The position numbers were made by a program, and so were the translations under genes. Below the pieces are notes generated by a model. That model made no database searches. It saw nothing but the letters and a program-made list of their open reading frames with translations, and had not been told where the DNA came from. From positions 1,493,001 through 1,557,000 of the forward strand of contig NZ_RJUU01000001.1 in the NCBI RefSeq assembly GCF_003751445.1: a stretch of 64,000 bases of DNA, written 5' to 3'. The first letter of the stretch is position 1, and each line of letters begins with the position of its first letter. Positions 1-64,000 of this stretch are shown in pieces. Origin of the DNA: Streptomyces sp. 840.1 (GTDB taxonomy: Bacteria; Actinomycetota; Actinomycetes; Streptomycetales; Streptomycetaceae).

Positions 1-681
1 GACGGTGGTGTCCAGTCCGGTCCAGCGACCCTCGGGTGCGCGGTGGAGGTGGATCGTCAGGTCCACGTTAGGGAATATCCACTCGGTGGGCGCCTGGCGC
101 ACCGCGATGCCGTTGGCCGTGTCGACGAGTGCGACGTAGGACGCGAGCGGGCTCGCCTCCTCGCCCGCGACCAGGCCGAGGGGCGTCGAGATCCACGCGG
201 TGGTGCGGCCCGGCTGCGGCTGCGCGAGGGGGCGGACGTCGATCGACGCGATGTAGCCGCCTGGCCAGAGCTCGGCCATCGGCCAGGGCGCGAGTTCCTC
301 GGGAGCCGTGAGCCTGTCGGCGGTGCCGCCCGCGACGGCGGCCGTGTCGACGGCGGCGAGGCACCAGGCCCTGGCCCGTACGACGGGACGGTCCCCGATG
401 AGGGCGACTGCCTCGACCAGTTCGATGGTGCGGCCGGGCCGGATGGTCTCGACCCGGATCTCGCACTCGTCCAGGGCCAGCCGGCCGAGGATGTCGAAGC
501 TGATCCGGGACAGCAGCAGGCTCTCCCCCGGCCGGTCGGCAAGGTGGCGGTCGATGGCGTGCACGATGAGGCCGCCGAGCGGACTGAAGTGCACTTCGTC
601 CGTGCTCCACGCGCCACCGGCGTGGGCCGTGGGCTTGTAACGGTGGTCGTCGGTGCGCTCGTAATAGCTGCCGGTGTTCAA
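1..681 (-). CDS. Acyl-CoA thioesterase family protein (3' truncated by window edge)
   Basis: The frame stays open for 227 codons to the window edge, so the C-terminus is missing. The start is a TTG at 681 (M-N-T-G-S-Y-Y) with GAGGGAAG a few bases upstream. The protein looks like a double-hotdog TesB/4HBT_3 thioesterase, which would hydrolyse acyl-CoA to free acid and CoA in the cytoplasm: GGAWS and FSPLGGLI near residues 22-40, and the second-hotdog segment ISTPLGLVAGEEASPLASYV near residue 170. It lies 80 bp downstream of the MDR oxidoreductase on the same strand and is probably co-transcribed with it. The family call is by pattern; the substrate is unknown. Confidence 0.75.
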   Translation of the reverse strand, partial: MNTGSYYERTDDHRYKPTAHAGGAWSTDEVHFSPLGGLIVHAIDRHLADRPGESLLLSRISFDILGRLALDECEIRVETIRPGRTIELVEAVALIGDRPVVRARAWCLAAVDTAAVAGGTADRLTAPEELAPWPMAELWPGGYIASIDVRPLAQPQPGRTTAWISTPLGLVAGEEASPLASYVALVDTANGIAVRQAPTEWIFPNVDLTIHLHRAPEGRWTGLDTTV

Positions 682-761
682 TGCGTGCTTCCCTCGCGGC
701 CGTACGGATCAAGGAACCTCAGCCTGACACCCGCACGGCCGCCGCCCTGCGCCCGGGTCCC

Positions 762-1829
762 TCAGGCAGGTCCTGCGGCACCGGGGTGCAGGACGATCTT
801 TCCCACGTGCTCCCGGCGGGAGAGCTCGTCCTGCGCCTCGGCGGCCCGGTCCAGCGGGAAGGCCGCAGCGATGACGGGCCGGACCTCCGCCCGGCGGGCC
901 AGGTCCATGAGGAGGGCGAAGTGCCGGGGCGTGTGCATCGCGGACCCGATGACCTGGGCGTTGTGCAGGTAGAGACGGCGCACGTCAAAGCTCACGCCGT
1001 ACCCGCCGAGTGCGCCCGCGATGACCCACCGGCCGCCCTCGCGCAGCAGCGGAAGCCCCTCATTCACGAGTTCGCCGGCCACGACGTCGAGCGCGACGTC
1101 GATGCCTTCCGGGGCGGCGGCCCGGATCTGCCCGGCGACGTCTCCCGCACGGTCGACGACCGCGTGCGCGCCCGCCGCCCGCACCGCGTCGATCTTGGGT
1201 CCGCTGCTGATGGCGAGGACCCTCGCCCCGCGCGCACGGGCGATCTGTACCAGCGCGAGGCCGACCCCGCCGGACGCCCCCGAGACCAGGGCGGTCTCCC
1301 CCTGCCGCAGCCGGCCCCGTTCGATCATGCCCAGCGCGGTGCCGTAGGCGGTCGGCAGCGTCGCGAGCTGGTCGTCCGTGAGCGGGGATTCCGTCACGTC
1401 GTGCACGCGCTCCGCCGGCGCGGTCACGTACTCGGCGTACCCGCCGTCGCGCTCGCTCCCCATCAGGCCCACCGGGTTGGCGTCCGGCCCCTCGCTGTCG
1501 TAGATCGCGGGGTCGACGACCACACGGCGTCCGACGAGGCCGCCCGGCACCCCGGCCCCGACGGCCACGACGCGGCCGGCCACGTCGGCACCCTGGATCC
1601 GGGGGAAGTCGATCGGGCCGCGCCAGCCCGACTTCGCGTCCGGGTCCCCCGGCCGCCCGTAGGCACCCTCCCGCGTCCAGAGGTCGGTGTTGTTGAGGGC
1701 CACCGCGCCGACCCGGACCAGCACCTCCCCTGCTCCGGGCACGGGCGTCGGGACCTTAGCCGGCTCAAGGACCTCCGGACCTCCGTGCCCCGTGATCCGC
1801 ACCGCTCGCATGACCTGGGGCTCACCCAT
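762..1829 (-). CDS. MDR-superfamily zinc-independent oxidoreductase (quinone oxidoreductase-like)
   Basis: 355 aa. The ATG at 1829 is chosen because GAGGAGG lies about 8 nt upstream; the frame is open further upstream to 1868. An N-terminal GroES-like domain (PGAGEVLVRVGAVALNNTD) is followed by a Rossmann fold with GASGGVGLALVQIARA near residue 160. The Cys cluster of a structural zinc is absent, as in NADPH:quinone reductase and enoyl-reductase-like members. Expected reaction: NAD(P)H-dependent reduction of a C=C or quinone substrate. It is transcribed away from a TetR gene across a shared palindrome, so that TetR protein is the likely local repressor. The thioesterase follows downstream. 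Confidence 0.85.
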   Translation of the reverse strand: MGEPQVMRAVRITGHGGPEVLEPAKVPTPVPGAGEVLVRVGAVALNNTDLWTREGAYGRPGDPDAKSGWRGPIDFPRIQGADVAGRVVAVGAGVPGGLVGRRVVVDPAIYDSEGPDANPVGLMGSERDGGYAEYVTAPAERVHDVTESPLTDDQLATLPTAYGTALGMIERGRLRQGETALVSGASGGVGLALVQIARARGARVLAISSGPKIDAVRAAGAHAVVDRAGDVAGQIRAAAPEGIDVALDVVAGELVNEGLPLLREGGRWVIAGALGGYGVSFDVRRLYLHNAQVIGSAMHTPRHFALLMDLARRAEVRPVIAAAFPLDRAAEAQDELSRREHVGKIVLHPGAAGPA

Positions 1830-1852
1830 CGCTTGAACCTCCTCGCAGGTAT

Positions 1853-1890
1853 ACTGATCTGTGAACACGTTCCACTGTACACCGATCAGT
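1853..1890. promoter_or_regulatory. TetR-type operator, 15-bp imperfect inverted repeat
   Basis: ACTGATCTGTGAACA (1853-1867) and TGTACACCGATCAGT (1876-1890) are inverted copies matching at 13 of 15 positions with an 8-bp spacer. They fill the gap between the divergent MDR oxidoreductase (start 1829) and TetR gene (start 1904). The position and size fit a TetR operator controlling both genes. The sequence differs from the CTGAYNNNNCGTYAG motif found elsewhere in the window. Confidence 0.7.
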
Positions 1891-1903
1891 GAAGAGGCTC
1901 GCA

Positions 1904-2539
1904 GTGACGGAACCCGCAGGGCACGAACTCACGGGGCAAGAGCTCACGGGGCACGAGCTCTCCGGAGCGGAGGCGCGGCCTGTGACGGCGGCCGGTCTCC
2001 GCATCGTGGCGGCCGCCGAGGAGTTGTTCTACGAGCGCGGGATCACCTCGGTCGGGGTGGACCTGATCGCCGAGCACTCGGGGGTGACCAAGCGGACCCT
2101 GTACAACCAGTTCGGCTCGAAGGACAACCTCGTGGCGGCCTATCTCACGGGCCGCGACCAGCGCTGGCGGGCGCTCGTCCGTACCACCGTCGACTCCTGC
2201 GGCACCCCCGCCGAGGCCGTCACCGCGCCCTTCGACGCGCTGCGGAGCTGGAGCGGGGCCAACACCCGCGGATGCGCCTTCATCAACGCGCTGGCCGAAC
2301 TGCCGGACCCCTCGCACCCCGCACACCGCATCGCCGCGAACCAGAAGCTCTGGCTGCTGGACCTGTTCAGGGAGCTCGCCGCCGGCGCGGGCTGCTCGCA
2401 CCCGGCCACCCTCGCCGTCCAGCTCCTCGTGCTGCACGAGGGCGCCGTCGCGACCCAGCCCCTCCCGTTCGACAGCTTCCCGGAGAGCATCGCCCTGGCG
2501 CGGGCCCTGGTCCGGGCCGACGTACCGCCCGGCCGGTAG
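1904..2539 (+). CDS. TetR/AcrR family transcriptional regulator
   Basis: 211 aa. The GTG at 1904 is preferred because GAAGAGG lies 6 nt upstream; a GTG at 1889 is in frame but falls inside the operator palindrome. The N-terminal HTH runs over about residues 25-70 (VTAAGLRIVAAAEELFYERG, then VTKRTLYNQFGSKDNLVAAY), the standard TetR recognition helix. The ligand-binding half is variable. The first 20 residues carry a small HELTG/QELTG/HELSG repeat. The gene is divergent from the MDR oxidoreductase, with an inverted repeat between them, so autoregulation and control of that oxidoreductase are inferred. Confidence 0.88.
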   Translation: MTEPAGHELTGQELTGHELSGAEARPVTAAGLRIVAAAEELFYERGITSVGVDLIAEHSGVTKRTLYNQFGSKDNLVAAYLTGRDQRWRALVRTTVDSCGTPAEAVTAPFDALRSWSGANTRGCAFINALAELPDPSHPAHRIAANQKLWLLDLFRELAAGAGCSHPATLAVQLLVLHEGAVATQPLPFDSFPESIALARALVRADVPPGR

Positions 2540-2606
2540 AGCGCCTTGGGCGCCTCGTCCGGCCGCTCGCGACCCGGGCCGCGCCCGGCCGGGCGGTCAG
2601 GCCGCT

Positions 2607-3074
2607 CTACGGCCGGAACACCGCCACCGCCTCGCACCCCTCCTCCCTCCGGAACGTCACCCGCAGCTCCATCCCGACGGCGAGGGCGGACTCCTCGCAC
2701 TCCACGACCTCCGTCATCATCCGGGGCCCCTCGGCCAGGTCGACGACGGCCGCGACGTACGGCACCCGGCCGCCGAACGGCGGCAGGTCGTTGCGGTGGA
2801 CGACGGACCAGGTGTAGAGCGTGGCCCGGCCGCCGGCCGGCTCCCAGTCGACGTCCTCGCTCCAGCAGTGCGGGCAGAACTCGCGCGGGTAGTGGTGCGC
2901 CCGCCCGCAGGCCCGGCAGCGGCGCAGCAGCAGCCGGCCCTCGGCGGCGGCGTCCCAGTAGGGGCGGGTGGAGGCGTCCGGCTCGGGCAGGTCGTAGCGG
3001 GGCGCGGGGACGGGGGCCGCCGCTGGGGCGTGTGAGGGCTTGGGGGCCGGGGCGACCGGCCTGTCGGCGGTCAC
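2607..3074 (-). CDS. DUF35/OB-fold protein with rubredoxin-like zinc ribbon
   Basis: 155 aa, GTG start at 3074. A proline/alanine-rich N-terminus precedes a zinc ribbon with Cys53, Cys56, Cys67 and Cys70 (CRAC, CPHC), then an OB-fold segment (LYTWSVVHRND, PYVAAVVDLAEGPRMMTEVV). DUF35 proteins usually bind acyl-CoA as partners of thiolase-like or lipid-transfer-protein aldolases, for example in steroid side-chain breakdown. No thiolase lies beside it here. The start overlaps the stop of the upstream DoxX gene as GTGA, so the two are translationally coupled. Transcription probably starts at the operator at 3546. Confidence 0.85.
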   Translation of the reverse strand: MTADRPVAPAPKPSHAPAAAPVPAPRYDLPEPDASTRPYWDAAAEGRLLLRRCRACGRAHHYPREFCPHCWSEDVDWEPAGGRATLYTWSVVHRNDLPPFGGRVPYVAAVVDLAEGPRMMTEVVECEESALAVGMELRVTFRREEGCEAVAVFRP

Positions 3075-3523
3075 AGGAAGAGTCCGATCGCATTGTCGAG
3101 GGACCAGGTCTGCCAGGACATCGCGAACAGCGCGACGAGAGAACTCAGCGCCATCATCGCGTTCTGTCCCTGCTCGGCCCAGTCGTGGATCATCAGCACC
3201 AGGTAGAGCAGGTTGAGCAGCAGCCCCGCGACCAGCGCGACCGGGGTCAGCAGACCACTGACCAGGCCCAGCCCCAGGGCGAGTTCCGCGTAGACGACGA
3301 CGTACGCCATCATCTTCGGGCGCGGCGCGACGACCTTCTCGAAGCCGCTGCGGACCACCGGCCAGCGGTGTTTCCCCGCGACGTCCGCGGCCCAGGCGAT
3401 GCCGGTGCCGCGTTCGAACCAGCCCTTCTTGTCCTTGTGCCGCCAGCTCTCCAGCCACCACAGGCCGAGGCCTATCCGGAGCACGGCGAGCCACTGGGCT
3501 CCGTCGAGCCAGATCGTCCGCAT
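3071..3523 (-). CDS. DoxX/DoxD-like integral membrane protein
   Basis: 150 aa, ATG at 3523 with GGGAGGG just upstream. Hydrophobic stretches near residues 8-25, 72-90, 92-112 and 122-145 suggest four membrane helices. The pattern (VLRIGLGLWWLESW, MAYVVVYAELALGLGLVSGLLT) is that of DoxX/DoxD-like proteins, which include thiosulfate:quinone oxidoreductase subunits and many members of unknown role. It is the first gene of a two-gene unit with DUF35; a CTGAC-type operator lies 23 bp upstream of the start. A membrane redox or transport partner role is plausible but unproven. Confidence 0.8.
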   Translation of the reverse strand: MRTIWLDGAQWLAVLRIGLGLWWLESWRHKDKKGWFERGTGIAWAADVAGKHRWPVVRSGFEKVVAPRPKMMAYVVVYAELALGLGLVSGLLTPVALVAGLLLNLLYLVLMIHDWAEQGQNAMMALSSLVALFAMSWQTWSLDNAIGLFL

Positions 3524-3545
3524 GGGGCCCTCCCGTTCGCCTAAT

Positions 3546-3560
3546 CTGACGGTACGTCAG
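3546..3560. promoter_or_regulatory. Regulon operator copy 1, CTGACGGTACGTCAG
   Basis: A near-perfect 15-bp palindrome in the promoter of the DoxX-DUF35 unit, followed by TTCA as at other copies. It also lies 148 bp upstream of the divergent monooxygenase start at 3708. Six further copies occur at 5090, 5114, 8395, 17328, 22823 and 22911. Confidence 0.75.
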
Positions 3561-3707
3561 TTCACCTGATGGCGGCGGCCCGCGCAAGGGGTGGGCAAGG
3601 CCCGGGAACCCGCAGCCGGTTCATGAGTGCGTACCCGTGATCAATTCGCAATCGATTCCGGTCTTGACCGAGACCCATCAACAGAGCGCGCGATTACGCT
3701 CCAAACC

Positions 3708-4895
3708 ATGCCCGACAGCACATCTGCCCCCGGTAGCCCCATTCCGGCCTCCGTCACGCTCACCGAGGACCGGCCCGTCTACGTCATCGGCGGCGGTCCG
3801 GGCGGTCTCGCCGCTGCGGCGGCCCTGCGCGCGCAGGGCCAACGGGCCGTCGTGCTGGAGAAGTCCGGGGACGTCGGCGCGTCCTGGCGGCGCCACTACG
3901 AGCGGCTGCACCTGCACACCACGCGGCGCTGGTCCGCCCTTCCGGGGCTGCCCATGCCCCGCCGGTTCGGCCGCTGGGTGTCCCGCGACAACGTGGTGCG
4001 CTACCTGGAGAAGTACGCCGAGCACCACGAGCTGGAGGTGGTGACCGGCGTCGAGGTCTCCCGCGTGGACCCGGCACCGGACGGCACCGGGTGGCGGCTG
4101 ACCGCGACCGGCGGCCGCGAACTGACCGGGCGGGCCGTGGTCGTGGCCACCGGCTTCAACCACACCCCGCGCATCCCCGACTGGTCCGGGCGCGACACCT
4201 TCACCGGCGAACTCGTGCACGCCGCCGACTACCGCAACCCGGCCCCCTATGCGGGCAAGGACGTCCTCGTCGTGGGCGTCGGCAACACCGGGGCCGAGAT
4301 CGCCGTCGACCTGGTGGAGGGCGGGGCGGCACGGGTGCGGCTCGCGGTGCGCACCGCTCCACACATCCTGCGCCGCTCCACGGCGGGCTGGCCCGCCCAG
4401 GGCACCGGCATCCTGGTGCGCAGGCTGCCGGTCGCGCTCGTCGACCGGGCCGGGCGCCTGCTGACCCGGCTCTCGATGCCCGACCTGGCCGAACAGGGCC
4501 TGCCCCGGCCGGAGACCGGCCTCTACTCACGGGTCAGGGACGGCGCGATCCCGGTCCAGGACGTGGGGCTGATCAAGGCCGTGAAGGCCGGTCACGTGGT
4601 GCCGGTGGCGGCCGTCGAGTCCTTCGACAAGGACGAGGTGGTCCTGGCCGACGGGTCCCGGATCACCCCGGACGCCGTCGTCGCGGCGACCGGCTATCTG
4701 CGCTCCCTGGAGGGGCTGGTCGGCCACCTCGGGGTGCTGGACGCCCGGGGCCGGCCCGTGGTGCACGGCGGCCGCACGCCGAAGCAGGCCCCCGGGCTGT
4801 ACTTCACCGGGTTCACCAACCCGATCAGCGGCATGCTCCGCGAACTGGCCCGGGACGCGGAGAAGATCGCCAGGAAGCTCGCCCGCACCCGCTGA
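3708..4895 (+). CDS. FAD-dependent flavin monooxygenase (FMO/Baeyer-Villiger type)
   Basis: 395 aa from the ATG at 3708 (MPDSTSAPG); the frame is open from 3627 but the preceding residues look non-coding. No clear ribosome-binding site precedes the ATG. It has an N-terminal FAD-binding GGGPGGLAAAAALRAQG near residue 27, the WRRHYERLHLHTTRRWSALPG region typical of FMO/CzcO-like proteins, an NADP-binding motif VGVGNTGAEIAVDL near residue 190, and the C-terminal ATGY motif. Expected role: NADPH-dependent oxygenation of a small lipophilic substrate. A separate flavin reductase gene lies at 8426, but single-component FMOs do not need one. Confidence 0.85.
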   Translation: MPDSTSAPGSPIPASVTLTEDRPVYVIGGGPGGLAAAAALRAQGQRAVVLEKSGDVGASWRRHYERLHLHTTRRWSALPGLPMPRRFGRWVSRDNVVRYLEKYAEHHELEVVTGVEVSRVDPAPDGTGWRLTATGGRELTGRAVVVATGFNHTPRIPDWSGRDTFTGELVHAADYRNPAPYAGKDVLVVGVGNTGAEIAVDLVEGGAARVRLAVRTAPHILRRSTAGWPAQGTGILVRRLPVALVDRAGRLLTRLSMPDLAEQGLPRPETGLYSRVRDGAIPVQDVGLIKAVKAGHVVPVAAVESFDKDEVVLADGSRITPDAVVAATGYLRSLEGLVGHLGVLDARGRPVVHGGRTPKQAPGLYFTGFTNPISGMLRELARDAEKIARKLARTR

Positions 4896-5089
4896 CCCGG
4901 GGGCGGCCGGGAGGAGCCCACCCGTGATCCCGCCCCTGAGCGCGGGGTTGCGGGGCACCGCACACCCCCGGGCGCGAGGTTGCGGGGCACCGCCTTGCCC
5001 TCGATCGCCGGGCGGGCCCGAAGGGGCGCCCGGCCCCGCCCGCCTGCTCCCGGAGGCGCCACTCTCAGCCTTTGCCTGCACACCCATTC

Positions 5090-5104
5090 CTGACGGGCCG
5101 TCAG
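5090..5104. promoter_or_regulatory. Regulon operator copy 2, CTGACGGGCCGTCAG
   Basis: The distal of two tandem copies upstream of the acyl-CoA synthetase gene. It is palindromic apart from the central base and is followed by TTCA. Centre-to-centre distance to copy 3 is 24 bp, so the two sites have slightly different helical faces. Confidence 0.75.
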
Positions 5105-5113
5105 TTCAGTAAC

Positions 5114-5128
5114 CTGACACGGCGTCAG
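5114..5128. promoter_or_regulatory. Regulon operator copy 3, CTGACACGGCGTCAG
   Basis: The proximal tandem copy, 61 bp upstream of the acyl-CoA synthetase start at 5190, also followed by TTCA. The outer arms CTGAC and GTCAG are intact. The tandem arrangement suggests this promoter is the most tightly controlled one of the set. Confidence 0.75.
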
Positions 5129-5189
5129 TTCATGACGCCGGCCGGGCGGCACGAGCGCCGGGGACCTTCGAGCAGGAGTGGGCGGAACG

Positions 5190-7418
5190 ATGCTTGGATC
5201 GACTCACGGCACCCTCACCACCGACTTCCGCGCCAGGGTGGTGGCCTGCGGCGAGGAGCCGCACGCCGCCGTCCACAGCATGACGGCCGCCGCGGCGGAA
5301 GGCGACCTCGACGTCAGCGGCCGTCCGCTGCACGCGGCCGTGCCGGACCTGGACCGGTTCTTCCGGCCGGAGTCCGTGGCTGTCATCGGCGCGTCCGACA
5401 CCGACGGCCGGCCCAATACCGGCATCACCCGGCAGCTCATCGCCTGGGCCGAGCGGGTCGGGGCGCGGCTGTATCCCGTGCACCCCACGCGGGAGACCGT
5501 CTTCGGGCGGGCGTGCTCTCCTTCCGTGTCCGATCTGCCGGAGCAGGTGGATCTGGCGGTACTGCTGGTCGGTGACCCGCTCCCGGTGATCGAGGAACTC
5601 GCCCACGCCAAGGTGAAGTTCGCCGTCGCCTTCGCGTCCGGGTTCGCGGAGACCGGGGCCGAGGGCGCCGCCGCGCAGGCCCGGCTGGCCGCCGCGGTGG
5701 AGCGGTCGGGGCTGCGGCTGCTCGGGCCGAACACCAACCTCAACGCGTTCGAGGAGTTCCGGGACGACCTGGAGGGGCCGGCGATCGCACTGATCACCCA
5801 GTCCGGCCACCAGGGGCGCCCCGTCTACACCCTTCAGGAGCTGGGCGTGCGGCTCTCGCACTGGGCGCCCACGGGCAACGAGGCCGATCTGGAGACCTCG
5901 GACTTCATCTCGTACTTCTCCCAGCGTCCCGAGGTCGGGGCCATCGCCTGCTACGTGGAGGGGCTCAAGGACGGGCGCTCCTTCCTGCTCGCCGCCGACC
6001 GGGCCGCACGGGCCGGTGTCCCGGTGGTGGCGGTCAAGGTCGGGCGTACGGAGACGGGGGCCAGGATGGCCGCGTCACACACCGGCAAGCTGACCGGCGC
6101 CGACCAGGTCGTCGACGCGGCGATGCGGCAGTTCGGCGTGATCCGGGTGAACGGTCTGGACGAGCTCCAGGACACCGCCGCCCTGCTGGCGCGGGCACGC
6201 AAACCGCTGGCCGACGGGGTCGTGGTGTATTCGATCTCGGGCGGCACGGGGGCGCACTTCTCGGACCTGGCGACCGCGGCGGGCCTGGACATCCCGGTCC
6301 TGTCCGAGGAGAAGCAGGCCGAGCTGCACACCTGGATACCCGGCTACCTGAACGTGGCGAACCCCGTCGACAACGGCGGGCACCCGGTCGGCGACTGGCG
6401 CGGCCGGAAGATCATCGACGCGATACTCGCGGACCCCTCGGTCGGGGTGCTCATCTGTCCGATCACCGGCCCCTTCCCGCCGATGAGCGACAAACTCGCG
6501 CAGGACCTGGTGGACGCGGCGGAGGCCACGGACAAGCTGGTGTGCGTGGTGTGGGGTTCGCCGGTCGGCACCGAGGACGCCTACCGCACGACGCTGCTCG
6601 GCTCCTCGCGCGTGGCCACCTTCCGCACCTTCGGCAACTGCATCACCGCCGTGAAGGCCTACCTGGACCACCACCGGTTCGCCGCGTCCTACCGCTCCCC
6701 CTTCGACGAGGCGCCGCGCACGCCGTCGCCCTCGTTCCGCAAGGCGCAGGCGCTGATGCGTCCGGGCCACCAGCTGAGCGAGCACGCGGCGAAGCAGCTG
6801 CTGCGGGCGTACGGGATCCGGGTGCCCCGCGAGCAGTTGGTGACCAGCGCCGCCGCGGCCGTCCGGGCGGCCGCGCTGGTCGGCTACCCCGTCGTCATGA
6901 AGGCGTCCGGCGCGCGGCTGGCCCACAAGACCGAACTGGGCCTGGTCAAGGTCGGGCTCACCTCCGCCAGCCAGGTGCGGGACGCCTATCGCGAGCTGAC
7001 CGACATCGCGCGCTACGAGGACGTCGAGCTGGACGGGATCCTGGTCTGCCAGATGATCGAGCGGGGCGTCGAGATGATGGTCGGCGTCACGCAGGACGCC
7101 CTGTTCGGTCCGACCGTGACCGTCGGGCTCGGTGGCGTACTGGTCGAGGTGCTGCACGACGCGGCGGTGCGGGTGCCGCCCTTCGGTGAGGACCAGGCGC
7201 GGGCGATGCTCGGCGAACTGCGTGGCCGGGCCCTGCTGGAAGGGGTGCGCGGCGGTGCGCCGGTGGATGTGGACGCGCTCGTGGAAGTGGTGCTGCGGGT
7301 GCAGCGGATGGCGCTGGAACTGGGCGACGACCTGTGCGAACTGGACATCAACCCGCTGATGGTGCTGGGACGCGGACAGGGCGCGGTGGCGCTGGACGCA
7401 CTCGCGGTCTGCCGCTGA
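5190..7418 (+). CDS. NDP-forming acyl-CoA synthetase (ACS/ATP-grasp fusion)
   Basis: 742 aa, ATG at 5190 with AGGAG about 11 nt upstream; a GTG at 5178 is in frame but overlaps that site. Domain order is that of fused ADP-forming acyl-CoA synthetases: CoA-binding domain (FRPESVAVIGASDTDG, about residue 60), succinyl-CoA-ligase-like domains with the phospho-His candidate in AASHTGKLTG (about residue 295), and a C-terminal ATP-grasp domain (YPVVMKASG, AHKTELGLVKVG, DINPLMVL). Expected reaction: acid + CoA + ATP to acyl-CoA + ADP + Pi. Two tandem operators precede it, and a crotonase follows 82 bp downstream in the same orientation. Confidence 0.88.
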   Translation: MLGSTHGTLTTDFRARVVACGEEPHAAVHSMTAAAAEGDLDVSGRPLHAAVPDLDRFFRPESVAVIGASDTDGRPNTGITRQLIAWAERVGARLYPVHPTRETVFGRACSPSVSDLPEQVDLAVLLVGDPLPVIEELAHAKVKFAVAFASGFAETGAEGAAAQARLAAAVERSGLRLLGPNTNLNAFEEFRDDLEGPAIALITQSGHQGRPVYTLQELGVRLSHWAPTGNEADLETSDFISYFSQRPEVGAIACYVEGLKDGRSFLLAADRAARAGVPVVAVKVGRTETGARMAASHTGKLTGADQVVDAAMRQFGVIRVNGLDELQDTAALLARARKPLADGVVVYSISGGTGAHFSDLATAAGLDIPVLSEEKQAELHTWIPGYLNVANPVDNGGHPVGDWRGRKIIDAILADPSVGVLICPITGPFPPMSDKLAQDLVDAAEATDKLVCVVWGSPVGTEDAYRTTLLGSSRVATFRTFGNCITAVKAYLDHHRFAASYRSPFDEAPRTPSPSFRKAQALMRPGHQLSEHAAKQLLRAYGIRVPREQLVTSAAAAVRAAALVGYPVVMKASGARLAHKTELGLVKVGLTSASQVRDAYRELTDIARYEDVELDGILVCQMIERGVEMMVGVTQDALFGPTVTVGLGGVLVEVLHDAAVRVPPFGEDQARAMLGELRGRALLEGVRGGAPVDVDALVEVVLRVQRMALELGDDLCELDINPLMVLGRGQGAVALDALAVCR

Positions 7419-7500
7419 CCGGCCCCACAGCCGCGCCCCTCGCCACCGCGCCCCCCGCCTGCCCCGCAAGCCGTCCCGCCACCTGCCCAGGAGCTGCCTC

Positions 7501-8340
7501 ATGCCGTCCTCCCCCGAAGACACCACCGACCGGAGCGACCCGTCCGGACCGCCTGATTCATTGATACTGCACGCCACTGACAACGGCGTCTCGACGATCA
7601 CCCTCAACCGCCCGGAGGCGATGAACGCCGTCACCTGGGACCAGCGCGAACGCGTCATCGCGCTGCTCGCGCAGGCCTCGGCCGACCCCGGGGTGCGGGC
7701 CGTCGTCCTGACCGCCACCGGCCGCGGCTTCTGCGCCGGCGCCGATCTGCGGGGCGCCCCGGTGTCCGGCGACCGGGTGCCGGGCGATGTCGCCCGGACG
7801 ATCCGGCTCGGCGCCCAGCGGCTGATCGCCGCCGTGCTGGACTGCGAGAAGCCCGTCATCGCCGCCGTCAACGGCACGGCGGCCGGGATCGGTGCTCATC
7901 TCGCCCTCGCCTGCGACCTGGTGCTGGCCGCCGAGTCCGCGAAGTTCATCGAGGTGTTCGTGCGCCGCGGCCTCGTGCCGGACGGCGGCGGCGCGTATCT
8001 GCTGCCCCGGCTGGTCGGGCCGCAGCGCGCCAAGGAGCTGATGTTCTTCGGGGACTCGCTCCCGGCCCGGGACGCGGAACGCCTGGGGCTCGTCAACCGG
8101 ACCGTTCCGGACGAGGAGCTGGCGGCGACCGCGCAGGCCTGGGCCCAGCGGCTGGCCGAGGGCCCCACCCGTTCGATCGCCCTCACCAAGCAGCTGGTCA
8201 ACGCCTCGCTGGACACCGACCGGGCCACGGCGTTCGCCGCCGAGGCCATGGCCCAGGAGATCAACATGACCACGCTGGACGCCAACGAGGGCGTGGCGAG
8301 CTTCGTGGAGCGACGCGCACCGAAGTACCGGGGTGTCTAG
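7501..8340 (+). CDS. Enoyl-CoA hydratase/isomerase, PaaG-like
   Basis: 279 aa, ATG with AGGAG 7-11 nt upstream. The crotonase fold is clear: oxyanion-hole motif CAGADL (78-83) and NGTAAGIGA (124-132). The two catalytic glutamates of classical hydratases are replaced (His133 and Phe153), while Asp161 in LVPDGG matches the catalytic Asp of PaaG-type isomerases. A double-bond isomerase or ring-opening role on an acyl-CoA is therefore more likely than plain hydration. It follows the acyl-CoA synthetase and is probably in the same transcript. Confidence 0.85.
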   Translation: MPSSPEDTTDRSDPSGPPDSLILHATDNGVSTITLNRPEAMNAVTWDQRERVIALLAQASADPGVRAVVLTATGRGFCAGADLRGAPVSGDRVPGDVARTIRLGAQRLIAAVLDCEKPVIAAVNGTAAGIGAHLALACDLVLAAESAKFIEVFVRRGLVPDGGGAYLLPRLVGPQRAKELMFFGDSLPARDAERLGLVNRTVPDEELAATAQAWAQRLAEGPTRSIALTKQLVNASLDTDRATAFAAEAMAQEINMTTLDANEGVASFVERRAPKYRGV

Positions 8341-8394
8341 GGCCTGCCCCAGGGGCCCTCGTTCGGCTCAGGTCGTGTCCGCAGCCCTTCCCAT

Positions 8395-8409
8395 CTGACG
8401 CTTCGTCAG
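8395..8409. promoter_or_regulatory. Regulon operator copy 4, CTGACGCTTCGTCAG
   Basis: The arms CTGACG and CGTCAG are perfectly complementary. It ends 16 bp upstream of the flavin reductase start and is followed by TTC, as at other copies. Confidence 0.75.
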
Positions 8410-8425
8410 TTCTAATCGGAGGGTG

Positions 8426-9061
8426 ATGGGACACGCAGGCATGGCCGCAACCGCCGTCCGCTACCTCAGGTCCGTCGGCGCCGCGACGGCCGTCTCCCCG
8501 GTACCGGTCGATCCACTGCCGCGCCCGGCCCTGCGGGCCGTCGCCGACGACGAGCGGCTGCCCGTCGATCCGGGCGAGTTCCGGCGGGTGCTCGGGCACT
8601 TCGCGAGCGGGGTCACCATCGTCACGGCGCTCGATCCGGACGGCGGCGACGGCACGGCCGGTCCGGCCGGGTTCGCCTGCCAGTCGTTCGCTTCGGTCTC
8701 GCTGGACCCGCCGCTGGTCACGTTCATGGTCGCCCGTACGTCGACGACCTGGCCGCGCATCGCCCGCGCCGGGGCGTTCTGCGTCAACATCCTGGGCGCG
8801 GAACAGGGCGCGCTGTGCCGGTCCTTCGCGGTCAGCGGGGCCGACAAGTTCGCCGGGGTGGCCCACAGCCCCGCGCCCGCGACCGGGTCGCCGCTGCTGG
8901 ACTCCGTGGCCGCCTGGGTCGACTGCCGCATCCAGGCCGTCCACACCGGCGGCGACCACCTGATCGTGGTCGGCCGGGTGGAGGCCCTGGGGGCGGCGGA
9001 CGGGGACGGGAACGGCCCGCTGCTGTTCCACCAGGGGGCGTTCGGGCGCTTCAGCAACTGA
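8426..9061 (+). CDS. Flavin reductase-domain protein (HpaC/HsaB-like)
   Basis: 211 aa from the ATG at 8426. GGAGG lies only 3-7 nt upstream, so a GTG at 8423 or an ATG at 8441 are alternatives. The split-barrel flavin reductase signature starts near residue 60: FRRVLGHFASGVTIVT, then FACQSFASVSLDPPLVTF and FCVNILG. Such proteins reduce FMN or FAD with NAD(P)H and hand it to a two-component oxygenase. No oxygenase component of that type is visible nearby. A regulon operator lies directly upstream. The codons for the last residues are duplicated just past the stop. Confidence 0.85.
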   Translation: MGHAGMAATAVRYLRSVGAATAVSPVPVDPLPRPALRAVADDERLPVDPGEFRRVLGHFASGVTIVTALDPDGGDGTAGPAGFACQSFASVSLDPPLVTFMVARTSTTWPRIARAGAFCVNILGAEQGALCRSFAVSGADKFAGVAHSPAPATGSPLLDSVAAWVDCRIQAVHTGGDHLIVVGRVEALGAADGDGNGPLLFHQGAFGRFSN

Positions 9062-9100
9062 GCGAGGCCGGAGTGTTCGGCCGCTTCAGCCGCTGAGCGG
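9038..9100. repeat. Tandem duplication of the flavin reductase 3' end
   Basis: Two 28-bp copies (9038-9065 and 9073-9100) match at about 23 positions and both encode FGRFS followed by TGA. The offset is 35 bp, so the second copy is out of frame with the gene. The GC-rich region to about 9113 can also fold and may help end transcription before the convergent MFS gene. Confidence 0.55.
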
Positions 9101-9113
9101 GCTCGGCGGCCGT

Positions 9114-10442
9114 TCACACGGCTTCGGCGGCCGCCGGTTCGCGGACGCGGCGGATCACCAGCGCCATCAGCGCCGCCATCGCGCACAGCGCGCCGGCCGC
9201 GTACCAGACCACGTCGTACGAGCCGAAGTGGTCGCGCGCCACCCCGCCGAGGAACGCCACCAGGGCGGCGCCCACCTGGTGGGACGCCAGGACCCAGCCG
9301 AAGACGATCGCGCTGTCCTCACCGAACTGCTCCCGGCACAGGGCCAGGGTCGGCGGGACCGTGGCGACCCAGTCCAGTCCGTAGAACACGATGAAGAAGA
9401 CCATCGGCGGCTCCACCGTGGGGTGCAGGAGCAGCGGCAGGAACAGCAGCGAGATCCCGCGCAGCGCGTAGTAGACGGCCAGCAGCCGGCGGGCGTCGAA
9501 GCGGTCGGTGAGCCAGCCCGAGAAGACCGTGCCGACGATGTCGAAGATCCCGACGACGGCCAGCAGCGAGGCCGCGGCGGTGATGGGCATGCCGTGGTCG
9601 TGCGCCGAGGGCACGAAGTGGGTGCGGATCAGGCCGTTGGTCGAGGCGCCGCAGATCGCGAAGGTCCCGGCCAGCAGCCAGAACGGTCCGGTGCGGGCGG
9701 CGTCGAACAGGACGCGTACGGTCCGGCTCGCCGCACCCAGCGCGGGCGCGGGCTTCTCCACGTACTCCCCGCCGTACGGGGCCTGGCCCACATCGGCCGG
9801 GTGGTCGCGCATCAGGAGCCAGACGAACGGGACGACGACCAGGGCCGCGAGCGCGACGGTCACCGAGGCCGGGCGCCAGCCGTGCCGGTCGACGATCCAG
9901 GCGCAGAGCGGCAGGAAGACCAGCTGACCGGAGGCACCGGCCGCCGTGAGGATGCCGGTGACCAGGCCGCGCCGGGCGACGAACCAGCGGTTGGTGACCG
10001 TCGCGGAGAAGGCCATCGCCATCGATCCGGTACCGAGGCCGACGAGCAGCCCCCAGTAGATCATCAGCTGCCAGGCGGCGGTCATCCAGACGCTGGCCAG
10101 CGCCCCGGCGGCGACCGCGCTGAGCGCGACGACCACGACCCGGCGGATGCCGAACCGGTCCATCAGCGCCGCGGCGAACGGCGCCGTGAGCCCGTACAGC
10201 GCCATGTCGAGGGAGACCGCGAGACCGATCTGCCCGCGCGACCAGCGGAATTCCGAGTGCAGGGGGTCGATGAGCAGCCCGGGAAGGGAGTTGAAGGCCG
10301 CGCCGCCGATGATCGTCACGAAGGTGACTGCGGCGACGATCCACGCGCGGTGGATACGCGGCCGGCGCCGCGTCTCGGGGGCGGTCCGCCGGCCGGCGTC
10401 CCGGGCGGGAGATTCCGTTGTCTGGGTCACGTCACTCAGCAT
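9114..10442 (-). CDS. MFS transporter (oxalate/formate antiporter-like, 12 TM)
   Basis: 442 aa. About twelve hydrophobic helices and MFS motifs: DRFGIRRVVVV after helix 2 and DRFDARRLL in the second half. The pattern resembles the OFA/monocarboxylate type. A start at 10442 or at the GTG 12 bp in is possible. It faces the flavin reductase gene convergently. Within a catabolic block it may import the carboxylic acid substrate, but no regulon operator precedes it and the substrate is unknown. Confidence 0.85.
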   Translation of the reverse strand: MLSDVTQTTESPARDAGRRTAPETRRRPRIHRAWIVAAVTFVTIIGGAAFNSLPGLLIDPLHSEFRWSRGQIGLAVSLDMALYGLTAPFAAALMDRFGIRRVVVVALSAVAAGALASVWMTAAWQLMIYWGLLVGLGTGSMAMAFSATVTNRWFVARRGLVTGILTAAGASGQLVFLPLCAWIVDRHGWRPASVTVALAALVVVPFVWLLMRDHPADVGQAPYGGEYVEKPAPALGAASRTVRVLFDAARTGPFWLLAGTFAICGASTNGLIRTHFVPSAHDHGMPITAAASLLAVVGIFDIVGTVFSGWLTDRFDARRLLAVYYALRGISLLFLPLLLHPTVEPPMVFFIVFYGLDWVATVPPTLALCREQFGEDSAIVFGWVLASHQVGAALVAFLGGVARDHFGSYDVVWYAAGALCAMAALMALVIRRVREPAAAEAV

Positions 10443-10667
10443 CCGGCCACCGCGCCCCTCCCCACGAGTGGCCCGATGGACACTGTTCGCAGGAATCGGG
10501 CCACGCCGAATCGAGCCCCGGGTCCGGCGCCGTGGACCGGTCGGCGCAGCCGCACCAACCGACCCGCATCCGGAGCCGTTTCACGCTGCGCGTACGCTCA
10601 CCTGCTCCGGGCGGCCCGTGTACGCAGACGGGCCCGCGCCGCCCCATCCACGTCCTCGGAGGACCTC

Positions 10668-10988
10668 ATGCACTGGGTCGCGACTCAGAGATTCCACCAT
10701 CGGTCCGCACTGATGCAGAGGTGGGGCGTCGCACTGCTGCTCGGCGCCTGCGCCCTGTGGATATGGCTGGCCTTCCTGCTGGCCGACCGGTCCGACGCGT
10801 ACTGCTATCGCGCCTGCGAGCGGATCACGGACCTGTCCGAGCTGCTCACCATCCTGATCGTGTCCGTGCCGCTGTCGGTCCTCGGCGCGGCACTGCTCAT
10901 CGGCGGCAGTGTCCGCCGGCAGACCAGCGCACACATCCACCAGGTCATCGAGATGCAGCAGTCCGAGGACCGGGCACGCGAGAAGTGA
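10668..10988 (+). CDS. Small two-helix membrane protein
   Basis: 106 aa, ATG with GGAGG about 5 nt upstream. Two hydrophobic stretches (about residues 18-38 and 58-80) are separated by a short segment with two cysteines (YCYRAC). The C-terminus is charged and rich in Gln/Glu (HQVIEMQQSEDRAREK). No family is recognised. The 3' end overlaps the convergent DUF2809 gene by 44 bp. A role in the membrane is all that can be inferred. Confidence 0.6.
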   Translation: MHWVATQRFHHRSALMQRWGVALLLGACALWIWLAFLLADRSDAYCYRACERITDLSELLTILIVSVPLSVLGAALLIGGSVRRQTSAHIHQVIEMQQSEDRAREK

Positions 10989-11397
10989 GCGCCACGGCGT
11001 GCACGCCCCAGGCCGCCGCCGCGCCCACCGCGTACCAGAGCAGGTCCGGCGCGTTGAACGTCGAGCCCAGCACCAGCCGGGCCGCCGCGCTGTGCCGGGA
11101 CAGCTCTGCGGGGACCCCGGTCAGCTGGAGCAGTTCGACCGCCCAGCTGACCGCCAGCCCCGTGCTGGCCACCGCGACCGGCCGGGCGCGGGGCGCGCAC
11201 AGCGCGACGAGGGCGCAGATCAGGACCGTGTAGAGCGCGTCCCCGGCGTACTTGGCGAGGTCCCCGGTCGCGACGGCGCGGACACCGATCCCGGCCGCGA
11301 CGGTCGCGGCCGCCGCCCCCGCCGCGGCGAGGCGGCGCCGGTACGCACGCGGGCCACGCCCACCCTCCGGCCCCGCTCCGGGCCGCCGCCCGCTCAC
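10945..11397 (-). CDS. DUF2809 family membrane protein
   Basis: 150 aa, GTG start at 11397 overlapping the stop of the upstream MFS gene as GTGA. It has four or so hydrophobic helices and the pattern GDALYTVLICALVALC, ELLQLTGVP and FNAPDLLWYAVG, which matches DUF2809/VanZ-like small membrane proteins of unknown role. It is probably translationally coupled to the MFS gene. Its 3' end overlaps the convergent small membrane protein gene. Confidence 0.75.
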   Translation of the reverse strand: MSGRRPGAGPEGGRGPRAYRRRLAAAGAAAATVAAGIGVRAVATGDLAKYAGDALYTVLICALVALCAPRARPVAVASTGLAVSWAVELLQLTGVPAELSRHSAAARLVLGSTFNAPDLLWYAVGAAAAWGVHAVALTSRVPGPRTAASR

Positions 11398-12755
11398 CTG
11401 ATCCGCTCCAGCCGTCGGATCGGCCGGGCCGCGAGCAGTACGCCCACCGCCAGCACGTTGATCACCGCCCCGGCCAGCAGCACCTCCGGTGCGCCCACCC
11501 GGTCCGCGACCGGGCCCGCCAGCGCCCGGCCCGCCGCCAGCATCAGCAGCGATCCGGCCACGTCGTACGCGTGCAGCCGGTTCAGCGCCTCCGGCGGCAC
11601 CTGCGTCTGGACGGTCGTCGACCACATCACCAGCCAGAACGCGAACGCCGAGCCCGCGATGAACTGCCCCGCCCCCAGCGCGAACACGGGCAGCCCGAGC
11701 CCCAGCGCCAGCAGGTTCACGCACACCCCGGTCAGCGCCACGGCCCCCGCCGCCAGCGGGCGGCGCGGCCGCAGCCGCAGGGCGAGCAGCCCGCCGACGA
11801 CACTGCCCGCGCCGTTCACCGCCATCATCGCGCCGTACGTCCCCGAGCCGTGCGCCTCGGTCACCTCGATCGCGGTCAGCGGGAGCATCGGGCCGAGCAC
11901 GGTGAAGCCGTACACCGTCCAGATCGCGATCACGCCCCACAGCCAGCTGCGGGCCCGGAACTCCCGCCACCCGTCGACCAGTTCCGCGACGAACGTGCCG
12001 CGCCGGGCGTCGTCGGACGGGGCCGGGGCCAGGCGCAGCAGGAAGAGGCAGATCCCGGAGACCAGGAACGTCGAGGCGTTCGCCGCGTAGACCGCTCCGG
12101 CGCTCGCCAGACCGACCAGGACACCCGCGAACGCCGGACCCGCCATGGTCATCAGTGCCTCGGAGACCCTGAGTACGGCGTTGGCGCGCTGCACGTCCGA
12201 CGACACCCGGGGCACGGTCGAGGCGACCCCCGGCTGGAACAGCGCCGCCCCCACACCGGCCACCGCGCTCAGCGAGTAGACCGCCCACAGCGGCGGGTTG
12301 CCGACCGCGAAGGAGACCGCGAGCGCCGAGGCGCCGAGCAGCCGCAGCGTGTCGGCGATGATCATCATGCGGCGCGGGGTGAACCGGTCCGCCAGCACGC
12401 CGCCGAAGAGCACGAACAGCGCCAGCGGCCCCATCCAGGCCGCCAGCGCGTACCCCACCGAGGAGTGCGGACGCCCCGCCCCCAGCAGGCCCGCCGTGAG
12501 CGCCACCGGGATCATCCCGTCACCGAACAGCGCCGCGGTGCGGGCGACGAAGAAGAGCCGGAAGTTGCGGTTCCAGAGGGCTTCGGTCCCGGGGGCCGGA
12601 TACGGCAGCGGGGGCAGCTGGGACAACGGGGATGCGGGGGACGCGGGGGACACCGGAGACATGGGGGACACGGGTGGCACTGGCGGCGTATCACGCACAG
12701 CGTTCTCGCGGTCCACGGCGGGAATGCGCGCGCGGTCTGCTGACTTTTCCTTCAC
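11394..12755 (-). CDS. MFS exporter (enterobactin exporter EntS-like)
   Basis: About 453 aa from a GTG at 12755; the frame is open to 12917, and other GTG starts lie further in, so the start is uncertain. The N-terminus has a Pro-Val/Ser repeat (PPVPPVSPMSPVSPASPASP) before the first helix. The MFS fold follows: NFRLFFVARTAALFGDGMIPVAL, LADRFTPRRMMIIAD, and the second-half motif DGWREFRARSWLWG typical of MFS_3 drug or siderophore exporters. It is divergent from the GlxA-like regulator across a GntR/DasR-like palindrome and coupled to DUF2809. The substrate is unknown. Confidence 0.83.
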   Translation of the reverse strand: MKEKSADRARIPAVDRENAVRDTPPVPPVSPMSPVSPASPASPLSQLPPLPYPAPGTEALWNRNFRLFFVARTAALFGDGMIPVALTAGLLGAGRPHSSVGYALAAWMGPLALFVLFGGVLADRFTPRRMMIIADTLRLLGASALAVSFAVGNPPLWAVYSLSAVAGVGAALFQPGVASTVPRVSSDVQRANAVLRVSEALMTMAGPAFAGVLVGLASAGAVYAANASTFLVSGICLFLLRLAPAPSDDARRGTFVAELVDGWREFRARSWLWGVIAIWTVYGFTVLGPMLPLTAIEVTEAHGSGTYGAMMAVNGAGSVVGGLLALRLRPRRPLAAGAVALTGVCVNLLALGLGLPVFALGAGQFIAGSAFAFWLVMWSTTVQTQVPPEALNRLHAYDVAGSLLMLAAGRALAGPVADRVGAPEVLLAGAVINVLAVGVLLAARPIRRLERIR

Positions 12756-12777
12756 ACCGATGACATGTATCAGCTTA

Positions 12778-12789
12778 TGGTCTATACCA
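12778..12789. promoter_or_regulatory. DasR/GntR-like palindrome TGGTCTATACCA
   Basis: It differs at one central base from the dre core TGGTCTAGACCA bound by DasR in Streptomyces, and also fits the general GntR pattern TGGTNTANACCA. It lies between the divergent MFS exporter and GlxA-like regulator, 25 bp upstream of the latter's start, where it could affect both promoters. Confidence 0.5.
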
Positions 12790-12813
12790 GCTAGTGGGTG
12801 AAGGGAGTCCGCG

Positions 12814-13806
12814 GTGCTGCACCGAGTCGTCGTTCTCGCCCTCGATGGGTTGCTCCCCTTCGAACTGGGCATCCCCCAAAGGATATTCGGCCGTTCACTC
12901 GGTACCGAGCCGCTCAACCGGGGCGAGAAACTCTACGAAGTCGTGACCTGCTCGGTCCGCGCGCCCGGCCCGATCCACACCGACGCGGACTTCACGATCA
13001 CCGTCGAGCACGGCCCGGAGGCCCTCGCCACCGCCGACACGGTGGTGATCCCCGCCAGCTACGAACTCGGCCCCGTCTACACCGAGGGCCGGCTCACCGA
13101 CGAACTCGCCGCCGCCTTCGCGTACATCAGGCCCGGCACCCGGATGGTCTCCATCTGCACCGGCGGCTACGTGCTCGCCGCCGCCGGCTACCTCGACGGG
13201 CGCCCCGCCACCACCCACTGGTCGGCCGCCGACCACTTCCAGGAGCTGTTCCCGGCGGTCCGGGTCGACCCCGACGTGCTGTTCATCGACGACGGCGACG
13301 TCCTGACGTCCGCCGGGGTCGCCGCCGGTATCGACCTCTGCCTGCACATCGTGCGCCGCGACCACGGCACCGCCATCGCCAACGACGTCGCCCGGCGCAC
13401 CGTCGTGCCGCCGCACCGCGACGGCGGCCAGGCGCAGTACATCCAGCGCCCGGTGCCCGACGCCCAGATCGCCGGGACGACGACCGCGCGGGCCTGGGCG
13501 CTGGGGCGGCTGGAACGGCCGATCCTGCTGCGCGACATGGCGCAGCAGGAGTCGATGAGCATCCGGACCTTCACCCGCCGGTTCCGCGAGGAGGTCGGCA
13601 TCAGCCCGGTCCAGTGGCTGACCCAGCAGCGGGTGGAGCGGGCCCGCCAGCTGCTGGAGTCCACCGACCTGTCGATCGACCGGATCGCCCGCGACGCCGG
13701 GTTCGGCACGCCCACCTCGCTGCGGCAGCACCTCCAGGCGGCGCTGGGGGTTTCACCGACGACGTACCGCCGGACCTTCCGGGCGACGGCGGGAGACCGC
13801 TGCTGA
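12814..13806 (+). CDS. GlxA-family AraC-type transcriptional regulator (DJ-1/PfpI + HTH)
   Basis: 330 aa, GTG start with AAGGGAG upstream. The N-terminal DJ-1/PfpI-like domain (residues 1-190) contains VSICTGGYVLAAAGYLDGRPATTHW, where the Cys is the nucleophile-elbow position. The C-terminal AraC HTH (about 225-325) shows SMSIRTFTRRFREEVGISP and DRIARDAGFGTPTSLRQHL. GlxA-type regulators act as activators or repressors of adjacent genes. It is divergent from the MFS exporter, which is the natural candidate target. Confidence 0.9.
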   Translation: MLHRVVVLALDGLLPFELGIPQRIFGRSLGTEPLNRGEKLYEVVTCSVRAPGPIHTDADFTITVEHGPEALATADTVVIPASYELGPVYTEGRLTDELAAAFAYIRPGTRMVSICTGGYVLAAAGYLDGRPATTHWSAADHFQELFPAVRVDPDVLFIDDGDVLTSAGVAAGIDLCLHIVRRDHGTAIANDVARRTVVPPHRDGGQAQYIQRPVPDAQIAGTTTARAWALGRLERPILLRDMAQQESMSIRTFTRRFREEVGISPVQWLTQQRVERARQLLESTDLSIDRIARDAGFGTPTSLRQHLQAALGVSPTTYRRTFRATAGDRC

Positions 13807-13832
13807 GCGGGCTCCCCGCCGGCTCCCCGTCC

Positions 13833-14882
13833 TCAGAACACCAGCACCCCCCGTGCCACCCGCCCGTGGTGCGCGTCGTCCGCCGCCTTGGCGAAGTCCT
13901 CCACCGGGTAGGTCTCGGTGACGAGTTCGTCCAGCAGCAGCCGGCCCTCCCGGTAGAGGTCCGCGTACAGGGCGATGTCGCGCTGCGGGCGCGAGGAGCC
14001 GTAGCGGCAGCCGAGGATCGACTTGTCCAGGTACATCGACGAGACGAGGAACGACGCCTCGGCCGTCGCCGCCGGTACGCCCAGCAGGATCGCCTGGCCG
14101 TGCCGGTCGAGCAGGTCGATCGCGGTGCGGATCAGCTCGGTGCGGCCCACGCACTCGAAGGCGTGGTCGGCGCCGCTGGGCAGGATCTCCTTGACGCCGT
14201 CGGCCGAGGTCAGGAAGTGCGTGGCGCCGAACTGACGGGCCACCGCCTCCTTCGCCGGGTTGGAGTCGACCGCGACGATGGTCAGCGCGCCCGCGATCCG
14301 GGCGCCCTGGATCACGTTGAGCCCGATGCCGCCGGTGCCGATCACGACGACGCTCTCGCCCCGGTCGACCTTGGCCCGGTTCAGTACGGCTCCGACTCCC
14401 GTCAGCACCCCGCAGCCGATCAGGGCCGCCGAGGTGAGGGGCAGGTCCGCCGGGATCTTCACCGCCTGCACGGCCTTGACCAGGGTCCGTTCGGCGAACG
14501 CCGAGTTGGACGCGAACTGGTACAGCGGCTGCCCGCCGCGCGAGAACGGCCGGCCGGGCATCCCGATCGCCTTGCGGCACATCGTGGGACGGCCCCGGTC
14601 GCACTGGGCGCAGGCGCCGCAGCTGGCGAGCGTGGACAGCGACACGTGGTCGCCGGGCGCCACATGGCTCACTCCGGCCCCGACCGCCTCGACCACCCCG
14701 GCGCCCTCGTGGCCGAGCACCACCGGCAGCGGGAACGGGATCGTCCCGTCGATCACCGACAGATCGCTGTGGCAGAGGCCTGCCGCGGCCACCGCGACCA
14801 GCACCTCGCCGGGACCCGGATCACGTATCTCCAGGTCGTCGACGACCTCGGTCCGCTTGCCGTCGAAGACGACGCCTCTCAT
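13833..14882 (-). CDS. Zinc-dependent alcohol dehydrogenase (class III-like MDR)
   Basis: 349 aa, ATG at 14882 overlapping the upstream stop as ATGA. Catalytic zinc ligands are seen in GLCHSD and GHEGAG; the four-Cys structural zinc loop is CGACAQCDRGRPTMC; the NAD-binding motif is VIGTGGIGLNVIQG near residue 185. It should oxidise an alcohol, possibly a hydroxy-acyl or sterol-type substrate, with NAD+. It is translationally coupled to the acyl-CoA dehydrogenase upstream. No regulon operator was found before this two-gene unit. Confidence 0.9.
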   Translation of the reverse strand: MRGVVFDGKRTEVVDDLEIRDPGPGEVLVAVAAAGLCHSDLSVIDGTIPFPLPVVLGHEGAGVVEAVGAGVSHVAPGDHVSLSTLASCGACAQCDRGRPTMCRKAIGMPGRPFSRGGQPLYQFASNSAFAERTLVKAVQAVKIPADLPLTSAALIGCGVLTGVGAVLNRAKVDRGESVVVIGTGGIGLNVIQGARIAGALTIVAVDSNPAKEAVARQFGATHFLTSADGVKEILPSGADHAFECVGRTELIRTAIDLLDRHGQAILLGVPAATAEASFLVSSMYLDKSILGCRYGSSRPQRDIALYADLYREGRLLLDELVTETYPVEDFAKAADDAHHGRVARGVLVF

Positions 14883-16078
14883 CTCGGCTCCCTCGGTAGG
14901 CCGAGCACGCGCTCGGCGATGATGTTCCGCTGGATCTCGTCCGAGCCGCCGTAGATGGTGTCGGACCGGGTGAACAGGAACAGGCGCTGTGCCTCGTCGA
15001 TCTCGTACGGTGCGCCGGGCGACCAGTCGTGCGGGCCGACGGCTCCGGCCGCTCCCCTGATCTCCACGGCGAGTTCGCCCAGGCGCTTGTGCCAGCCGCC
15101 CCAGAGCAGTTTGGCGACGCTGGGCGCGCCGGGGTCGGTGGTGGTGCCGAGGGTGCGCAGGGCGTTCCAGCGCATCGTCCGCAGTTCGGCCCACTGGCGG
15201 ACGAGCCGTTCGCGCAGGACCGGATCCCCGGTGGCTCCGCTGTCGACGGCCGCCCGCACCACCCGGTCCAGCTCGGCGGCGAACCCGATCTGCTGGACGA
15301 GCGTGGAGACGCCGCGCTCCAGGGCGAGCAGGCCCATGGCGACGGTCCAGCCGTTGCCCTCGCCGCCGACCACCTCCTCGGCGTGCGCCCCGTCGAAGAA
15401 GACCTCGTTGAACTCGCTGGTCCCGGACATCTGCCGGATCGGCCGCACCTCGATCCGGCCCGGCTGGTCCATCGGCACCAGCAGGAACGACAGCCCGTGG
15501 TGGCGCCGCGAACCGGGTTCGGTACGGGCCAGCACGAAGCACCAGTCGGCGTCCTGGGCGAGCGACGTCCAGACCTTCTGACCCGTCACGCGGTATCCGC
15601 CGTGCTCCGGATCGCGTACGGCGGCCGTCCGCACCCCCGCCAGGTCCGAGCCGGCGCCCGGCTCGCTGTACCCCTGGCACCACAGGGCCTCGCCGTGTGC
15701 GATGGGCGGCAGGAACCGGTGGCGCTGCTCCTGGCTGCCGTAGGCGATGAGGGTCGGGGCGAGCAGGTTCTCCCCGATGTGGCCGACGCGGGCGGGGGCC
15801 CGGAGCCGGGCGTACTCCTCGGCCCAGACGACCTGCTGGGTCAGCGTGGCCCGCCGCCGGCCGCCGGCCGCCTCGCCGTCGTCCTCCCAGCCGAGGCCGA
15901 TCCACCCACCACGGCCGAGCTCGCGCTCCCAGGCCCGCCGGACCGCGATGCCCTCGTGCTCACTGCCCGGACCGCCGGTGCCGATGGCTCCCGCGTACTC
16001 GTCGACGAGATGGGCCTCCAGCCAGGCGCGGGCCTCCTCGCGGAACGTGCCGTCGTCGGGGCCGAAGGTGAAGTCCAC
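14879..16078 (-). CDS. Acyl-CoA dehydrogenase (FadE-like)
   Basis: 399 aa from a GTG at 16078 (VDFTFGPDDG) with GAAAGGA upstream; the open frame extends far upstream through GC-rich intergenic repeats and is not credible there. FAD/substrate motifs: WCQGYSEPGAGSDLAG near residue 145, GQKVWTS, and the C-terminal IYGGSDEIQRNIIAERVLGL. The usual catalytic YEGT sequence reads YGGS here, as in many actinobacterial steroid-type FadE subunits. Expected reaction: alpha,beta-dehydrogenation of a branched or cyclic acyl-CoA. Coupled to the alcohol dehydrogenase. Confidence 0.9.
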   Translation of the reverse strand: MDFTFGPDDGTFREEARAWLEAHLVDEYAGAIGTGGPGSEHEGIAVRRAWERELGRGGWIGLGWEDDGEAAGGRRRATLTQQVVWAEEYARLRAPARVGHIGENLLAPTLIAYGSQEQRHRFLPPIAHGEALWCQGYSEPGAGSDLAGVRTAAVRDPEHGGYRVTGQKVWTSLAQDADWCFVLARTEPGSRRHHGLSFLLVPMDQPGRIEVRPIRQMSGTSEFNEVFFDGAHAEEVVGGEGNGWTVAMGLLALERGVSTLVQQIGFAAELDRVVRAAVDSGATGDPVLRERLVRQWAELRTMRWNALRTLGTTTDPGAPSVAKLLWGGWHKRLGELAVEIRGAAGAVGPHDWSPGAPYEIDEAQRLFLFTRSDTIYGGSDEIQRNIIAERVLGLPREPR

Positions 16079-16154
16079 GCTGCGTCCTTTCGATACGGGG
16101 CGTGTATGGGGCCGCCCATCCCGGGCCCGCCCGACTGTCCGGGGCACCGCCCAT

Positions 16155-16375
16155 CTCAAGCCCGTCCGGCGATTGAGGGCCGGGGCCCGGGGCAGCGCCC
16201 CGGCGACGAACCCGCGCCCGGCACCCGGGGGCTCCGCCCCCGCACCCCCGCTCCTCAAGCGCCGGAGGGGCTGGGAGTGGGCGCTGCACCCGCCGGACTC
16301 GTCCATCAAGCGCCCGAGGAGCAGAAGTGGACACCGCACCCCGGACTCGCTCCTCAATCGCCGGAGGGGCTTGAA
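16155..16375. repeat. Cluster of four degenerate GC-rich palindromic repeats in the 16079-16387 gap
   Basis: The 309-bp gap between the SDR and acyl-CoA dehydrogenase genes holds no gene. It contains four related units: 16155-16177 (CTCAAGCCCGTCCGGCGATT plus GAG), 16251-16275, 16304-16325 and 16350-16375, all variants of CTCAAGCGCCGGAGGGGCT. Further members of the family occur at 24511, 24919 and 41209. Each can form a short hairpin. They resemble the dispersed intergenic repeats common in Streptomyces. Confidence 0.65.
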
Positions 16376-16387
16376 CAGGGCACCTCA

Positions 16388-17305
16388 CTACGCGTTCGGC
16401 CGCTTCGCATCCCGCGCCGCCTCCGCCATCGCGTCCAGCTGGGCCAGCATCGGCATCGGGTCCGTGCCCACCGTCCCCGGGAGGAAGTCCGCGATGCGTT
16501 CGGGCGTCCAGGCGGCCCCCTCCGCGTACCCCGCGCGCAGCTCCCTCGGCTGGGCCCAGACCGCGATCTTCGGGCCCGCGATCGTGTACACCTGGCCGGT
16601 GATGCTCTCCGCGCGGGCCCGGTCGCTGAGGAGGTAGACGACGAGCGCGGCCACGTCCTCCGGCTCACCGATCTCCTTGAGCTCCATGGGCACGTTGGCG
16701 GACATCCGGGTACGCGCCACCGGCGCGACCGCGTTGGCCGTGACGCCGTACTTGTGCAGGCCCAGCGCCGCGCTGCGGACCAGCGAGATGATCCCGCCCT
16801 TCGCGGCGCTGTAGTTCGCCTGGGCGACGCTGCCCTGGTGGTTGCCGCTGGTGAAGCCGATCAACGTGCCCGCGCCCTCCTGCTTGCGCATCACCGCGGA
16901 CGCGGCGCGGAAGACGGTGAAGGTGCCCTTGAGGTGGGTGGCGACCACGGGGTCCCACTCCGCCTCGGACATGTTGAACAGCATCCGTTCACGCAGGATG
17001 CCGGCCACGCACACCACCCCGTCGATGCGCCCGAACCGCTCGACGGCGGTGTCCACGACCCGCTGGCCGCCGGCCATGGTGGAGATGTCGTCGGCCACCG
17101 CGACCGCCTCACCGCCCGCCGCCACGATCTCCTTGACGACGGACTCGGCTATCTCGCTGGCGGGTTCGCCGCCCTCGATGGAGACGCCGTAGTCGTTGAC
17201 CACGACTCTCGCCCCCTCGGCCGCCGCGGCGAGCGCGACGGCCCGTCCGATGCCCCGTCCGGCACCCGTGACGGCCACCACCTTGCCTGCCAAGAAGTTC
17301 CCCAT
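16388..17305 (-). CDS. Short-chain dehydrogenase/reductase (classical SDR)
   Basis: 305 aa, ATG at 17305 with GGAAGGGG upstream. NAD-binding TGAGRGIGRAVALAAAAEG (residues 14-32); active site Ser in GFTSGNHQGS and YxxxK as YSAAKGG near residue 170. The C-terminal extension after residue 240 (ITGQVYTIAGPKIAVWAQP) is typical of actinobacterial 3-hydroxyacyl-CoA or steroid-type SDRs. Likely a 3-hydroxyacyl-CoA or ring-hydroxyl dehydrogenase. It shares a promoter region, with one operator, with the divergent cyclase. Confidence 0.88.
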   Translation of the reverse strand: MGNFLAGKVVAVTGAGRGIGRAVALAAAAEGARVVVNDYGVSIEGGEPASEIAESVVKEIVAAGGEAVAVADDISTMAGGQRVVDTAVERFGRIDGVVCVAGILRERMLFNMSEAEWDPVVATHLKGTFTVFRAASAVMRKQEGAGTLIGFTSGNHQGSVAQANYSAAKGGIISLVRSAALGLHKYGVTANAVAPVARTRMSANVPMELKEIGEPEDVAALVVYLLSDRARAESITGQVYTIAGPKIAVWAQPRELRAGYAEGAAWTPERIADFLPGTVGTDPMPMLAQLDAMAEAARDAKRPNA

Positions 17306-17327
17306 GCCCGGCCCCTTCCCGCGGTTT

Positions 17328-17342
17328 CTGACGGACCGTTAG
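17328..17342. promoter_or_regulatory. Regulon operator copy 5, CTGACGGACCGTTAG
   Basis: It deviates from the consensus by one base in the right arm (GTTAG). It sits between the divergent SDR (start 17305) and cyclase (start 17389) and could control both. Confidence 0.7.
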
Positions 17343-17388
17343 ATTCTATGGGTCATCAGGTCCACCGGCACAAGCCCCAGGAGGCTCC

Positions 17389-18315
17389 ATGTCACTGCCG
17401 GACGAGTTCCACGACATCGCCAAGCGCGTGAACAACTGGGGCCGCTGGGGCGCGGACGACGAGATCGGAACGCTGAACCTCATCACCGACGAGGTGGTCC
17501 GTCAGGCGGCGGCCACCGTCCGTACGGGGCGGCGGGTGCCGCTGGCGCTGGCGCTCAAGCAGGACGGCGTACAGAGCGGGCTGATCCAGGGGCGGGTCAA
17601 TCCGCTGCACACCATGGTGCAGATCAACCAGGAGCTGTTCGGCCCCGGCACGGTCGCCACCAGCGACGACACCGCGGTCCTGAGCCTCCAGACCGCCACC
17701 CACTGGGACGCCCTCACCCACGTCTCGCACTCCGGGAAGATCTACAACGGCCGCCCGGCCGACAGCATCACCGCGCACGAGGGGGCCAGGTTCAGCGGCA
17801 TCGAGAAGGTCCCGCACCTCGTCTCGCGCGGGGTGCTGCTCGACGTCGCCCGCGCCCACGGGCTGGACCGGCTGCCCGGCGGCCACGCCGTCACCCCGGA
17901 CGACCTGGACGCGGCCGAGGAGCTGGCCGGGGTGCGGGTGCGGGCCGGGGACATCGTTCTCGTACGGACCGGACAGGTGCAGGTCTATCTGGCCGGGGAC
18001 AAACACGCGTACGGGTACCCGTCACCGGGACTCTCGATCCGGACGCCCGAGTGGTTCAGGGCCCGGGACGTGGCCGCGGTCGCCAACGACACGCTGACCT
18101 TCGAGATCTTCCCGCCGGAGATCGACGATCTGTGGCTGGGCGTGCACGCGCTGGATCTGGTCGAAATGGGCATGCTCCAGGGCCAGAACTGGAACCTGGA
18201 AGGGCTGTCCACAGCCTGTGCGGAGTCGGACCGCTACGACTTCCTGCTCTCCGCCATGCCGGAGCCCTTCGTCGGCGCCACCGGCACACCGGTGGCCCCG
18301 GTCGCGGTCTTCTGA
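17389..18315 (+). CDS. Cyclase family protein (kynurenine formamidase-like hydrolase)
   Basis: 308 aa, ATG. The metal-binding signature of the family is visible as THWDALTHVSHSGKIYNG near residue 105 (HxxxxxHxxH-type). Other family marks: GTLNLITDEVV near the N-terminus and DIVLVRTGQ near residue 190. Members hydrolyse amide or ester bonds or open rings (formylkynurenine, isatin). Placement beside an SDR under a shared operator suggests a ring-opening or ester hydrolysis step. The substrate is unknown. Confidence 0.85.
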   Translation: MSLPDEFHDIAKRVNNWGRWGADDEIGTLNLITDEVVRQAAATVRTGRRVPLALALKQDGVQSGLIQGRVNPLHTMVQINQELFGPGTVATSDDTAVLSLQTATHWDALTHVSHSGKIYNGRPADSITAHEGARFSGIEKVPHLVSRGVLLDVARAHGLDRLPGGHAVTPDDLDAAEELAGVRVRAGDIVLVRTGQVQVYLAGDKHAYGYPSPGLSIRTPEWFRARDVAAVANDTLTFEIFPPEIDDLWLGVHALDLVEMGMLQGQNWNLEGLSTACAESDRYDFLLSAMPEPFVGATGTPVAPVAVF

Positions 18316-18340
18316 GGAACGACCACCGCGGAGCCGGGCC

Positions 18341-18365
18341 GGGCGCGGGACGACATCCCGCGCCC
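18341..18365. terminator. Bidirectional hairpin terminator
   Basis: GGGCGCGGGA (18341-18350) and TCCCGCGCCC (18356-18365) form a perfect 10-bp stem with a 5-nt loop between the convergent cyclase and ATPase-domain genes. There is no U-tract, as is usual in Streptomyces. Confidence 0.75.
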
Positions 18366-18396
18366 ACAGCACACCGAAAGCGGCTGCCGAACGAAC

Positions 18397-18972
18397 CTAC
18401 GCGCGATGGGTGACCGCGTGCGACGGCTCGTACACGGCACCGGCCTCACGCCCGACGCCCGCCTCGCGCCCCACTGCGTCGCAGCCGCCGGGGCCGCCGC
18501 ACTGCCCGGCGCCGTGCGCGCCGGCCCCGTGGGCGCAGGGCTGCATCTGGACCTGGATCACCGGGATGCCCCGGTCCACCTCGCACCAGATGCGCTTGCC
18601 GGCGCCCTCCGGCTGCCAGCCCCAGCGGTCGGCCAGGCCGTCGACCAGCTCAAGGCCCCGGCCGCCGGTGTCCTCGCCCTCCGCGTGCCGCTGCTGCGGC
18701 GGGCGGCAGCTGGTGTCGGCCACCTCGACCCGGACGGTCCCGGCGTTGCCCGGTGCCCCCGTCGAGCCGAACAGCATGCGCAGCACGGCCGGACAGCCGG
18801 TGTGCACCACCGCGTTGGTGACGAGTTCCGAGATCAGCAGGATGAGCGTCTCGGCCAGCGGCTCGTCGTCTCTTATCCCGGACCCGACCAGCCGCGAGCG
18901 CGCCCATCTGCGGGCCCGCCCGACCTCTGCGGGGTCGGCCCCGACCTCCAACTGAACCTGAAGCACCTGCAC
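18397..18972 (-). CDS. HATPase-domain protein, RsbW/SpoIIAB-like anti-sigma kinase
   Basis: 191 aa, ATG at 18972. The N-box appears as LLISELVTNAVVHTG (about residue 47), then VRVEVADTS (G1-like) and GGRGLELVDGLADRWGW, as in the many stand-alone Streptomyces HATPase_c_2 proteins. These bind ATP and often act as anti-sigma kinases or switches with STAS partners. The C-terminal 40 residues are Gly/Ala/His-rich and unlike the family. No sigma factor lies adjacent; a STAS protein is encoded at 25619. Confidence 0.87.
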   Translation of the reverse strand: MQVLQVQLEVGADPAEVGRARRWARSRLVGSGIRDDEPLAETLILLISELVTNAVVHTGCPAVLRMLFGSTGAPGNAGTVRVEVADTSCRPPQQRHAEGEDTGGRGLELVDGLADRWGWQPEGAGKRIWCEVDRGIPVIQVQMQPCAHGAGAHGAGQCGGPGGCDAVGREAGVGREAGAVYEPSHAVTHRA

Positions 18973-19114
18973 CGCTCACACCATCCGAACCGGCGGACAC
19001 ATCGCCTCGCGCCTCCTCAGGGTCACGGAACGTGATTCCCTTACGAGACAGCATGGTTGACGTACAGTCACCGCAACAAGCGCTTCGGGCATATTCCAGC
19101 GCGAAGGAGTACGC

Positions 19115-19345
19115 GTGGTGCATACTGTGCGACGCACGCTGCGGAGAGTCGAACAGAGGCGCCCGGCGGCCACGAAAACCCCGGGAAACGTTTCCCCGGC
19201 AGGCCCGGCCCCTCTGCGTGGATCACGAGCAGGGCACCTCTCGCGGACCGGAGCGGCCGCACAGGCCACATCCGGATCGCCAGGTTCCAGAACCACTCGC
19301 ATCCAACGGAGCGTACCCGAGCCCGGCGCCGACTCCACCCCGTGA
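19115..19345 (+). CDS. Doubtful small ORF (76 aa)
   Basis: GTG start with GAAGGAG 8 nt upstream, which is the only support. The product is Arg/Pro/Ser-rich with no recognisable domain or membrane segment. A perfect 14-bp palindrome inside it suggests the DNA serves a regulatory use instead. It may be a spurious frame. Confidence 0.22.
   Translation: MVHTVRRTLRRVEQRRPAATKTPGNVSPAGPAPLRGSRAGHLSRTGAAAQATSGSPGSRTTRIQRSVPEPGADSTP
19183..19196. promoter_or_regulatory. LacI-type operator-like palindrome GGGAAACGTTTCCC
   Basis: A perfect 14-bp palindrome with central CG, the hallmark of LacI/GalR-family operators. The symmetry extends imperfectly outwards (CCCCGGGAAACGTTTCCCCGG overall is two-sided). 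No LacI gene or sugar gene lies nearby, and the regulated gene is unclear. Confidence 0.4.
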
Positions 19346-19467
19346 CGAATCACGCATCGGACACAAGCCGGTATCGGTGCATACCGACTGCGCTGCGTCA
19401 CTCCGCAGCGTGAACCTCAGGGGTCCGTAGCGTCACACGCACGCAGCGGACCCCCGGGAGCCCCGGG

Positions 19468-20427
19468 TCAGCCCAGATCGGCTGCCAGCGCCTCCTCCGC
19501 GTCCGCCGCCGTGAGCCACTGCCCGGCCCGCAGCCAGGCCCGCTTGAGGTGCAGGTGTACATCCGCCTCCCAGGTGAAGCCCATGCCGCCGTGCACCTGG
19601 AGGCAGTCGCGGGCATTGCCGACGGCCGCCTCGTCGGCCAGCAGCTTGGCCCCGGCGATCTCCATGGGGTCCCCGGTCACGGCGGCCGCGTAGACGGCCG
19701 TGCGGGCCGTTTCGGCGCGCACCAGCATTCCGGCGCACAGATGCTTGACCGCCTGGAAGGAACCGATGGGCGCCGCGAACTGTTCACGCTCACGGGCGTG
19801 TTGAACCGCCGCCTCCAGGCTGCGGCCGGCACTGCCGAGCTGCTCGGCGGCGGCCAGCAGGGCGCCCTCGTGACGCGGCCGCGCCCCGTCCGGCAGCGGC
19901 TCGCCCTCGTACCCGGCCAGGTCGGGCACCCGCCACAGGGGGGTACCCGGGTCCAGCGAACGCATGGGCTCGGCCTCCCGCACGACCTGCCGCAGCGCCC
20001 GCCCGCTCAGCACCCGGCCGACGGCGCCGCCCGCCTCCCCGTCCAGGACCAGCAGCGCATCGGTCCCCTCCAGGTGCCCCACCGGCCGCCCGGCCTCCGC
20101 CAGGGCCACCACCGCCTCGCCCTCCGCCGCCCCCTTCACCGCTCCGGCGGCGAGCTGGGTGGCGGCCAGCGGTCCGGGCAGCAGCGCCCGGCCCATCTCC
20201 TCGAACAGGAGTACGGATTCGGGCAGGCCGAGTCCGACGCCGCCCGCCGTCTCCGGCAGCCGCAGCGCGAAGAGCCCGGCCGCGCCGAGCTCCCGCCACA
20301 GCGCGCGGTCCACTCCCCCGCCGCCGTCGTGCGCCGCCCGCATCCGGTCCCTGTCGAACCGGCCCGCGAGCAGCTCCCGTATCCCCGCCCCAAGGGCCCG
20401 CTGGTCGTCCGAGAGCTGGAAGTCCAC
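19468..20427 (-). CDS. Acyl-CoA dehydrogenase, short partner subunit
   Basis: 319 aa, GTG at 20427 (VDFQLSDDQRALG), 7 bp after the stop of the longer acyl-CoA dehydrogenase. The N-terminal helical domain, then a shortened beta domain, then the C-terminal helices with QVHGGMGFTWEADVHLHLKR near residue 285 are visible. The usual FAD-contact motif of the middle domain is poorly conserved. Side-by-side long and short FadE genes in actinobacteria often encode alpha2beta2 heterotetramers (FadE26/FadE27-like) acting on bulky side chains. That arrangement is inferred here. Confidence 0.87.
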   Translation of the reverse strand: MDFQLSDDQRALGAGIRELLAGRFDRDRMRAAHDGGGGVDRALWRELGAAGLFALRLPETAGGVGLGLPESVLLFEEMGRALLPGPLAATQLAAGAVKGAAEGEAVVALAEAGRPVGHLEGTDALLVLDGEAGGAVGRVLSGRALRQVVREAEPMRSLDPGTPLWRVPDLAGYEGEPLPDGARPRHEGALLAAAEQLGSAGRSLEAAVQHAREREQFAAPIGSFQAVKHLCAGMLVRAETARTAVYAAAVTGDPMEIAGAKLLADEAAVGNARDCLQVHGGMGFTWEADVHLHLKRAWLRAGQWLTAADAEEALAADLG

Positions 20428-20434
20428 GGTCCGC

Positions 20435-21592
20435 TCACCGCCCCTTCGGCAGGCCGAGAATGCGCTCGGCGACGATGTTCGCCTGGATCTGCGAGGTGCC
20501 GGCCGCGATCGTGTACGAGAGCGAGGAGAGCCGGTCCAGCACCCACTCCCGGTCCAGGTCGAGGGCGTCCCCCGCACCGAGCACCTCGGCCGCCGCCTCG
20601 TACAGCTCCTGGCGGGCGTGCGAGTAGCGCAGCTTGAAGACCGAGCCGCCGGCCCCGGGGACTCCCCCGCCGGCCTGCGCCTCACTGACGTTCCACTGCG
20701 TGAGCCGCCACAGCGCCCGGAACTCGGCGTTCAGCCTGCCCAGCCGGCGGCGCAGCACCGCGTCGTCCCACCGCCCGCTGCGCCGCGCCTCGGCCGCCAG
20801 GGCATCCAGGGTGCGGCGGCAGGCGACGACCTCGCCGACGAAGGCCGTACCGCGTTCGAAGGACAGCGTGACCATGGTGACCCGCCAGCCGTCGTTCTCC
20901 TCGCCGACCCGGTGCGGTACGGGCACCCGGACCTCGTCGAGGAACATCTCCGCGAACTCCGTCGAACCGGCGAGCGTGCGCAGCGGCCGGACGGTGACGC
21001 CGGGGGCGTCCATCCGCATCGCCAGCCAGCTGATCCCGCGGTGCTTGGGGGCGGCCGGGTCCGTGCGCACCAGCAGTTCGCACCAGTCGGCGACCTCGGC
21101 GTGCGAGGTCCAGATCTTGCTGCCGCTCACCACGTAGTCGTCGCCGTCGCGCACCGCACGGGTCCGCAGCGAGGCCAGGTCGGAGCCCGCCTCCGGCTCG
21201 CTGAAGCCCTGGCACCAGATCTCGTCGCCGCGCAGCACCGGCGGCAGCCAGCGGGCCCGCTGCTCGGCGGTGCCCTCGGCCGCGATGGTGGGCCCGGCGT
21301 GCAGCAGCCCGACGAAGTTGGCCCCGACGTAGGGCGCCCCGGCCCGCTCCGTCTCCTCCAGGAAGATCAGGTGCTGGGTGGGGGTTGCGCCCCGGCCGCC
21401 CGCGTCGGCGGGCCAGTGCAGGCCCGCGTAGCCGGCGTCGTACAGCAGCCGCTGCCAGTGGGTGTCGTACGCCCGGCGCCCCGGCCAGTCGCCTGGGTCC
21501 GGCTTCCCGGGCAGCCCGGGGAGCGCGGCGGCCAGCCACTCCCGCAGCCGTGCCCGGAAGGCTTCCTCTTCCTCCGTGTACGAGAGGTCCAT
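20435..21592 (-). CDS. Acyl-CoA dehydrogenase, long partner subunit
   Basis: 385 aa, ATG at 21592. FAD motifs: WCQGFSEPEAGSDLAS near residue 125 and GSKIWTS. C-terminal AGTSQIQANIVAERILGLP. The catalytic YEGT of straight-chain enzymes reads IAAGT, so the Glu at that position is absent and a partner subunit or another residue must supply the base. It lies between the amidohydrolase and the short acyl-CoA dehydrogenase, in one leftward unit driven from the operator at 22823. Confidence 0.9.
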   Translation of the reverse strand: MDLSYTEEEEAFRARLREWLAAALPGLPGKPDPGDWPGRRAYDTHWQRLLYDAGYAGLHWPADAGGRGATPTQHLIFLEETERAGAPYVGANFVGLLHAGPTIAAEGTAEQRARWLPPVLRGDEIWCQGFSEPEAGSDLASLRTRAVRDGDDYVVSGSKIWTSHAEVADWCELLVRTDPAAPKHRGISWLAMRMDAPGVTVRPLRTLAGSTEFAEMFLDEVRVPVPHRVGEENDGWRVTMVTLSFERGTAFVGEVVACRRTLDALAAEARRSGRWDDAVLRRRLGRLNAEFRALWRLTQWNVSEAQAGGGVPGAGGSVFKLRYSHARQELYEAAAEVLGAGDALDLDREWVLDRLSSLSYTIAAGTSQIQANIVAERILGLPKGR

Positions 21593-21603
21593 GACGCGCG
21601 CGC

Positions 21604-22797
21604 CTACTTGTCGAGGTCCAGGCCGAGCATCCGGATCGCGTTTCCGCGCATCAGTTTGTAGATGGTCTCGTCGTCCAGTCCCTTGACGTGGTCGAGGGCG
21701 ACCTCCTTGGTGTGCGGGAAGGTCGAGTCGACGTGCGGGTAGTCGGTCTCGAAGGTGGCGTTGTCGCGGCCCACCACATCCAGCGACGCCACCCCGTGCT
21801 TGTCGCGGAAGAAGCAGCAGAACATCTGCCGGTAGTAGTACGTGGACGGCGGCTCGGGGATCAGATCGCGCACCCCGCCCCAGGCCCGGTGCTCCTCCCA
21901 GACGTCGTCGGCGCGCTCGAGGGCGTACGGGATCCAGCCCATCTGGCCCTCGCTGTAGGCGAGCTTGAGCTGCGGGAACTTCACCAGGACGCCGCTGAAG
22001 AGGAAGTCCATCATCGAGGCCATGGCGTTGTTGAAGGAGAGCGAGGCCTGGACGGCGGGCGGGGCGTCCGGCGAGGCGGCGGGCATCTGCGAGCTGGACC
22101 CGATGTGCATGTTCACGACCGTGCCGGTCTCCTGACAGACGGCGAAGAACGGGTCCCAGTAGCCGGAGTGGATGGACGGCAGCCCGAGGTAGGTCGGGAT
22201 CTCCGAGAAGGTGACCGCTCGCACCCCGCGCGCCGCGTTCCGCCGGATCTCCGCGACGGCCAGGTCGATGTCCCAGAGCGGGATGATGCAGAGCGGGATC
22301 AGCCGGCCGCCGCTGTCCCCGCACCACTCCTCGACCATCCAGTCGTTGTAGGCGCGCACGCACGCCAGCGCGACCTCCTTGTCGTGCGCCTCCGCGAAGG
22401 TCTGCCCGCAGAAGCGCGGGAAGGTGGGGAAGCAGAGGCTCGCCTCGACGTGATTGAGGTCCATGTCCTTCAGCCGCTCGACGGGGTCCCAGCACCCGCG
22501 CCGCATCTCGGCCCGGGTGATCCCCTCCAGCGTCATGTCGTCGCGGTCGAACCCGACGGCGGCGATGTTGCGCTTGTACGGGAACTTGAGGTCCTCGTAG
22601 ATCCACCAGTCGGTGGGCGGGCCGTCCGGGTCCATCGTGATGACGTACTTGCCGCCGGTGTACGCCAGCTCACCGATACCCGCGGTCAGCGGCTGCGGAC
22701 CGCGCTCCCGGTACTTGGCCGGCAGCCAGGTCGAGAACAGGTGCGGCGGCTCGATCACATGGTCGTCGACGCTGACGATCCGAGGCAGTTCCGTCAT
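21604..22797 (-). CDS. Amidohydrolase-2 family metal-dependent hydrolase/decarboxylase
   Basis: 397 aa; the ATG at 22797 has GAAGGGG upstream (an upstream ATG at 22818 is in frame). The TIM-barrel amidohydrolase_2 pattern shows VDDHVIEPP at the N-terminus, NMHIGSSS mid-protein, and ETDYPHVDSTFP near residue 335, where the Asp is a metal ligand. The N-terminal HxH reads DxH. Relatives (ACMSD, gamma-resorcylate decarboxylase) perform decarboxylation or hydrolytic C-C cleavage. First gene of a unit with the two acyl-CoA dehydrogenases; the substrate is unknown. Confidence 0.87.
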   Translation of the reverse strand: MTELPRIVSVDDHVIEPPHLFSTWLPAKYRERGPQPLTAGIGELAYTGGKYVITMDPDGPPTDWWIYEDLKFPYKRNIAAVGFDRDDMTLEGITRAEMRRGCWDPVERLKDMDLNHVEASLCFPTFPRFCGQTFAEAHDKEVALACVRAYNDWMVEEWCGDSGGRLIPLCIIPLWDIDLAVAEIRRNAARGVRAVTFSEIPTYLGLPSIHSGYWDPFFAVCQETGTVVNMHIGSSSQMPAASPDAPPAVQASLSFNNAMASMMDFLFSGVLVKFPQLKLAYSEGQMGWIPYALERADDVWEEHRAWGGVRDLIPEPPSTYYYRQMFCCFFRDKHGVASLDVVGRDNATFETDYPHVDSTFPHTKEVALDHVKGLDDETIYKLMRGNAIRMLGLDLDK

Positions 22798-22822
22798 GGT
22801 GTCCCCTTCGGCGCACACGTTT

Positions 22823-22837
22823 CTGATGACCCGTCAG
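22823..22837. promoter_or_regulatory. Regulon operator copy 6, CTGATGACCCGTCAG
   Basis: It lies 26 bp upstream of the amidohydrolase start on the left side of a divergent promoter pair. One base departs from the CTGAC arm. Confidence 0.7.
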
Positions 22838-22910
22838 ATTGACGTCGCCCTCAGGCTAGCCCCGCACCCCTGGACCGACAAGGCGCAGCGCTCTACGCTC
22901 TCCGCACGAT

Positions 22911-22925
22911 CTGACTACCCGTCAG
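22911..22925. promoter_or_regulatory. Regulon operator copy 7, CTGACTACCCGTCAG
   Basis: It lies 17 bp upstream of the AMP-forming ligase start. With copy 6 at 22823, each of the two divergent promoters has its own copy. Confidence 0.75.
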
Positions 22926-22941
22926 CTGTGAGGGGTTCGCC

Positions 22942-24480
22942 GTGAACGAGACCGCACACGCCCTGGGAACATCGGGCACCTTCTGGGAGCTCATCGAACG
23001 CCGGGCCGCCCTGACCCCGGATCTGCCCTTCCTGATCCAGGACGACCGCACGCTCACCTTCGGCGAACTGCGGACCCGTGCCGAACGGGTGGCGGCGGGC
23101 CTGTACGACCTGGGCGTACGACCCGGGACCGTGGTCGCCTGGCAGTTGCCGACCCGGCTGGAGACGGCGCTGCTCTCGTTCGCGCTGGCCCGGCTCGGGG
23201 CGGTGCAGACCCCGCTCATCCCGTTCTACCGCGACCGCGAGATCGGCTTCGCGCTGCGCGAGTCGAAGGCCGGGTTCTTCTTCGTGCCCGGCACCTGGCG
23301 CGGCTTCGACCATGTCGCGATGGCGGCCCGCCTGGCCACCGGGCCCGGCCGCCCGCCGAGGGTGTTCGAGGCGTACGAGACCCTCCCGGACGGCGATCCG
23401 GCGGTCCTGCCCGCACCGCCCGCCGAGGGCACCTCGGTGCGCTGGATCTACTGGACCTCGGGCACCACCTCCGACCCGAAGGGCGTCCTGCACACCGACC
23501 GCAGCCTGATAGCGGCCGGCTCCTGCCTGGCCCATGCGCTGCGGCTGTCGGCGGCCGACGTCGGCTCGATGGCATTCCCGTTCGCCCACGTCGCGGGCCC
23601 GGACTACTCGGTGATGCTGCTGCTGTACGGCTTCCCCGCGGTGCTGTTCGAGCACTTCGCGATGCCGGACGCGCTCGCCGGATACCGGCGGCACGGGGTG
23701 ACGGTCGCGGGCGGCTCCACGGCCTTCTACTCCATGTTCCTGACGGAACAGCGCAAGGCTCCCTCCGTCCCCCTCATCCCCACCCTGCGCCTGCTGGCGG
23801 GCGGCGGCGCCCCGAAACCGCCGGAGGTCTACCACGCGGTGGTCCGCGAGATGGGCGTCCAGCTCACCCACGGCTACGGCATGACCGAGGTCCCCATGAT
23901 CACGATGGGCGCCCCGGACGACACGGTGGAGAACCTGGCGGGGACGGAGGGGCGGCCGCCCGAGGGCATGGAGATCCGGATCACCGACGAGGACGGCAAG
24001 CCGCTGCCGTACGGCACGGACGGCGAGGTACGGCTACGGGGCGAGGCCGTCTGCAAGGGCTACCTGGCCGGCTCGGACCCGTTCGACGTCGAGGGCTTCC
24101 TGATCACTGGCGACGTCGGCCACCTCCGGCCGAGCGGCCACCTCGTCCTCACCGGCCGGCTGAAGGACATCATCATCCGCAAGGGCGAGAACATCTCGGC
24201 GAAGGAGATAGAGGACCTCCTGGCCCGCCACCCCGGCGTCGGTGACGCGGCGGTGATCGGCCTCCCGGACGAGGAGCGCGGCGAACGCGTCTGCGCGGTC
24301 CTCGAACAACCGCCGGGCGCCGCCCCCCTCACCCTCCCCGAGCTGACCGCCTACCTGCGCGGCGAGGGCCTGTCCGTCCACAAGCTCCCCGAACAACTGG
24401 AACTGGTGGACGCCCTCCCCCGCAACGAGACCCTCCACAAGGTCCTGAAGTACCGACTGCGCGAGCGGTTCGCGGGTTGA
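22942..24480 (+). CDS. AMP-forming acyl-CoA synthetase (cyclohexanecarboxylate-CoA ligase-like)
   Basis: 512 aa, GTG start with GAGGGG upstream. ANL-superfamily motifs in order: P-loop YWTSGTTSDPKG near residue 170, GYGMTEVP near 312, GFLITGDVG near 383, LKDIIIRKGENIS near 405, and a C-terminal catalytic Lys region NETLHKVLKYRLRE. Reaction: acid + ATP + CoA to acyl-CoA + AMP + PPi. It is divergent from the amidohydrolase/FadE unit under paired operators, which makes it a candidate for the substrate-activating step of the pathway. Confidence 0.92.
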   Translation: MNETAHALGTSGTFWELIERRAALTPDLPFLIQDDRTLTFGELRTRAERVAAGLYDLGVRPGTVVAWQLPTRLETALLSFALARLGAVQTPLIPFYRDREIGFALRESKAGFFFVPGTWRGFDHVAMAARLATGPGRPPRVFEAYETLPDGDPAVLPAPPAEGTSVRWIYWTSGTTSDPKGVLHTDRSLIAAGSCLAHALRLSAADVGSMAFPFAHVAGPDYSVMLLLYGFPAVLFEHFAMPDALAGYRRHGVTVAGGSTAFYSMFLTEQRKAPSVPLIPTLRLLAGGGAPKPPEVYHAVVREMGVQLTHGYGMTEVPMITMGAPDDTVENLAGTEGRPPEGMEIRITDEDGKPLPYGTDGEVRLRGEAVCKGYLAGSDPFDVEGFLITGDVGHLRPSGHLVLTGRLKDIIIRKGENISAKEIEDLLARHPGVGDAAVIGLPDEERGERVCAVLEQPPGAAPLTLPELTAYLRGEGLSVHKLPEQLELVDALPRNETLHKVLKYRLRERFAG

Positions 24481-24502
24481 CGAGTGCGGGGTCCCCTCGC
24501 CC

Positions 24503-24950
24503 GGGGTTCCGTCCTCAAGCGCCGGACGGGCTTGATTTTGTGCGGGTGCTCCGCCGGTGCGGGGTGCGCCTGCCCGGTGGGTGGGGGTTCGGTGTCCCTC
24601 CGGGGCGTCTCCTCAAACGACGAACGTGCGGCGGGTCCGCGATGAGTACCCGGGAACATGTTCGTCGTTCTGCGGGGACTCCCCTGCACGCCCCCGAACC
24701 CGCCTGTCACGCATGTGCGACAGCAGTGAGGCCGGTGTGCAGACGCGCACGATGCGGGGGTGGGGACGTGCAGGGGAGTCCCCGCAGGGAATGGCGTTCG
24801 ACGGGGGTCGCTCGCGTACCCGGGTGAACACGCCATTTCCGAGGAGACGCCCCGGAGGGGCACCACCCCCCACCCACCGGACAGGGCGCACCCCGCACCC
24901 GGCGGAGCACCCGCACACCAAGCCCGTCCGGCGCTTGAGGACGGAACCCC
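24503..24950. repeat. Composite inverted element with nested variable stems (fills 24481-25003 gap)
   Basis: Left arm 24503-24694 and right arm 24762-24950 are imperfect inverted copies about 190 bp long around a 67-bp centre. Shared blocks include GGGGTTCCGTCCTCAAGCGC, TGCGGGTGCTCCGCCGG, CCCTCCGGGGCGTCTCCTC and TGCGGGGACTCCCCTGCACG. Between the last two blocks each arm carries its own stem-loop whose sequence is not shared: AACGACGAAC pairing with GTTCGTCGTT on the left, and an AATGGCGT/ACGCCATT stem on the right. The centre has a further palindrome, TGTCACGCATGTGCGACA. The gap to the EF-hand gene has no coding frame that looks real. Confidence 0.75.
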
Positions 24951-25003
24951 GCACCCCGGAAAGGGACAAGGCCAAAGACCCCGCGCGCCCGCCCGGCCAA
25001 GGG

Positions 25004-25525
25004 CTATGCGTCGGGCTCGATCACCGTGAAGTACGCCGAGAACGCCGCCACCGCGTCCGCCTCCGCGATCCGCCCGTCCCGGTCCGCGTCCAGGCTCTGG
25101 GCGCCGAAGGCCGCCGCCTCCGGGCTCGCACCCAGCACCCGTAGCGCCCGCTCCACGGCGGGCACCGCGGCGCCGCCCACGTCGTCCTGGGCGGCCACGG
25201 CGAGGGCCGCTCGCAGGAAGGGGCGGGCGATCTCCGCGAACCGCTCGGGGTTGTCCCTGAGCCGTTTCACCGCGCCGCCCACGAACTCCGCACGGCTGAC
25301 GCGCTGGTCCCCGTCCACGTCCGCGATGCCCGCCATGCCCTGCCAGAACGCCTCGGCCCCGCTGTAGAGCGCCTGGCCCTTGTCGCAGCGGGCCGCCGTA
25401 CCGAACTCGGTGAGCAGACGGGCCGCGGCGGCATCGAAATCCGCGCGATCGATGTAGCCGTTGCCGTCCTGGTCGAAGGCGGCGAAGCGGAATGCGATCT
25501 TGCGCTCATACTCTGCGCTGTCCAT
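25004..25525 (-). CDS. EF-hand calcium-binding protein (calerythrin-like)
   Basis: 173 aa, ATG at 25525. EF-hand loops are seen as DQDGNGYIDRADF (about residues 18-30), DVDGDQRVSRAEF (about 69-81) and DADRDGRIAEADAV (about 146-159); a fourth, degenerate hand probably lies near residue 105. Length and layout match calerythrin-like proteins of actinomycetes. It would bind Ca2+ in the cytoplasm as buffer or sensor. No partner is evident nearby. Confidence 0.9.
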   Translation of the reverse strand: MDSAEYERKIAFRFAAFDQDGNGYIDRADFDAAAARLLTEFGTAARCDKGQALYSGAEAFWQGMAGIADVDGDQRVSRAEFVGGAVKRLRDNPERFAEIARPFLRAALAVAAQDDVGGAAVPAVERALRVLGASPEAAAFGAQSLDADRDGRIAEADAVAAFSAYFTVIEPDA

Positions 25526-25618
25526 GCGGGGAGCGTACGACGCCTACGGCGTTCACGTGTCACTTACCGGCGTCAGCGGTGTGACAAGCCGGTACTCAGC
25601 GACGCCCGGCAGACGGTT

Positions 25619-26074
25619 TCAGGCCGAGAGCGGCTGGGCCCCGTCGACGACGGCCGAGTCCGAGTCGGGGTAGACCTCGAACAGCCGACGCACGCCGAGC
25701 GCCGCGAGCACCCGGTTGACGTGGGAGCCCTCCTCCGCGCCCCTGGCGGGCAGGATCAGCCGCAGCCGGCCCCCGCAGGAACGCATCAGGCGGCGGGAGG
25801 CGATCAGGACGCCCACGCCGCTGGAGTCGCAGAAGAAGACCTCGGAGAGGTCGAGCACGACGTCATGGCGGCCGACGGCCACCGCGTCATGGACGGACTG
25901 CCGGACGGCGGGCGAGGTCACCAGGTCGAGCTCGCCCCGTATGTGCAGCACGGTCCAACCGCCCTGCTCGCTCTCGGCCACTCTCAGTGGCTTCCGGGAA
26001 CGTTCCGGGGCGAGCCAGGCGGCGTGGTTCGTGGCAGCCGCAAGGTCGTTTCCAGGAGGGGATGGCTTTGTCAC
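25619..26074 (-). CDS. STAS-domain anti-sigma factor antagonist
   Basis: 151 aa from a GTG at 26074; an ATG at 26164 is also in frame, so the start is uncertain. The STAS domain (about residues 30-140) has DLSEVFFCDSSGVGVLIASRR, shown here only by its core DSSGV, whose Ser is the phosphorylation site of SpoIIAA/RsbV-type proteins. Expected role: relieve an anti-sigma kinase when unphosphorylated. The HATPase protein at 18397 and the ECF sigma gene at 26375 are nearby, but partnership is not shown. Confidence 0.85.
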   Translation of the reverse strand: MTKPSPPGNDLAAATNHAAWLAPERSRKPLRVAESEQGGWTVLHIRGELDLVTSPAVRQSVHDAVAVGRHDVVLDLSEVFFCDSSGVGVLIASRRLMRSCGGRLRLILPARGAEEGSHVNRVLAALGVRRLFEVYPDSDSAVVDGAQPLSA

Positions 26075-26374
26075 GCGACTGGGCCTCTCGTTCCGGGGAT
26101 TCCGGGGAATTCGCGATCCGGAAGTTTGCGTTCCTCCTCGCGGCTGCCCCGGGGCACTCTCCATGAAACACCGCTTCGGCCACGAAGGCCCAGAAGGGTT
26201 TCAGGCAGAAATGATCACTTCAGGTCTGATTCCGTCGCCCGGGGCGCCGCATTCCCTACCATCCAGGGCGTTCGCGCGGGCGTACTTGCCACAAAGAGCG
26301 TGCATGATCAGGACAGCCGACTACATTCGATGTGACGAGGGGTACAGGGCGACGGGCACAGGGCTGGGGGTCTC
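26075..26374. other. 300-bp intergenic region upstream of the ECF sigma and STAS genes
   Basis: A divergent promoter region with lower GC than its surroundings around 26160-26330. No clear -35/-10 pair, operator or terminator could be assigned by eye. Confidence 0.4.
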
Positions 26375-26974
26375 ATGGCTAATAACGCACCACCCCGCTG
26401 GGACCGCAAGATGCAGCAGCGGCTGGCACGCGGTGAGGCGGCCGCCCTCGGGGAGCTCTACGACCGGTTCGCCTCGCTCGTGCACAGCCAGGCCCACCGG
26501 ATGCTCGACGACGAGAGCGCCGCGGACCTGGTGACCCGCGAGGTCTTCGGGTACGTGTGGGAGAACCCCGACGCCTACGACCCCAAGCAGGGCTCGATGC
26601 GGTCCTGGGTGGCCAGGCTCACCCACCACCAGTCCGTGCGCCGGCTGCGCAGCACCGCCGCCGACCCGGGCACCTGCGAGGACGCGGAGGACGGCGGGGC
26701 CCGCGCGGACCCGGCCGAGCTGGAGGAGCGGGTGCGCCGGGCCACCGCCGCGGCCCGTGCCGACTACATCGTCGCGTCCATGCCCGCGCCGCTGCGGGCC
26801 GCGCTGGAGCTCGCGTACATCCAGCGCCGGGACTACCGGCAGACCGCGGCCGACCTCGGAGTCACCGAGGACGAGGCCCGGCGCCGGCTGCGACTCGGAC
26901 TCCAGCTCCTCTCCACCGCCCACACCCGTCCCCTCGAGGACTCCTCGCCGCCCGGATACGGGCGGCGGCTGTGA
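26375..26974 (+). CDS. ECF-type RNA polymerase sigma factor
   Basis: 199 aa, ATG. Region 2 spans about residues 15-85 (LYDRFASLVHSQAHRML, REVFGYVWENP, SWVARLTHHQSVRRLR). Region 4 spans about 130-180 (LPAPLRAALELAY-like segment, then YRQTAADLGVTEDEARRRLR). The stop overlaps the start of a zinc-finger protein as GTGA, the standard arrangement for an ECF sigma and its anti-sigma factor. From memory the order matches the SCO4409 region of S. coelicolor. The regulon is unknown. Confidence 0.9.
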   Translation: MANNAPPRWDRKMQQRLARGEAAALGELYDRFASLVHSQAHRMLDDESAADLVTREVFGYVWENPDAYDPKQGSMRSWVARLTHHQSVRRLRSTAADPGTCEDAEDGGARADPAELEERVRRATAAARADYIVASMPAPLRAALELAYIQRRDYRQTAADLGVTEDEARRRLRLGLQLLSTAHTRPLEDSSPPGYGRRL

Positions 26975-28368
26975 CCGACGACGCGGAAGGGCCCGACGGC
27001 GCGGGCCGCGAGCGGGGCGGCCAGGACGACGAGGTGCGCGACGCCCGTCGTATACCGGGACCACGGGCAGCGGCGGACGACTTCGACATGGACCACGTGA
27101 CGCCACCCGTACCCGAGCCGGAACCCGTACCACCCGAACCGGAAGCGGAACGCGAACCGGAACCGGAAGTGGAACCGGAAGCGGCAGCGAACCGGGCAGA
27201 CAGCCCGCCACCACCGCCTCCGCCGTTCCCACCGGCCCTGGTGCTCCCGCACCGCGTGCTGAAGGCCCTCCTCGGCGCATGGGCGCTCTCCGCCTGCTCC
27301 ACCGAGGAGACCGAGGCCGTCGAGGAGCACCTCACGGAGTGCGCGCCCTGTGCGGACGAGGCGCTGCGGCTGCGCGACGCGGTCGGGCTGCTGCACACCG
27401 ACGGCAGCCTGGACCTCGATCCGCTGCTCAGGTCCCGGGTGCTGGACAACTGCCTGAGCCGCCGGCCGGCCAGGATCCCGGTGCCCGACTGGGCGGCCCC
27501 GTACGACGCGGAGACCGCCCGCCTCGACGCACTGCTGCGCGACATCGGCGCGTCCGAGTGGCACGCGCCGGTGCGGCTGAAGTGGTTCGAGGGCGAGCGC
27601 GGCGTCAGCCGCAAGACGACGGTCGCCGGAGTGATCGGCCACCTCATGACCGTCGACGGGCTGGTCAGCACCGCCCTCGGCCTCGACGACCCGCTCGCCG
27701 ACAGCGTCCCGGGCGTCCCGCGCCGGGGACCGGGACCGGTGCTCGCACCCACCGCGCGCACCGAGACGTACTGGTCCTCGGCGCAGCTGCCGCCGACCCG
27801 CGCCGTGCGTGAGCCGTGGCGGGAGCAGAGCCACACCCTCATCCGCACCGTGTCCTTCGCCGGACGCGGGGTCTCGGACCTCTCGGTCTCCTACGGGGAC
27901 TTCGCGCTGCCACTTCAGGACGCCCTGGTGGACCGCGCCTTCGAGTGCTGGGTGCACGGCGGCGACATCGCCAGGGCGGTGGACTACCCGTACGAGACGC
28001 CCTCCGCACCCCATCTGAACCGGATGATCGACCTGGCGGCCCGGATGCTCCCGGCGGCCCTGGCCGGGCGGCGGCGCGCGGGGCTCGCCGGTCCGGCCCG
28101 CCATCTGGTGACGGCCGGTTCACCGGGCCGCTCGCTCCATCTGGAGGTCGAGGGCCTGGGTGGCGGCAACTGGTACATCGCGCTGGACTCCCCGGCCGCG
28201 GTCGGCTCCCCGGACCACGCGGTGGCGCAGGTCGCGCTGGACGGCACCGAGTTCTGCGAGCTGCTGGCGGGCCATGTGCCGCCCGTGGAGACGGCGGCCG
28301 GTCAGCGCGGGGACCGCGAGGCCATCCACGACGTGCTGTACGCGGCGGCCTCGCTCAGCAGGCTGTGA
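26971..28368 (+). CDS. Zinc-finger anti-sigma factor fused to an MDMPI-like domain
   Basis: 465 aa, GTG at 26971 inside the sigma stop. Residues 40-75 are a Glu-Pro repeat (EPEPVPPEPEAEREPEPEVE), then a poly-Pro tract. Around residue 115 comes a zinc-finger segment with H-x3-C-x2-C (EEHLTECAPCADEA), the ZAS/zf-HC2 signature of anti-sigma factors. Residues 190-460 resemble the mycothiol-dependent maleylpyruvate isomerase N-terminal (DinB-like) domain with ECWVHGGDIARAVDYP. No membrane segment is seen, so it is probably a soluble redox or ligand-responsive anti-sigma factor. Confidence 0.85.
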   Translation: MTDDAEGPDGAGRERGGQDDEVRDARRIPGPRAAADDFDMDHVTPPVPEPEPVPPEPEAEREPEPEVEPEAAANRADSPPPPPPPFPPALVLPHRVLKALLGAWALSACSTEETEAVEEHLTECAPCADEALRLRDAVGLLHTDGSLDLDPLLRSRVLDNCLSRRPARIPVPDWAAPYDAETARLDALLRDIGASEWHAPVRLKWFEGERGVSRKTTVAGVIGHLMTVDGLVSTALGLDDPLADSVPGVPRRGPGPVLAPTARTETYWSSAQLPPTRAVREPWREQSHTLIRTVSFAGRGVSDLSVSYGDFALPLQDALVDRAFECWVHGGDIARAVDYPYETPSAPHLNRMIDLAARMLPAALAGRRRAGLAGPARHLVTAGSPGRSLHLEVEGLGGGNWYIALDSPAAVGSPDHAVAQVALDGTEFCELLAGHVPPVETAAGQRGDREAIHDVLYAAASLSRL

Positions 28369-28371
28369 CAG

Positions 28372-28392
28372 CCGCGCCCGGTCCGGGCGCGG
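28372..28392. terminator. Bidirectional GC hairpin
   Basis: CCGCGCCCGG (28372-28381) and CCGGGCGCGG (28383-28392) are perfectly complementary and lie between the convergent anti-sigma and purU genes. Confidence 0.6.
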
Positions 28393-28402
28393 GGCCGGGA
28401 CC

Positions 28403-29308
28403 CTACGGGAAGACCACCGTGCGGCGGCCGTTCAGCAGGATGCGGTGCTCCGCGTGCCACTTCACCGCGCGCGCCAGCGCCCGGCACTCCACATCGCGCC
28501 CGGTGGCGACCAGCTGGTCCGGCGTGACGCCGTGGCTCACCCGCTCGACCTCCTGCTCGATGATCGGCCCCTCGTCGAGGTCGGCCGTCACGTAGTGCGC
28601 GGTGGCACCGATGAGCTTCACGCCTCGGGCGTGCGCCTGGTGGTACGGCTTGGCGCCCTTGAAGCTCGGCAGGAAGGAGTGGTGGATGTTGATGATCCGG
28701 CCGCTCAGCTGCTTGCAGAGGTCGTCCGAGAGGACCTGCATGTAGCGGGCCAGGACGACCAGTTCCACATCCTCCTCGCGGACCAGCTCCAGCAGCCGCG
28801 CCTCGGCCTCCGCCTTGTTGTCCCTGGTCACCGGGATGTGCCGGAAGGGGACGTCGTAGGAGGCGACGAGCTCGGCGAAGTCCGTGTGGTTGGAGACGAC
28901 CGCGGCGATCTCGACCGGCAGCGCCCCCGTCCTGGAGCGGAACAGCAGGTCGTTCAGGCAGTGGCCGAACTTGCTGACCATGAGCACGACCCGCATCCGG
29001 TCCGAGGACCGGTGGATCTGCCACTCCATCCGGAAGGAGTCGCCGATCGCGGCGAAGCTCGCCCGCAGCTTCTCCGGGGTCACCGCCGGGCCGTCCGCCG
29101 AGAAGTGGACGCGCATGAAGAACAGACCCGTGTCGTGGTCCCCGAACTGCTGGCTGTCCTCGATGTTGCAGCCGGTCATGAAGAGATAGCTCGACACGGC
29201 GTGCACGATGCCCTGTTTGTCCGGGCAGGAGAGCGTGAGTACGTACTGCTCGGACGCGGCGTCCGGGACAGCTGAGGAGACGGTTTCGGCGGGCTGCGGC
29301 GCGGTCAT
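28403..29308 (-). CDS. purU: Formyltetrahydrofolate deformylase
   Basis: 301 aa from the ATG at 29308 (MTAPQPAE); an upstream GTG at 29326 is possible. The N-terminal ACT domain (residues 20-95, LTLSCPDKQGIVHAVSSYLF) is followed by a formyltransferase-like domain with NIHHSFLPSFKGAKPYHQAH near residue 225, containing the catalytic Asn-His pair, and the later Asp in ADLDEGPII. It hydrolyses 10-formyl-THF to formate and THF, supplying formate for purine synthesis and balancing one-carbon pools. Confidence 0.95.
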   Translation of the reverse strand: MTAPQPAETVSSAVPDAASEQYVLTLSCPDKQGIVHAVSSYLFMTGCNIEDSQQFGDHDTGLFFMRVHFSADGPAVTPEKLRASFAAIGDSFRMEWQIHRSSDRMRVVLMVSKFGHCLNDLLFRSRTGALPVEIAAVVSNHTDFAELVASYDVPFRHIPVTRDNKAEAEARLLELVREEDVELVVLARYMQVLSDDLCKQLSGRIINIHHSFLPSFKGAKPYHQAHARGVKLIGATAHYVTADLDEGPIIEQEVERVSHGVTPDQLVATGRDVECRALARAVKWHAEHRILLNGRRTVVFP

Positions 29309-29336
29309 CCCCGTAGGGTGCCACACCGCCCGGATC

Positions 29337-29834
29337 TCAGGCCGTTCTGGTCATGATGCGGAGCACGTCCAGCGAGCGCGGCGGTACGTCCGGGTCCTCG
29401 CCGTCGTTCGAGGCGAGCAGCACATGGGCCTCGCGGGCGGCCCTGACGGCCTCCGGCCAGCCGTGGTGCTCCAGGTAGGCGGAGACGGGGGCGTCCGCGC
29501 CGACCTGGTGCATGATGCGCAGCACCCGCAGCACGGCGACGTCCACGAGGGCGGCCTCGCCGGAGTCCCGGAAGACCGTGCCGACGTACTTCTCGGCGGA
29601 CCAGTTGTCGAGCCAGGTGTCCTCGACCAGGCGGTACACGGCGTCGGTGACGTCGCCGTACCCCTCCCGGCCGGCCAGCCAGCACTCGTGGTGGAAGACG
29701 GGGTCGGAGAGCATGTGCAGCGCCGAGCGCACGTTGCTGCGCCAGCGCCACCACGGAATGTCGTTGAGCGGCATGCCGCCCATGGTGGAGGAGCGACGGC
29801 CGCGACGGGAAGTGTTCTCGGAACCTTGCTGCAC
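29337..29834 (-). CDS. SCO4402-family conserved hypothetical protein
   Basis: 165 aa from a GTG at 29834; internal ATGs at 29783 and 29774 may be the real start because no ribosome-binding site is evident. Sequence marks are PWWRWRSNVRSALHMLSDP and a C-terminal VPPRSLDVLRIMTRTA. It is a soluble, helix-rich protein of unknown role that I recognise only as a conserved Streptomyces family next to purU. Confidence 0.75.
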   Translation of the reverse strand: MQQGSENTSRRGRRSSTMGGMPLNDIPWWRWRSNVRSALHMLSDPVFHHECWLAGREGYGDVTDAVYRLVEDTWLDNWSAEKYVGTVFRDSGEAALVDVAVLRVLRIMHQVGADAPVSAYLEHHGWPEAVRAAREAHVLLASNDGEDPDVPPRSLDVLRIMTRTA

Positions 29835-29969
29835 AGCTGTCGATCGTACGTTCCCTTTACGACACTCCGTGCGGCACCCTGTGCGGCCCCCTGTAATTCA
29901 CCCGGATGTCACCGAGCGTTGAACGGAGCACACTGCGGCGTTACCCGGAGCCGGGAAAGGTCTGGGCCC

Positions 29970-31250
29970 ATGACCGGACGGCAGCGCCCCATCCTTCCCC
30001 GCCCTTCCAGGCCGTTCATCGGCGCAGTGGCGGCAGGGGCCCTGCTGCTGACCGGCTGCGGTGTGCTCCCTGGGGCCTCGGGGGACTCCAGGGAGCCCGT
30101 CACCGTCGTCACCTGGGCGCCCAGCGGCGCATCCGGTCCGGACAGCGCCAGCATGGCGGGCATGACGGCCATGGCGCAGACCTACGCGCGCTGGGTCAAC
30201 ACCGGCGGCGGGATCGACGGGCACAAGCTGCGCGTCGTCACCTGCGACGAACAGGACACCTCGGTCGGCGCGGGCAGGTGCGCCCGCCGGGCCGTCGAGG
30301 AGAAGGCGGTCGCGGTCGTCGGCTCGTACAGCCGGTACGGGCGGGCGTTCATGGCGCCGCTCGAAGTGGCCGGGATTCCCTACATAGGCGGCTACGGCGC
30401 CTCCGAGGAGGAGTTCCGCAGCTACATGTCCTACCCGGTGACCGGCGGCCAGTCAGCGCTGCTGGCGGGCAACGCCAAGCAGCTGGCCCGGGGTTGCGAG
30501 CGGGTATCCCTGGTGCGGCCGGACACGCTGGGCGGCGACGGGCAGTCGTGGCTCCTGCGGACCGGCCTCACCGAGGCCCGCCGGCCCGCGCCCCTCGACA
30601 TCCGGGCGGCGGAGACGGCCACTTCGTACGACGACGCGGCCGGCCGGGCGCTGGACGGGGCGGGCGCGGCCGGCGGGTGCGTGACGGCCGTGCTGGGCGA
30701 CCGCACGGAGACCTTCTTCGACTCCTTCCGGCGGCTGGCGCCGACGGCCGCGAAGGTCAGCATCTCCTCGGTGCTCGGCAGCGTGGGCCAGCCGCTCATC
30801 GACCGCACCGGCGGCCGCGACAGTCCGTTCGAGGGCGCGTACGTCACCGGCTGGTACCCGGACATGGGCGACGCCCGCTGGAACGGGATGCGCCAGGTGA
30901 TCCGCGAGCACGCCTTCGGCGACAACCGCATCGACCCGGACGACACGGGCGTGCAGACCACCTGGATCGCCTACACCGCCCTGAAGTCCATCGTCGAGTC
31001 CCTGAACGAGCCGGCGATCACCGCGGGCAGGGTCACCAAGGCCCTGAACAAGGGCATCCGGGTCGACACCGGCGGCCTCACCCCCGAACTGCGCTGGCGC
31101 TACGAGGACATGATCGGCTCGGACGCGTACCCACGCATCGTGAACAGCAAGGTGACGTTCCAGGTCGTGCGGGACGGCAAGCTGGTCGCCGACAAGAAGG
31201 GCTTCGTGGACGTGACGAAGACCCTGTCGGACGCGAGCGCCACCGACTGA
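29970..31250 (+). CDS. ABC-type branched-chain amino acid-like substrate-binding lipoprotein
   Basis: 426 aa, ATG at 29970. A lipoprotein signal peptide ends in LLLTGC with the lipidated Cys at residue 30. The mature part is a type I periplasmic-binding (Peripla_BP_6) fold: TYARWVNTGGGIDGHKLRVV, CARRAVEEKAVAVVGSYSR, GIPYIGGYGASEEEFRSYMS. It would bind an amino acid or similar ligand at the cell surface. No permease or ATPase gene is adjacent, so it may act as an orphan receptor or use a remote transporter. Confidence 0.88.
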   Translation: MTGRQRPILPRPSRPFIGAVAAGALLLTGCGVLPGASGDSREPVTVVTWAPSGASGPDSASMAGMTAMAQTYARWVNTGGGIDGHKLRVVTCDEQDTSVGAGRCARRAVEEKAVAVVGSYSRYGRAFMAPLEVAGIPYIGGYGASEEEFRSYMSYPVTGGQSALLAGNAKQLARGCERVSLVRPDTLGGDGQSWLLRTGLTEARRPAPLDIRAAETATSYDDAAGRALDGAGAAGGCVTAVLGDRTETFFDSFRRLAPTAAKVSISSVLGSVGQPLIDRTGGRDSPFEGAYVTGWYPDMGDARWNGMRQVIREHAFGDNRIDPDDTGVQTTWIAYTALKSIVESLNEPAITAGRVTKALNKGIRVDTGGLTPELRWRYEDMIGSDAYPRIVNSKVTFQVVRDGKLVADKKGFVDVTKTLSDASATD

Positions 31251-31279
31251 GCCCGTCCCGCGCCCCGGGGCGGGCGGGC
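31251..31279. terminator. Bidirectional GC hairpin
   Basis: GCCCGtCCCGC pairs with GCGGGCGGGC in a 10-bp stem with one bulge, directly after the lipoprotein stop and before the convergent Q-rich membrane protein gene. Confidence 0.5.
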
Positions 31280-31307
31280 CCGTCCGCCCGGCCCCGCCCC
31301 CGCCACG

Positions 31308-32810
31308 TCAGAGCGCGGTGGCCTCGCGCTCGGTCAGGCCGTACTTCTTCGCGATGGTGTTCCACAGCTTGGACGCCTCGCGCTTGGCCTTGCTCGCCTC
31401 GCCGCTCTGCACGTTGGCCGCCTGCGTCTGCGAGGTCGTCCGGGCCTTGCCGTGCTTGCAGACCTTCTTGCTCTTGGCCTGCGCGGCCCAGGCCGCGTAG
31501 TGGTCGTCGGCGGAGGCGGACGCCTGCCAGGCCTTGGTGAGCGAGGCGGTCAGGTCGCCGTTGGCCGGCAGCTTGTCGACCGACAGTCCCTTGAGCCGGG
31601 TGACCAGGTCGCGGCGCTGCTGGGCGGCGCCCTTCAGGTCCGACACGGCCTTGTCGAGGTTGGTGCAGGTCTTGGTCTTCTCCACCGCGCCGATGACCGC
31701 GGCCCGGCTGTTGTTGCTGTCGGCGAGCAGCTTGTCCAGCGCCTCGGCCTGCGGCTTCGCCGGGTCGACCGCGGCCTTGGTGGAGGGCTGGGCGGCGGGT
31801 GAACTCGCCGAGGCCACCGGCTGCTTGCTGTCCTTGCCGTCGTCGTCGCCACCGCTCAGCAGCGCACCGGCGCCGAGCCCGATCACGGCGCAACCGACGA
31901 CGACCGCGGCGATCAGCGGGACGTGCGCGGGCCGCTTGCGCCGCTCCTCGCGCCCGTCGCCCGGCAGCCCGCCCTCGGGTCCGCTGTACGGGGGCGGCTG
32001 CTGGTAGGACTGCTGGGGCTGCGGGGGGCCCTGGTACTGCGGGGCCTGCTGCTGCGCGGGGTCGAACCGGGGCATCTGCTGCGTGGCGCCCGCGGGCCCG
32101 TCGCTGCGGAAGAGGTTGTCGAACTCGGCGGGCGGCGGGCGCTCACCGGGCGTACCGGGCCTGATTCCGTACGGGGCACCGCCGGGCACCGGGGGTATGT
32201 ACTGGGTCGCGTCGGAGTCCTGGCCGCCCTGCTGCGGCTGCGGTTGCTGGTACCCCTGCCGGCCCAGGTACTGGGTCGACTCCGCGGGGCTCTCCGGCGG
32301 CAGCCCGCCGGGCGCGGGGCCCGGGGGCACCGGCGCGATGTACTGCGTGGCGTCCGAGTCCCCGCCCATGCCCATGCCGGGCACCGCCTCGGGCGGCAGC
32401 GGCTGGGCGTACGGGGACTGCGGCCGGGCGGGCGGCAGCGGCTGCTGCCCGCCGTAGGCCGGTCCCGGCTGCTGTCCCTGCCCGTACTGCCCCTGGTCGT
32501 ACTGGCCCTGCTGCTGCCCCTGGCCGTACGCCGGCGGCTGCTGCTGCCCCTGGCCGTACTGCCCGTGCTGCTGCCCGTACGCGGGCGCCTGGCTCTCCTG
32601 CTGTCCGTACCGGCCCTGCGACGCGGCGTCCTGGTGCGGAGCCTGCGGCCCCCAGGGCTGGCCCCACGGCCGGCCTTCCGACGGGGCCGACTGGTCTGCG
32701 GGCGTACCCGGCGTCCAGGGCTCGCCGCCACCCGCGGGCAGCACGACACCCTCGTGCGCGGGTCGTACAGCAGGGAGCTGCTGCTCGTCGCCCTGTCCGC
32801 TCTGTGTCAC
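31308..32810 (-). CDS. Q/P/G/Y-rich single-pass membrane protein
   Basis: 500 aa, GTG at 32810 with AGGAGTCCCG upstream. Residues 1-290 are low-complexity and disordered, rich in Gln, Pro, Gly and Tyr, with repeats such as YGQGQQQ and two SDATQYI segments. One helix (about 300-325, VPLIAAVVVGCAVIGLGAG) follows a basic stop-transfer RRKRP. The C-terminal 170 residues, probably extracellular, contain two Cys and many Lys/Ala. No enzyme motif is seen. The ATQY segments resemble phospho-Thr/FHA-ligand motifs near cell-division kinases, which is only a suggestion. Confidence 0.75.
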   Translation of the reverse strand: MTQSGQGDEQQLPAVRPAHEGVVLPAGGGEPWTPGTPADQSAPSEGRPWGQPWGPQAPHQDAASQGRYGQQESQAPAYGQQHGQYGQGQQQPPAYGQGQQQGQYDQGQYGQGQQPGPAYGGQQPLPPARPQSPYAQPLPPEAVPGMGMGGDSDATQYIAPVPPGPAPGGLPPESPAESTQYLGRQGYQQPQPQQGGQDSDATQYIPPVPGGAPYGIRPGTPGERPPPAEFDNLFRSDGPAGATQQMPRFDPAQQQAPQYQGPPQPQQSYQQPPPYSGPEGGLPGDGREERRKRPAHVPLIAAVVVGCAVIGLGAGALLSGGDDDGKDSKQPVASASSPAAQPSTKAAVDPAKPQAEALDKLLADSNNSRAAVIGAVEKTKTCTNLDKAVSDLKGAAQQRRDLVTRLKGLSVDKLPANGDLTASLTKAWQASASADDHYAAWAAQAKSKKVCKHGKARTTSQTQAANVQSGEASKAKREASKLWNTIAKKYGLTEREATAL

Positions 32811-32929
32811 CGGGACTCCTACGTGTGTACCTATGGAATCGTCGGCTCACGCTATCGGGTGGCAGCCGCCCTTCGCCAAGCGCGTGAGGTCACTCACCAC
32901 CCCTTCACACCGGCTGTAACACTCAGTGG

Positions 32930-32948
32930 CCTTAAGACGCAGTTAAGG
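32930..32948. terminator. Short hairpin CCTTAA-N7-TTAAGG
   Basis: Perfect 6-bp arms, 49 bp downstream of the NsdA-like gene stop. It may be a weak terminator for that gene or an operator in the promoter of the Q-rich protein gene. Confidence 0.4.
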
Positions 32949-32997
32949 GGCGGGCCGGGCCGGACCACCCCGCAGGGCCCCGGCCGCACCCTCTGGA

Positions 32998-34380
32998 TCA
33001 CGCCGCCTGGAGCTCCAGACGGGCCCCGAACTCCCGTACCGCGGGCTCGTCCCCGTACGGCACCAGCCGCTGCTGGAGGTCCTCCAGGTACTCCGCGCCC
33101 CGGCTGGAGCGCACCGAGCCCAGCAGCTCCATCGCGCGCGTCCCGGTGTGGCAGGCCTGCTCGACCTCGCGCATCTGCACCTGTGCCGTGGCCAGCAGCG
33201 CCAGGCCGATGCCGCGGCGGCGGGCCCTCGACTCCGGGTGGCCGTCCAGGGACTCCTTCGCCCGGCGCGCGGCGGCCTCCGACTGGCCGAGATCCCGGTG
33301 GCAGTGCGCCAGTTCGTCGGCCAGGTAGGCGTGGTCGAAGTGGGCGATCCAGTCCGGGTCGTCACCGCTGTCCGGGTCGGCGCGCTCCAGGGCCGCCTGC
33401 GCGAGCCCCGCGACCGACTGACAGGTCCCGGCGTCCCCGAGGAGGGCGTGGCCGCGTGCCTCGGCGGCGTAGAACATCGCCTCCGCCCTCGGTGTGACCC
33501 GGCCGCGCGCGCCCTCCTGCGCCGCCCTGGCCAGTTGGGCGATCTCGCGCGGATTGCCGAGCTGGGCCGCGAGATGGCTCATCGAGGCGGCCAGCACATA
33601 GCCGCCGTAGGCGCGGTCGCCGGCCGCCTGGGCCAGGCGCAGCGCCTGGATGTAGTAGCGCTGGGCGAGGCCCGGCTGGCCGGTGTCGATGGCCATGTAT
33701 CCGGCGAGTTCGGTGAGCCGCGCGACCGCCGCGAACAGCTGCCGCCCGGTCGATTCGCGGTACGCGCCCGAAAGCAGCCCGGAGACAACGCTGTTGAGGT
33801 AGTGCACCAGGACCGGCCGCACATGTCCGCTGCCGAACCGGTGGTCGAGGTCGACCAGCGCGGCCGTCATCGCCCGCACCGCCTCCACGTCCGGCATCCC
33901 GACCCGGGCCCCGGCCGCCCGTGCGACCTGTGGGTCGGCGCCGCTGATCAGCCAGTCCCGGCTGGGTTCGACCAGCGCCGAGGAGGCCACCGCCGAGCCG
34001 GTGAGGAAGTCGCGGCGGCCGACGTCGCTGCGCCACAGCTCGCAGACCTGCTCGATCGCCCCGATGACCGTGGGGGCGAACTGCAGCCCCACACCGGAGG
34101 CGAGGTTCTTGCCGTTGGCCATCCCGATCTCGTCGATCGTGACGGTACGGCCCAACTTGCGGCCGAGAGCCTCGGCGATGATCCCCGGCGCCCTGCCGCG
34201 TGGCTGCTGTCCGCGCAGCCAGCGGGCCACCGAGGTCTTGTCGTACCGGAGGTCGAGGCCGCGTTCGGCACCGACCATGTTGACGCGGCGGGCCAGGCCC
34301 GCGTTGGAACATCCGGCTTCCTGAATGAGCGCCTGCAGCCGTTCGTTCGGCTGACGTGCGACGAGAGGCCTGGCTGCCAT
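32998..34380 (-). CDS. XRE-type HTH regulator with TPR-like repeats (NsdA-like)
   Basis: 460 aa, ATG. An N-terminal XRE-like HTH (about residues 10-70) shows LIQEAGCSNAGLARRVN and YDKTSVARWLRGQQPRG. A linker with a Tat-like RRDFLTGSA segment follows, then a helical TPR-like region (about 180-440) with repeated AARRAKESLDG and GLAQRYYIQALRLAQAAGD units. It resembles the NsdA group of Streptomyces regulators that repress sporulation and antibiotic production; the paralogue identity is unsure. A 9-bp inverted repeat 18 bp upstream suggests autoregulation. Confidence 0.85.
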   Translation of the reverse strand: MAARPLVARQPNERLQALIQEAGCSNAGLARRVNMVGAERGLDLRYDKTSVARWLRGQQPRGRAPGIIAEALGRKLGRTVTIDEIGMANGKNLASGVGLQFAPTVIGAIEQVCELWRSDVGRRDFLTGSAVASSALVEPSRDWLISGADPQVARAAGARVGMPDVEAVRAMTAALVDLDHRFGSGHVRPVLVHYLNSVVSGLLSGAYRESTGRQLFAAVARLTELAGYMAIDTGQPGLAQRYYIQALRLAQAAGDRAYGGYVLAASMSHLAAQLGNPREIAQLARAAQEGARGRVTPRAEAMFYAAEARGHALLGDAGTCQSVAGLAQAALERADPDSGDDPDWIAHFDHAYLADELAHCHRDLGQSEAAARRAKESLDGHPESRARRRGIGLALLATAQVQMREVEQACHTGTRAMELLGSVRSSRGAEYLEDLQQRLVPYGDEPAVREFGARLELQAA

Positions 34381-34398
34381 GTTTATCCCCCTGAGGCC

Positions 34399-34423
34399 GC
34401 AGTGATCGTTGCGGGATCACTGC
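34399..34423. promoter_or_regulatory. Inverted repeat GCAGTGATC-N7-GATCACTGC
   Basis: Perfect 9-bp arms (34399-34407 and 34415-34423) beginning 19 bp upstream of the NsdA-like start codon, in its promoter/leader. A likely autoregulatory operator of the XRE-type protein. Confidence 0.6.
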
Positions 34424-34694
34424 CCGACATATGCCTGAGAAATGCGGCGATTCATCGTGTTGGTCACTTTCACGACGTCTTGCATCTTTCGTCACAGCAA
34501 GCGCTCTAAGATGCGAGACGAACTGTGCCGGAATTCCCGTATCTGGTTACCCGTCCTTCGTCGTGACGCCTACCGCGCGCCCCCGCACATGCATCGATGC
34601 GCCCCGTGTGCGGGAGCCGGCGCCCGTCCCAGGCGGCCCCCAACAGCGCAGGCCACGCCCGTAACCCAAGGTGATGACGGGAGTTGTGCTGTGC
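34424..34694. other. Intergenic region between the NsdA-like and Prim-Pol-like genes
   Basis: The first 100 bp (to about 34530) are clearly less GC-rich than the flanks and probably hold promoters in both directions. No coding frame, repeat or strong hairpin was found in the rest. Confidence 0.4.
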
Positions 34695-35372
34695 GTGGAA
34701 GATCCCATCGGAGTCATGGAAGCCGCACAGGTCCCCCAGCAGCGTGCCGAGCCGCTGCTCGACGCCGCCGTGCGGTACGCGGAGGAGCGGCACTGGGACG
34801 TGTGCCCCGGCACCTGGCTGGAGCCGGCCGAGGGGGCGGAACGGTGCTCGTGCGGCGAGAGCCGGTGCGCGGTTCCCGGCGCGCATCCCACCCGGGCCGA
34901 CTGGGCGGGACTGGCCACCGGCAGCGGTGCGGCGGCCCGCCGGATGTGGGAGCGGCAGCCTCGGGCGTCCATCCTGTTGCCGACCGGCCGCGCCTTCGAC
35001 GCGATCGACGTACCGGAGTCGGCGGGGTTCCTCGCACTCGCCCGGATGGAGCGCCTGAGCCTGCCGCTCGGCCCGGTCACCCGTGGCCCCGACCGGCGGA
35101 TGCAGTTCTTCGTCCTGCCGGGCGCCGCCGCCAAGGCCGACGCACTGGTGCGGCGGCTGGGCTGGAGCGCCGCCGCGATCGAACTGCGCGGCTGCGGCGA
35201 GGGCCAGTACGTGACGGCCCCGCCGACCCGGGTCGGCGGCAGCGGCGTGGTGCAGTGGGTGCGCCGCCCCACCACCGCCAACCGCTGGCTGCCCGAGGTG
35301 GAGGAGCTGATCAGCCCGCTCGCGTACGCCTGCGGCCGGGAAGCTGCTGACGCACGGACCCGCCTTTCGTAG
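34695..35372 (+). CDS. Bifunctional DNA primase/polymerase (Prim-Pol) N-terminal-like protein
   Basis: 225 aa from the GTG at 34695 (MEDPIGVMEAAQ), with GGGAG 11 nt upstream; GTG/ATG codons at 34671-34686 are alternatives. The pattern is that of the Prim-Pol N-terminal domain: AVRYAEERHWDVCPGTWLE, a Cys cluster CSCGESRCAVPGAHPTRADW, and APPTRVGGSGVVQWVR. The catalytic acidic motif DxD of true Prim-Pols is not evident; FDAIDVPE sits at that place. No helicase is fused. A DNA-related role is uncertain. Confidence 0.7.
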   Translation: MEDPIGVMEAAQVPQQRAEPLLDAAVRYAEERHWDVCPGTWLEPAEGAERCSCGESRCAVPGAHPTRADWAGLATGSGAAARRMWERQPRASILLPTGRAFDAIDVPESAGFLALARMERLSLPLGPVTRGPDRRMQFFVLPGAAAKADALVRRLGWSAAAIELRGCGEGQYVTAPPTRVGGSGVVQWVRRPTTANRWLPEVEELISPLAYACGREAADARTRLS

Positions 35373-35411
35373 GGTGGCCCCCACATACGGGGACTTCGAA
35401 GGGCGTGCACG

Positions 35412-36242
35412 ATGCCGGACCGGCACGAGAGCGACAGGACAGAGCAGGCGGCCGAAGCGGACACCTCGCGGGTGACACCACCCGCCGTGCGCGTGGAGGG
35501 ACTCTGGAAACGGTTCGGCGAGCAGACGGCGGTGGCCGGAATCGATCTGGAGCTGCCCGCAGGGAAGTTCATCGGTCTGGTCGGGCCCAACGGCGCGGGC
35601 AAGACCACCACCCTGTCGATGGTCACCGGGCTGCTCCGGCCCGACATGGGCCGGATCGAGGTCGGCGGGCGGGACGTCTGGCGCGATCCGGTCGAGGTGA
35701 AGTCCCGGATCGGGGTGCTGCCCGAGGGCCTGCGGCTCTTCGAGCGCCTCTCGGGACGCGAACTGCTCGGCTACACCGGCCGGCTGCGCGGACTGCCGGG
35801 GCCCGAGACGGACAGCCGCGCCACCCAGCTGCTGGACGTACTGGACCTGGCGGGCGCCCAGCACAAGCTGGTCGTCGACTACTCGACCGGCATGCGGAAG
35901 AAGATCGGGCTCGCGGCGGCGCTGCTGCACAACCCCGAAGTGCTCTTCCTGGACGAGCCGTTCGAGGGCGTCGACCCGGTGTCGGCGCAGACCATCCGCG
36001 GCGTCCTCGAGCGCTACACCCGCTCCGGGGCGACCGTCATCTTCTCCAGCCACGTGATGGAGCTCGTCGAGTCGCTCTGCGACTGGGTGGCCGTCATGGC
36101 GGCCGGCACCATCCGGTCCCAGGGCACCCTGGCGCAGGTGCGCGGCGACGCGCCCTCGCTCCAGGACGCGTTCCTGGAGCTCGTCGGCGCGGGCGGCCGC
36201 GACGGCGGCGCCACCCTGGACTGGCTGGGCGGCGCCCGATGA
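35412..36242 (+). CDS. ABC transporter ATP-binding protein
   Basis: 276 aa, ATG. Walker A GPNGAGKTTT near residue 60, signature YSTGMRKKIGLAAAL near 157, Walker B LFLDEPFEGVD near 178, H-loop SSHV near 213. It is a soluble ATPase of the exporter/ABC-2-like class. The stop overlaps the start of the permease gene (ATGA), so the two form one transporter unit. The cargo is unknown. Confidence 0.93.
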   Translation: MPDRHESDRTEQAAEADTSRVTPPAVRVEGLWKRFGEQTAVAGIDLELPAGKFIGLVGPNGAGKTTTLSMVTGLLRPDMGRIEVGGRDVWRDPVEVKSRIGVLPEGLRLFERLSGRELLGYTGRLRGLPGPETDSRATQLLDVLDLAGAQHKLVVDYSTGMRKKIGLAAALLHNPEVLFLDEPFEGVDPVSAQTIRGVLERYTRSGATVIFSSHVMELVESLCDWVAVMAAGTIRSQGTLAQVRGDAPSLQDAFLELVGAGGRDGGATLDWLGGAR

Positions 36243-37888
36243 GCGTGCTCGACACCCCGGCGGGGTCGGGGCCCCGGACGGGCGGCACGGAGGGCACGGC
36301 CCTGATCCCCGTCTTCGTACGGCTCAAGCTGACGCTGCTGCGCAACGGGCTGCGGCAGTCCTCCGGGCGGCGGGCCGCGTACATCACGTCCGTCGTCGTC
36401 ACCCTGCTGATCGCCGCCGGCCAGCTCATCGCGCTGATCGCGCTGCGCGGCAACGCCCACGCGGAATCGCTCGTGGTGCTGCTGGCCGCGGTCCTGGCGC
36501 TCGGCTGGGCCGTGATGCCGCTGTTCTTCTCCGCCGGGGACGAGACCCTCGACCCGAGCCGCCTCGTGATGCTGCCGCTGCGGCCGAGGCCGCTGATCGC
36601 CGCACTGCTGACGGCCTCGCTGGTCGGCATCGGGCCCCTGTTCACGCTCTGCCTGGCGGCCGGTTCGGTGATCGCGCTGGCCCACGGGGCGGGCGCGGTG
36701 GTGTTCGCGGTCCTGGCCGCCCCGCTCACCCTGCTGGTCTGCGTGGCGCTGGCACGGGCCGTCGCCACGGCCAACAGCCGGCTGCTGACCTCCCGCAAGG
36801 GCCGCGACCTGGCGGTGCTCAGCGGACTGGTGATCGCCGTGGGCATCCAGGCCGTCAACTTCGGGGCGCAGCGGCTCGGCCGGGCCGGCGGGCTCTCCGC
36901 GCTGGACCCGGCGGCGGAGGTGGTGCGCTGGGTGCCGCCCGCCTCGGCCATCGGCTCGGTGCACTCAGCCTCCCAGGGCTCCTACGGCCGGGCCGCCGTC
37001 CAGCTGCTGCTCTCCGCGGCGGCGCTGGCCCTGCTGGTGTGGTGGTGGCAGCGCAGCCTGGTGAAGCTGATGACGGCGCCGGACGGCTCGACGCTCGCCG
37101 CCGCCGAGCCGGCCCGGACGAAGTCCGGCTCGCGCGGCTCCGGCGTCTGGGCGCTGCTCCCCGAGGGGCGCACCGGCACGGTGATGCAGCGCAGCCTGCG
37201 CTACGTCGCCCGGGACCCGAAGACGAAGGCCGCGTGGGTGACGGCACTGGCCATCGGGCTGATCGTGCCGCTGCTCAACGCCCTCCAGGGCACCGGCTCC
37301 GTCTACTTCGCCTGCTTCGCCGCGGGGATGCTCGGCATCCAGATGTACAACCAGTTCGGGCAGGACACCTCCGCCTTCTGGATGGTGGCCCTGACGATTT
37401 CCTCGACCCGGGACGCGTACCTGGAGCTGCGGGCGCGCTCGCTGGCGCTGCTGTTGATCACCCTTCCCTACACGGTCCTGGTGACGGTGCTGACGTGCGC
37501 GCTGCTCGGGGACTGGGAGCAGCTGCCGGGGGTCATGGGGCTGTCGTTCGCGCTGCTGGGCGCGATGCTGGCGACGGGCGCGGTGGCCTCGGCGAACCTG
37601 CCGTACTCGATCCCGCAGGACGGCGCGTTCAAGAACGTGGCGCCGGGGCAGGCCGGGCTCGCCTGGATGTCGATCTTCGGCGGCATGGTCTCGGCCGCGC
37701 TGCTGTGCTCGCCGGTGATCGCCGCGACGATCTGGCTGCGCGTCGCCGGTGCGCAGGAGTGGCTGTGGGTGCTGCTGCCGGCGGGTGGTGTGTACGGGGC
37801 GCTGATCGCCTGGGCCGGACTGCGGGTGGCGGCGCCCCGTACGGCAAACCGGCTGCCGGAGATCCTGGCGGCGGTCAGCAAGGGGTGA
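36239..37888 (+). CDS. ABC transporter permease (ABC-2-like)
   Basis: 549 aa, ATG overlapping the ATPase stop. Twelve or so hydrophobic helices in two halves, joined by a soluble segment (about residues 275-325). Marks: LVMLPLRPRPLIAALLTASL and PYSIPQDGAFKNVAPGQAG. Such permeases pair with the adjacent ATPase as exporters of unknown substrates. The last codons and the stop are followed by a near-copy of themselves. Confidence 0.88.
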   Translation: MSVLDTPAGSGPRTGGTEGTALIPVFVRLKLTLLRNGLRQSSGRRAAYITSVVVTLLIAAGQLIALIALRGNAHAESLVVLLAAVLALGWAVMPLFFSAGDETLDPSRLVMLPLRPRPLIAALLTASLVGIGPLFTLCLAAGSVIALAHGAGAVVFAVLAAPLTLLVCVALARAVATANSRLLTSRKGRDLAVLSGLVIAVGIQAVNFGAQRLGRAGGLSALDPAAEVVRWVPPASAIGSVHSASQGSYGRAAVQLLLSAAALALLVWWWQRSLVKLMTAPDGSTLAAAEPARTKSGSRGSGVWALLPEGRTGTVMQRSLRYVARDPKTKAAWVTALAIGLIVPLLNALQGTGSVYFACFAAGMLGIQMYNQFGQDTSAFWMVALTISSTRDAYLELRARSLALLLITLPYTVLVTVLTCALLGDWEQLPGVMGLSFALLGAMLATGAVASANLPYSIPQDGAFKNVAPGQAGLAWMSIFGGMVSAALLCSPVIAATIWLRVAGAQEWLWVLLPAGGVYGALIAWAGLRVAAPRTANRLPEILAAVSKG

Positions 37889-37921
37889 GCCTCGGCCCGC
37901 GAAGGGTGAGCCTCGGTCCGC
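37883..37921. repeat. Tandem duplication over the permease stop codon
   Basis: GGGTGAGCCTCGGYCCGC occurs at 37883-37900 and 37904-37921 with one mismatch. Each copy contains a TGA. It resembles the 3'-end duplication at 9038-9100. Confidence 0.6.
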
Positions 37922-37948
37922 AGGGGGCGGCGGGCTCCCCTTCGCGGG
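37896..37948. terminator. Bidirectional hairpin between convergent genes
   Basis: CCCGCGAAGG (37896-37905) and CCTTCGCGGG (37939-37948) form a perfect 10-bp stem, extended by GAGC/GCTC, around a 33-nt loop between the permease and hydrolase genes. Confidence 0.6.
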
Positions 37949-38833
37949 TTACGGGGACACCGGCTGCCGGTCGTCCTCGGCCAGCTGTTCCAGGAAGGGT
38001 TCGACCGCGGCCCGCCAGCCGTCGGGCTGGTCGTAGTGGACGAGGTGGCCGGCGTCGGCGACCTCCGCGTACTGCCCGCGCGGCAGCACCCGGACCATCT
38101 CCTGGGCCTCGGCCCGGCCCAGCTCGCCGTCCAGCCCCCGGAGCACCAGGGTCGGGCAGTCGACCTGGGCCAGCTCCTCCCAGTGCGCCTCGAAGACCCA
38201 GGTGGCGCGGGACTGGAGCATCTGGCGGCGGGAGAAGACGGGCCGCCAGCCGTCGGCGCGCTCGGCCATCACCTCGGCGAAGAACTCCCCGCGCGAGGGG
38301 TTGGGCCGCTCCACCCAGGGGTCGTCCTCCCCGAACCACTTCCGCACGTCGGACAGGGTCGCGAACGGCACCGGCCAGGACTTGAACCAGTCCTCCCACT
38401 CCCGCTGCGAGGCCGCGCCGAGTGCGGAGGCCCGCATGTCGCAGATGACCAGTGCCCGGACCAGGTCGGGGCGCTTGGCGGCGAGCTGCCAGGCGGTGAG
38501 CGCTCCCATGGAGTGCCCGACGAGGGTCACGGGGGCGAGGCCGAGCTGTTCGATCGCGGCCTCGGCGTCGGCGACGTAGGCGTCGCGCGTGTACGGGCCC
38601 TCTGCGGGCTTCTCGCTGCGGCCGTGGCCCCGCTGGTCGAGGCCGACCGCGCGGTGCCGCTCAGCGAGCCAGCGGGTCGTGGAGGCCCAGTGCGAGGCGC
38701 GGCCCATCAGGCCGTGGAGCAGTAAGACGCCGGGGGCGCGGTCGGTCTCCGCGCGCTCCTTGGGCGGATCGGCGAACTCCCAGGCCGCGAGGCGTACGCC
38801 GTCGGTTCCGGTCACATCGATGCGCCGCACCAT
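37949..38833 (-). CDS. Alpha/beta hydrolase
   Basis: 294 aa from the ATG at 38833 (MVRRIDVTG) with GAAGGGGG about 12 nt upstream; a GTG at 38866 is in frame. Nucleophile elbow GHSMGA near residue 105, oxyanion LHGLMG near 39, DQRGHGRS near 66 and the C-terminal His in AGHLVHYDQP near 265. An esterase, lipase or haloperoxidase-like hydrolase; the substrate is unknown. A LexA-box-like sequence lies about 60 bp upstream of the start. Confidence 0.88.
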   Translation of the reverse strand: MVRRIDVTGTDGVRLAAWEFADPPKERAETDRAPGVLLLHGLMGRASHWASTTRWLAERHRAVGLDQRGHGRSEKPAEGPYTRDAYVADAEAAIEQLGLAPVTLVGHSMGALTAWQLAAKRPDLVRALVICDMRASALGAASQREWEDWFKSWPVPFATLSDVRKWFGEDDPWVERPNPSRGEFFAEVMAERADGWRPVFSRRQMLQSRATWVFEAHWEELAQVDCPTLVLRGLDGELGRAEAQEMVRVLPRGQYAEVADAGHLVHYDQPDGWRAAVEPFLEQLAEDDRQPVSP

Positions 38834-38891
38834 AGTTCTGGCACCCCCTTCTGGTCCCTCGATCACCGTGTGGTCGCGTCCCAGCAGACTA

Positions 38892-38907
38892 TCGAACTCT
38901 TATTCGA
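38892..38907. promoter_or_regulatory. LexA/SOS-box-like sequence TCGAACTCTTATTCGA
   Basis: It matches the actinobacterial SOS box TCGAAC-N4-GTTCGA with one mismatch. It sits in a locally AT-rich stretch, 59 bp upstream of the hydrolase start, where promoter elements are expected. Confidence 0.4.
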
Positions 38908-39490
38908 AAACCGGGTTCCGGCACGCAACACCGCTCGTACGAGTGACCGCTACCAAGGATTGACGTCGGCCGCTGAGGGGAGATCTTCTCCGGGAGGCGG
39001 GCCACTCGGGGATGAGGGCCCGCAGGGACCGACCTGAAGAGCTCGGGGCTCCAGGTCGGAAGCAGGGGAGGACAGGCCCCGGCGCCGTGAGGCGCCGGGG
39101 CCATCCGCTGTTCACGGGGCCCCCGGCGGGGGCCGGAAGCGGGCGTGTGCGCACGTCTCGTCCGGTGCGCAGGCCGGACACGCACATACGACGGGTGCAT
39201 ACCCTGCTCCCCTCCCCGACCGCGCGGCCAGGCGGCCGACACTCTCAGGTATCCCTCAGCCACAGCCTGGCACGCGATCCGTCCGAGCGCTGCAGTTCCG
39301 TACGGAAAAAAACCGGTCGCCGGACCGGAACGGCCGGAGCCGGACGCCGGGACCCGAACGTCCGGAGCCGAAGGACCGAGGCCGCACGGCGGGAGTGGAA
39401 CGACCGCCGTGCGGACACCCGGCGCCGGACGGCGCGTGGGTGCCCGGCGGCGAAGCTGCGTCCGGCGGGCGTGCGGCGCCCGGTGGTGAA
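38908..39490. other. 583-bp gap between hydrolase and DtxR genes, no gene seen
   Basis: It holds a strong hairpin (39075), a run of seven A at 39304-39311, and a stretch of CCGGA/GGAGCCG microrepeats (about 39318-39410). Frames across it have no protein-like sequence. Confidence 0.5.
39075..39102. terminator. Strong GC hairpin terminator
   Basis: GGCCCCGGCGCC (39075-39086) and GGCGCCGGGGCC (39091-39102) make a perfect 12-bp stem closed by a GTGA loop. It lies about 390 bp downstream of the DtxR gene stop on the minus strand and upstream of the hydrolase promoter, so it insulates the hydrolase from read-through. Confidence 0.7.
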
Positions 39491-40183
39491 TCAGCGCTTG
39501 GCGACGAAGACGTGCGACGCCACCTCGGAGTCCAGCTCCGCGGCCTCCCCGCTGCTGCCGACCAGTACGCCACCGGGCGACTCCGTCACGCTGACCACGG
39601 AACCGGGCTGCACGCCCGCCCGTCGCAGCGTGTACATCAGCTGGGCGTCCGTCTGGATCGGCTCACCGATCCGGCGGACCACCACGGTCTTGCCCTCGGC
39701 GCCCGGGTCGAGGTCCGAGAGGCTCACCATGCCCTCGTCGAGGAACGGATCGGCCTCGGCCTTCTCGCCCAGCTCCTCCAGGCCCGGGATCGGGTTCCCG
39801 TACGGGGACTCCGTCGGGTGGCGCAGCAGCTCCAGCACCCGCCGCTCCACGGCCTCACTCATCACGTGTTCCCAGCGGCAGGCCTCGGCGTGGACCTGCT
39901 CCCACTCCAGGCCGATCACGTCGACCAGCAGGCACTCCGCGAGCCGGTGCTTGCGCATCACCCGGGTCGCCAGCCGGCGCCCTTCCTCCGTCAGCTCCAG
40001 ATGGCGGTCGCCCGCGACCTGAACCAGGCCGTCGCGCTCCATGCGGGCCACGGTCTGGCTGACCGTCGGACCGCTCTGGTCCAGCCGTTCCGCAATCCGG
40101 GCGCGCATGGGGACCACGCCTTCCTCTTCAAGTTCGAGGATGGTGCGGAGATACATCTCCGTTGTGTCGATCAGTCCGGACAT
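39491..40183 (-). CDS. dmdR1: DtxR-family iron-dependent regulator (DmdR1-like)
   Basis: 230 aa, ATG at 40183 with GAGGGG 5 nt upstream; length equals that of the DmdR1/IdeR group. The N-terminal HTH (MSGLIDTTEMYLRTILELEEEG, then AERLDQSGPTVSQTVARMERDGL), the dimerisation and metal-binding part (HRLAECLLVDVIGLEWEQVHAEACRWEHVMSE with Glu, Cys and His ligands near 80-106), and the C-terminal SH3-like FeoA domain are all present. It should bind Fe2+ and repress siderophore and iron-uptake genes. No iron box was found in its own promoter. Confidence 0.93.
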   Translation of the reverse strand: MSGLIDTTEMYLRTILELEEEGVVPMRARIAERLDQSGPTVSQTVARMERDGLVQVAGDRHLELTEEGRRLATRVMRKHRLAECLLVDVIGLEWEQVHAEACRWEHVMSEAVERRVLELLRHPTESPYGNPIPGLEELGEKAEADPFLDEGMVSLSDLDPGAEGKTVVVRRIGEPIQTDAQLMYTLRRAGVQPGSVVSVTESPGGVLVGSSGEAAELDSEVASHVFVAKR

Positions 40184-40304
40184 TCGTGCCCCTCGATGCA
40201 ATCGTGCGCTGGCCCTCACCCAATTCTGACGCATAGCACCGACAACCGTGCCTCGTCGGTCCGATGCGGCGCATCGGAGTGACCGCGCGGGCCCCCGCGC
40301 GGTA

Positions 40305-40330
40305 TTGACATGTCACTGGTCCAGACCGCA
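40305..40330 (+). promoter_or_regulatory. Promoter -35 TTGACA with adjoining DasR-like dre site
   Basis: TTGACA (40305-40310) is a consensus -35. ACTGGTCCAGACCGCA (40315-40330) differs at few positions from the DasR consensus ACTGGTCTAGACCACT and fills the spacer, ideal for repression. The -10 is not clear. The site precedes a sugar-isomerase-fold gene (40392), which fits the aminosugar theme of DasR. Confidence 0.55.
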
Positions 40331-40391
40331 ACGTGATCGGCGGTACGGACGCCCCTGGTCACCCCCACCCCGCCGGAAAGGCCCTCCTCAG

Positions 40392-41147
40392 ATGAGCGAA
40401 AGCAAGCTGGCCGGTCAGTTCTTCGACGCAGCGATCGGCCTGCTGGAGCGGGTGCGCGACGAGGAGTCCGAGAACATCGCGGCAGCCGGTGCGGCCATCG
40501 CGGACACCGTGGAGGCCGGTGGCAGGCTCTTCGCCTTCGGCGCCGGGCACTCCTCGCTCGCCGCCCAGGACGTCGTCTACCGCGCCGGCGGGCTCGCCCT
40601 GATGAACGTCCTGGCCGTCCCCGGCACGCTCGGGGTGGACGTCATGCCGGCGACCCTGGGCTCAGCCCTGGAGCGGGTCGACGGCCTCGCGGGAGCGGTC
40701 CTCGACTCCAGCCCCGCGAAGCCGGGCGACGTCCTGGTGATCATCTCGCTGTCCGGGCGCAACGCGCTGCCCGTGGAGATGGCGATGAACGCGCGTGCGC
40801 TGGGCCTGAAGGTCATCGGCGTCACCTCGGTCGCGTACGCGGACGGCACCCGGTCCCGGCACAGTTCGGGCGGCTTCCTGCGCGACCACTGCGACATCGT
40901 GCTGGACAGCAAGATCGCGATCGGGGACGCGGAGCTGAACGTGGACGGCATCGAGGCGCCGTTCGCACCCGCGTCCACGGTGGTCACCAGCGCGGTGATG
41001 CAGGCGATGATGGCGGCCGCTGCGGAGCGGCTGCTGGAGCGGGGCGTGGAGCCGCCGCTGCTGCGGTCGGGGAACGTCGACGGCGGCCATGAGTGGAACG
41101 GGCGCGTGATGTCGCAGTACGCGGACCGGATCTTCTACCGGCACTGA
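40392..41147 (+). CDS. SIS-domain sugar-phosphate isomerase/binding protein
   Basis: 251 aa, ATG with GGAAAGG upstream. The SIS fold is seen as LFAFGAGHSSLAAQDVVYRAGG near residue 45 and VLVIISLSGRNALPVEMAMNARALGLKVIG near 115. This family (GmhA/YfhH/MurQ-like; UPF0309) binds phosphosugars, possibly N-acetylhexosamine phosphates or cell-wall sugars. A DasR-like site in its promoter supports a link to N-acetylglucosamine metabolism. It is divergent from the DtxR regulator. Confidence 0.9.
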   Translation: MSESKLAGQFFDAAIGLLERVRDEESENIAAAGAAIADTVEAGGRLFAFGAGHSSLAAQDVVYRAGGLALMNVLAVPGTLGVDVMPATLGSALERVDGLAGAVLDSSPAKPGDVLVIISLSGRNALPVEMAMNARALGLKVIGVTSVAYADGTRSRHSSGGFLRDHCDIVLDSKIAIGDAELNVDGIEAPFAPASTVVTSAVMQAMMAAAAERLLERGVEPPLLRSGNVDGGHEWNGRVMSQYADRIFYRH

Positions 41148-41208
41148 ACCGACCGCTCGGCGGCGGGCGAGCGGGCCTGCGGAGCGAACGCCCGCCCCGG
41201 CGGCGGTT

Positions 41209-41236
41209 CCGTCCTCAGACGCCGGACGGGTTGGGA
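41209..41236. repeat. Dispersed palindromic repeat at the PAS gene 3' end
   Basis: CCGTCCTCAGACGCCGGACG at 41209-41228 plus GGTTGGGA belongs to the same family as copies at 24511 and 24919. It spans the stop codon of the PAS/GAF gene, so the last residues (NPSGV) are encoded by the repeat. Confidence 0.6.
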
Positions 41237-42648
41237 TTGCCGGGGCCGGCGGCCCTCAGCGCCTCGTACAGGTCCACCGACGCCGCGACGCGGTCCGCCA
41301 CGCTTTCCGCGTACACCGCGTCCGGGCGCTCGAAGGCCGCGCGGTGGGCCGAGCGCAGGAACGTCACGACGCCCAGCGTCCGGCCCCGGCTCCGCAGCAC
41401 CGCGCACAGGGCGTGCACCGAGTCGGCGGGCCACTGCCGGCCGGCCGCCCACTCACCGGCCGCCCCGGCCCCCGCCGTGGCCCGTACCGAGCCCGTGCGG
41501 TCCACCGCCTGAAGGGCCGGGTGGCCCTGTACGTACCGCAGCGGGATACCGCCACCGGCCACCGGCAGGCACGGGCCCGGCGCGTCGGACGGCGTCGCCG
41601 CGGCGCGGACCAGCCGCTCCCCCGCGACCAGGTCGATCAGCGCGTGGTCGGCGAAGCCCGCGAGCGCGTAGTCGAGCGACGTGGTCGCCGCCTCCATCGG
41701 GTCGTCGCACTCGGCCGCCGAGCGCGAGGCCCGGTGCAGCTGGTTCGACCGGAAGCGCACCCGGTCCGCGTCCTGAGCGGCCAGTTTCGCCTCGGTTATG
41801 TCCTGGAACAGCCAGCCGACGCCCAGCGGCACCGGCTCCTCCGCGAGCGGCGAGGCCAGCCGCATGAAGCCGCTGCGCCAGCAGCGCCGCCGGTTGCCCT
41901 CGGCCGTCCGCAGCGTCACCCACAGCTCGACGGGGGCGGGCGGGTCCCCGGCGGCCAGCACGTGCTGGAGCGCGCCCTCCAGGTCCTCGACGCCCTGCAC
42001 GATCAGCTCACCCAGCGGACGCCCCAGCAGCGCCGTGCGGCCGCCGCCCAGCGCGCGGGCGGCGTGGGCGTTGACGACGGTCGGCCGCAGGTCCACGTCG
42101 ACCAGGACCACACCCCACGACGCGTCCTCGAACAGTGCCTCGCTGAGCGCGATGGCCCGCTCCAGATCGATCTGCGCGTGGACCTCGCCGAACGCGCAGT
42201 ACACCCCGGCCGGCTTCCCGTCGGCGCCCCGCACCCCGGCCGACTGGGTCCGCACCAGCACCCGGCCGCCGTCCTTGCGCAACAGCGCGAACTCGTGGAC
42301 CTGGCGCCCGGGACCGTCCATGACGGCCATCAGGCGCCCCTGGATCTCGCCCGCGTCCGCCCGCCGCACGGCCCAGCCGGCGAACCCCGGCCGCCCGACG
42401 GCCTCCTTCGCCGACCAACCGAGAATCCGCTCCGCCTCGCGGTTCCAGTGGGTGACGGTGCCGTCCGCGTCGAAGGCGCAGAGCGCGGCGTCCATTCCGT
42501 CGAGCAGGGCCGCCAGCAGCTCGGACCCGGGAATCGGCGCTGGTCCGTCCGCCGCCTCCGCCGTTTCCGCCGCAGGTGCGGGCCGTCCCTCCGGGCCTTC
42601 CTCGGGCCCGAGAGCGTCGGTGGTTCCGCTGCTCCTGGAAGCACTCAT
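41215..42648 (-). CDS. PAS-PAS-GAF sensory protein
   Basis: 477 aa, ATG at 42648. PAS 1 (about residues 42-160: LLDGMDAALCAFDADGTVTHWNREAERILGWSAKEAVGR), PAS 2 (about 165-295: VVLVDVDLRPTVVNAHAARALGG), then a GAF-like domain (about 300-470: ASLDYALAGFADHALIDLV-type start and GVVTFLRS end). No kinase, GGDEF or PP2C domain follows. It is probably a truncated-architecture cytoplasmic sensor that acts through a partner. Its last codons lie inside a dispersed repeat. Confidence 0.85.
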   Translation of the reverse strand: MSASRSSGTTDALGPEEGPEGRPAPAAETAEAADGPAPIPGSELLAALLDGMDAALCAFDADGTVTHWNREAERILGWSAKEAVGRPGFAGWAVRRADAGEIQGRLMAVMDGPGRQVHEFALLRKDGGRVLVRTQSAGVRGADGKPAGVYCAFGEVHAQIDLERAIALSEALFEDASWGVVLVDVDLRPTVVNAHAARALGGGRTALLGRPLGELIVQGVEDLEGALQHVLAAGDPPAPVELWVTLRTAEGNRRRCWRSGFMRLASPLAEEPVPLGVGWLFQDITEAKLAAQDADRVRFRSNQLHRASRSAAECDDPMEAATTSLDYALAGFADHALIDLVAGERLVRAAATPSDAPGPCLPVAGGGIPLRYVQGHPALQAVDRTGSVRATAGAGAAGEWAAGRQWPADSVHALCAVLRSRGRTLGVVTFLRSAHRAAFERPDAVYAESVADRVAASVDLYEALRAAGPGNPNPSGV

Positions 42649-42759
42649 CCCCGTACCCCCTGCAGGACGTGTCCGGCATTACTGCACGTCAGACCATTGA
42701 ACTCGAACGTGACCCAGCACACAGCGACTTCACCGAAATCAACCCCACCGATAATTCGG

Positions 42760-42789
42760 TTGTGCGGCCCCGGGGGTGGTTCCTAACCT
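42760..42789 (+). promoter_or_regulatory. Candidate promoter of the structured RNA
   Basis: TTGTGC (42760-42765) and TAACCT (42784-42789) with 18-bp spacing face the RNA. Transcription would start near 42796, just upstream of the strong ribosome-binding sequence. Confidence 0.45.
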
Positions 42790-42795
42790 GTGGGT

Positions 42796-42990
42796 ACACA
42801 TGAAGGGAGGTGCTCCGGAAGTGATTTCTTTTCGGACTCGTGAGGTGACTGCGGGCTGACGCCCGTCGTCGCACTCTTTGCAGTGCAAGGCCGGTCGCCG
42901 GCCAATCCCAAGCAGTCACCGACCCGCAGGCTCGCCGGTTAGTCCGGCCGGCCCCTCCGCAAGGAGGGACCAGAGCCTGCGGGTTTCTGC
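42796..42990 (+). ncRNA. Candidate structured RNA with two multibranch junctions
   Basis: Helices are all perfectly paired. Domain 1: P1 GGTGACTGC (42844-42852) with GCAGTCACC (42912-42920), enclosing hairpins GGGC-TGAC-GCCC (42853-42864), GCACT-CTTTGC-AGTGC (42871-42886) and GGCCGG-TCG-CCGGCC (42889-42903). Domain 2: P2 ACCCGCAGGCTC (42922-42933) with GAGCCTGCGGGT (42973-42984), enclosing GCCGG-TTAGT-CCGGC (42934-42948) and CCCTCC-GCAA-GGAGGG (42953-42968), a GNRA tetraloop. TTCTG follows P2, so domain 2 can end transcription. No known riboswitch or housekeeping RNA signature is recognised. Confidence 0.65.
42821..42859 (+). CDS. 12-codon small ORF overlapping the structured RNA
   Basis: AAGGGAGGTG (42803-42812), nearly perfect to the anti-Shine-Dalgarno sequence, precedes a GTG by 8 nt. 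The peptide is MISFRTREVTAG; the TGA lies in the loop of the first hairpin. An ATG at 42800 is in the same frame. A ribosome translating it would cover the 5' strand of P1 and open domain 1. It is either a leader peptide or a short regulatory peptide. Confidence 0.45.
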   Translation: MISFRTREVTAG

Positions 42991-43004
42991 GTGTCCGGGG
43001 CGTC

Positions 43005-43697
43005 CTACGGACACAGCCGCTCGACGCGCCACGCGGCCCCGTCCACCCCGTCCGCGTCCTCGCGTACGTAGCGCAGCCGGTCGTGCAGCCGGTTCTCGTG
43101 GCCCTGCCAGAACTCGATCGTGCCGGGGACCACCCGGAAGCCGCCCCAGTGCGGGGGCGCCGGGACCTGCTCGCCCTCCGGGTAGCGGTCCGACAACTCC
43201 TCGTAGCGGCGGACCAGCTCCTCGCGGGAGCCGATCACCGAGGACTGGGCGCTCGCCCAGGCGCCGAGCTGGGAGCCGTGGGGGCGGGTACGGAAGTAGG
43301 CGGCCGTCTCCTCGCGGCCGACGCGGGACGCGGTGCCGGTGACGATGACCTGGCGGGCCAGCGGGTGCCAGGGGAAGAGCAGCGACACGCGCGGGTTGGC
43401 GGCCAGCTCACGGCCCTTGCGGGACTCGTAGTTGGTGAAGAAGACGAAGCCGCGCTCGTCGTACATCTTCAGCAGCACCGTCCGGGAGGACGGCGCGCCG
43501 TCGGGCGTCGCCGTGGACACCACCATGGCGTTCGGCTCGTGCAGCGCTCCGCCTGCGGCGATCTGCCGGAACCAGCGGGCGAACTGCTGCATGGGATCGG
43601 CGGCCAGGCTGTCCTCGGCGAAGCTCTCGGAACGGTACTGCTCGCGCATAGCGGCCGGATCGGTGGTGGAATCGGAGGAGGAATCTGCGGTGGACAC
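43005..43697 (-). CDS. pdxH: Pyridoxamine 5'-phosphate oxidase
   Basis: 230 aa from the GTG at 43697 with AGGATGAG upstream; longer frames upstream look non-coding. FMN/PLP family marks: [21 protein letters not shown] near residue 55, [13 protein letters not shown] near 85, [14 protein letters not shown] near 108, and the C-terminal [15 protein letters not shown]. It oxidises PNP/PMP to PLP with FMN and O2. The last bases pair with the next (GTGTCCG and CGGACAC, 42991-43014), giving a small terminator hairpin over its stop. Confidence 0.95.
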
Positions 43698-43907
43698 ACG
43701 CTCATCCTGCCGCAGCCGCCGAGTCTGCCCGGCGAGGAGGGCCGCCAACCGTTCCGGGAGTGATCCGGGAGGAATCCGGGAGAGATCCCGGGGAGAACGG
43801 GGAGCTGTGCCGGATGTCACGCTTCCCGGTCACGTCGGAACCCGCCAATATCGTGAGGCGGGCCCGTCACGGCCCGCCCGCAGCCGCCGATCCGAGGGAG
43901 CCGCCTG

Positions 43908-45017
43908 ATGTCCGACTTCGTACCCGGACTCGAAGGAGTCGTCGCGTTCGAAACGGAGATCGCCGAACCCGACAAGGAAGGCGGTTCGCTCCGCTACCGC
44001 GGGGTCGACATCGAAGACCTTGTCGGCCACGTGTCGTTCGGCAATGTCTGGGGGCTGCTGGTCGACGGGGCGTTCAACCCCGGTCTGCCGCCGGCCGAGC
44101 CCTTCCCGATCCCGGTCCACTCCGGTGACATCCGGGTCGACGTGCAGTCCGCGCTGGCGATGCTCGCGCCCGTGTGGGGCCTGAAACCGCTCCTGGACAT
44201 CGACGAGGAGACCGCGCGCAACAACCTGGCACGGGCGGCCGTCATGGCGCTCTCGTACGTCGCCCAGTCGGCGCGCGGGCAGGGGGTGCCGATGGTCCCG
44301 CAGAGCGAGATCGACAAGGCGCACTCCGTCGTGGAGCGGTTCATGATCCGCTGGCGCGGCGAGCCGGACCCCCGCCACGTGAAGGCCGTGGACGCCTACT
44401 GGACGTCCGCCGCCGAGCACGGCATGAACGCCTCCACGTTCACCGCCCGCGTCATCGCCTCCACCGGCGCCGACGTGGCCGCCGCGCTGTCCGGCGCGGT
44501 GGGGGCCATGTCGGGCCCGCTGCACGGCGGCGCACCGTCCCGCGTCCTCGGCATGATCGAGGAGATCGAGCGGACCGGGGACGCCACCGCGTACGTCAAG
44601 AAGGCCCTGGACAAGGGTGAGCGGCTGATGGGCTTCGGCCACCGCGTCTACCGCGCCGAGGACCCCCGCGCACGCGTGCTGCGGCGCACGGCCGAGGAGC
44701 TGGGCGCACCGCGCTTCGAGGTGGCCCAGGCCCTGGAGAAGGCCGCGCTGGAGGAACTGCACGCGCGCCGCCCGGACCGGGTGCTGGCGACGAACGTGGA
44801 GTTCTGGGCGGCGATCATGCTGGACTTCGCCGAGGTCCCGGCGCACATGTTCACGTCGATGTTCACGTGTGCCCGTACGGCGGGCTGGTCGGCGCACATC
44901 CTGGAGCAGAAGCGGACGGGCCGCCTGGTGCGGCCGTCGGCGACGTACATCGGCCCGGGGACGCGCAGCCCTCGGGAGATCCCGGGGTTCGATCAGCTGG
45001 CGGACCTGGGCAACTGA
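43908..45017 (+). CDS. Citrate synthase family protein (type II, short)
   Basis: 369 aa, ATG. Catalytic residues are in place: His in GPLHGGAPSRV near residue 205, His in GFGHRVYRAEDPR near 244, and Asp in EFWAAIMLDF near 302. The length and the N-terminal YRGVDIEDLVGHVSFGNVWGLLVDG are those of the second actinomycete citrate synthase (SCO4388-like, from memory) and of 2-methylcitrate synthases. It condenses acetyl-CoA (or propionyl-CoA) with oxaloacetate. It is divergent from pdxH. Confidence 0.93.
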   Translation: MSDFVPGLEGVVAFETEIAEPDKEGGSLRYRGVDIEDLVGHVSFGNVWGLLVDGAFNPGLPPAEPFPIPVHSGDIRVDVQSALAMLAPVWGLKPLLDIDEETARNNLARAAVMALSYVAQSARGQGVPMVPQSEIDKAHSVVERFMIRWRGEPDPRHVKAVDAYWTSAAEHGMNASTFTARVIASTGADVAAALSGAVGAMSGPLHGGAPSRVLGMIEEIERTGDATAYVKKALDKGERLMGFGHRVYRAEDPRARVLRRTAEELGAPRFEVAQALEKAALEELHARRPDRVLATNVEFWAAIMLDFAEVPAHMFTSMFTCARTAGWSAHILEQKRTGRLVRPSATYIGPGTRSPREIPGFDQLADLGN

Positions 45018-45300
45018 CCGCCCGGAGCCGGGCAACACATCGGGGGCCCCGCCTCGTCGAAGGGCGGACGGCCATCGGCGGCCACCGGCTCCACGACCCG
45101 GCGAGCCGTGCCGCAGCCGTCGCACGCCTGTGGCATGCCTGTGTCATTTCCTGCCCATTCTGAGATGCGTCAGAAGCGGTGCGGCGACGGACCCCGTCGC
45201 CGCGCCGCTCCGGCACGTCCGGCCGAGTGGCCGAGTGCTCTGTCCAGTTGTTGAACGCATCGGCTGCCCTGTCGGGCGGCTCTCTGTCAGTTAGGTCGAA

Positions 45301-45966
45301 ATGACACACAAGGGACGCATACTCCTCGCGGCTGCTCTCACCACCATGGGGCTCGGGCTCACAGCCTGCAATGACAGCGACGACTCGGCCTCGGCACCGG
45401 ACTCGCCGTCGGCTTCCGCCCCGGCCTCGGCCGACCCGGCGGCGTCCGACTCGGCGGCGGCGGACCCGAGCAGCCCGTCCGCGGACCCCGGCGACGACGG
45501 TGCCGCCCCGGTCGGTGACGTCACCGCGCCGGGCACGAAGCTCAAGGTCGGCGAGAAGGCGGTGCTGCCGTTCAAGTACGGGACCGACAAGAAGGGCACC
45601 ATCGCCGTGACCGTCACGGCGATCGAGAAGGGCGCGGAGGCCGACATGGCCGGATTCGGCGCGAAGGCGAAGGGCATGACGCCCTATTACATCCGGATGA
45701 AGGTGGAGAACGTCGGCGGCACCGACCTGTCGTACTCGTCGCTGAAGCTGCGCGGCGAACTGGCGGACGGCGGCCCCACGGGCATCGTGCTGATCGGCGA
45801 CCTCCCGGGCAAGTGCGACAACGACGGGGCGCCGCAGGACTTCAAGGCCAAGGGCGCGTCGTACGAGTCCTGCTCGCTCAGCGCCACGAAGACGGCGCCC
45901 ATCGCGGCCGCCTCGTTCGACGAGGGCGACGCGTACAGCGACAGCCCGGTCCTCTGGACCAACTGA
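45301..45966 (+). CDS. Secreted lipoprotein of unknown function
   Basis: 221 aa, ATG; no good ribosome-binding site, so it may be leaderless. A lipoprotein signal ends at LTAC with Cys23. Residues 24-75 are an Asp/Ser/Ala/Pro linker, followed by a beta-rich domain (GEKAVLPFKYGTDKKGTIAVTVTAIEKG and YYIRMKVENVGGTDLSY) resembling DUF4352-type immunoglobulin-like domains of surface lipoproteins. Two Cys near residues 180 and 198 may form a disulfide. The 283-bp gap before it holds nothing recognisable. Confidence 0.82.
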   Translation: MTHKGRILLAAALTTMGLGLTACNDSDDSASAPDSPSASAPASADPAASDSAAADPSSPSADPGDDGAAPVGDVTAPGTKLKVGEKAVLPFKYGTDKKGTIAVTVTAIEKGAEADMAGFGAKAKGMTPYYIRMKVENVGGTDLSYSSLKLRGELADGGPTGIVLIGDLPGKCDNDGAPQDFKAKGASYESCSLSATKTAPIAAASFDEGDAYSDSPVLWTN

Positions 45967-46037
45967 GCATCCCCTCCCGTGCCTCGCGCGCCGGGCGTCC
46001 CGTCCCCGACGGAACGCCCGGCCGGAAGGAACCTCAC

Positions 46038-46766
46038 GTGACCTCCCGCCTCGAAGACCTCGTCCGGCAGATGGACGGTGGCACGGAGGAGTCCATGGAC
46101 GCGCGCGCCGAGCTGATCCACATCGGGCGCCCCGCCGTTCCGGTCATCGTCGACGGCCTGATGTCGCTCGGCCGGTTCGGCCGGCTGACGGCCATCGAGG
46201 TCTTCGAAGCGGTCGGGGACGTGCGCTGCGGACCCGCGTTGACCGGACTGCTCGTCAGCGAGGACAGCACCGAACGGGAGTGGGCCGCCACGGCCCTCGC
46301 GGACCTGGGCATCAGGGACGCGGTCGGGCCCCTGCGGGACGCGTACCGCGCCTGTGTGCGGCGGGCGACGCCGCCGGACCTCAGCGAGCCGGTCGCCTTG
46401 CGTGCGGCCCTCGCCGGCCTCGGCGCCCGCCAGCCGGTCCTGCCCGCGTCGATGGAGGGCCTGCGCGCCACGACGCCGCCGGCGATCGGTCCCGCGTGGC
46501 CGGCCGTCCACTGCGACGCGCTCGTGAACGCCCTCGCCGGCCTGGACCAGGTCGTCCTGCACACCGCGTTCTGGGCCGCGGACGGCGACGCCGTCCACCT
46601 GGTCCACGGCCCCCGGCTGGACTGGGACCTCGACTGGACGTCGCCGTGGCCGGAGTTGGTGGAATCGGCCCGCGAGTGGGCACTGCTCGAAGCATCCGAC
46701 ACCCCCGCCGGCGAGAACATCGTGGTGACCGCCGAATGGATCGACCGCACCGATCTCCATCTGTGA
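46038..46766 (+). CDS. HEAT-repeat-like protein
   Basis: 242 aa, GTG with GGAAGGA upstream. The N-terminal half has two to three HEAT-like repeats (ARAELIHIGRPAVPVIVDGL; AIEVFEAVGDVRCGPALTGLL; ATALADLGIRDAVGPLRDAY). The C-terminal half is unrecognised and Trp/Asp-rich. Probably a cytoplasmic protein-interaction scaffold. It follows the lipoprotein by 71 bp and may share its transcript; the terminator at 46771 ends it. Confidence 0.7.
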   Translation: MTSRLEDLVRQMDGGTEESMDARAELIHIGRPAVPVIVDGLMSLGRFGRLTAIEVFEAVGDVRCGPALTGLLVSEDSTEREWAATALADLGIRDAVGPLRDAYRACVRRATPPDLSEPVALRAALAGLGARQPVLPASMEGLRATTPPAIGPAWPAVHCDALVNALAGLDQVVLHTAFWAADGDAVHLVHGPRLDWDLDWTSPWPELVESAREWALLEASDTPAGENIVVTAEWIDRTDLHL

Positions 46767-46770
46767 CCGC

Positions 46771-46815
46771 CGCTGTCCATTCGGGCGCCGGAGCGCGGGG
46801 CCCGAATGGACAGCG
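46771..46815. terminator. Strong bidirectional hairpin
   Basis: CGCTGTCCATTCGGGC (46771-46786) and GCCCGAATGGACAGCG (46800-46815) form a perfect 16-bp stem with a 13-nt loop between two convergent genes. Confidence 0.8.
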
Positions 46816-46827
46816 CCCACAGAGAGG

Positions 46828-47181
46828 TCAGAGGATTTCGATGTCCTTGACCTTCGGCGGGTTGTTCGGGAACGTGATGTCGGTCCACCGGTTGATGCGC
46901 ACGGAATCGCCGTTGGCGTCGTAGTAGATGAGGTCGTTGTTGCCCGTCGAAATGCGATCGACCCACCAGTTGCCGAAGCCGGTCCGGCCCTTGTTGGCGT
47001 AGCAGTCCACGCTGGTGCGGCCGTCCAGGTGGGACCAGACCTTCAGGAAGTTCTCCCCGCCGCGGCACTCGACGTGGTCGATCGCGAAGGCGTTGCTCGT
47101 CGGCGTGACCATCGTGACCGCCGCGGTGGCCGCGATCGCCACACCCACGGAACGGGCGATCCTCTTCGTCTTTGAAATCAC
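46828..47181 (-). CDS. Secreted beta/gamma-crystallin-like protein
   Basis: 117 aa, GTG at 47181 with AAGGAG 5-10 nt upstream. A Sec signal peptide (basic MISKTKRIAR, then SVGVAIAATAAVTM) should be cut after AFA at residue 33. The 84-residue mature part has two Cys (39 and about 62) and a beta/gamma-crystallin-like pattern (FLKVWSHLDGRTSVDCYANKG, WVDRISTGNNDLIYY with a possible Ca2+ site). It recalls the small Streptomyces killer toxin-like crystallins, but a toxin role is only a possibility. Its 5' region is locally AT-rich. Confidence 0.7.
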   Translation of the reverse strand: MISKTKRIARSVGVAIAATAAVTMVTPTSNAFAIDHVECRGGENFLKVWSHLDGRTSVDCYANKGRTGFGNWWVDRISTGNNDLIYYDANGDSVRINRWTDITFPNNPPKVKDIEIL

Positions 47182-47407
47182 AAGATCTCCTTCATCCGAT
47201 ATTCTGCATTCGGCATTCAGATTCGAACGGGAGAGCCATGCCGCCGCGAGCGAACAGAGGGACGTCGAAAACCCGTCCGATCGCTGCGAATTACCTTTAC
47301 TCCCGTTCCCCTTTCCTGCATGACGAAGATCGCGCAAGGTGGCTGCACATAGCAATCACCCGCGACTCCAGGTCTGGAAATAGACCCTTAAATGTCCAGA
47401 TCGAGAT

Positions 47408-47653
47408 GTGCGGGCGCTTTGCCGGAATTTCGCCGTTGCGGGAGTTTCGATGCGCCCGGAGCTCGTCGTCCTGGTGACCGAGCCCTGCATCGCCAAGGCG
47501 CACAGCCCGGCGTTCGCGTACTACCGCGACGGGCGCCTGATCACCGCCTTCAGCTTCGAGACCCTGTCCCACTCAGTGGGCGACGAGCCCGGCCTGCTGA
47601 CGGGCGGCTACTCCGCCCGGCCGTCCCCGGAGTCGAAGTCCTCCACGAAGTAG
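47408..47653 (+). pseudogene. Fragment of a DUF6461-like protein
   Basis: From about 47450 the frame reads MRPELVVLVTEPCIAKAHSP, AFAYYRDGRLITAFSFETL and SVGDEPGLL, a pattern like the middle of DUF6461-type proteins (dark-strand VVxxG..GRLxTAFxPxxxxxRxGxxPD). Upstream is AT-rich non-coding DNA and downstream the frame runs antisense into the cupin gene. It looks like a decayed remnant of a longer gene. Confidence 0.35.
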
Positions 47654-48135
47654 CTGTCGTGCCGGATACGGAACTCCTTCAGCTCCTCGGGGCCGCGCTG
47701 CGACATCTCCGCGACCTGCTCGAAGTACTCCTCGCGCGGGGCGCCCGGGGAGAAGAGCATGAGCATGGACATGGGGGCGTCGGTCACGTTCTTGAACGCG
47801 TGCAGACCGCCGACCGGCACGTACAGGAAGTCGCCCTCGCGGCCGGTGACCCACTTCTCGCCGTTGAAGAGCTCCAGTTCGCCGGAGAGGATGTAGAAGG
47901 ACTCCGACATGGCCCGGTGGAAGTGAGTCTTCGCTCCGGCCGAGCCCGGTCCCAGCACGCCTTTGTAGAGGCCGAATTCGCCTCCGGTCGATTCCTGCGT
48001 GGCGAGGTAGCTGGTCGATCCCCCGGGCGACGAGACCTCCGGCGGGGTGTCGGCCGGCCGGAAGGACGCGTTCACTTCGCCCCCGGTGCCGTGGTAGCGG
48101 GGCTCCGGGTACCGCATGCTCTCGATGTACGACAT
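47608..48135 (-). CDS. Cupin-domain protein
   Basis: 175 aa, ATG at 48135 with AAGGAG upstream. Cupin motif 1 is GAKTHFHRAMSESFYILSGELELF (about residues 68-91; His, His and Glu metal ligands) and motif 2 GDFLYVPVGGLHAFKN (about 102-117; His). A single-domain metal-binding cupin, possibly a dioxygenase or isomerase; the substrate is unknown. It stands alone, antisense to the DUF6461-like fragment at its 3' end. Confidence 0.85.
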   Translation of the reverse strand: MSYIESMRYPEPRYHGTGGEVNASFRPADTPPEVSSPGGSTSYLATQESTGGEFGLYKGVLGPGSAGAKTHFHRAMSESFYILSGELELFNGEKWVTGREGDFLYVPVGGLHAFKNVTDAPMSMLMLFSPGAPREEYFEQVAEMSQRGPEELKEFRIRHDSYFVEDFDSGDGRAE

Positions 48136-48700
48136 CACGCACTCCTTCTTGGCAGGTTCAAGAAAAGAATGTCCGTCCGCTCCGGGCTGCCGCATCGGGC
48201 CCGCGAACGATCCTCGCGGGCCGGGGGCCGAGGTCCGGCGCCCTAGGACGCGGCCGGGAAAGCCGTCAGCGGTCGCTGCCGAGCCGCCCGCGTTCTCGTC
48301 CTCGAACCGGGTCTCGGCGATGCCGAAGTTGCGACGGAGAGAAAGGCTGCGCAGGCTGGAACGGGACGGGACCGACGTACCCCCCCAGTCTTGCCCGACG
48401 GCCCACCCGGTCGGACCGGTGGAGCCACCGGTCGGCTGTGAGGGCGGGCAAGCCGCGTGCGACGTCCGGCTCGAGGCCACGACGTACCGGCCTGGCCTGG
48501 GTCGCGCGTTGACGACTGCGCCCACTCGCTGCGGCGCGCGACGGCGCGGTCAATCACGCGGTCCGCACGCCCACCGTCGCGGGCGAACCCGGCCCGGTGG
48601 GGGACCGAGTCCCTCCGCAGGCCTGCGGAGGGACGGAGCAGGACAGGAACAGCCCTGGTCCGTGAGCGGACCCGGGCGCGAACCGGAGGAGGCCGGACCC
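48136..48700. other. 565-bp gap, no gene seen
   Basis: No frame has protein-like content. The only clear structure is a perfect 26-bp palindrome at 48609-48634. The ribosome-binding site of the next gene ends the gap. Confidence 0.5.
48609..48634. repeat. Perfect 26-bp palindrome
   Basis: GTCCCTCCGCAGG (48609-48621) is directly followed by its reverse complement (48622-48634). As RNA it gives a 10-11-bp stem; as DNA it could be a terminator or protein site. It lies 66 bp upstream of the small hydrophilic protein gene. Confidence 0.6.
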
Positions 48701-48985
48701 ATGGCACACCACCACAAGGCCAACCGAACCGTCGAGGGCGACCCCGACCACGGCCACGGCCGAGGGATGCCCCGGCGGCCGGACGAGGGCGAGATGCGGA
48801 AGCGGACGGCGCGTGACCAGGAGGAAGCGGGCCGCTCCGCCGAGCATACGGAGAGCCCCGACGAGGTGTACCGGGCCGCGCAGGACGAGGTTGACCGCCA
48901 GACGGAATCGGGCGAGATGCCCTCGGCCGCAGGCACCCGGAAGGACCGCGACCCGTTCCCTCCCACCAGCCACGGAAAGCAGTAG
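48701..48985 (+). CDS. Small hydrophilic protein
   Basis: 94 aa, ATG with GGAGGAGG about 9 nt upstream. The protein is highly charged (MAHHHKANRTVEGDPDHGHG start; DEVYRAAQDEVDRQTE near 65) with no hydrophobic core, like stress-related disordered proteins of Streptomyces. No family is recognised. A clear terminator follows at 48999. Confidence 0.65.
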   Translation: MAHHHKANRTVEGDPDHGHGRGMPRRPDEGEMRKRTARDQEEAGRSAEHTESPDEVYRAAQDEVDRQTESGEMPSAAGTRKDRDPFPPTSHGKQ

Positions 48986-48998
48986 ACGGGTTGCCCGG

Positions 48999-49024
48999 GT
49001 CCCTCGGCCGATCAGCCGAGGGAC
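48999..49024 (+). terminator. Hairpin terminator
   Basis: GTCCCTCGGC (48999-49008) and GCCGAGGGAC (49015-49024) form a perfect 10-bp stem with a 6-nt loop, 14 bp after the small protein stop. Confidence 0.7.
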
Positions 49025-49161
49025 ACGATGGTCGCGACCGTCGGCCCGTCGGGCGCGTCGCACCGAATCACCCGGTCGCTGTCCCACCAGCGCGCGACCG
49101 AGCGGGCTGTCGGCCGTGCCCAGCGTCCGGCACAGCACCTCCGGCATCACCGCGGTCCGGA
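49012..49161 (-). pseudogene. Frameshifted C-terminal gene remnant
   Basis: Read leftwards, one frame gives PFRTAVMPEVLCRTLGTADS then PLGR. A +1 shift near 49095 continues as ARWWDSDRVIRCDAPDGPTV then ATIVSLG and a stop at 49012. Both parts look protein-like and join sensibly, but an in-frame stop lies just upstream and no 5' part exists. It is a relic of an unidentified gene. Confidence 0.4.
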
Positions 49162-49252
49162 ACGGCTACCGCGTGCCGTGTCGTCAGCGGCCGTCAGTCG
49201 CGCACGACCTCAGCGTCGCCGCGGACGCCGCTGCTCCGCGGAACGGTCCGGT

Positions 49253-50158
49253 TCAGCCCGCCAGTCGGGCGAGGGCCAGCGTGTGCGCCTGGCCGAGGGA
49301 GTCGGCGGCGGCGCAGGGGACGTCCGGCTGCACGCCGACTCCCTCCCAGTTCGTGCCGGACACGGGGTTGACGGCGCGGCCGAAGGGGACGGTGGCTTCG
49401 AGATGCGGGTGCACGGTCCAGCCCTGGCACGGGTGCGCGCCGCCCCGGGTGCTCTCGCCGACGACCACGGCGCGGCCGAGCTGCTGGAGGTCGTACGCCA
49501 GCTCCTCGGCGGCGGAGAAGGTGCTGTCGCTCGTCAGCACGTACAGCGGCTTTGTGCCGCCGAAGCGCGCGCCGGGAACGTGCGGCGGGCTCCAGGACTG
49601 TTCGGTCCGCTCGCCGCCGCGCCAGTACATGGTGTTGAGGTGGGTGCGCTCGTCCAGCAGGTATCCGCAGACGAAGGCGACCGTGTCCGGGTCGCCGCCC
49701 CGGTTGCCGCGCAGGTCCACGATCAGCGCCTCGGCGCGGGAGGCCAGGGTGAGGGCGGCGCTCAGCGGTTCTGCGGCCCACTCCAGCGGGAACAGCATCG
49801 GCGCGAGCTCCACCGCGGCGACCCCTCCGTCGAGCAGTTCCACCCGGGGCACGCCGCCCAGCGAGGTGTCGAAGTCCCGGCGCATGGCGTCCAAGGTCGC
49901 CGCCCCTTCCTTCGGGGGCACCGGCTCCGCGTGGTGCTTCAGCCTCAGGTGCCGGTCACCGTTGCCGGACTGAAGGTCCGCGGTGACCAGACGGGACAGC
50001 TCCTCGGCGTCCTCGACGTCGTACGCGCCCTCGGCAAGGCGTCGTTGGAGCAGGGCCGCTATCTGTTCGGCCGTCTCGGGGAAGACGTATCGCTCGGTCA
50101 GGAGCCGGACCGTCTCGTCGATCACGAGGGCGGGCTGAAGCTTCGTCGGTGTCGTCAT
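49253..50158 (-). CDS. S41-family (tail-specific protease-like) peptidase
   Basis: 301 aa, ATG at 50158. The N-terminal helical part (LTERYVFPETAEQIAALLQRRL) and the core with EALIVDLRGNRGGDPDTVAFVCGYLL near residue 145 and TSDSTFSAAEELAYDLQ near 212, containing the nucleophile Ser and the AEE segment, are those of S41/interphotoreceptor-retinoid-binding-like hydrolases. No PDZ domain or signal peptide is seen, so it is probably cytoplasmic. It is divergent from an ArsR-type gene over a shared palindrome. Confidence 0.85.
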   Translation of the reverse strand: MTTPTKLQPALVIDETVRLLTERYVFPETAEQIAALLQRRLAEGAYDVEDAEELSRLVTADLQSGNGDRHLRLKHHAEPVPPKEGAATLDAMRRDFDTSLGGVPRVELLDGGVAAVELAPMLFPLEWAAEPLSAALTLASRAEALIVDLRGNRGGDPDTVAFVCGYLLDERTHLNTMYWRGGERTEQSWSPPHVPGARFGGTKPLYVLTSDSTFSAAEELAYDLQQLGRAVVVGESTRGGAHPCQGWTVHPHLEATVPFGRAVNPVSGTNWEGVGVQPDVPCAAADSLGQAHTLALARLAG

Positions 50159-50183
50159 GGGAGGGAGTACAGCACCCCACTTG

Positions 50184-50213
50184 CGAAAGCGTCAAAGCTT
50201 TTAGACACTTTCG
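50184..50213. promoter_or_regulatory. ArsR-type operator, 30-bp imperfect palindrome
   Basis: CGAAAGCGTCAAA and its near-complement TTTAGACACTTTCG pair at 11 of the 13 outer positions. The palindrome lies 26 bp from the S41 start and 3 bp from the ArsR start, so it can control both genes. Confidence 0.6.
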
Positions 50214-50215
50214 GT

Positions 50216-50782
50216 ATGCGAGATCAGCCTTCCCACTCACCGCCCCCCGAGGACATCCTGGAGATCGGCGCGCCCGAGCAGTTCGCCGCCCTCGCCCACC
50301 CGTTGCGTCAGCGGCTGCTCTTCGCCCTGGGCCACCGGCCCGCCACCGTCAGCAGGCTCGCGGTCCAGCTCGACGCGAAGAAGGGCAACGTCGCCCACCA
50401 CCTCAAGGTGCTCCGCGAAGCCGGGCTGGTCCACATCGCGGAGACCCGCCAGGTCCGCGGCGGCACCGAGCAGTACTACCAGCGCACGGCCCGCCACATG
50501 GTCGTCGCCGAACCACAGGCGGCCGGCACCGCCGCGATGCTCGCCGCGGTTGCCCAGGAGCTGGACCGCTCCCCGGTCGAACCCCTCTTGACCCTGCGCC
50601 ATCTGCGCCTCAGCCCCGCGAAGGCGAGACAACTGGGAGAGGCCCTCGCCGGACTGGTCGACGACGCCGAGGAGGACGGCGCGGAAAGCGGGGCGGAGAT
50701 CGGGGAGGAACAGCCTGTGCACGGCGCGTTGGTGGTGCTCTACCAGCAGGCCCTGCCGACCAGTACCATCCCGCCCGCCTAG
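50216..50782 (+). CDS. ArsR-family HTH regulator
   Basis: 188 aa from the ATG at 50216. No ribosome-binding site precedes it, so the mRNA may be leaderless. A winged HTH (about residues 20-95) shows LAHPLRQRLLFALGHRPATVSRLA, then KKGNVAHHLKVLREAGLVHIAETR and QYYQRTAR. The C-terminal half is acidic and helical. The divergent S41 gene and a shared palindrome make it the probable local repressor. No metal-binding Cys is seen, so the signal is not arsenic-like metal. Confidence 0.87.
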   Translation: MRDQPSHSPPPEDILEIGAPEQFAALAHPLRQRLLFALGHRPATVSRLAVQLDAKKGNVAHHLKVLREAGLVHIAETRQVRGGTEQYYQRTARHMVVAEPQAAGTAAMLAAVAQELDRSPVEPLLTLRHLRLSPAKARQLGEALAGLVDDAEEDGAESGAEIGEEQPVHGALVVLYQQALPTSTIPPA

Positions 50783-50835
50783 GGCCTGTCTTCTTCAAAC
50801 TGCCGTCGTCGCCCGAAGGGCGGTCGGGCGGCGCC

Positions 50836-51015
50836 TCAGCTGCTGACGTGCGCGGTGAACGCGGACCAGGCGGTGGGCGGGAGGGCGAGGGCCGGGCCGT
50901 CGGGGTTCTTGGAGTCGCGGACGTGCACGGCGGCGGGGTGCGCGGCGACTTCGACGCACTGGCCGCCCTCGCTGCCGCTGTAGCTGGACTTGAACCACGT
51001 GCGTTCAGTGCTCAT
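50836..51015 (-). CDS. DUF397 protein (orphan)
   Basis: 59 aa, ATG at 51015. The full DUF397 pattern is present: TWFKSSYSGSEGGQCVEVA, VRDSKNPDGPALAL and WSAFTAHV. These small proteins normally follow an XRE-type regulator gene and work with it in bald-type (WhiJ-like) developmental switches. Here no XRE gene lies upstream. A CCCAGCTCT tandem repeat covers its ribosome-binding region. Confidence 0.88.
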   Translation of the reverse strand: MSTERTWFKSSYSGSEGGQCVEVAAHPAAVHVRDSKNPDGPALALPPTAWSAFTAHVSS

Positions 51016-51021
51016 CGTTCC

Positions 51022-51050
51022 CCCAGCTCTCCCAGCTCTCCCAGCTCTCC
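51022..51050. repeat. 9-bp tandem repeat at the DUF397 ribosome-binding site
   Basis: Three copies of CCCAGCTCT (51022-51048) read AGAGCTGGG on the minus strand, ending 6 bp before the DUF397 start. Copy-number change would alter the spacing and strength of translation initiation. Confidence 0.6.
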
Positions 51051-51132
51051 AAGCAGACGGTCCAACAGGCCCAGAAAATCTGTACAGGTCCCCTGTCGTC
51101 GGCCGGTCCGGCCGCGAGGCTCCTGGTCCGAA

Positions 51133-51245
51133 GCTCGCAGCTCGGGTCCCGAGCCTCGGGCTTCGGGAGGGGTGGTTCACTCGTTCGAGCGCACGCAGGG
51201 GTGGGTTCGGCCCGGGGCTCGGAGCTTGGGACCCGGGCTGCGAGC
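51133..51245. repeat. Large imperfect inverted repeat
   Basis: Arms 51133-51161 and 51217-51245 (29 bp) match as inverted copies at about 24 positions and share GCTCGCAGC and CGGGTCCC; the 55-bp loop holds further short repeats. It lies in the 490-bp gap between the DUF397 and HTH/zinc-ribbon genes, which has no other gene. Confidence 0.55.
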
Positions 51246-51442
51246 CCCGAGCTCCGAGATTCGAGCGCCTTCTTTTAACCGGTAGGGAAAGAAGGGTGGT
51301 TGGGAAAACCTCCCCACCTCCCAGACCCGCCCCCCGGCTCGTCCCCCTGACCCGCCCCTGACCTGTCGCGGGCAGCAAGTATGACTAATGGTGACGGCTT
51401 GCGACAGAGCGTGGCGACTGTCTACGGTGCGAGAAACTAAAC

Positions 51443-51479
51443 GACCCCGACGCGGTGTAATCAGCACCGAGCCGGGGTC
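51443..51479 (+). other. Stem-loop in the leader of the HTH/zinc-ribbon gene
   Basis: GACCCCG pairs with CGGGGTC, and inside GCGGTG pairs with CACCG(A)GC around TAATCA. It ends 27 bp before the GTG at 51507 and may hold translation or terminate transcription. Confidence 0.45.
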
Positions 51480-51506
51480 TGACCTCAAGATCGGGAAAGA
51501 CGATCC

Positions 51507-52526
51507 GTGGCTGTTCAGAACTTTAGTCCCGCCCTGCCCGCGTCCGCTGTGTCGCCCCCGCACCCGATGTCCCATCCCGGTTACGGCAAGCGCACCGTGC
51601 CGGACGAACTCCCGCCCCGCGCTGATAATTTCGCGCTGTTGCCGTTGCGGGAGCGGTATGTCGCCGGGTTCATCGAGCGGCTGCCCGAGGGCGCCACGAT
51701 GAGCGTGAAGGCCCTCGCCAAGCAGATCCCGCTCTACGGACAGCAGGCCGTCGGCTCGGCGCTGACCGCGCTGTCCGTGGCCGGGCACCTGCGGCGCGTG
51801 CGGTGTGCGGTCGGCGAGGGCGACCAGGTGCGGTGGGTGTTCAGGACCTACTGGTCGCGGACCCCCCGGGGCGACGCGTGGTGGGCGGCGCACCTGGCCC
51901 CCGGGAGCGTGAACCAGGAGGACTGCGCGCCCGTGGCGATGGCGGAGGCTGAGCCCGTGGAAGCTGCGGTGGCGGTGCCCACGCAGCGACCCCCCGAGCC
52001 GGAACGGCCCGCGCCCGCACCCGTGCCCGTACCGACGTCCCCGTCGTCCCCGTCGCCCCCCTCGCCCGCGTACCTCGCGCTCGCCGGGCTCGGACGGGTC
52101 GATGCGCGCCTGGCGCTCTCCGCCGCCGACTGCACGGCCATGGAAGCCCTGGCCCAGCGGTGGTTCGCACGCGGCGTGGACGCCGACTACCTCACCCGTG
52201 CCCTCACCGCCGGACTGCCCGCCCACGTCGACTCGCCCCTCGGCCTCGTCCGCCACCGCCTCACCACCAAGATCCCGCCCGCACTCCCCACCACCCCCAC
52301 ACCGCCACCCGCCAACACCCCCACCCGCCGCGTGATGATGGAGTGCACCCAATGCGGCACCCCCGGCCGCCCCGAAGCACTCCCCGACGGCCTCTGCCAC
52401 CCCTGCCGCGAACCCGCACCAACCCCCGGCACCCCGGCGGAACCGGCAGACCCCGCGAGCCGGCCCGCCGAACGCGACGTCACCACCCTCGTCGCCGGAC
52501 TCCGCGACCTCCTCAAATCCCCCTGA
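51507..52526 (+). CDS. HTH-domain protein with C-terminal zinc ribbon
   Basis: 339 aa, GTG start. A winged-helix domain (about residues 45-115) shows RYVAGFIERLPEGATMSVKALAKQIP and GSALTALSVAGHLRRVR, MarR-like. A Pro/Ala-rich linker follows, then a helical part (DCTAMEALAQRWFARGVDADYLTRALT) and a zinc ribbon with CTQC and CHPC near 285-310. The type recurs in Streptomyces, often downstream of small hairpins; its role is unknown. An upstream stem-loop lies in the leader. Confidence 0.78.
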   Translation: MAVQNFSPALPASAVSPPHPMSHPGYGKRTVPDELPPRADNFALLPLRERYVAGFIERLPEGATMSVKALAKQIPLYGQQAVGSALTALSVAGHLRRVRCAVGEGDQVRWVFRTYWSRTPRGDAWWAAHLAPGSVNQEDCAPVAMAEAEPVEAAVAVPTQRPPEPERPAPAPVPVPTSPSSPSPPSPAYLALAGLGRVDARLALSAADCTAMEALAQRWFARGVDADYLTRALTAGLPAHVDSPLGLVRHRLTTKIPPALPTTPTPPPANTPTRRVMMECTQCGTPGRPEALPDGLCHPCREPAPTPGTPAEPADPASRPAERDVTTLVAGLRDLLKSP

Positions 52527-52535
52527 GGCGTGCGA

Positions 52536-53990
52536 TCAGCGGGAGGCCGGGAGTTCGTCGGTGGCGCGGTCGGCGGGTCCGTACGGCGTGACCGGCGTGG
52601 TGGCCGGGCGGGTGCGCAGTCCGAAGGCGCTAATCAGCGCGGCGAGCAGAACTGCGACGAGGGGAACCCACAGAGCGGCCCGGTAGCCGTCGAGCAACGC
52701 GGCGGGTGAGGCCGACGAGGTGGCCGAGACGTTGACGGCGGTGACCGTCGCGAGGCCGATCGCGGCGCCGAACTGGAAGGAGGTGTAGAGCAGCCCGCCC
52801 GCCAGGCCCTGCTCCTCGTCCTTTACGCCCTCGGTGGCGACGATGGTGAGCGGCCCGTAGGCGAGGGAGAAGGCGGTCCCCAGGATGATCAGGCTGGGGA
52901 ACATCGCCAGGTACGTCCAGTCGGCGCCGACCGGCAGGAACAGGGCGTAGGCGAGTGCGGCGAGGAGCAGGCCGCCGAAGATCACCCGGGCGTTCCCGAA
53001 GCGGTTCACCAGCCTGGGAGTGAGGACCGGGGAGAGGATCGCGTCGACGCCGATGACGATCATCGCGAAGCTGCTCCGGAGGGTCGACCAGCCGCGCAGT
53101 TCCTGGAGGTACAGGACGACCAGGAACTGGAAGCCGAAGAAGGCGGCCGCGAAGAGCAGTCCGGCGAGGTTGGCGCGGACCAGGGCGCCGCCTCGGAAGA
53201 TACCGAGGCGGACCAGCGGGGACGCGGAGCGGCGCTCGATGACGATGAACGCCACAAGGCCGGCGAGGCCCGCGCCGAGTGTGCCGAGGGTCCAGGCGAG
53301 GCCTGCGTGGGTGGCGCGCTCCACGCCGAGGACGGTCAGGACGATCGCGGCGGTGATGCTGACGCCACCGGCCAGATCGACGCTCCGTCCGCCGCGGTCG
53401 GGGCGCGGCGACTTGGGCACGATGGCGAGCGCCGCGAGCAGGATCAGCGCGGAGAGCACGACCGGGGCGAAGAACACCCAGCGCCAGTCGACCGCCGTGA
53501 GCAGCCCGCCGACGACCAGTCCGATCGAGAAGCCGCCCGCCGCGGTGCCGGAGTAGACGAGCAGCGCCTTGTTGCGCTGCGGGCCCTCGGCGAAGCTGGT
53601 GGTGATGATGGACAGGCCGGCCGGAGTCATGAAGGCGGCGGCCACTCCGGTGACGAACCGGGCGAGGATCAGCAGCCACCCTTCGGAGGCGAAGCCGCCC
53701 AGACCGGAGAAGAGCAGGAAGACCAGGAGCCAGAAGACGAACATCTGGCGGCGCCCGAAGAGGTCGGCGGCGCGTCCGCCGACCAGCATGAAGCCTCCGT
53801 ATCCGAGGACGTAGGCACTCATGATCCACTGGAGGGAGCCGGTGGACAGGCCGAGGTCGGCACGGATGGACGGCAGGGCCACATTGAGCATGCCCACATC
53901 GATGCCCTCCAGGAAGATCGCACCGCACAGGACGAGCAGGACGCCCCACTCGCGTGTGCCCAGAGCATCCGCTGATTTCTGACGACTCAT
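52536..53990 (-). CDS. MFS drug efflux transporter (DHA2, 14 TM)
   Basis: 484 aa, ATG at 53990. DHA2 marks: LEGIDVGMLNVALPSIRADLGLS in helix 1, AYVLGYGGFMLVGGRAADLFGRRQMF in the first loop, and TPAGLSIITTSFAEGPQRNKAL in helix 5. About fourteen helices. Exports drugs or metabolites with proton antiport. It is divergent from a LysR gene that probably controls it. Confidence 0.93.
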   Translation of the reverse strand: MSRQKSADALGTREWGVLLVLCGAIFLEGIDVGMLNVALPSIRADLGLSTGSLQWIMSAYVLGYGGFMLVGGRAADLFGRRQMFVFWLLVFLLFSGLGGFASEGWLLILARFVTGVAAAFMTPAGLSIITTSFAEGPQRNKALLVYSGTAAGGFSIGLVVGGLLTAVDWRWVFFAPVVLSALILLAALAIVPKSPRPDRGGRSVDLAGGVSITAAIVLTVLGVERATHAGLAWTLGTLGAGLAGLVAFIVIERRSASPLVRLGIFRGGALVRANLAGLLFAAAFFGFQFLVVLYLQELRGWSTLRSSFAMIVIGVDAILSPVLTPRLVNRFGNARVIFGGLLLAALAYALFLPVGADWTYLAMFPSLIILGTAFSLAYGPLTIVATEGVKDEEQGLAGGLLYTSFQFGAAIGLATVTAVNVSATSSASPAALLDGYRAALWVPLVAVLLAALISAFGLRTRPATTPVTPYGPADRATDELPASR

Positions 53991-54129
53991 GTCGGTTCGG
54001 TTCCTTGATGGCGGGAGGAAGGCTCTCGGTTCGCTCACCATCGGGCCGGGCGTGTGGGGGAACAACGGCGAAGATCGCAATGTTCGTTCAACCAGGCTTA
54101 CCGATCCGATGTGACCTGGGGGAACGTCG

Positions 54130-55053
54130 ATGGAACGCGATGAACTGGAGTGCTTCCTCCTGCTCGCGGACGAGCTGCACTTCGGCCGTACGGCTGACCG
54201 GATGCGGCTGTCCCGGGCCCGGGTGAGCCAGCTCGTGCAGCGTCTTGAGCGCCGCGTCGGCGCTCCGCTGTTCATTCGTACCAGCCGCCGTGTCGCCCTC
54301 ACCTCGCTCGGCCGGCAGCTGCGCGCCGATCTCGAACCGCACCACCTCGCCATCGAAGCCGCCCTGGCACGGGCCGTCACCACCGCGCACGGCATCGACA
54401 CCGTGCTGTACGTCGGCTTCTCGAACCCGCTGACCGGCGAGATCGTCATGAAGGCGACGGAGGCCTTGCGCGTCAGCCACCCCACACTCGCCGTCGAGTT
54501 CTGTGAGGTGCCGCTCGCCGATCCCTACGGGCAGCTACGCAGGGGCGAGTACGACATTCAGCTCACCGAACTACCCCTGAATGAACCGGACTTGCACGGC
54601 AGCATCACATTGATGAGGGAGAGGCGCGTCCTCGCGATCGGCTCGGCCCATCCGCTCGCCGCCCGGGACTCGGTGTCCCTTGAGGATCTGGCCGACGTGC
54701 CGCTGCTCACGATCGACGGCAAGGTGCCCGACTACTGGCTCGAACACCATGTCCCCGCGCACACACCGAGCGGCCGGCCGATCGCCCGCGGCCCCGGCAT
54801 GACCAATATGCAGGAGGCGCTGATGCTGGTCACCAGCGGCAAGGGCGCGCTGATCGCACCCGCGCACACGGCGACGTACCACGCCCGCCCCGGTGTTGCC
54901 TATGTCGGCTTCGCGGACGCGCGACCGACCGGTTACGGCCTGGTGTGGCGGGCCGGGAACCTCAGCGGTGCGGCGGAGGCCTTCGCCGGAACCGCCCGCG
55001 AGGTGGCGAGGGTCATGGCACAGGGCGGGCCCGGCCTCTCAGCCGACGTGTGA
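54130..55053 (+). CDS. LysR-family transcriptional regulator
   Basis: 307 aa, ATG. Winged HTH at residues 1-60 (ELECFLLLADELHFGRTADRM, RLSRARVSQLVQRLERRVGAPLF, RTSRRVALT), then the co-inducer domain from about 90 with VLYVGFSNPLTGEIVMKATEAL. Divergent from the DHA2 exporter, so activation of that exporter by a ligand it exports is the standard expectation. No clear T-N11-A box was identified. Confidence 0.93.
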   Translation: MERDELECFLLLADELHFGRTADRMRLSRARVSQLVQRLERRVGAPLFIRTSRRVALTSLGRQLRADLEPHHLAIEAALARAVTTAHGIDTVLYVGFSNPLTGEIVMKATEALRVSHPTLAVEFCEVPLADPYGQLRRGEYDIQLTELPLNEPDLHGSITLMRERRVLAIGSAHPLAARDSVSLEDLADVPLLTIDGKVPDYWLEHHVPAHTPSGRPIARGPGMTNMQEALMLVTSGKGALIAPAHTATYHARPGVAYVGFADARPTGYGLVWRAGNLSGAAEAFAGTAREVARVMAQGGPGLSADV

Positions 55054-55086
55054 AGCCCGCGCCCGCCGTCGTTGCCCCCCGTGCGG

Positions 55087-55629
55087 TCAGGGGCGGCTCA
55101 GCCCCCATGTCTGCAGGACGTACGGGCGCCCCTTCTCCTCGCCCTCGATCAGGGGTACGTCGAGCAGGCTGAAGCCCGCCCGCGTGGCGACCCCGACGCT
55201 CGCGGCGTTGTCGGCCTCCAGCTCCAGGATCACCTGTTCCACCCCGAGCTCCTCGAAGGCGTACCCGGACATCACGCGTACCGCCCGTGCCGCCAGACCG
55301 TGGCCCCGGTGGGCCGGGCCGACCGCGTAGCCGAGCTCTGTGCCCTCGGGGGCGCGGCGCAGCATCACCTCGCCGAGCGGGGCGCCGCCGTCGACGGTGA
55401 TCGCGAGCAGGATGGTCGAGCCCTCCGTCCGCAGCCGGCGGGCCTTGTCCAGGCGGGCTCGGGCGGCCGCCTCGTCGAACGGCGAGACGATCGGGGTCCA
55501 GTGCGCGACGTCGGGGTGGTCGAACAGAGCGGGCATCGCGGCCAGGTCCGACTCCGTCCAGTCGCGCAGGACGAGGCCCTCCCCCGTGAGCTCGATCCGG
55601 TCGGGAAAGGGTGCTGCGGTGCTGCTCAT
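55087..55629 (-). CDS. GNAT-family N-acetyltransferase (RimJ/RimL-like)
   Basis: 180 aa from the ATG at 55629 with GGGAGG upstream. GNAT motif A near residue 105: LGYAVGPAHRGHGLAARAVRVM, with the acetyl-CoA Q/R-x-x-G-x-G/A core RGHGLA; motif B near 133 (VILELEADNAASVGVATRAGF) is the RimJ/RimL type. It acetylates an amino group of a protein or small molecule; the target is unknown. Confidence 0.9.
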   Translation of the reverse strand: MSSTAAPFPDRIELTGEGLVLRDWTESDLAAMPALFDHPDVAHWTPIVSPFDEAAARARLDKARRLRTEGSTILLAITVDGGAPLGEVMLRRAPEGTELGYAVGPAHRGHGLAARAVRVMSGYAFEELGVEQVILELEADNAASVGVATRAGFSLLDVPLIEGEEKGRPYVLQTWGLSRP

Positions 55630-55859
55630 GACGCGGGGCCTCCCTGGCCTGTTCAGGACGGGACAGGATATCCACGCGCGGCACGGGGCACCCCGAGGGC
55701 CGTGCCCCGTGCCGTGCCCTGCCGGGCTCCGTGGAGCCGTTTCCCTGAACGACGAGCCCTTTGAACCGCCTTGTGGCATCGCCCCCGGCGGCCCGGGAAG
55801 CGGCCTCGGAACGCTGCCATAATGCTGACCGACCACAACCGGACCGGGAGGCGTGGCGG

Positions 55860-56552
55860 GTGATCGAGGCGATGGCCCACGGACCGCTGCCCGCCGGGGT
55901 GGCCTTCGCCGAGGCCTTCACCGACGCGGGGGACGCGGGCTCGATACGGCTGTTCCCCGAGGAGGAGGCGTACATAGCGGGTGCTGTCGAGAAGCGCCGG
56001 CGGGAGTTCACGACGGTGCGCGGCTGTGCGCGTCAGGCCCTGCGGGAGCTCGGCAGGCCGCCCGCCCCGCTGGTGAGCGAGGAGCGGAACGCGCCCCGGT
56101 GGCCGGACGGGCTGGTGGGGAGCTTCACGCACTGCCTCGGCTACCGGGCCGCGGCGCTGGCGCCTGCCGATGCGTTCTGCGCCGTCGGGATCGATGCCGA
56201 GCCGGACGCGCCGCTGTCGGCGGAGGTCGCGGCCCGGATACTGCTTCCCGTGGAACGGGACGCCGTCGCGGCGCTGGAGCACGCCGGGCCCCCGGTGGCG
56301 TGGGACCGGCTGGTGTTCTGCGTCAAGGAGGCCGTGTACAAGGTCTGGCACCCGCTGACCGGCCGGCAGTTGTCCTTCTCGGACGTCGCGGTGGAGCCAC
56401 GGGCGGACGGTACGTTCACGGCGCGGCTGCGGGTCTCTGCGCCGCCCGCCGGCGGCCTGCCGCCGGCGTTGTTGCAGGGGCGGTGGGCGGCCCGGCACGA
56501 GCTGCTGACCGTGGGCATCGCCGTCCCGGCCCCGGGCGCGGCCGGGGGCTGA
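55860..56552 (+). CDS. 4'-Phosphopantetheinyl transferase (EntD/Sfp-like)
   Basis: 230 aa, GTG at 55860 with GGGAGG upstream. Motifs: TVRGCARQALRELG near 48, GSFTHC near 83, CAVGIDAE near 100 (Mg2+ ligands Asp and Glu), and FCVKEAVYKVWHPLTGR near 158 (catalytic Glu and Lys). It transfers 4'-phosphopantetheine from CoA to carrier proteins of polyketide, peptide or siderophore synthesis. No carrier-protein gene lies in the window, so it probably serves clusters elsewhere. Confidence 0.93.
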   Translation: MIEAMAHGPLPAGVAFAEAFTDAGDAGSIRLFPEEEAYIAGAVEKRRREFTTVRGCARQALRELGRPPAPLVSEERNAPRWPDGLVGSFTHCLGYRAAALAPADAFCAVGIDAEPDAPLSAEVAARILLPVERDAVAALEHAGPPVAWDRLVFCVKEAVYKVWHPLTGRQLSFSDVAVEPRADGTFTARLRVSAPPAGGLPPALLQGRWAARHELLTVGIAVPAPGAAGG

Positions 56553-56589
56553 CCGGGTACCGCCGCTCCCGGCGTGCCCGGCAGCCGCG

Positions 56590-57195
56590 TCATCGCGTCC
56601 CGCTGCCCAGCGCTTCCTCGATCATCGCCGCCCACTGCTCCACCACCCGGCGGCGGCGGGCGGTGTCGTCGGTGAGGACGTTGGCCAGGCCCAGGCCGCG
56701 TGCCATGTCCAGGAGCCCCTGGACCGTTTCGCGTACGCCGGGGCGGTTCTCGTCGGCGTGCAGGAGGCCGACGGCGATGCGGTGGGTCTCGCGGCCCACG
56801 CGGGCTTCGAGTTCGGTGACGCGGGGGCGGAGCTGCTCCTCGTTGGAGGCGGCGACCCAGAGCTGGAGGGCGGCGCGGAAGAGCGGCCCGGTGTAGAGGT
56901 CGACGAGGGCGGCGACGACCGATGCGCGGTCCTGGTCGGGCAGGGCCCGCAGGGCGGCGGAGCGTTCCTCCGCGACGTACTCGACGGCGGCGGTGAACAG
57001 GTCCTCGCGGGTGGGGAAGTGGTGCTGGGCCGCGCCGCGCGAGACCCCGGCGCGTTCCGCGACGACGGAGACGGTGGAGCCCGCCCAGCCGTGTTCGGCC
57101 AGGCAGGACACCGCGGCTTCCAGGAGCCGCTTGCGGGTGGCCCGGCTGCGGTCCTGCTTGGGGCCGGGGCTTCTGCCCTGTGTCACCACACCCAT
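56590..57195 (-). CDS. TetR-family regulator, last gene of the carboxylase operon
   Basis: 201 aa; the start overlaps the crotonase gene by 13 bp. The HTH (about 18-65) shows RKRLLEAAVSCLAEHGWAGSTV and AERAGVSRGAAQHHFPTREDLF. As the terminal gene of a fatty or aryl acyl-CoA operon it is the likely repressor of that operon, with an acyl-CoA ligand. Its promoter would lie upstream of the carboxyltransferase gene, outside the window. Confidence 0.9.
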   Translation of the reverse strand: MGVVTQGRSPGPKQDRSRATRKRLLEAAVSCLAEHGWAGSTVSVVAERAGVSRGAAQHHFPTREDLFTAAVEYVAEERSAALRALPDQDRASVVAALVDLYTGPLFRAALQLWVAASNEEQLRPRVTELEARVGRETHRIAVGLLHADENRPGVRETVQGLLDMARGLGLANVLTDDTARRRRVVEQWAAMIEEALGSGTR

Positions 57196-57920
57196 GCGGG
57201 ATCCCGTCGTTCGAGGAAGGCCGTCATCCCCTCGCGGGCTTCCTCGGAGGCGAAGAGGGCCGCCGATCGGGCGATGACGTCGTCCGCGTGCTGGTCGAAA
57301 CTCTCCAGCACACTAGCCGCGACCAGCTCCTTCGACGCCCGCAGCCCCTGTGGGGAGGCCCGGCGCAGTCCGTCGAGCACGGGGGCGAGTGCCTCGTCCA
57401 CGTCCCCGTCGGCGGCCAGCGTGATGAGGGAGATCCGGGCGGCCTCGGCGGCGTCGAAGCGTTCGCCGGTGAGGTAGTAGCGGGCGGCGGCGCGCGGGTC
57501 CATGCGCGGCAGCAGGGGCATCGAGATGACGGCCGGGGCGAGGCCCAGGCGGGATTCGGTCAGCGCGAAGGAGGCGCCGGGCCCGGCCGCCGATATGTCG
57601 CAGGAGCCGAGCAGTCCGAGGCCGCCGGCCCGGACGTGGCCGGTGACCCGGGCCACGACCGGTTTGGGCAGCGCGACGATCTGCCGCATCAGCGCGACGA
57701 AGGCCGCCGGGTCGGCGGGCGCGGTGAGGTCGGCGCCCGCGCAGAAGGTGTTGCCGGTGTGGGTGAGGACGACGGCCCGGACGGCGTCGTCGGCCGCGCA
57801 CGCGGCGAGCGCGGCCGAGAGCTCGCCGACCAGTCGCGCGGACAGCGCGTTGCGGTTGGCCGGCGAGTCCAGGGTGAGGGTGGTGATGCCGCGCTCGTGC
57901 GTGGGGGCGGCCAGGGTCAT
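57183..57920 (-). CDS. Enoyl-CoA hydratase (AtuE/LiuC-like)
   Basis: 245 aa, ATG at 57920 overlapping the ligase stop (ATGA). Oxyanion-hole CAGADL near 60 and GHVRAGGLGLLGSCD near 95. Glu122 (ALTESRLG) is at the second catalytic Glu position of crotonases while the first is Gly, as in methylglutaconyl-CoA/AtuE-like hydratases. Expected: hydrate the carboxylated enoyl-CoA made by the upstream carboxylase. It fits between the ligase and TetR genes. Confidence 0.9.
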   Translation of the reverse strand: MTLAAPTHERGITTLTLDSPANRNALSARLVGELSAALAACAADDAVRAVVLTHTGNTFCAGADLTAPADPAAFVALMRQIVALPKPVVARVTGHVRAGGLGLLGSCDISAAGPGASFALTESRLGLAPAVISMPLLPRMDPRAAARYYLTGERFDAAEAARISLITLAADGDVDEALAPVLDGLRRASPQGLRASKELVAASVLESFDQHADDVIARSAALFASEEAREGMTAFLERRDPAWVW

Positions 57921-59542
57921 GGGGTCTTCTCCGGGGTGTCGGGGGCGGTGCGGGCCTTCTCGCGGTCGCGCAGTTCGCGGCGCAGGATCTTGCCGGAGAC
58001 GGCGCGCGGTACGGCGTCGATGAACTCGACCTGCCGGATCTTCTTGTACGGGGCGACGCGCTCGGTGACGTAGGCCATCACGTCGTCCGCCGTGAGGTCG
58101 ACGGGGGCGACGGTCCCCCGGCGGACCAGGAAGGCCTTGGGGACCTCGTTGCCGTCGGCGTCGTACACGCCGATCACGGCGGCGTCGGCTATGGACGGGT
58201 GGCCGAGCAGCAGTGCCTCCAGCTCGGCGGGGGCGACCTGGTAGCCCTTGTACTTGATGAGTTCCTTGACCCGGTCGACGACGAACAGCCAGCCGTCCTC
58301 GTCCACCCGTCCGATGTCCCCGGTGTGCACCCAGCCGTCGGAGTCGATCATCGCGGCGGTGGCGTCGGGGCGGCCGAGGTAGCCCTTCATCACCTGCGGG
58401 CCGCGGATCAGGATCTCGCCGTCGGTGCCGGTTCCGGCGTCCTCGCCGGGGGCGTCGAGGGAGACGATGCGCATCTCGGTGTTGGGCAGCAGCGTGCCGA
58501 CGGCCCCGGGCGGCGGGTTCTCCGCGGCCAGCGGGACGACGTGGGTGCCGGGCGACAGCTCCGTCATCCCGTACGCCTGGCGCACGGGCGGCAGGCCGAG
58601 GCGGCGCGAGCAGGCGGCGGCGAGTTCGGCGTCGAGCGGGGCGGCGGAGCTGACGATGTACTCCAGCGAGGACAGGTCGTACCGGTCGACGACCGGGTGC
58701 TTCGCGAGGGCCAGCACGATCGGCGGGGCCACGTACAGGCCAGTGATGCGGTGCGTCTCGATCGCGGTGAGGAACTGGGCGAGGTCGAAGCGCGGCAGGA
58801 CGACGACGGTGGCGCCGGTCCGCAACGGTGCGTTCATCAGGGCGGTGAGCCCGTAGATGTGGAAGAAGGGGAGCACGGCCAGGATGCGGGCGTCGGTGCC
58901 CATGGGGACGAAGGGGCGCAGCTGCTCCAGGTTGGTGGCCATGGAGCGGTGGGTGAGCATGACGCCCTTGGGGATGCCCGTGGTGCCGGAGGAGTACGGC
59001 AGGGCCGCGATGTCCTCGGCCGGGTCGATGGTGATCATCGGCTCGGGGGCGGTGGTGGCGAGCATGTCGAGGACCGAGGTGTGGCCTTCGGCCCGGTCGC
59101 AGACGAAGATCTCCTCGATGCCGCCGACGAGTTCGGCCGCGCGGCGGGCGGTGTTCAGGAGCGGGGACACGGTGACGATCCAGCGCGCGGAGGAGTCGCG
59201 GAGCTGCCCCGCGAACTCCTCGGCCGTGGCGAGCGGGTGGGCGGTGGTGACGGTGGCTCCGGCCCGGGTGGCGCCGAAGAAGACGGCCGGGTAGGCGATG
59301 GTGTTCGGGCTGTGCAGGGCGAGCACGTCGCCCTTGACGAGTCCGGCGGCGGCCAGTCCCGCGGCGATCTTCCGGTGGAAGGCGTCGAGCTGCCGGTAGG
59401 TGAGCCGGCTGTTCTCGTCCGTGCCGTCGATCAGGGCGACCCTGTCGCCGAACTCTGCGGCGGCCTGGCCCAGCACCGCGTCGTGGATGGCCGTGTCGAG
59501 TGGCAGGACGTCGGGGTAGTCGCTCCGGAACACGTGCGCCAT
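57917..59542 (-). CDS. 4-Coumarate:CoA ligase-like acyl-CoA synthetase
   Basis: 541 aa, ATG at 59542. ANL motifs: LPYSSGTTGIPKGVMLTHR near 188, AYGMTELSPGTH near 328, GWVHTGDIG near 420, KELIKYKGYQVAP near 437 and the C-terminal Lys in AVSGKILRREL near 522. From memory it corresponds to SCO4383, shown to activate cinnamate and 4-coumarate. It forms aryl- or acyl-CoA with AMP. It overlaps the crotonase start, while a 167-bp gap separates it from the acyl-CoA dehydrogenase. Confidence 0.93.
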   Translation of the reverse strand: MAHVFRSDYPDVLPLDTAIHDAVLGQAAAEFGDRVALIDGTDENSRLTYRQLDAFHRKIAAGLAAAGLVKGDVLALHSPNTIAYPAVFFGATRAGATVTTAHPLATAEEFAGQLRDSSARWIVTVSPLLNTARRAAELVGGIEEIFVCDRAEGHTSVLDMLATTAPEPMITIDPAEDIAALPYSSGTTGIPKGVMLTHRSMATNLEQLRPFVPMGTDARILAVLPFFHIYGLTALMNAPLRTGATVVVLPRFDLAQFLTAIETHRITGLYVAPPIVLALAKHPVVDRYDLSSLEYIVSSAAPLDAELAAACSRRLGLPPVRQAYGMTELSPGTHVVPLAAENPPPGAVGTLLPNTEMRIVSLDAPGEDAGTGTDGEILIRGPQVMKGYLGRPDATAAMIDSDGWVHTGDIGRVDEDGWLFVVDRVKELIKYKGYQVAPAELEALLLGHPSIADAAVIGVYDADGNEVPKAFLVRRGTVAPVDLTADDVMAYVTERVAPYKKIRQVEFIDAVPRAVSGKILRRELRDREKARTAPDTPEKTP

Positions 59543-59709
59543 GACGGGGAGTCCCTTCGATGCGGAATGGCGGGGCGGCAGCGGCGGGAGACGGGCCGCC
59601 GCCCCGTACGACGCGTGGCGAGATGGCGTGCGGCGCCGGGCCGGGGCCCGGCCGCCCCGCGGTGGGTGCGGCGGGTCCCGTACGGCGTGGAGGGACAGAA
59701 TGGCGGCTG

Positions 59710-60870
59710 TCAGTACGACTTGGGGAGACCCAGGGACTGATGGGATACGTAGTTCAGGATCATTTCCCGGCTGACCGGGGCGATCCGGGCCACCCTGGAC
59801 GCGGTGATCAGGGAGCCGAGGCCGTACTCGCGGGTGAGTCCGTTGCCGCCGAGGGTGTGCACGGCCTGGTCGACCGCCTTCACGCAGGCCTCGCCGGCCG
59901 CGTACTTGGCCATGTTGGCGGCCTCGCCCGCGCCGATGTCGTCGCCGTCGTCGTAGAGCCGGGCGGCCTTCTGCATCATCAGGCGGGCCAGTTCGAGTTC
60001 GATGTGGGCCTGGGCGAGGGGGTGCGCGATGGCCTGGTGGGCGCCGATGGGCTCCTTCCACACCTGGCGGGTCTTCGCGTACTCGACGGCGCGGCCGAGC
60101 GCGTAGCGGCCCATGCCGATACCGAAGGCGGCGGTCATGATGCGTTCGGGGTTGAGGCCAGCGAAGAGCTGCAGGAGGCCCGCGTCCTCGTCCCCGACCA
60201 GCGCCTCGGCGGGCAGCCGTACGTCGTCGAGTACGAGCTCGAACTGCTTCTCCGGCGCCTGGAGTTCCATGTCGATCTGCGAGCGCTGGAAGCCGGGGGC
60301 CTCGCGCGGGACGATGAACAGACAGGGCTTGAGCTTGCCGGACCTGGCGTCCTCGGTGCGGCCGACGATGAGTGTGGCGTCGGCTATGTCGACGCCGGAG
60401 ACGAAGACCTTGCGGCCGGTGAGCACCCACTCCTCGCCGTCGCGGCGGGCGGTGGTGGTGATCCGGTGCGAGTTGGACCCGGCGTCCGGCTCGGTGATGC
60501 CGAAGGCCATGGTGAGGCTGCCGTCCGCGAGGCCGGGCAGCCACTGGCGCTTCTGCGCCTCGGTGCCGAAACGGGCGATGACGGTGCCGCAGATGGCGGG
60601 CGAGACGACCATCATCAGGAGCGGCGAACCGGCCGCCCCCAACTCCTCCAGAACAATGGAGAGTTCGGCCATCCCGCTGCCTCCGCCGCCGTACTCCTCG
60701 GGGAGGTTCACGCCGAGATAGCCGAGCTTGGCGGCCTCCGCCCACAGCTCGCGGGGGTGGGCGCCGTCGCGGACGACGGAGGTCATGTAGTCGCGCCCGT
60801 ACCGCTTGCCCAGGGCGGCGACGGCTGCGCGCAGGGCCTGGTGCTCTTCGGTTTCGAGGACGGTGCTCAT
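59710..60870 (-). CDS. Acyl-CoA dehydrogenase (AtuD/citronellyl-CoA dehydrogenase-like)
   Basis: 386 aa, ATG at 60870 overlapping the upstream stop (ATGA). FAD motifs MAFGITEPDAGSNSHRITT near 118 and GRKVFVSGVDIAD near 148; C-terminal HTLGGNGLTREYGLGSLI with conserved ARVAPVSREMI-like end near 370. The Atu/Liu type is suggested by the company it keeps: biotin carboxylase, carboxyltransferase and AtuE-like hydratase. It desaturates an acyl-CoA before carboxylation. Confidence 0.9.
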   Translation of the reverse strand: MSTVLETEEHQALRAAVAALGKRYGRDYMTSVVRDGAHPRELWAEAAKLGYLGVNLPEEYGGGGSGMAELSIVLEELGAAGSPLLMMVVSPAICGTVIARFGTEAQKRQWLPGLADGSLTMAFGITEPDAGSNSHRITTTARRDGEEWVLTGRKVFVSGVDIADATLIVGRTEDARSGKLKPCLFIVPREAPGFQRSQIDMELQAPEKQFELVLDDVRLPAEALVGDEDAGLLQLFAGLNPERIMTAAFGIGMGRYALGRAVEYAKTRQVWKEPIGAHQAIAHPLAQAHIELELARLMMQKAARLYDDGDDIGAGEAANMAKYAAGEACVKAVDQAVHTLGGNGLTREYGLGSLITASRVARIAPVSREMILNYVSHQSLGLPKSY

Positions 60871-62903
60871 GCGGTCTCCTCAGCAGGTGCGGATGCGGTT
60901 TCCGTGACGACTGCGTGGTCGGGCCGCTCGGTGACGACGGCGAGCAGCGCGCCGACCTCCACCTGAAGGCCGGTGGTGGCGTGCAGGGCGGTGAGGGTGC
61001 CGGTGGCGGGGGCGAGGATGCGGTGCTCCATCTTCATCGCCTCCAGCCAGATCAGCGGCTGCCCGGCCGCGACGGCGGCTCCGGCGGCCAGCCCCTCGGC
61101 CAGGCGGACCACGGTGCCGGGCATCGGGGCGAGCAGGGAGCCGGGCTCGGTCCGCTCGGCGGGGTCGGTGAACCGGGGCAGGGCGGTGAAGGCGTACAGG
61201 CCGGTGGCGGTGTCCACGTACCGCCGGTCGCCGTGGCCCCGGATGTCGAAGTGCCGGGTGACACCACCGGATTCGAGGCTGACGCGGGCCCGCCCGGCGG
61301 AGACGACACGGATGCCGTCCGTGCCGAGGGTCTGGCCGTCGCAGGCGCCGTCCGTGCCGAGGGCCAGGCCGTCGCGGGTGGGGCGGTAGGCGATCTCGTA
61401 CTCGGCGCCGTCCGGTTCGCTGCGGTAGCGCCTGAGCTGGGGCTGCGAGGGGAGGTTGCGCCAGGCGCCGAAGCGGGCGGGGCCGGCCGGGGTCCCGCCG
61501 CCGGTGCCCGGCGCGGTGCCGCCGGAGGCCTCGGCGACGGCGGCGGCGGTCGCGGCCAGTCGCACCGCTGCCTCGTCGGGCGCGGGGGTCAGGGCCGCCA
61601 GGTGGCGTGCGTAGAAGCCGGTGTCAAGGCGGGCCGCCACGAAGTCCGGGTGGCGCAGGGAGCGCACGAGGAGGTCACGGTTGGTGACCGGGCCGTGCAC
61701 GCGGGCGCGTTCCAGGGCGCGGGCCAGCAGGCGCACGGCCTCGGCGCGGGTGGGGGCGTGGGCGATGACCTTGGCGATCATCGGGTCGTAGTGCACGCCG
61801 ATGGTGTCGCCGCCGGCGTACCCGGTGTCCAGGCGCACGCCGGGCTCGTCCGGCACCTCGAACGAGAGCAGCGCCCCGGTCTGTGGCTGCCAGTCGCGGG
61901 CCGGGTCCTCGGCGTAGAGCCGGGCCTCGACGGCGTGCCCGGCGGGCTGCGGGGGCCCGGCGGCGGGCAGCGGTTCGCCCTCGGCGGTGCGCAGCTGGAG
62001 GGCGACCAGGTCGAGGCCGAACACGGCCTCGGTGACCGGGTGTTCGACCTGGAGCCGGGTGTTCATCTCCAGGAAGTACGGCCGCCCGTCCTCGGTGACG
62101 AGGAATTCGACGGTGCCGGCGCCCCGGTAGCCGACGGCCCGTGCGGCGGTCACCGCGGCGGTGTGCAGCCGCTCGCGCAGCCCGTCGTCCAGGCCGGGTG
62201 CGGGGGCCTCCTCGATGACCTTCTGGTGGCGGCGCTGGAGGGAGCAGTCGCGGGTGCCGAGCGCCCAGACGCCGTCGTGCGCGTCGGCCATGATCTGGAC
62301 CTCGACGTGCCGGCCGCGCTCCACGTACGGCTCCGCGAAGACCTCACCGTCTCCGAACGCGGACAGCGCCTCGGCGGCAGCGGCGGTCAACTCGCCTTCC
62401 AGGTAAACCAGTTCGCGTACGATCCGCATGCCCCGGCCGCCGCCGCCGGAGGCCGCCTTGAGCAGCAGCGGCAGGTCCTCGGCGTGGGCCACGGCCGGGT
62501 CGACGGGGGCGAGGAGCGGCACCCCCGCGGCGGCCATCAGCTCCTTGGCGCGGGTCTTGGACGCCATCAGCTCGATGGCCTTGACCGGCGGGCCCACCCA
62601 GAGCAGCCCGGCGTCCTGGACGGCGGCGGCGAAGCCGGCGTTCTCGGAGAGGAAGCCGTACCCGGGGTGGACGGCGTCCGCGCCCGCCGCGAGGGCGGCG
62701 GCCACGACGAGGTCGCCGCGCAGATACGTGTCGGAGGGGGCGGCCCCCGGCAGCCGTACGGCGGTGTCGGCCTCCCGTACGTGCAGGGCGCCGGCGTCCG
62801 CGTCGGAGTACACGGCGACGGTGGCGATGCCGAGGGCCCGGCAGGTACGGAAGATCCGGCAGGCGATCTCGCCCCGGTTGGCGACGAGCAGAGTGGTGAT
62901 CAT
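60867..62903 (-). CDS. Acyl-CoA carboxylase alpha subunit (biotin carboxylase + biotin carrier)
   Basis: 678 aa, ATG at 62903. Biotin carboxylase domain (residues 1-450): LLVANRGEIACRIFRT, HPGYGFLSEN, LLKAASGGGGRGMR and FLEMNTRLQVEHPVTE. A variable middle follows, then the biotinyl domain with EAMKMEH near residue 640, whose Lys is biotinylated. It carboxylates biotin with ATP and bicarbonate and passes CO2 to the beta subunit encoded just upstream (11-bp gap). Confidence 0.95.
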   Translation of the reverse strand: MITTLLVANRGEIACRIFRTCRALGIATVAVYSDADAGALHVREADTAVRLPGAAPSDTYLRGDLVVAAALAAGADAVHPGYGFLSENAGFAAAVQDAGLLWVGPPVKAIELMASKTRAKELMAAAGVPLLAPVDPAVAHAEDLPLLLKAASGGGGRGMRIVRELVYLEGELTAAAAEALSAFGDGEVFAEPYVERGRHVEVQIMADAHDGVWALGTRDCSLQRRHQKVIEEAPAPGLDDGLRERLHTAAVTAARAVGYRGAGTVEFLVTEDGRPYFLEMNTRLQVEHPVTEAVFGLDLVALQLRTAEGEPLPAAGPPQPAGHAVEARLYAEDPARDWQPQTGALLSFEVPDEPGVRLDTGYAGGDTIGVHYDPMIAKVIAHAPTRAEAVRLLARALERARVHGPVTNRDLLVRSLRHPDFVAARLDTGFYARHLAALTPAPDEAAVRLAATAAAVAEASGGTAPGTGGGTPAGPARFGAWRNLPSQPQLRRYRSEPDGAEYEIAYRPTRDGLALGTDGACDGQTLGTDGIRVVSAGRARVSLESGGVTRHFDIRGHGDRRYVDTATGLYAFTALPRFTDPAERTEPGSLLAPMPGTVVRLAEGLAAGAAVAAGQPLIWLEAMKMEHRILAPATGTLTALHATTGLQVEVGALLAVVTERPDHAVVTETASAPAEETA

Positions 62904-62914
62904 GGTGTGGGCCC

Positions 62915-64000
62915 TCACATCCGGAAGATGCCGAAGCCGCCGCGGGCGCCCTCGACCGGTGCCGTGTGGATCGCGGACAGGCACATCCCGAGGACGGTCC
63001 TGGTGTCGCGCGGGTCGATGACCCCGTCGTCGTACAGCCGGCCGGACAGGAACATCGGCAGGGACTCGGACTCGATCTGCTGCTCGACCATGGCGCGCAG
63101 TCCGGCGTCCGCCTCGTCGTCGTACGGGCGTCCCTTCGCGGCGGCCGAGGCGCGGGCGACGATCGACAGCACCCCGGCCAGCTGCTGCGGGCCCATGACG
63201 GCGGACTTGCTGCTCGGCCAGGCGAACAGGAAGCGCGGGTCGTAGGCCCTGCCGCACATGCCGTAGTGCCCGGCGCCGTAGGAGGCGCCCATCAGGACGG
63301 ACAGGTGCGGGACCTTCGAGTTGGACACCGCGTTGATCATCATCGCGCCGTGCTTGATGATGCCGCCCTGCTCGTACTCCTTGCCGACCATGTAGCCGGT
63401 GGTGTTGTGCAGGAAGAGGAGCGGGATGTCGCGCTGGTTGGCGAGCTGGATGAACTGCGCCGCCTTCTGCGACTCCTCGCTGAACAGCACGCCCTGCGCG
63501 TTGGCGAGGATGCCGACGGGGTAGCCGTGCAGCCGGGCCCAGCCGGTGACCAGGCTCGTCCCGTAGAGCGGCTTGAACGCGTCGAAGTCCGAGCCGTCGA
63601 CCAGCCGGGCGATAACCTCGCGCGGGTCGAAGGGCACCTTCAGATCGCCGGGGACGATGCCGATCAGCTCGCCCTCGTCGTATTTCGGCGGCTCGGCGGG
63701 CCCCGGATCGGCGTGCGCCTTGCGCCAGTTGAGACGGGCGACGATCCGCCGGGCCTGCCTCAGCGCGTCCTGCTCGTCGGCGGCGAAGTGGTCGGCAAGG
63801 CCGGAGGTGCGGGCGTGCATCCCGGCGCCGCCGAGCGACTCGTCGTCGCTCTCCTCGCCGGTGGCCATCTTCACCAGCGGCGGGCCGCCGAGGAAGACCT
63901 TGGACCGCTCCTTGATCATGACGGTGTGGTCCGACATGCCGGGCACGTACGCCCCGCCCGCCGTGGAGTTGCCGAAGACGACGGCCACGGTCGGGATGCC
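62915..64000 (-). CDS. Acyl-CoA carboxyltransferase (beta) subunit, 5' truncated by window edge
   Basis: 361 codons plus stop; the frame is open to base 64000 ([22 protein letters not shown]), so the N-terminal part lies outside. Crotonase-like carboxyltransferase halves are seen: [21 protein letters not shown], then [20 protein letters not shown] and [21 protein letters not shown], closest in style to methylcrotonyl- or geranyl-CoA carboxylase beta subunits. It transfers CO2 from biotin to the acyl-CoA. First visible gene of the six-gene operon. Confidence 0.95.

Follow-up and report, generated by a model that had tools for sequence, protein, structure and literature searches.

Positions 42796–42992 (+) of the window (the whole 64,000-nucleotide stretch of Streptomyces sp. 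840.1 DNA analyzed here) lie between two genes that, in the reading-frame list, are both on the opposite strand and that we take, following the initial annotation, to be a PAS/GAF gene and pdxH. In a covariance-model search of 42400–43400, this segment matches Rfam family RF02471 (Ms_IGR-5) with 100 bits (E 4.4e-23), against a gathering cut-off of 45 bits, and the match spans all 184 model positions (1–184): the locus is the Streptomyces copy of Ms_IGR-5, labeled “Actinobacteria sRNA” in the portion of the Rfam listing available. The initial annotation had recognized no known RNA here and had called for this very search; a score so far over the cut-off rules out an unknown RNA family, and by that annotation’s own rule the RNA is then no longer novel, a verdict that leaves the open reading frame (ORF) inside it untouched. 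IGR-5 reportedly goes back to work by Li et al. in 2013, as citing papers have it. Transcripts are on record, too: Ms_IGR-5 carries a “yes” for RNA-seq validation in S. lividans (PMC8079986), is counted among the sRNA transcription units of S. avermitilis (PMC8780764), and is overlapped in M. smegmatis by a transcript which is apparently longer than reported before (PMC10454040).

Folding reproduces the structured RNA with two multibranch junctions that had been described from the letters (all features below are on the + strand). Folded alone, 42844–42920 forms a four-way junction of a 9-bp helix, P1, and three hairpins (−40.6 kcal/mol, z −4.9), and 42921–42985 forms a three-way junction with a GCAA tetraloop (−50.4 kcal/mol, z −7.2); the RNA as a whole has a z of −5.17, with 0 of 200 shuffles equally stable, and its computed optimum rearranges P1. 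Fold and covariation both support the strands of P1, GGTGACTGC at 42844–42852 and GCAGTCACC at 42912–42920; the fold places between them a GGGC-TGAC-GCCC hairpin (42853–42864) with a stop codon in its loop and two further hairpins (42871–42886 and 42889–42903). P2 follows (5′ strand 42921–42933, supported by the fold and by compensatory changes in 20 sequences; 3′ strand 42973–42985, from the fold) and encloses P2a (42934–42952), to which comparison assigns a larger loop than the computed fold draws, and P2b with the GCAA tetraloop (42953–42968, fold). Beyond this earlier structure there exist a pseudoknot (PK), in which CGGACT (42833–42838) pairs with AGTCCG in the P2a loop (42941–42946), and a helix that takes in the 5′ end of the RNA, P3, in which CAC (42797–42799, adjoining the putative 5′ end) pairs with CGTG (42839–42842); both emerge from covariation among relatives. 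The window copy is weak in this respect, its P3 having only three Watson-Crick pairs. The end of the transcript is taken as near 42992, where the Rfam match ends.

The family is widespread. At an E-value of 0.001, the Rfam model finds a match in 54 of 61 relatives and in 57 of 296 genomes sampled across the phylum (26 of the 296 exceed the RF02471 cut-off), as against 0 of 14 control genomes; an exact pattern for the 5′ half of the RNA is carried by 174 of 296 genomes sampled from the class and by 78 of 396 from the phylum, and the reversed pattern occurs 0 times among the matches listed for these class and phylum samples. The RNA is common within the class and turns up in fewer than half of the genomes sampled from the phylum, where divergent copies may be missed; 31 of the 57 matching phylum genomes score under the cut-off, and a model that included P1 and P3 might recover them. 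Two copies are seen only in one genome (G281) among the matches listed for the phylum sample. In one family (f6), 20 of 24 genomes carry the exact pattern, the four others (G345, G613, G630, and G648) pointing to loss or divergence. The pattern occurs 0 times in viral contigs, which speaks against virus-borne copies. Two matches fall outside the phylum (L278 and L306), both in metagenome-assembled records, labeled Bryobacterales and Acidobacteriota, and are possibly mis-binned; L306 resembles the actinobacterial type found outside the class.

For comparison, 228 loci were collected, 222 of which fit the motif expression and 201 of which are distinct once 21 duplicates are removed; of the six off the motif, five are members by eye (an off-motif base or, in L107, a shorter core) and one, L083, is a chance hit. 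The search expressions demand GGAGGTG, GAGGTG, and T-purine-purine at the stop, or an RF02471 match instead, so the conservation of these letters is not counted as evidence below; TGG was always permitted at the stop position, and the preference for stop-bearing matches altered no choice. A later scan supplied 112 further loci (of 120 stretches) with sequences unused before; these are relatives of the first set, and the check that they provide is a repeat, not an independent sample.

Could the RNA be the leader of a downstream gene? Attenuators do work by translation-dependent rearrangement, which speaks for a cis-acting leader (attenuator or riboswitch). Here, however, pdxH lies on the opposite strand, and the nearest gene on the same strand, ORF 43908–45017 (presumably citrate synthase), begins about 900 nt downstream, past pdxH, just as the initial annotation had it; nor does any metabolite riboswitch family appear at an E-value of 5 or better in 42400–43400. 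Across 19 loci, 27 of 30 neighboring reading frames match Pfam and belong to many unrelated families, among them gyrase A, DNA ligase, phosphofructokinase, and arginine deiminase; the only recurring neighbors in these loci are an aminotransferase (L031 and L032) and an ABC transporter (L034 and L178). These mostly unrelated neighbors rule out a leader of the downstream gene as a working candidate and leave a cis-acting role exceedingly unlikely; because the neighboring genes differ so widely, Ms_IGR-5 is probably a stand-alone RNA gene.

The promoter suggested initially holds up in part. A TAnnnT element stands 21–24 nt upstream of GGAGGTG in 173 of 201 loci, and in 133 of these 173 a TTG precedes it by 23 or 24 nt; the window has TAACCT (42784–42789) as a −10-like and TTGTGC (42760–42765) as a −35-like element at this spacing, from which we infer that transcription starts at about 42796. 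A strict sigma-70 scan of 42650–43100, on the other hand, is empty. An A occurs 52 nt before GGAGGTG, that is, about 42 nt before the putative start, in 155 of 200 loci, like part of an UP element. At the other end, the case for a terminator in the T-rich stretch after the GCAA hairpin domain is weak: the scan of 42650–43100 finds no U-rich terminator, so P2 is rejected as a plain U-tract terminator. In L053, L054, L056, and L057 another hairpin can be seen by eye downstream of P2.

Downstream of the putative start, GAAGGGAGGTG (42802–42812) forms an extended Shine-Dalgarno (SD) sequence, an 11-nt run, one G-U pair included, complementary to what we take to be the 16S rRNA tail. This run is the shortest among the 201 loci: in 163 of them, the region is complementary to the tail over 16 of 16 nt when G-U pairs are allowed. 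The median run is 9 nt once G-U pairs are disallowed, and 7 of these nt are demanded by the search motif. By this comparison, the SD sequence in front of the predicted ORF is shown to be very long. The ORF, likewise as first described, has 12 codons from GTG to TGA (MISFRTREVTAG; 42821–42859, stop 42857–42859) and includes the 5′ strand of P1, so that reading it would open the first junction. Across the 201 loci the start codons are often weak or unusual: TTG in 86, and in 20 a codon other than ATG, GTG, or TTG (CTG in 10, ATT, ATC, or ATA in 9, and ACG in 1; for example, L053, L086, and L090), which would fit an RNA that tolerates or even favors weak initiation. Long complementarity and poor starts together would suit a ribosome-binding decoy, in which the SD sequence would hold 30S subunits or initiating ribosomes, the ORF would let them leave, and the fold would protect an RNA that titrates subunits. 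However, this account leaves unexplained why the ORF spans strands of PK, P3, and P1 and stops right after them, and a single gene copy would presumably have to be expressed at a very high level to titrate ribosomes; we consider the decoy unlikely.

Is the frame itself maintained? At the stop position, the 201 distinct loci have TAG (159), TGA (28), TAA (13), or another triplet (1), and TGG 0 times, compared with about 22 expected under independent variation of the last two letters. An in-phase ATG, GTG, or TTG stands at a suitable distance from the SD sequence in 181 of 201 loci; for the two alternative phases the counts are 14 and 11. The distance from the SD sequence to GAGGTG takes all three values modulo 3 (47, 105, and 49 loci), and start and stop are still in phase; the phase is therefore no by-product of a fixed spacing. 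Among 47 ORFs of 13–15 codons, an NTG start is in phase in 38, as against 3 and 7. Because starts were chosen in phase, every ORF comes out as a whole number of codons; the evidence lies in the frame count. In the 112 further loci, stops are present in 112 of 112, with TGG allowed, and starts by frame number 106 versus 5 versus 3. Two divergent members make the same point by eye: in L104 and L107, GAGGTG lies one base closer to the stop and is read in another frame, and TTG and TAG are again in phase. Taken together, these comparisons show that an ORF of 10–15 codons has a conserved start, frame, and stop.

The encoded peptide presents another picture. In 153 twelve-codon ORFs, Glu-Val (EV) is invariant and T-[RC]-E-V-[AT] is common, which speaks for a dual-function RNA whose peptide, some 12 residues long, does work of its own. 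The EV letters, however, are demanded by the search motif, and the constant residues are read from helix-forming letters, the codons of the EV region being a paired strand. In codons 2–4 of the 12-codon ORFs, 13 of 57 distinct single-step differences (counted between sequence pairs, not as events on a tree) are synonymous (0.23, neutral expectation 0.199), and the 57 are spread 19/23/15 over codon positions 1/2/3. By this measure codons 2–4 are under no purifying selection and the peptide is not conserved. These differences, together with L104 and L107, which read the same strand in another frame, lead us to reject the conserved functional peptide that the recurring TREV had suggested and make a working peptide very unlikely. 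A conserved small ORF, in other words, need not mean a conserved peptide. The same codons have 33% GC, compared with 72% in the flanks, and are lower than the flanks in 153 of 153 ORFs, as expected of a start region that is kept open.

What the frame does share with the RNA is a strand. The comparison shows that the second half of the predicted ORF is one nearly continuous strand common to PK, P3, and P1, and that the stop codon stands directly after it: the GAC of PK and GAGGTG are 4 nt apart in 186 of 200 loci, and of these 4 nt PK takes one and P3 the other three. In a covariation scan over anchored columns, which drew on 188 of the 201 loci (183 of them distinct, with an effective number of 87), two P1 pairs rank 1st and 2nd, two P3 pairs between the leader and the bases before GAGGTG rank 3rd and 4th, and PK pairs between GGACx in the ORF and xGUCC in the loop of the first hairpin of the 3′ domain rank 6th, 11th, and 14th. 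The covariation that the initial annotation had asked for is strong in P1, as it is in P2 on 20 sequences. About half of the top 15 column pairs are not pairs of the model, and several hardly pair (the 5th in 25%), which indicates that shared ancestry contributes to the ranking and makes direct tests of each helix more telling; because the sequences are related, the permutation counts given below overstate their independence.

In PK, the pair beside the GAC/GUC core is Watson-Crick in 141 of 189 loci, G-U in 10, and unpaired in 38, compared with a permuted mean of 53.9 and a maximum of 77 in 5000 permutations, and occurs in all four Watson-Crick types (GC 63, TA 37, CG 29, AT 12). On the other side of the core, the first pair is Watson-Crick in 180 of 189 loci (164.2 permuted) and the second in 80 of 189 (50.5 permuted), with 101 unpaired; the outermost C-G pair is kept in under half of the loci, and on the first side pairing ends with the pair beside the core, the next position outward being paired in 8 of 189. 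Rare variants are compensated: GGAACG/CGTTCC in L176, GGATG/CATCC in L169, TCGACC/GGTCGA in L047, and GTGAC/GTCAC in L109. The automatic parse failed in 12 of 201 loci, of which, by eye, L176, L222, L223, L086, and L084 are paired and L104 lacks the hairpin; the GTC-first rule also mis-anchors some GGATG members, which lowers the PK count. In the 112 further loci, under a simpler rule, a PK run of at least 5 is found in 85 (mean 44.6 and maximum 54 after shuffling). Not every member has the pseudoknot, since in L104 and L107 the P2 hairpins are apparently swapped for a simple hairpin, which by eye makes them minimal versions of the RNA.

P3 stands out in the same way: in 154 of 201 loci the leader of the same locus offers the linker a perfect partner of 4 nt (permuted 81.3, maximum 93), and this holds for 58 of the 78 whose linker is not CGTG (other leaders, mean 9.6, maximum 20), with compensated examples such as CTTC/GAAG, CGTA/TACG, CCAG/CTGG, and CCGA/TCGG. 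In the further loci the count is 39 of 48, compared with a mean of 8.2 and a maximum of 15 for other leaders. In a MAFFT alignment of 45 sequences (44 representatives of the 186 loci in which PK and P1 could be parsed, plus L005, a choice which leans the sample towards structure), 92.6% of the cells of P3, the PK core, and P1 are paired, compared with 36–44% in slid versions, and double changes occur in 69 cells, compared with 15.5 after shuffling; the three inner pairs of P1 fail in 8–11 of the 45, where the alignment meets bulged members. Structure and covariation this strong are what a purely structural non-coding RNA with an incidental ORF would display. But such an RNA would have no reason for the start, frame, and stop statistics, which recur in the 112 further loci, for the absence of a permitted TGG at the stop, or for a GC-poor start region; we regard it as highly unlikely.

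The core structure proposed by this comparison differs from that of the Rfam model. The Rfam structure line agrees on P2 and on a P2a stem whose loop carries GUCC. It pairs SD letters, GGUGGU, with GCUGCC, letters which covary as P1 here; it encloses the stop codon in a long stem within P1; and it leaves the 5′ leader, GGAC, and the 3′ strand of P1 unpaired, so that P1 and P3 are absent. The absence of PK from the line is uninformative, because a covariance model cannot show a pseudoknot.

A further helix, P0, may form between a UCC just after the SD core and the GGAC that also enters PK (here 42814–42818, with 42832–42836 as the possible alternative partner) and would enclose the start codon in a hairpin. 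P0 is partly supported by comparison: one column pair is paired in 99 sequences versus 67.6 permuted (0 of 2000 permutations as high) and one in 151 versus 142.0 (4 of 2000), a third reaches 169 versus 169.8, and two have one invariant side. P0 and PK would be mutually exclusive, as would suit a switch.

Why, then, would an RNA keep a frame and let the peptide go? We favor, with slightly more confidence than doubt, a reading of Ms_IGR-5 as a translation-gated RNA. A 30S subunit would dock on the long SD sequence; the translating ribosome would strip PK, then P3, then P1, would stop where the shared strand ends, and would leave, upon which the RNA would refold. Judging from this geometry, fold and reading should exclude each other because a ribosome must open all three helices to pass; and since translation would dismantle the fold, the folded fraction would report how often the RNA is translated, i.e., the initiation capacity. 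As the peptide is free to change and the frame is not, the selected quantity would be the act of reading. The output is the least certain step: most likely, either the bared 3′ strand of P1, GCAGUCACC, which resembles part of the anti-SD sequence, or the loss of the folded form would alter RNA pairing, binding, or decay. The anatomy that the comparison assigns to Ms_IGR-5 is specific and testable: a frame that looks protein-coding, though no protein is conserved, serves as the backbone on which the RNA folds. In such a natural design, translation by itself could drive an RNA switch.

A broader version of translation gating, which we hold only tentatively and would sooner doubt than assert, takes the RNA to be an ancient translation sensor of Actinomycetota, in which a throwaway frame, which ribosomes would enter by way of an almost full complement of the 16S rRNA tail, would be the spine of a pseudoknotted fold that ribosome traffic opens and a shortage of initiating ribosomes closes; the closed or the open form would then adjust the cell in trans, for example, by baring the anti-SD-like strand. 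Such a regulatory RNA would take the act of translation as its input, and its peptide would mean nothing. The presence of the 5′-half pattern in 174 of the 296 class genomes makes a role in general physiology likelier, within the class, than a niche trait.

Each of the established systems that Ms_IGR-5 calls to mind shares one part of this anatomy. In leader-peptide attenuators of the trp, his, and erm types, translation of a short ORF decides which helices form; like these, Ms_IGR-5 would have an ORF strand common to several helices (PK, P3, and P1), and the act of reading would matter. Unlike them, it has no regulated gene in its transcript (in the window and at 19 loci) and no run of control codons, and its peptide can vary freely. 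The dual-function sRNAs, SgrS and RNAIII among them, are likewise small stand-alone transcripts with a ribosome-binding site and an ORF, but the ORF of Ms_IGR-5 lies inside the structural core and its peptide, judged by conservation only (the synonymous fraction in codons 2–4), is not a conserved functional one. tmRNA, which is small and stable, contains pseudoknots, and has an internal short frame that ribosomes enter, resembles Ms_IGR-5 in these respects; it differs in that an SD sequence precedes the frame of Ms_IGR-5, and the Rfam search of 42400–43400 reports no tmRNA family up to an E-value of 5.

That the frame is translated is suggested by the comparison and by a published account of ribosome footprints on Ms_IGR-5 in M. 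abscessus and M. smegmatis, the same source noting that classical non-coding RNAs give footprints too (PMC4974804). The anatomy proposed here would explain this ribosome-profiling signal. The passages that cover Ms_IGR-5 assign it no function, and the literature covered, outside of which most subscription journals fall, holds no account of its conserved ORF, P3, or pseudoknot; the covered part of PMC4633059 leaves the RNA unmentioned. PMC8388888 names an S. coelicolor sRNA, scr4389, which may or may not be Ms_IGR-5, and a review describes a study of M. smegmatis Hfq co-immunoprecipitation that used Northern blots and 5′ RACE (PMC4109619). One further element stands out in the column frequencies: the joining segment AATCCC (42904–42909), for which the top 45 column pairs of the covariation scan offer no partner, is conserved as AAUCC(C) among 183 sequences (P1p columns −9 to −4), before the 3′ strand of P1.
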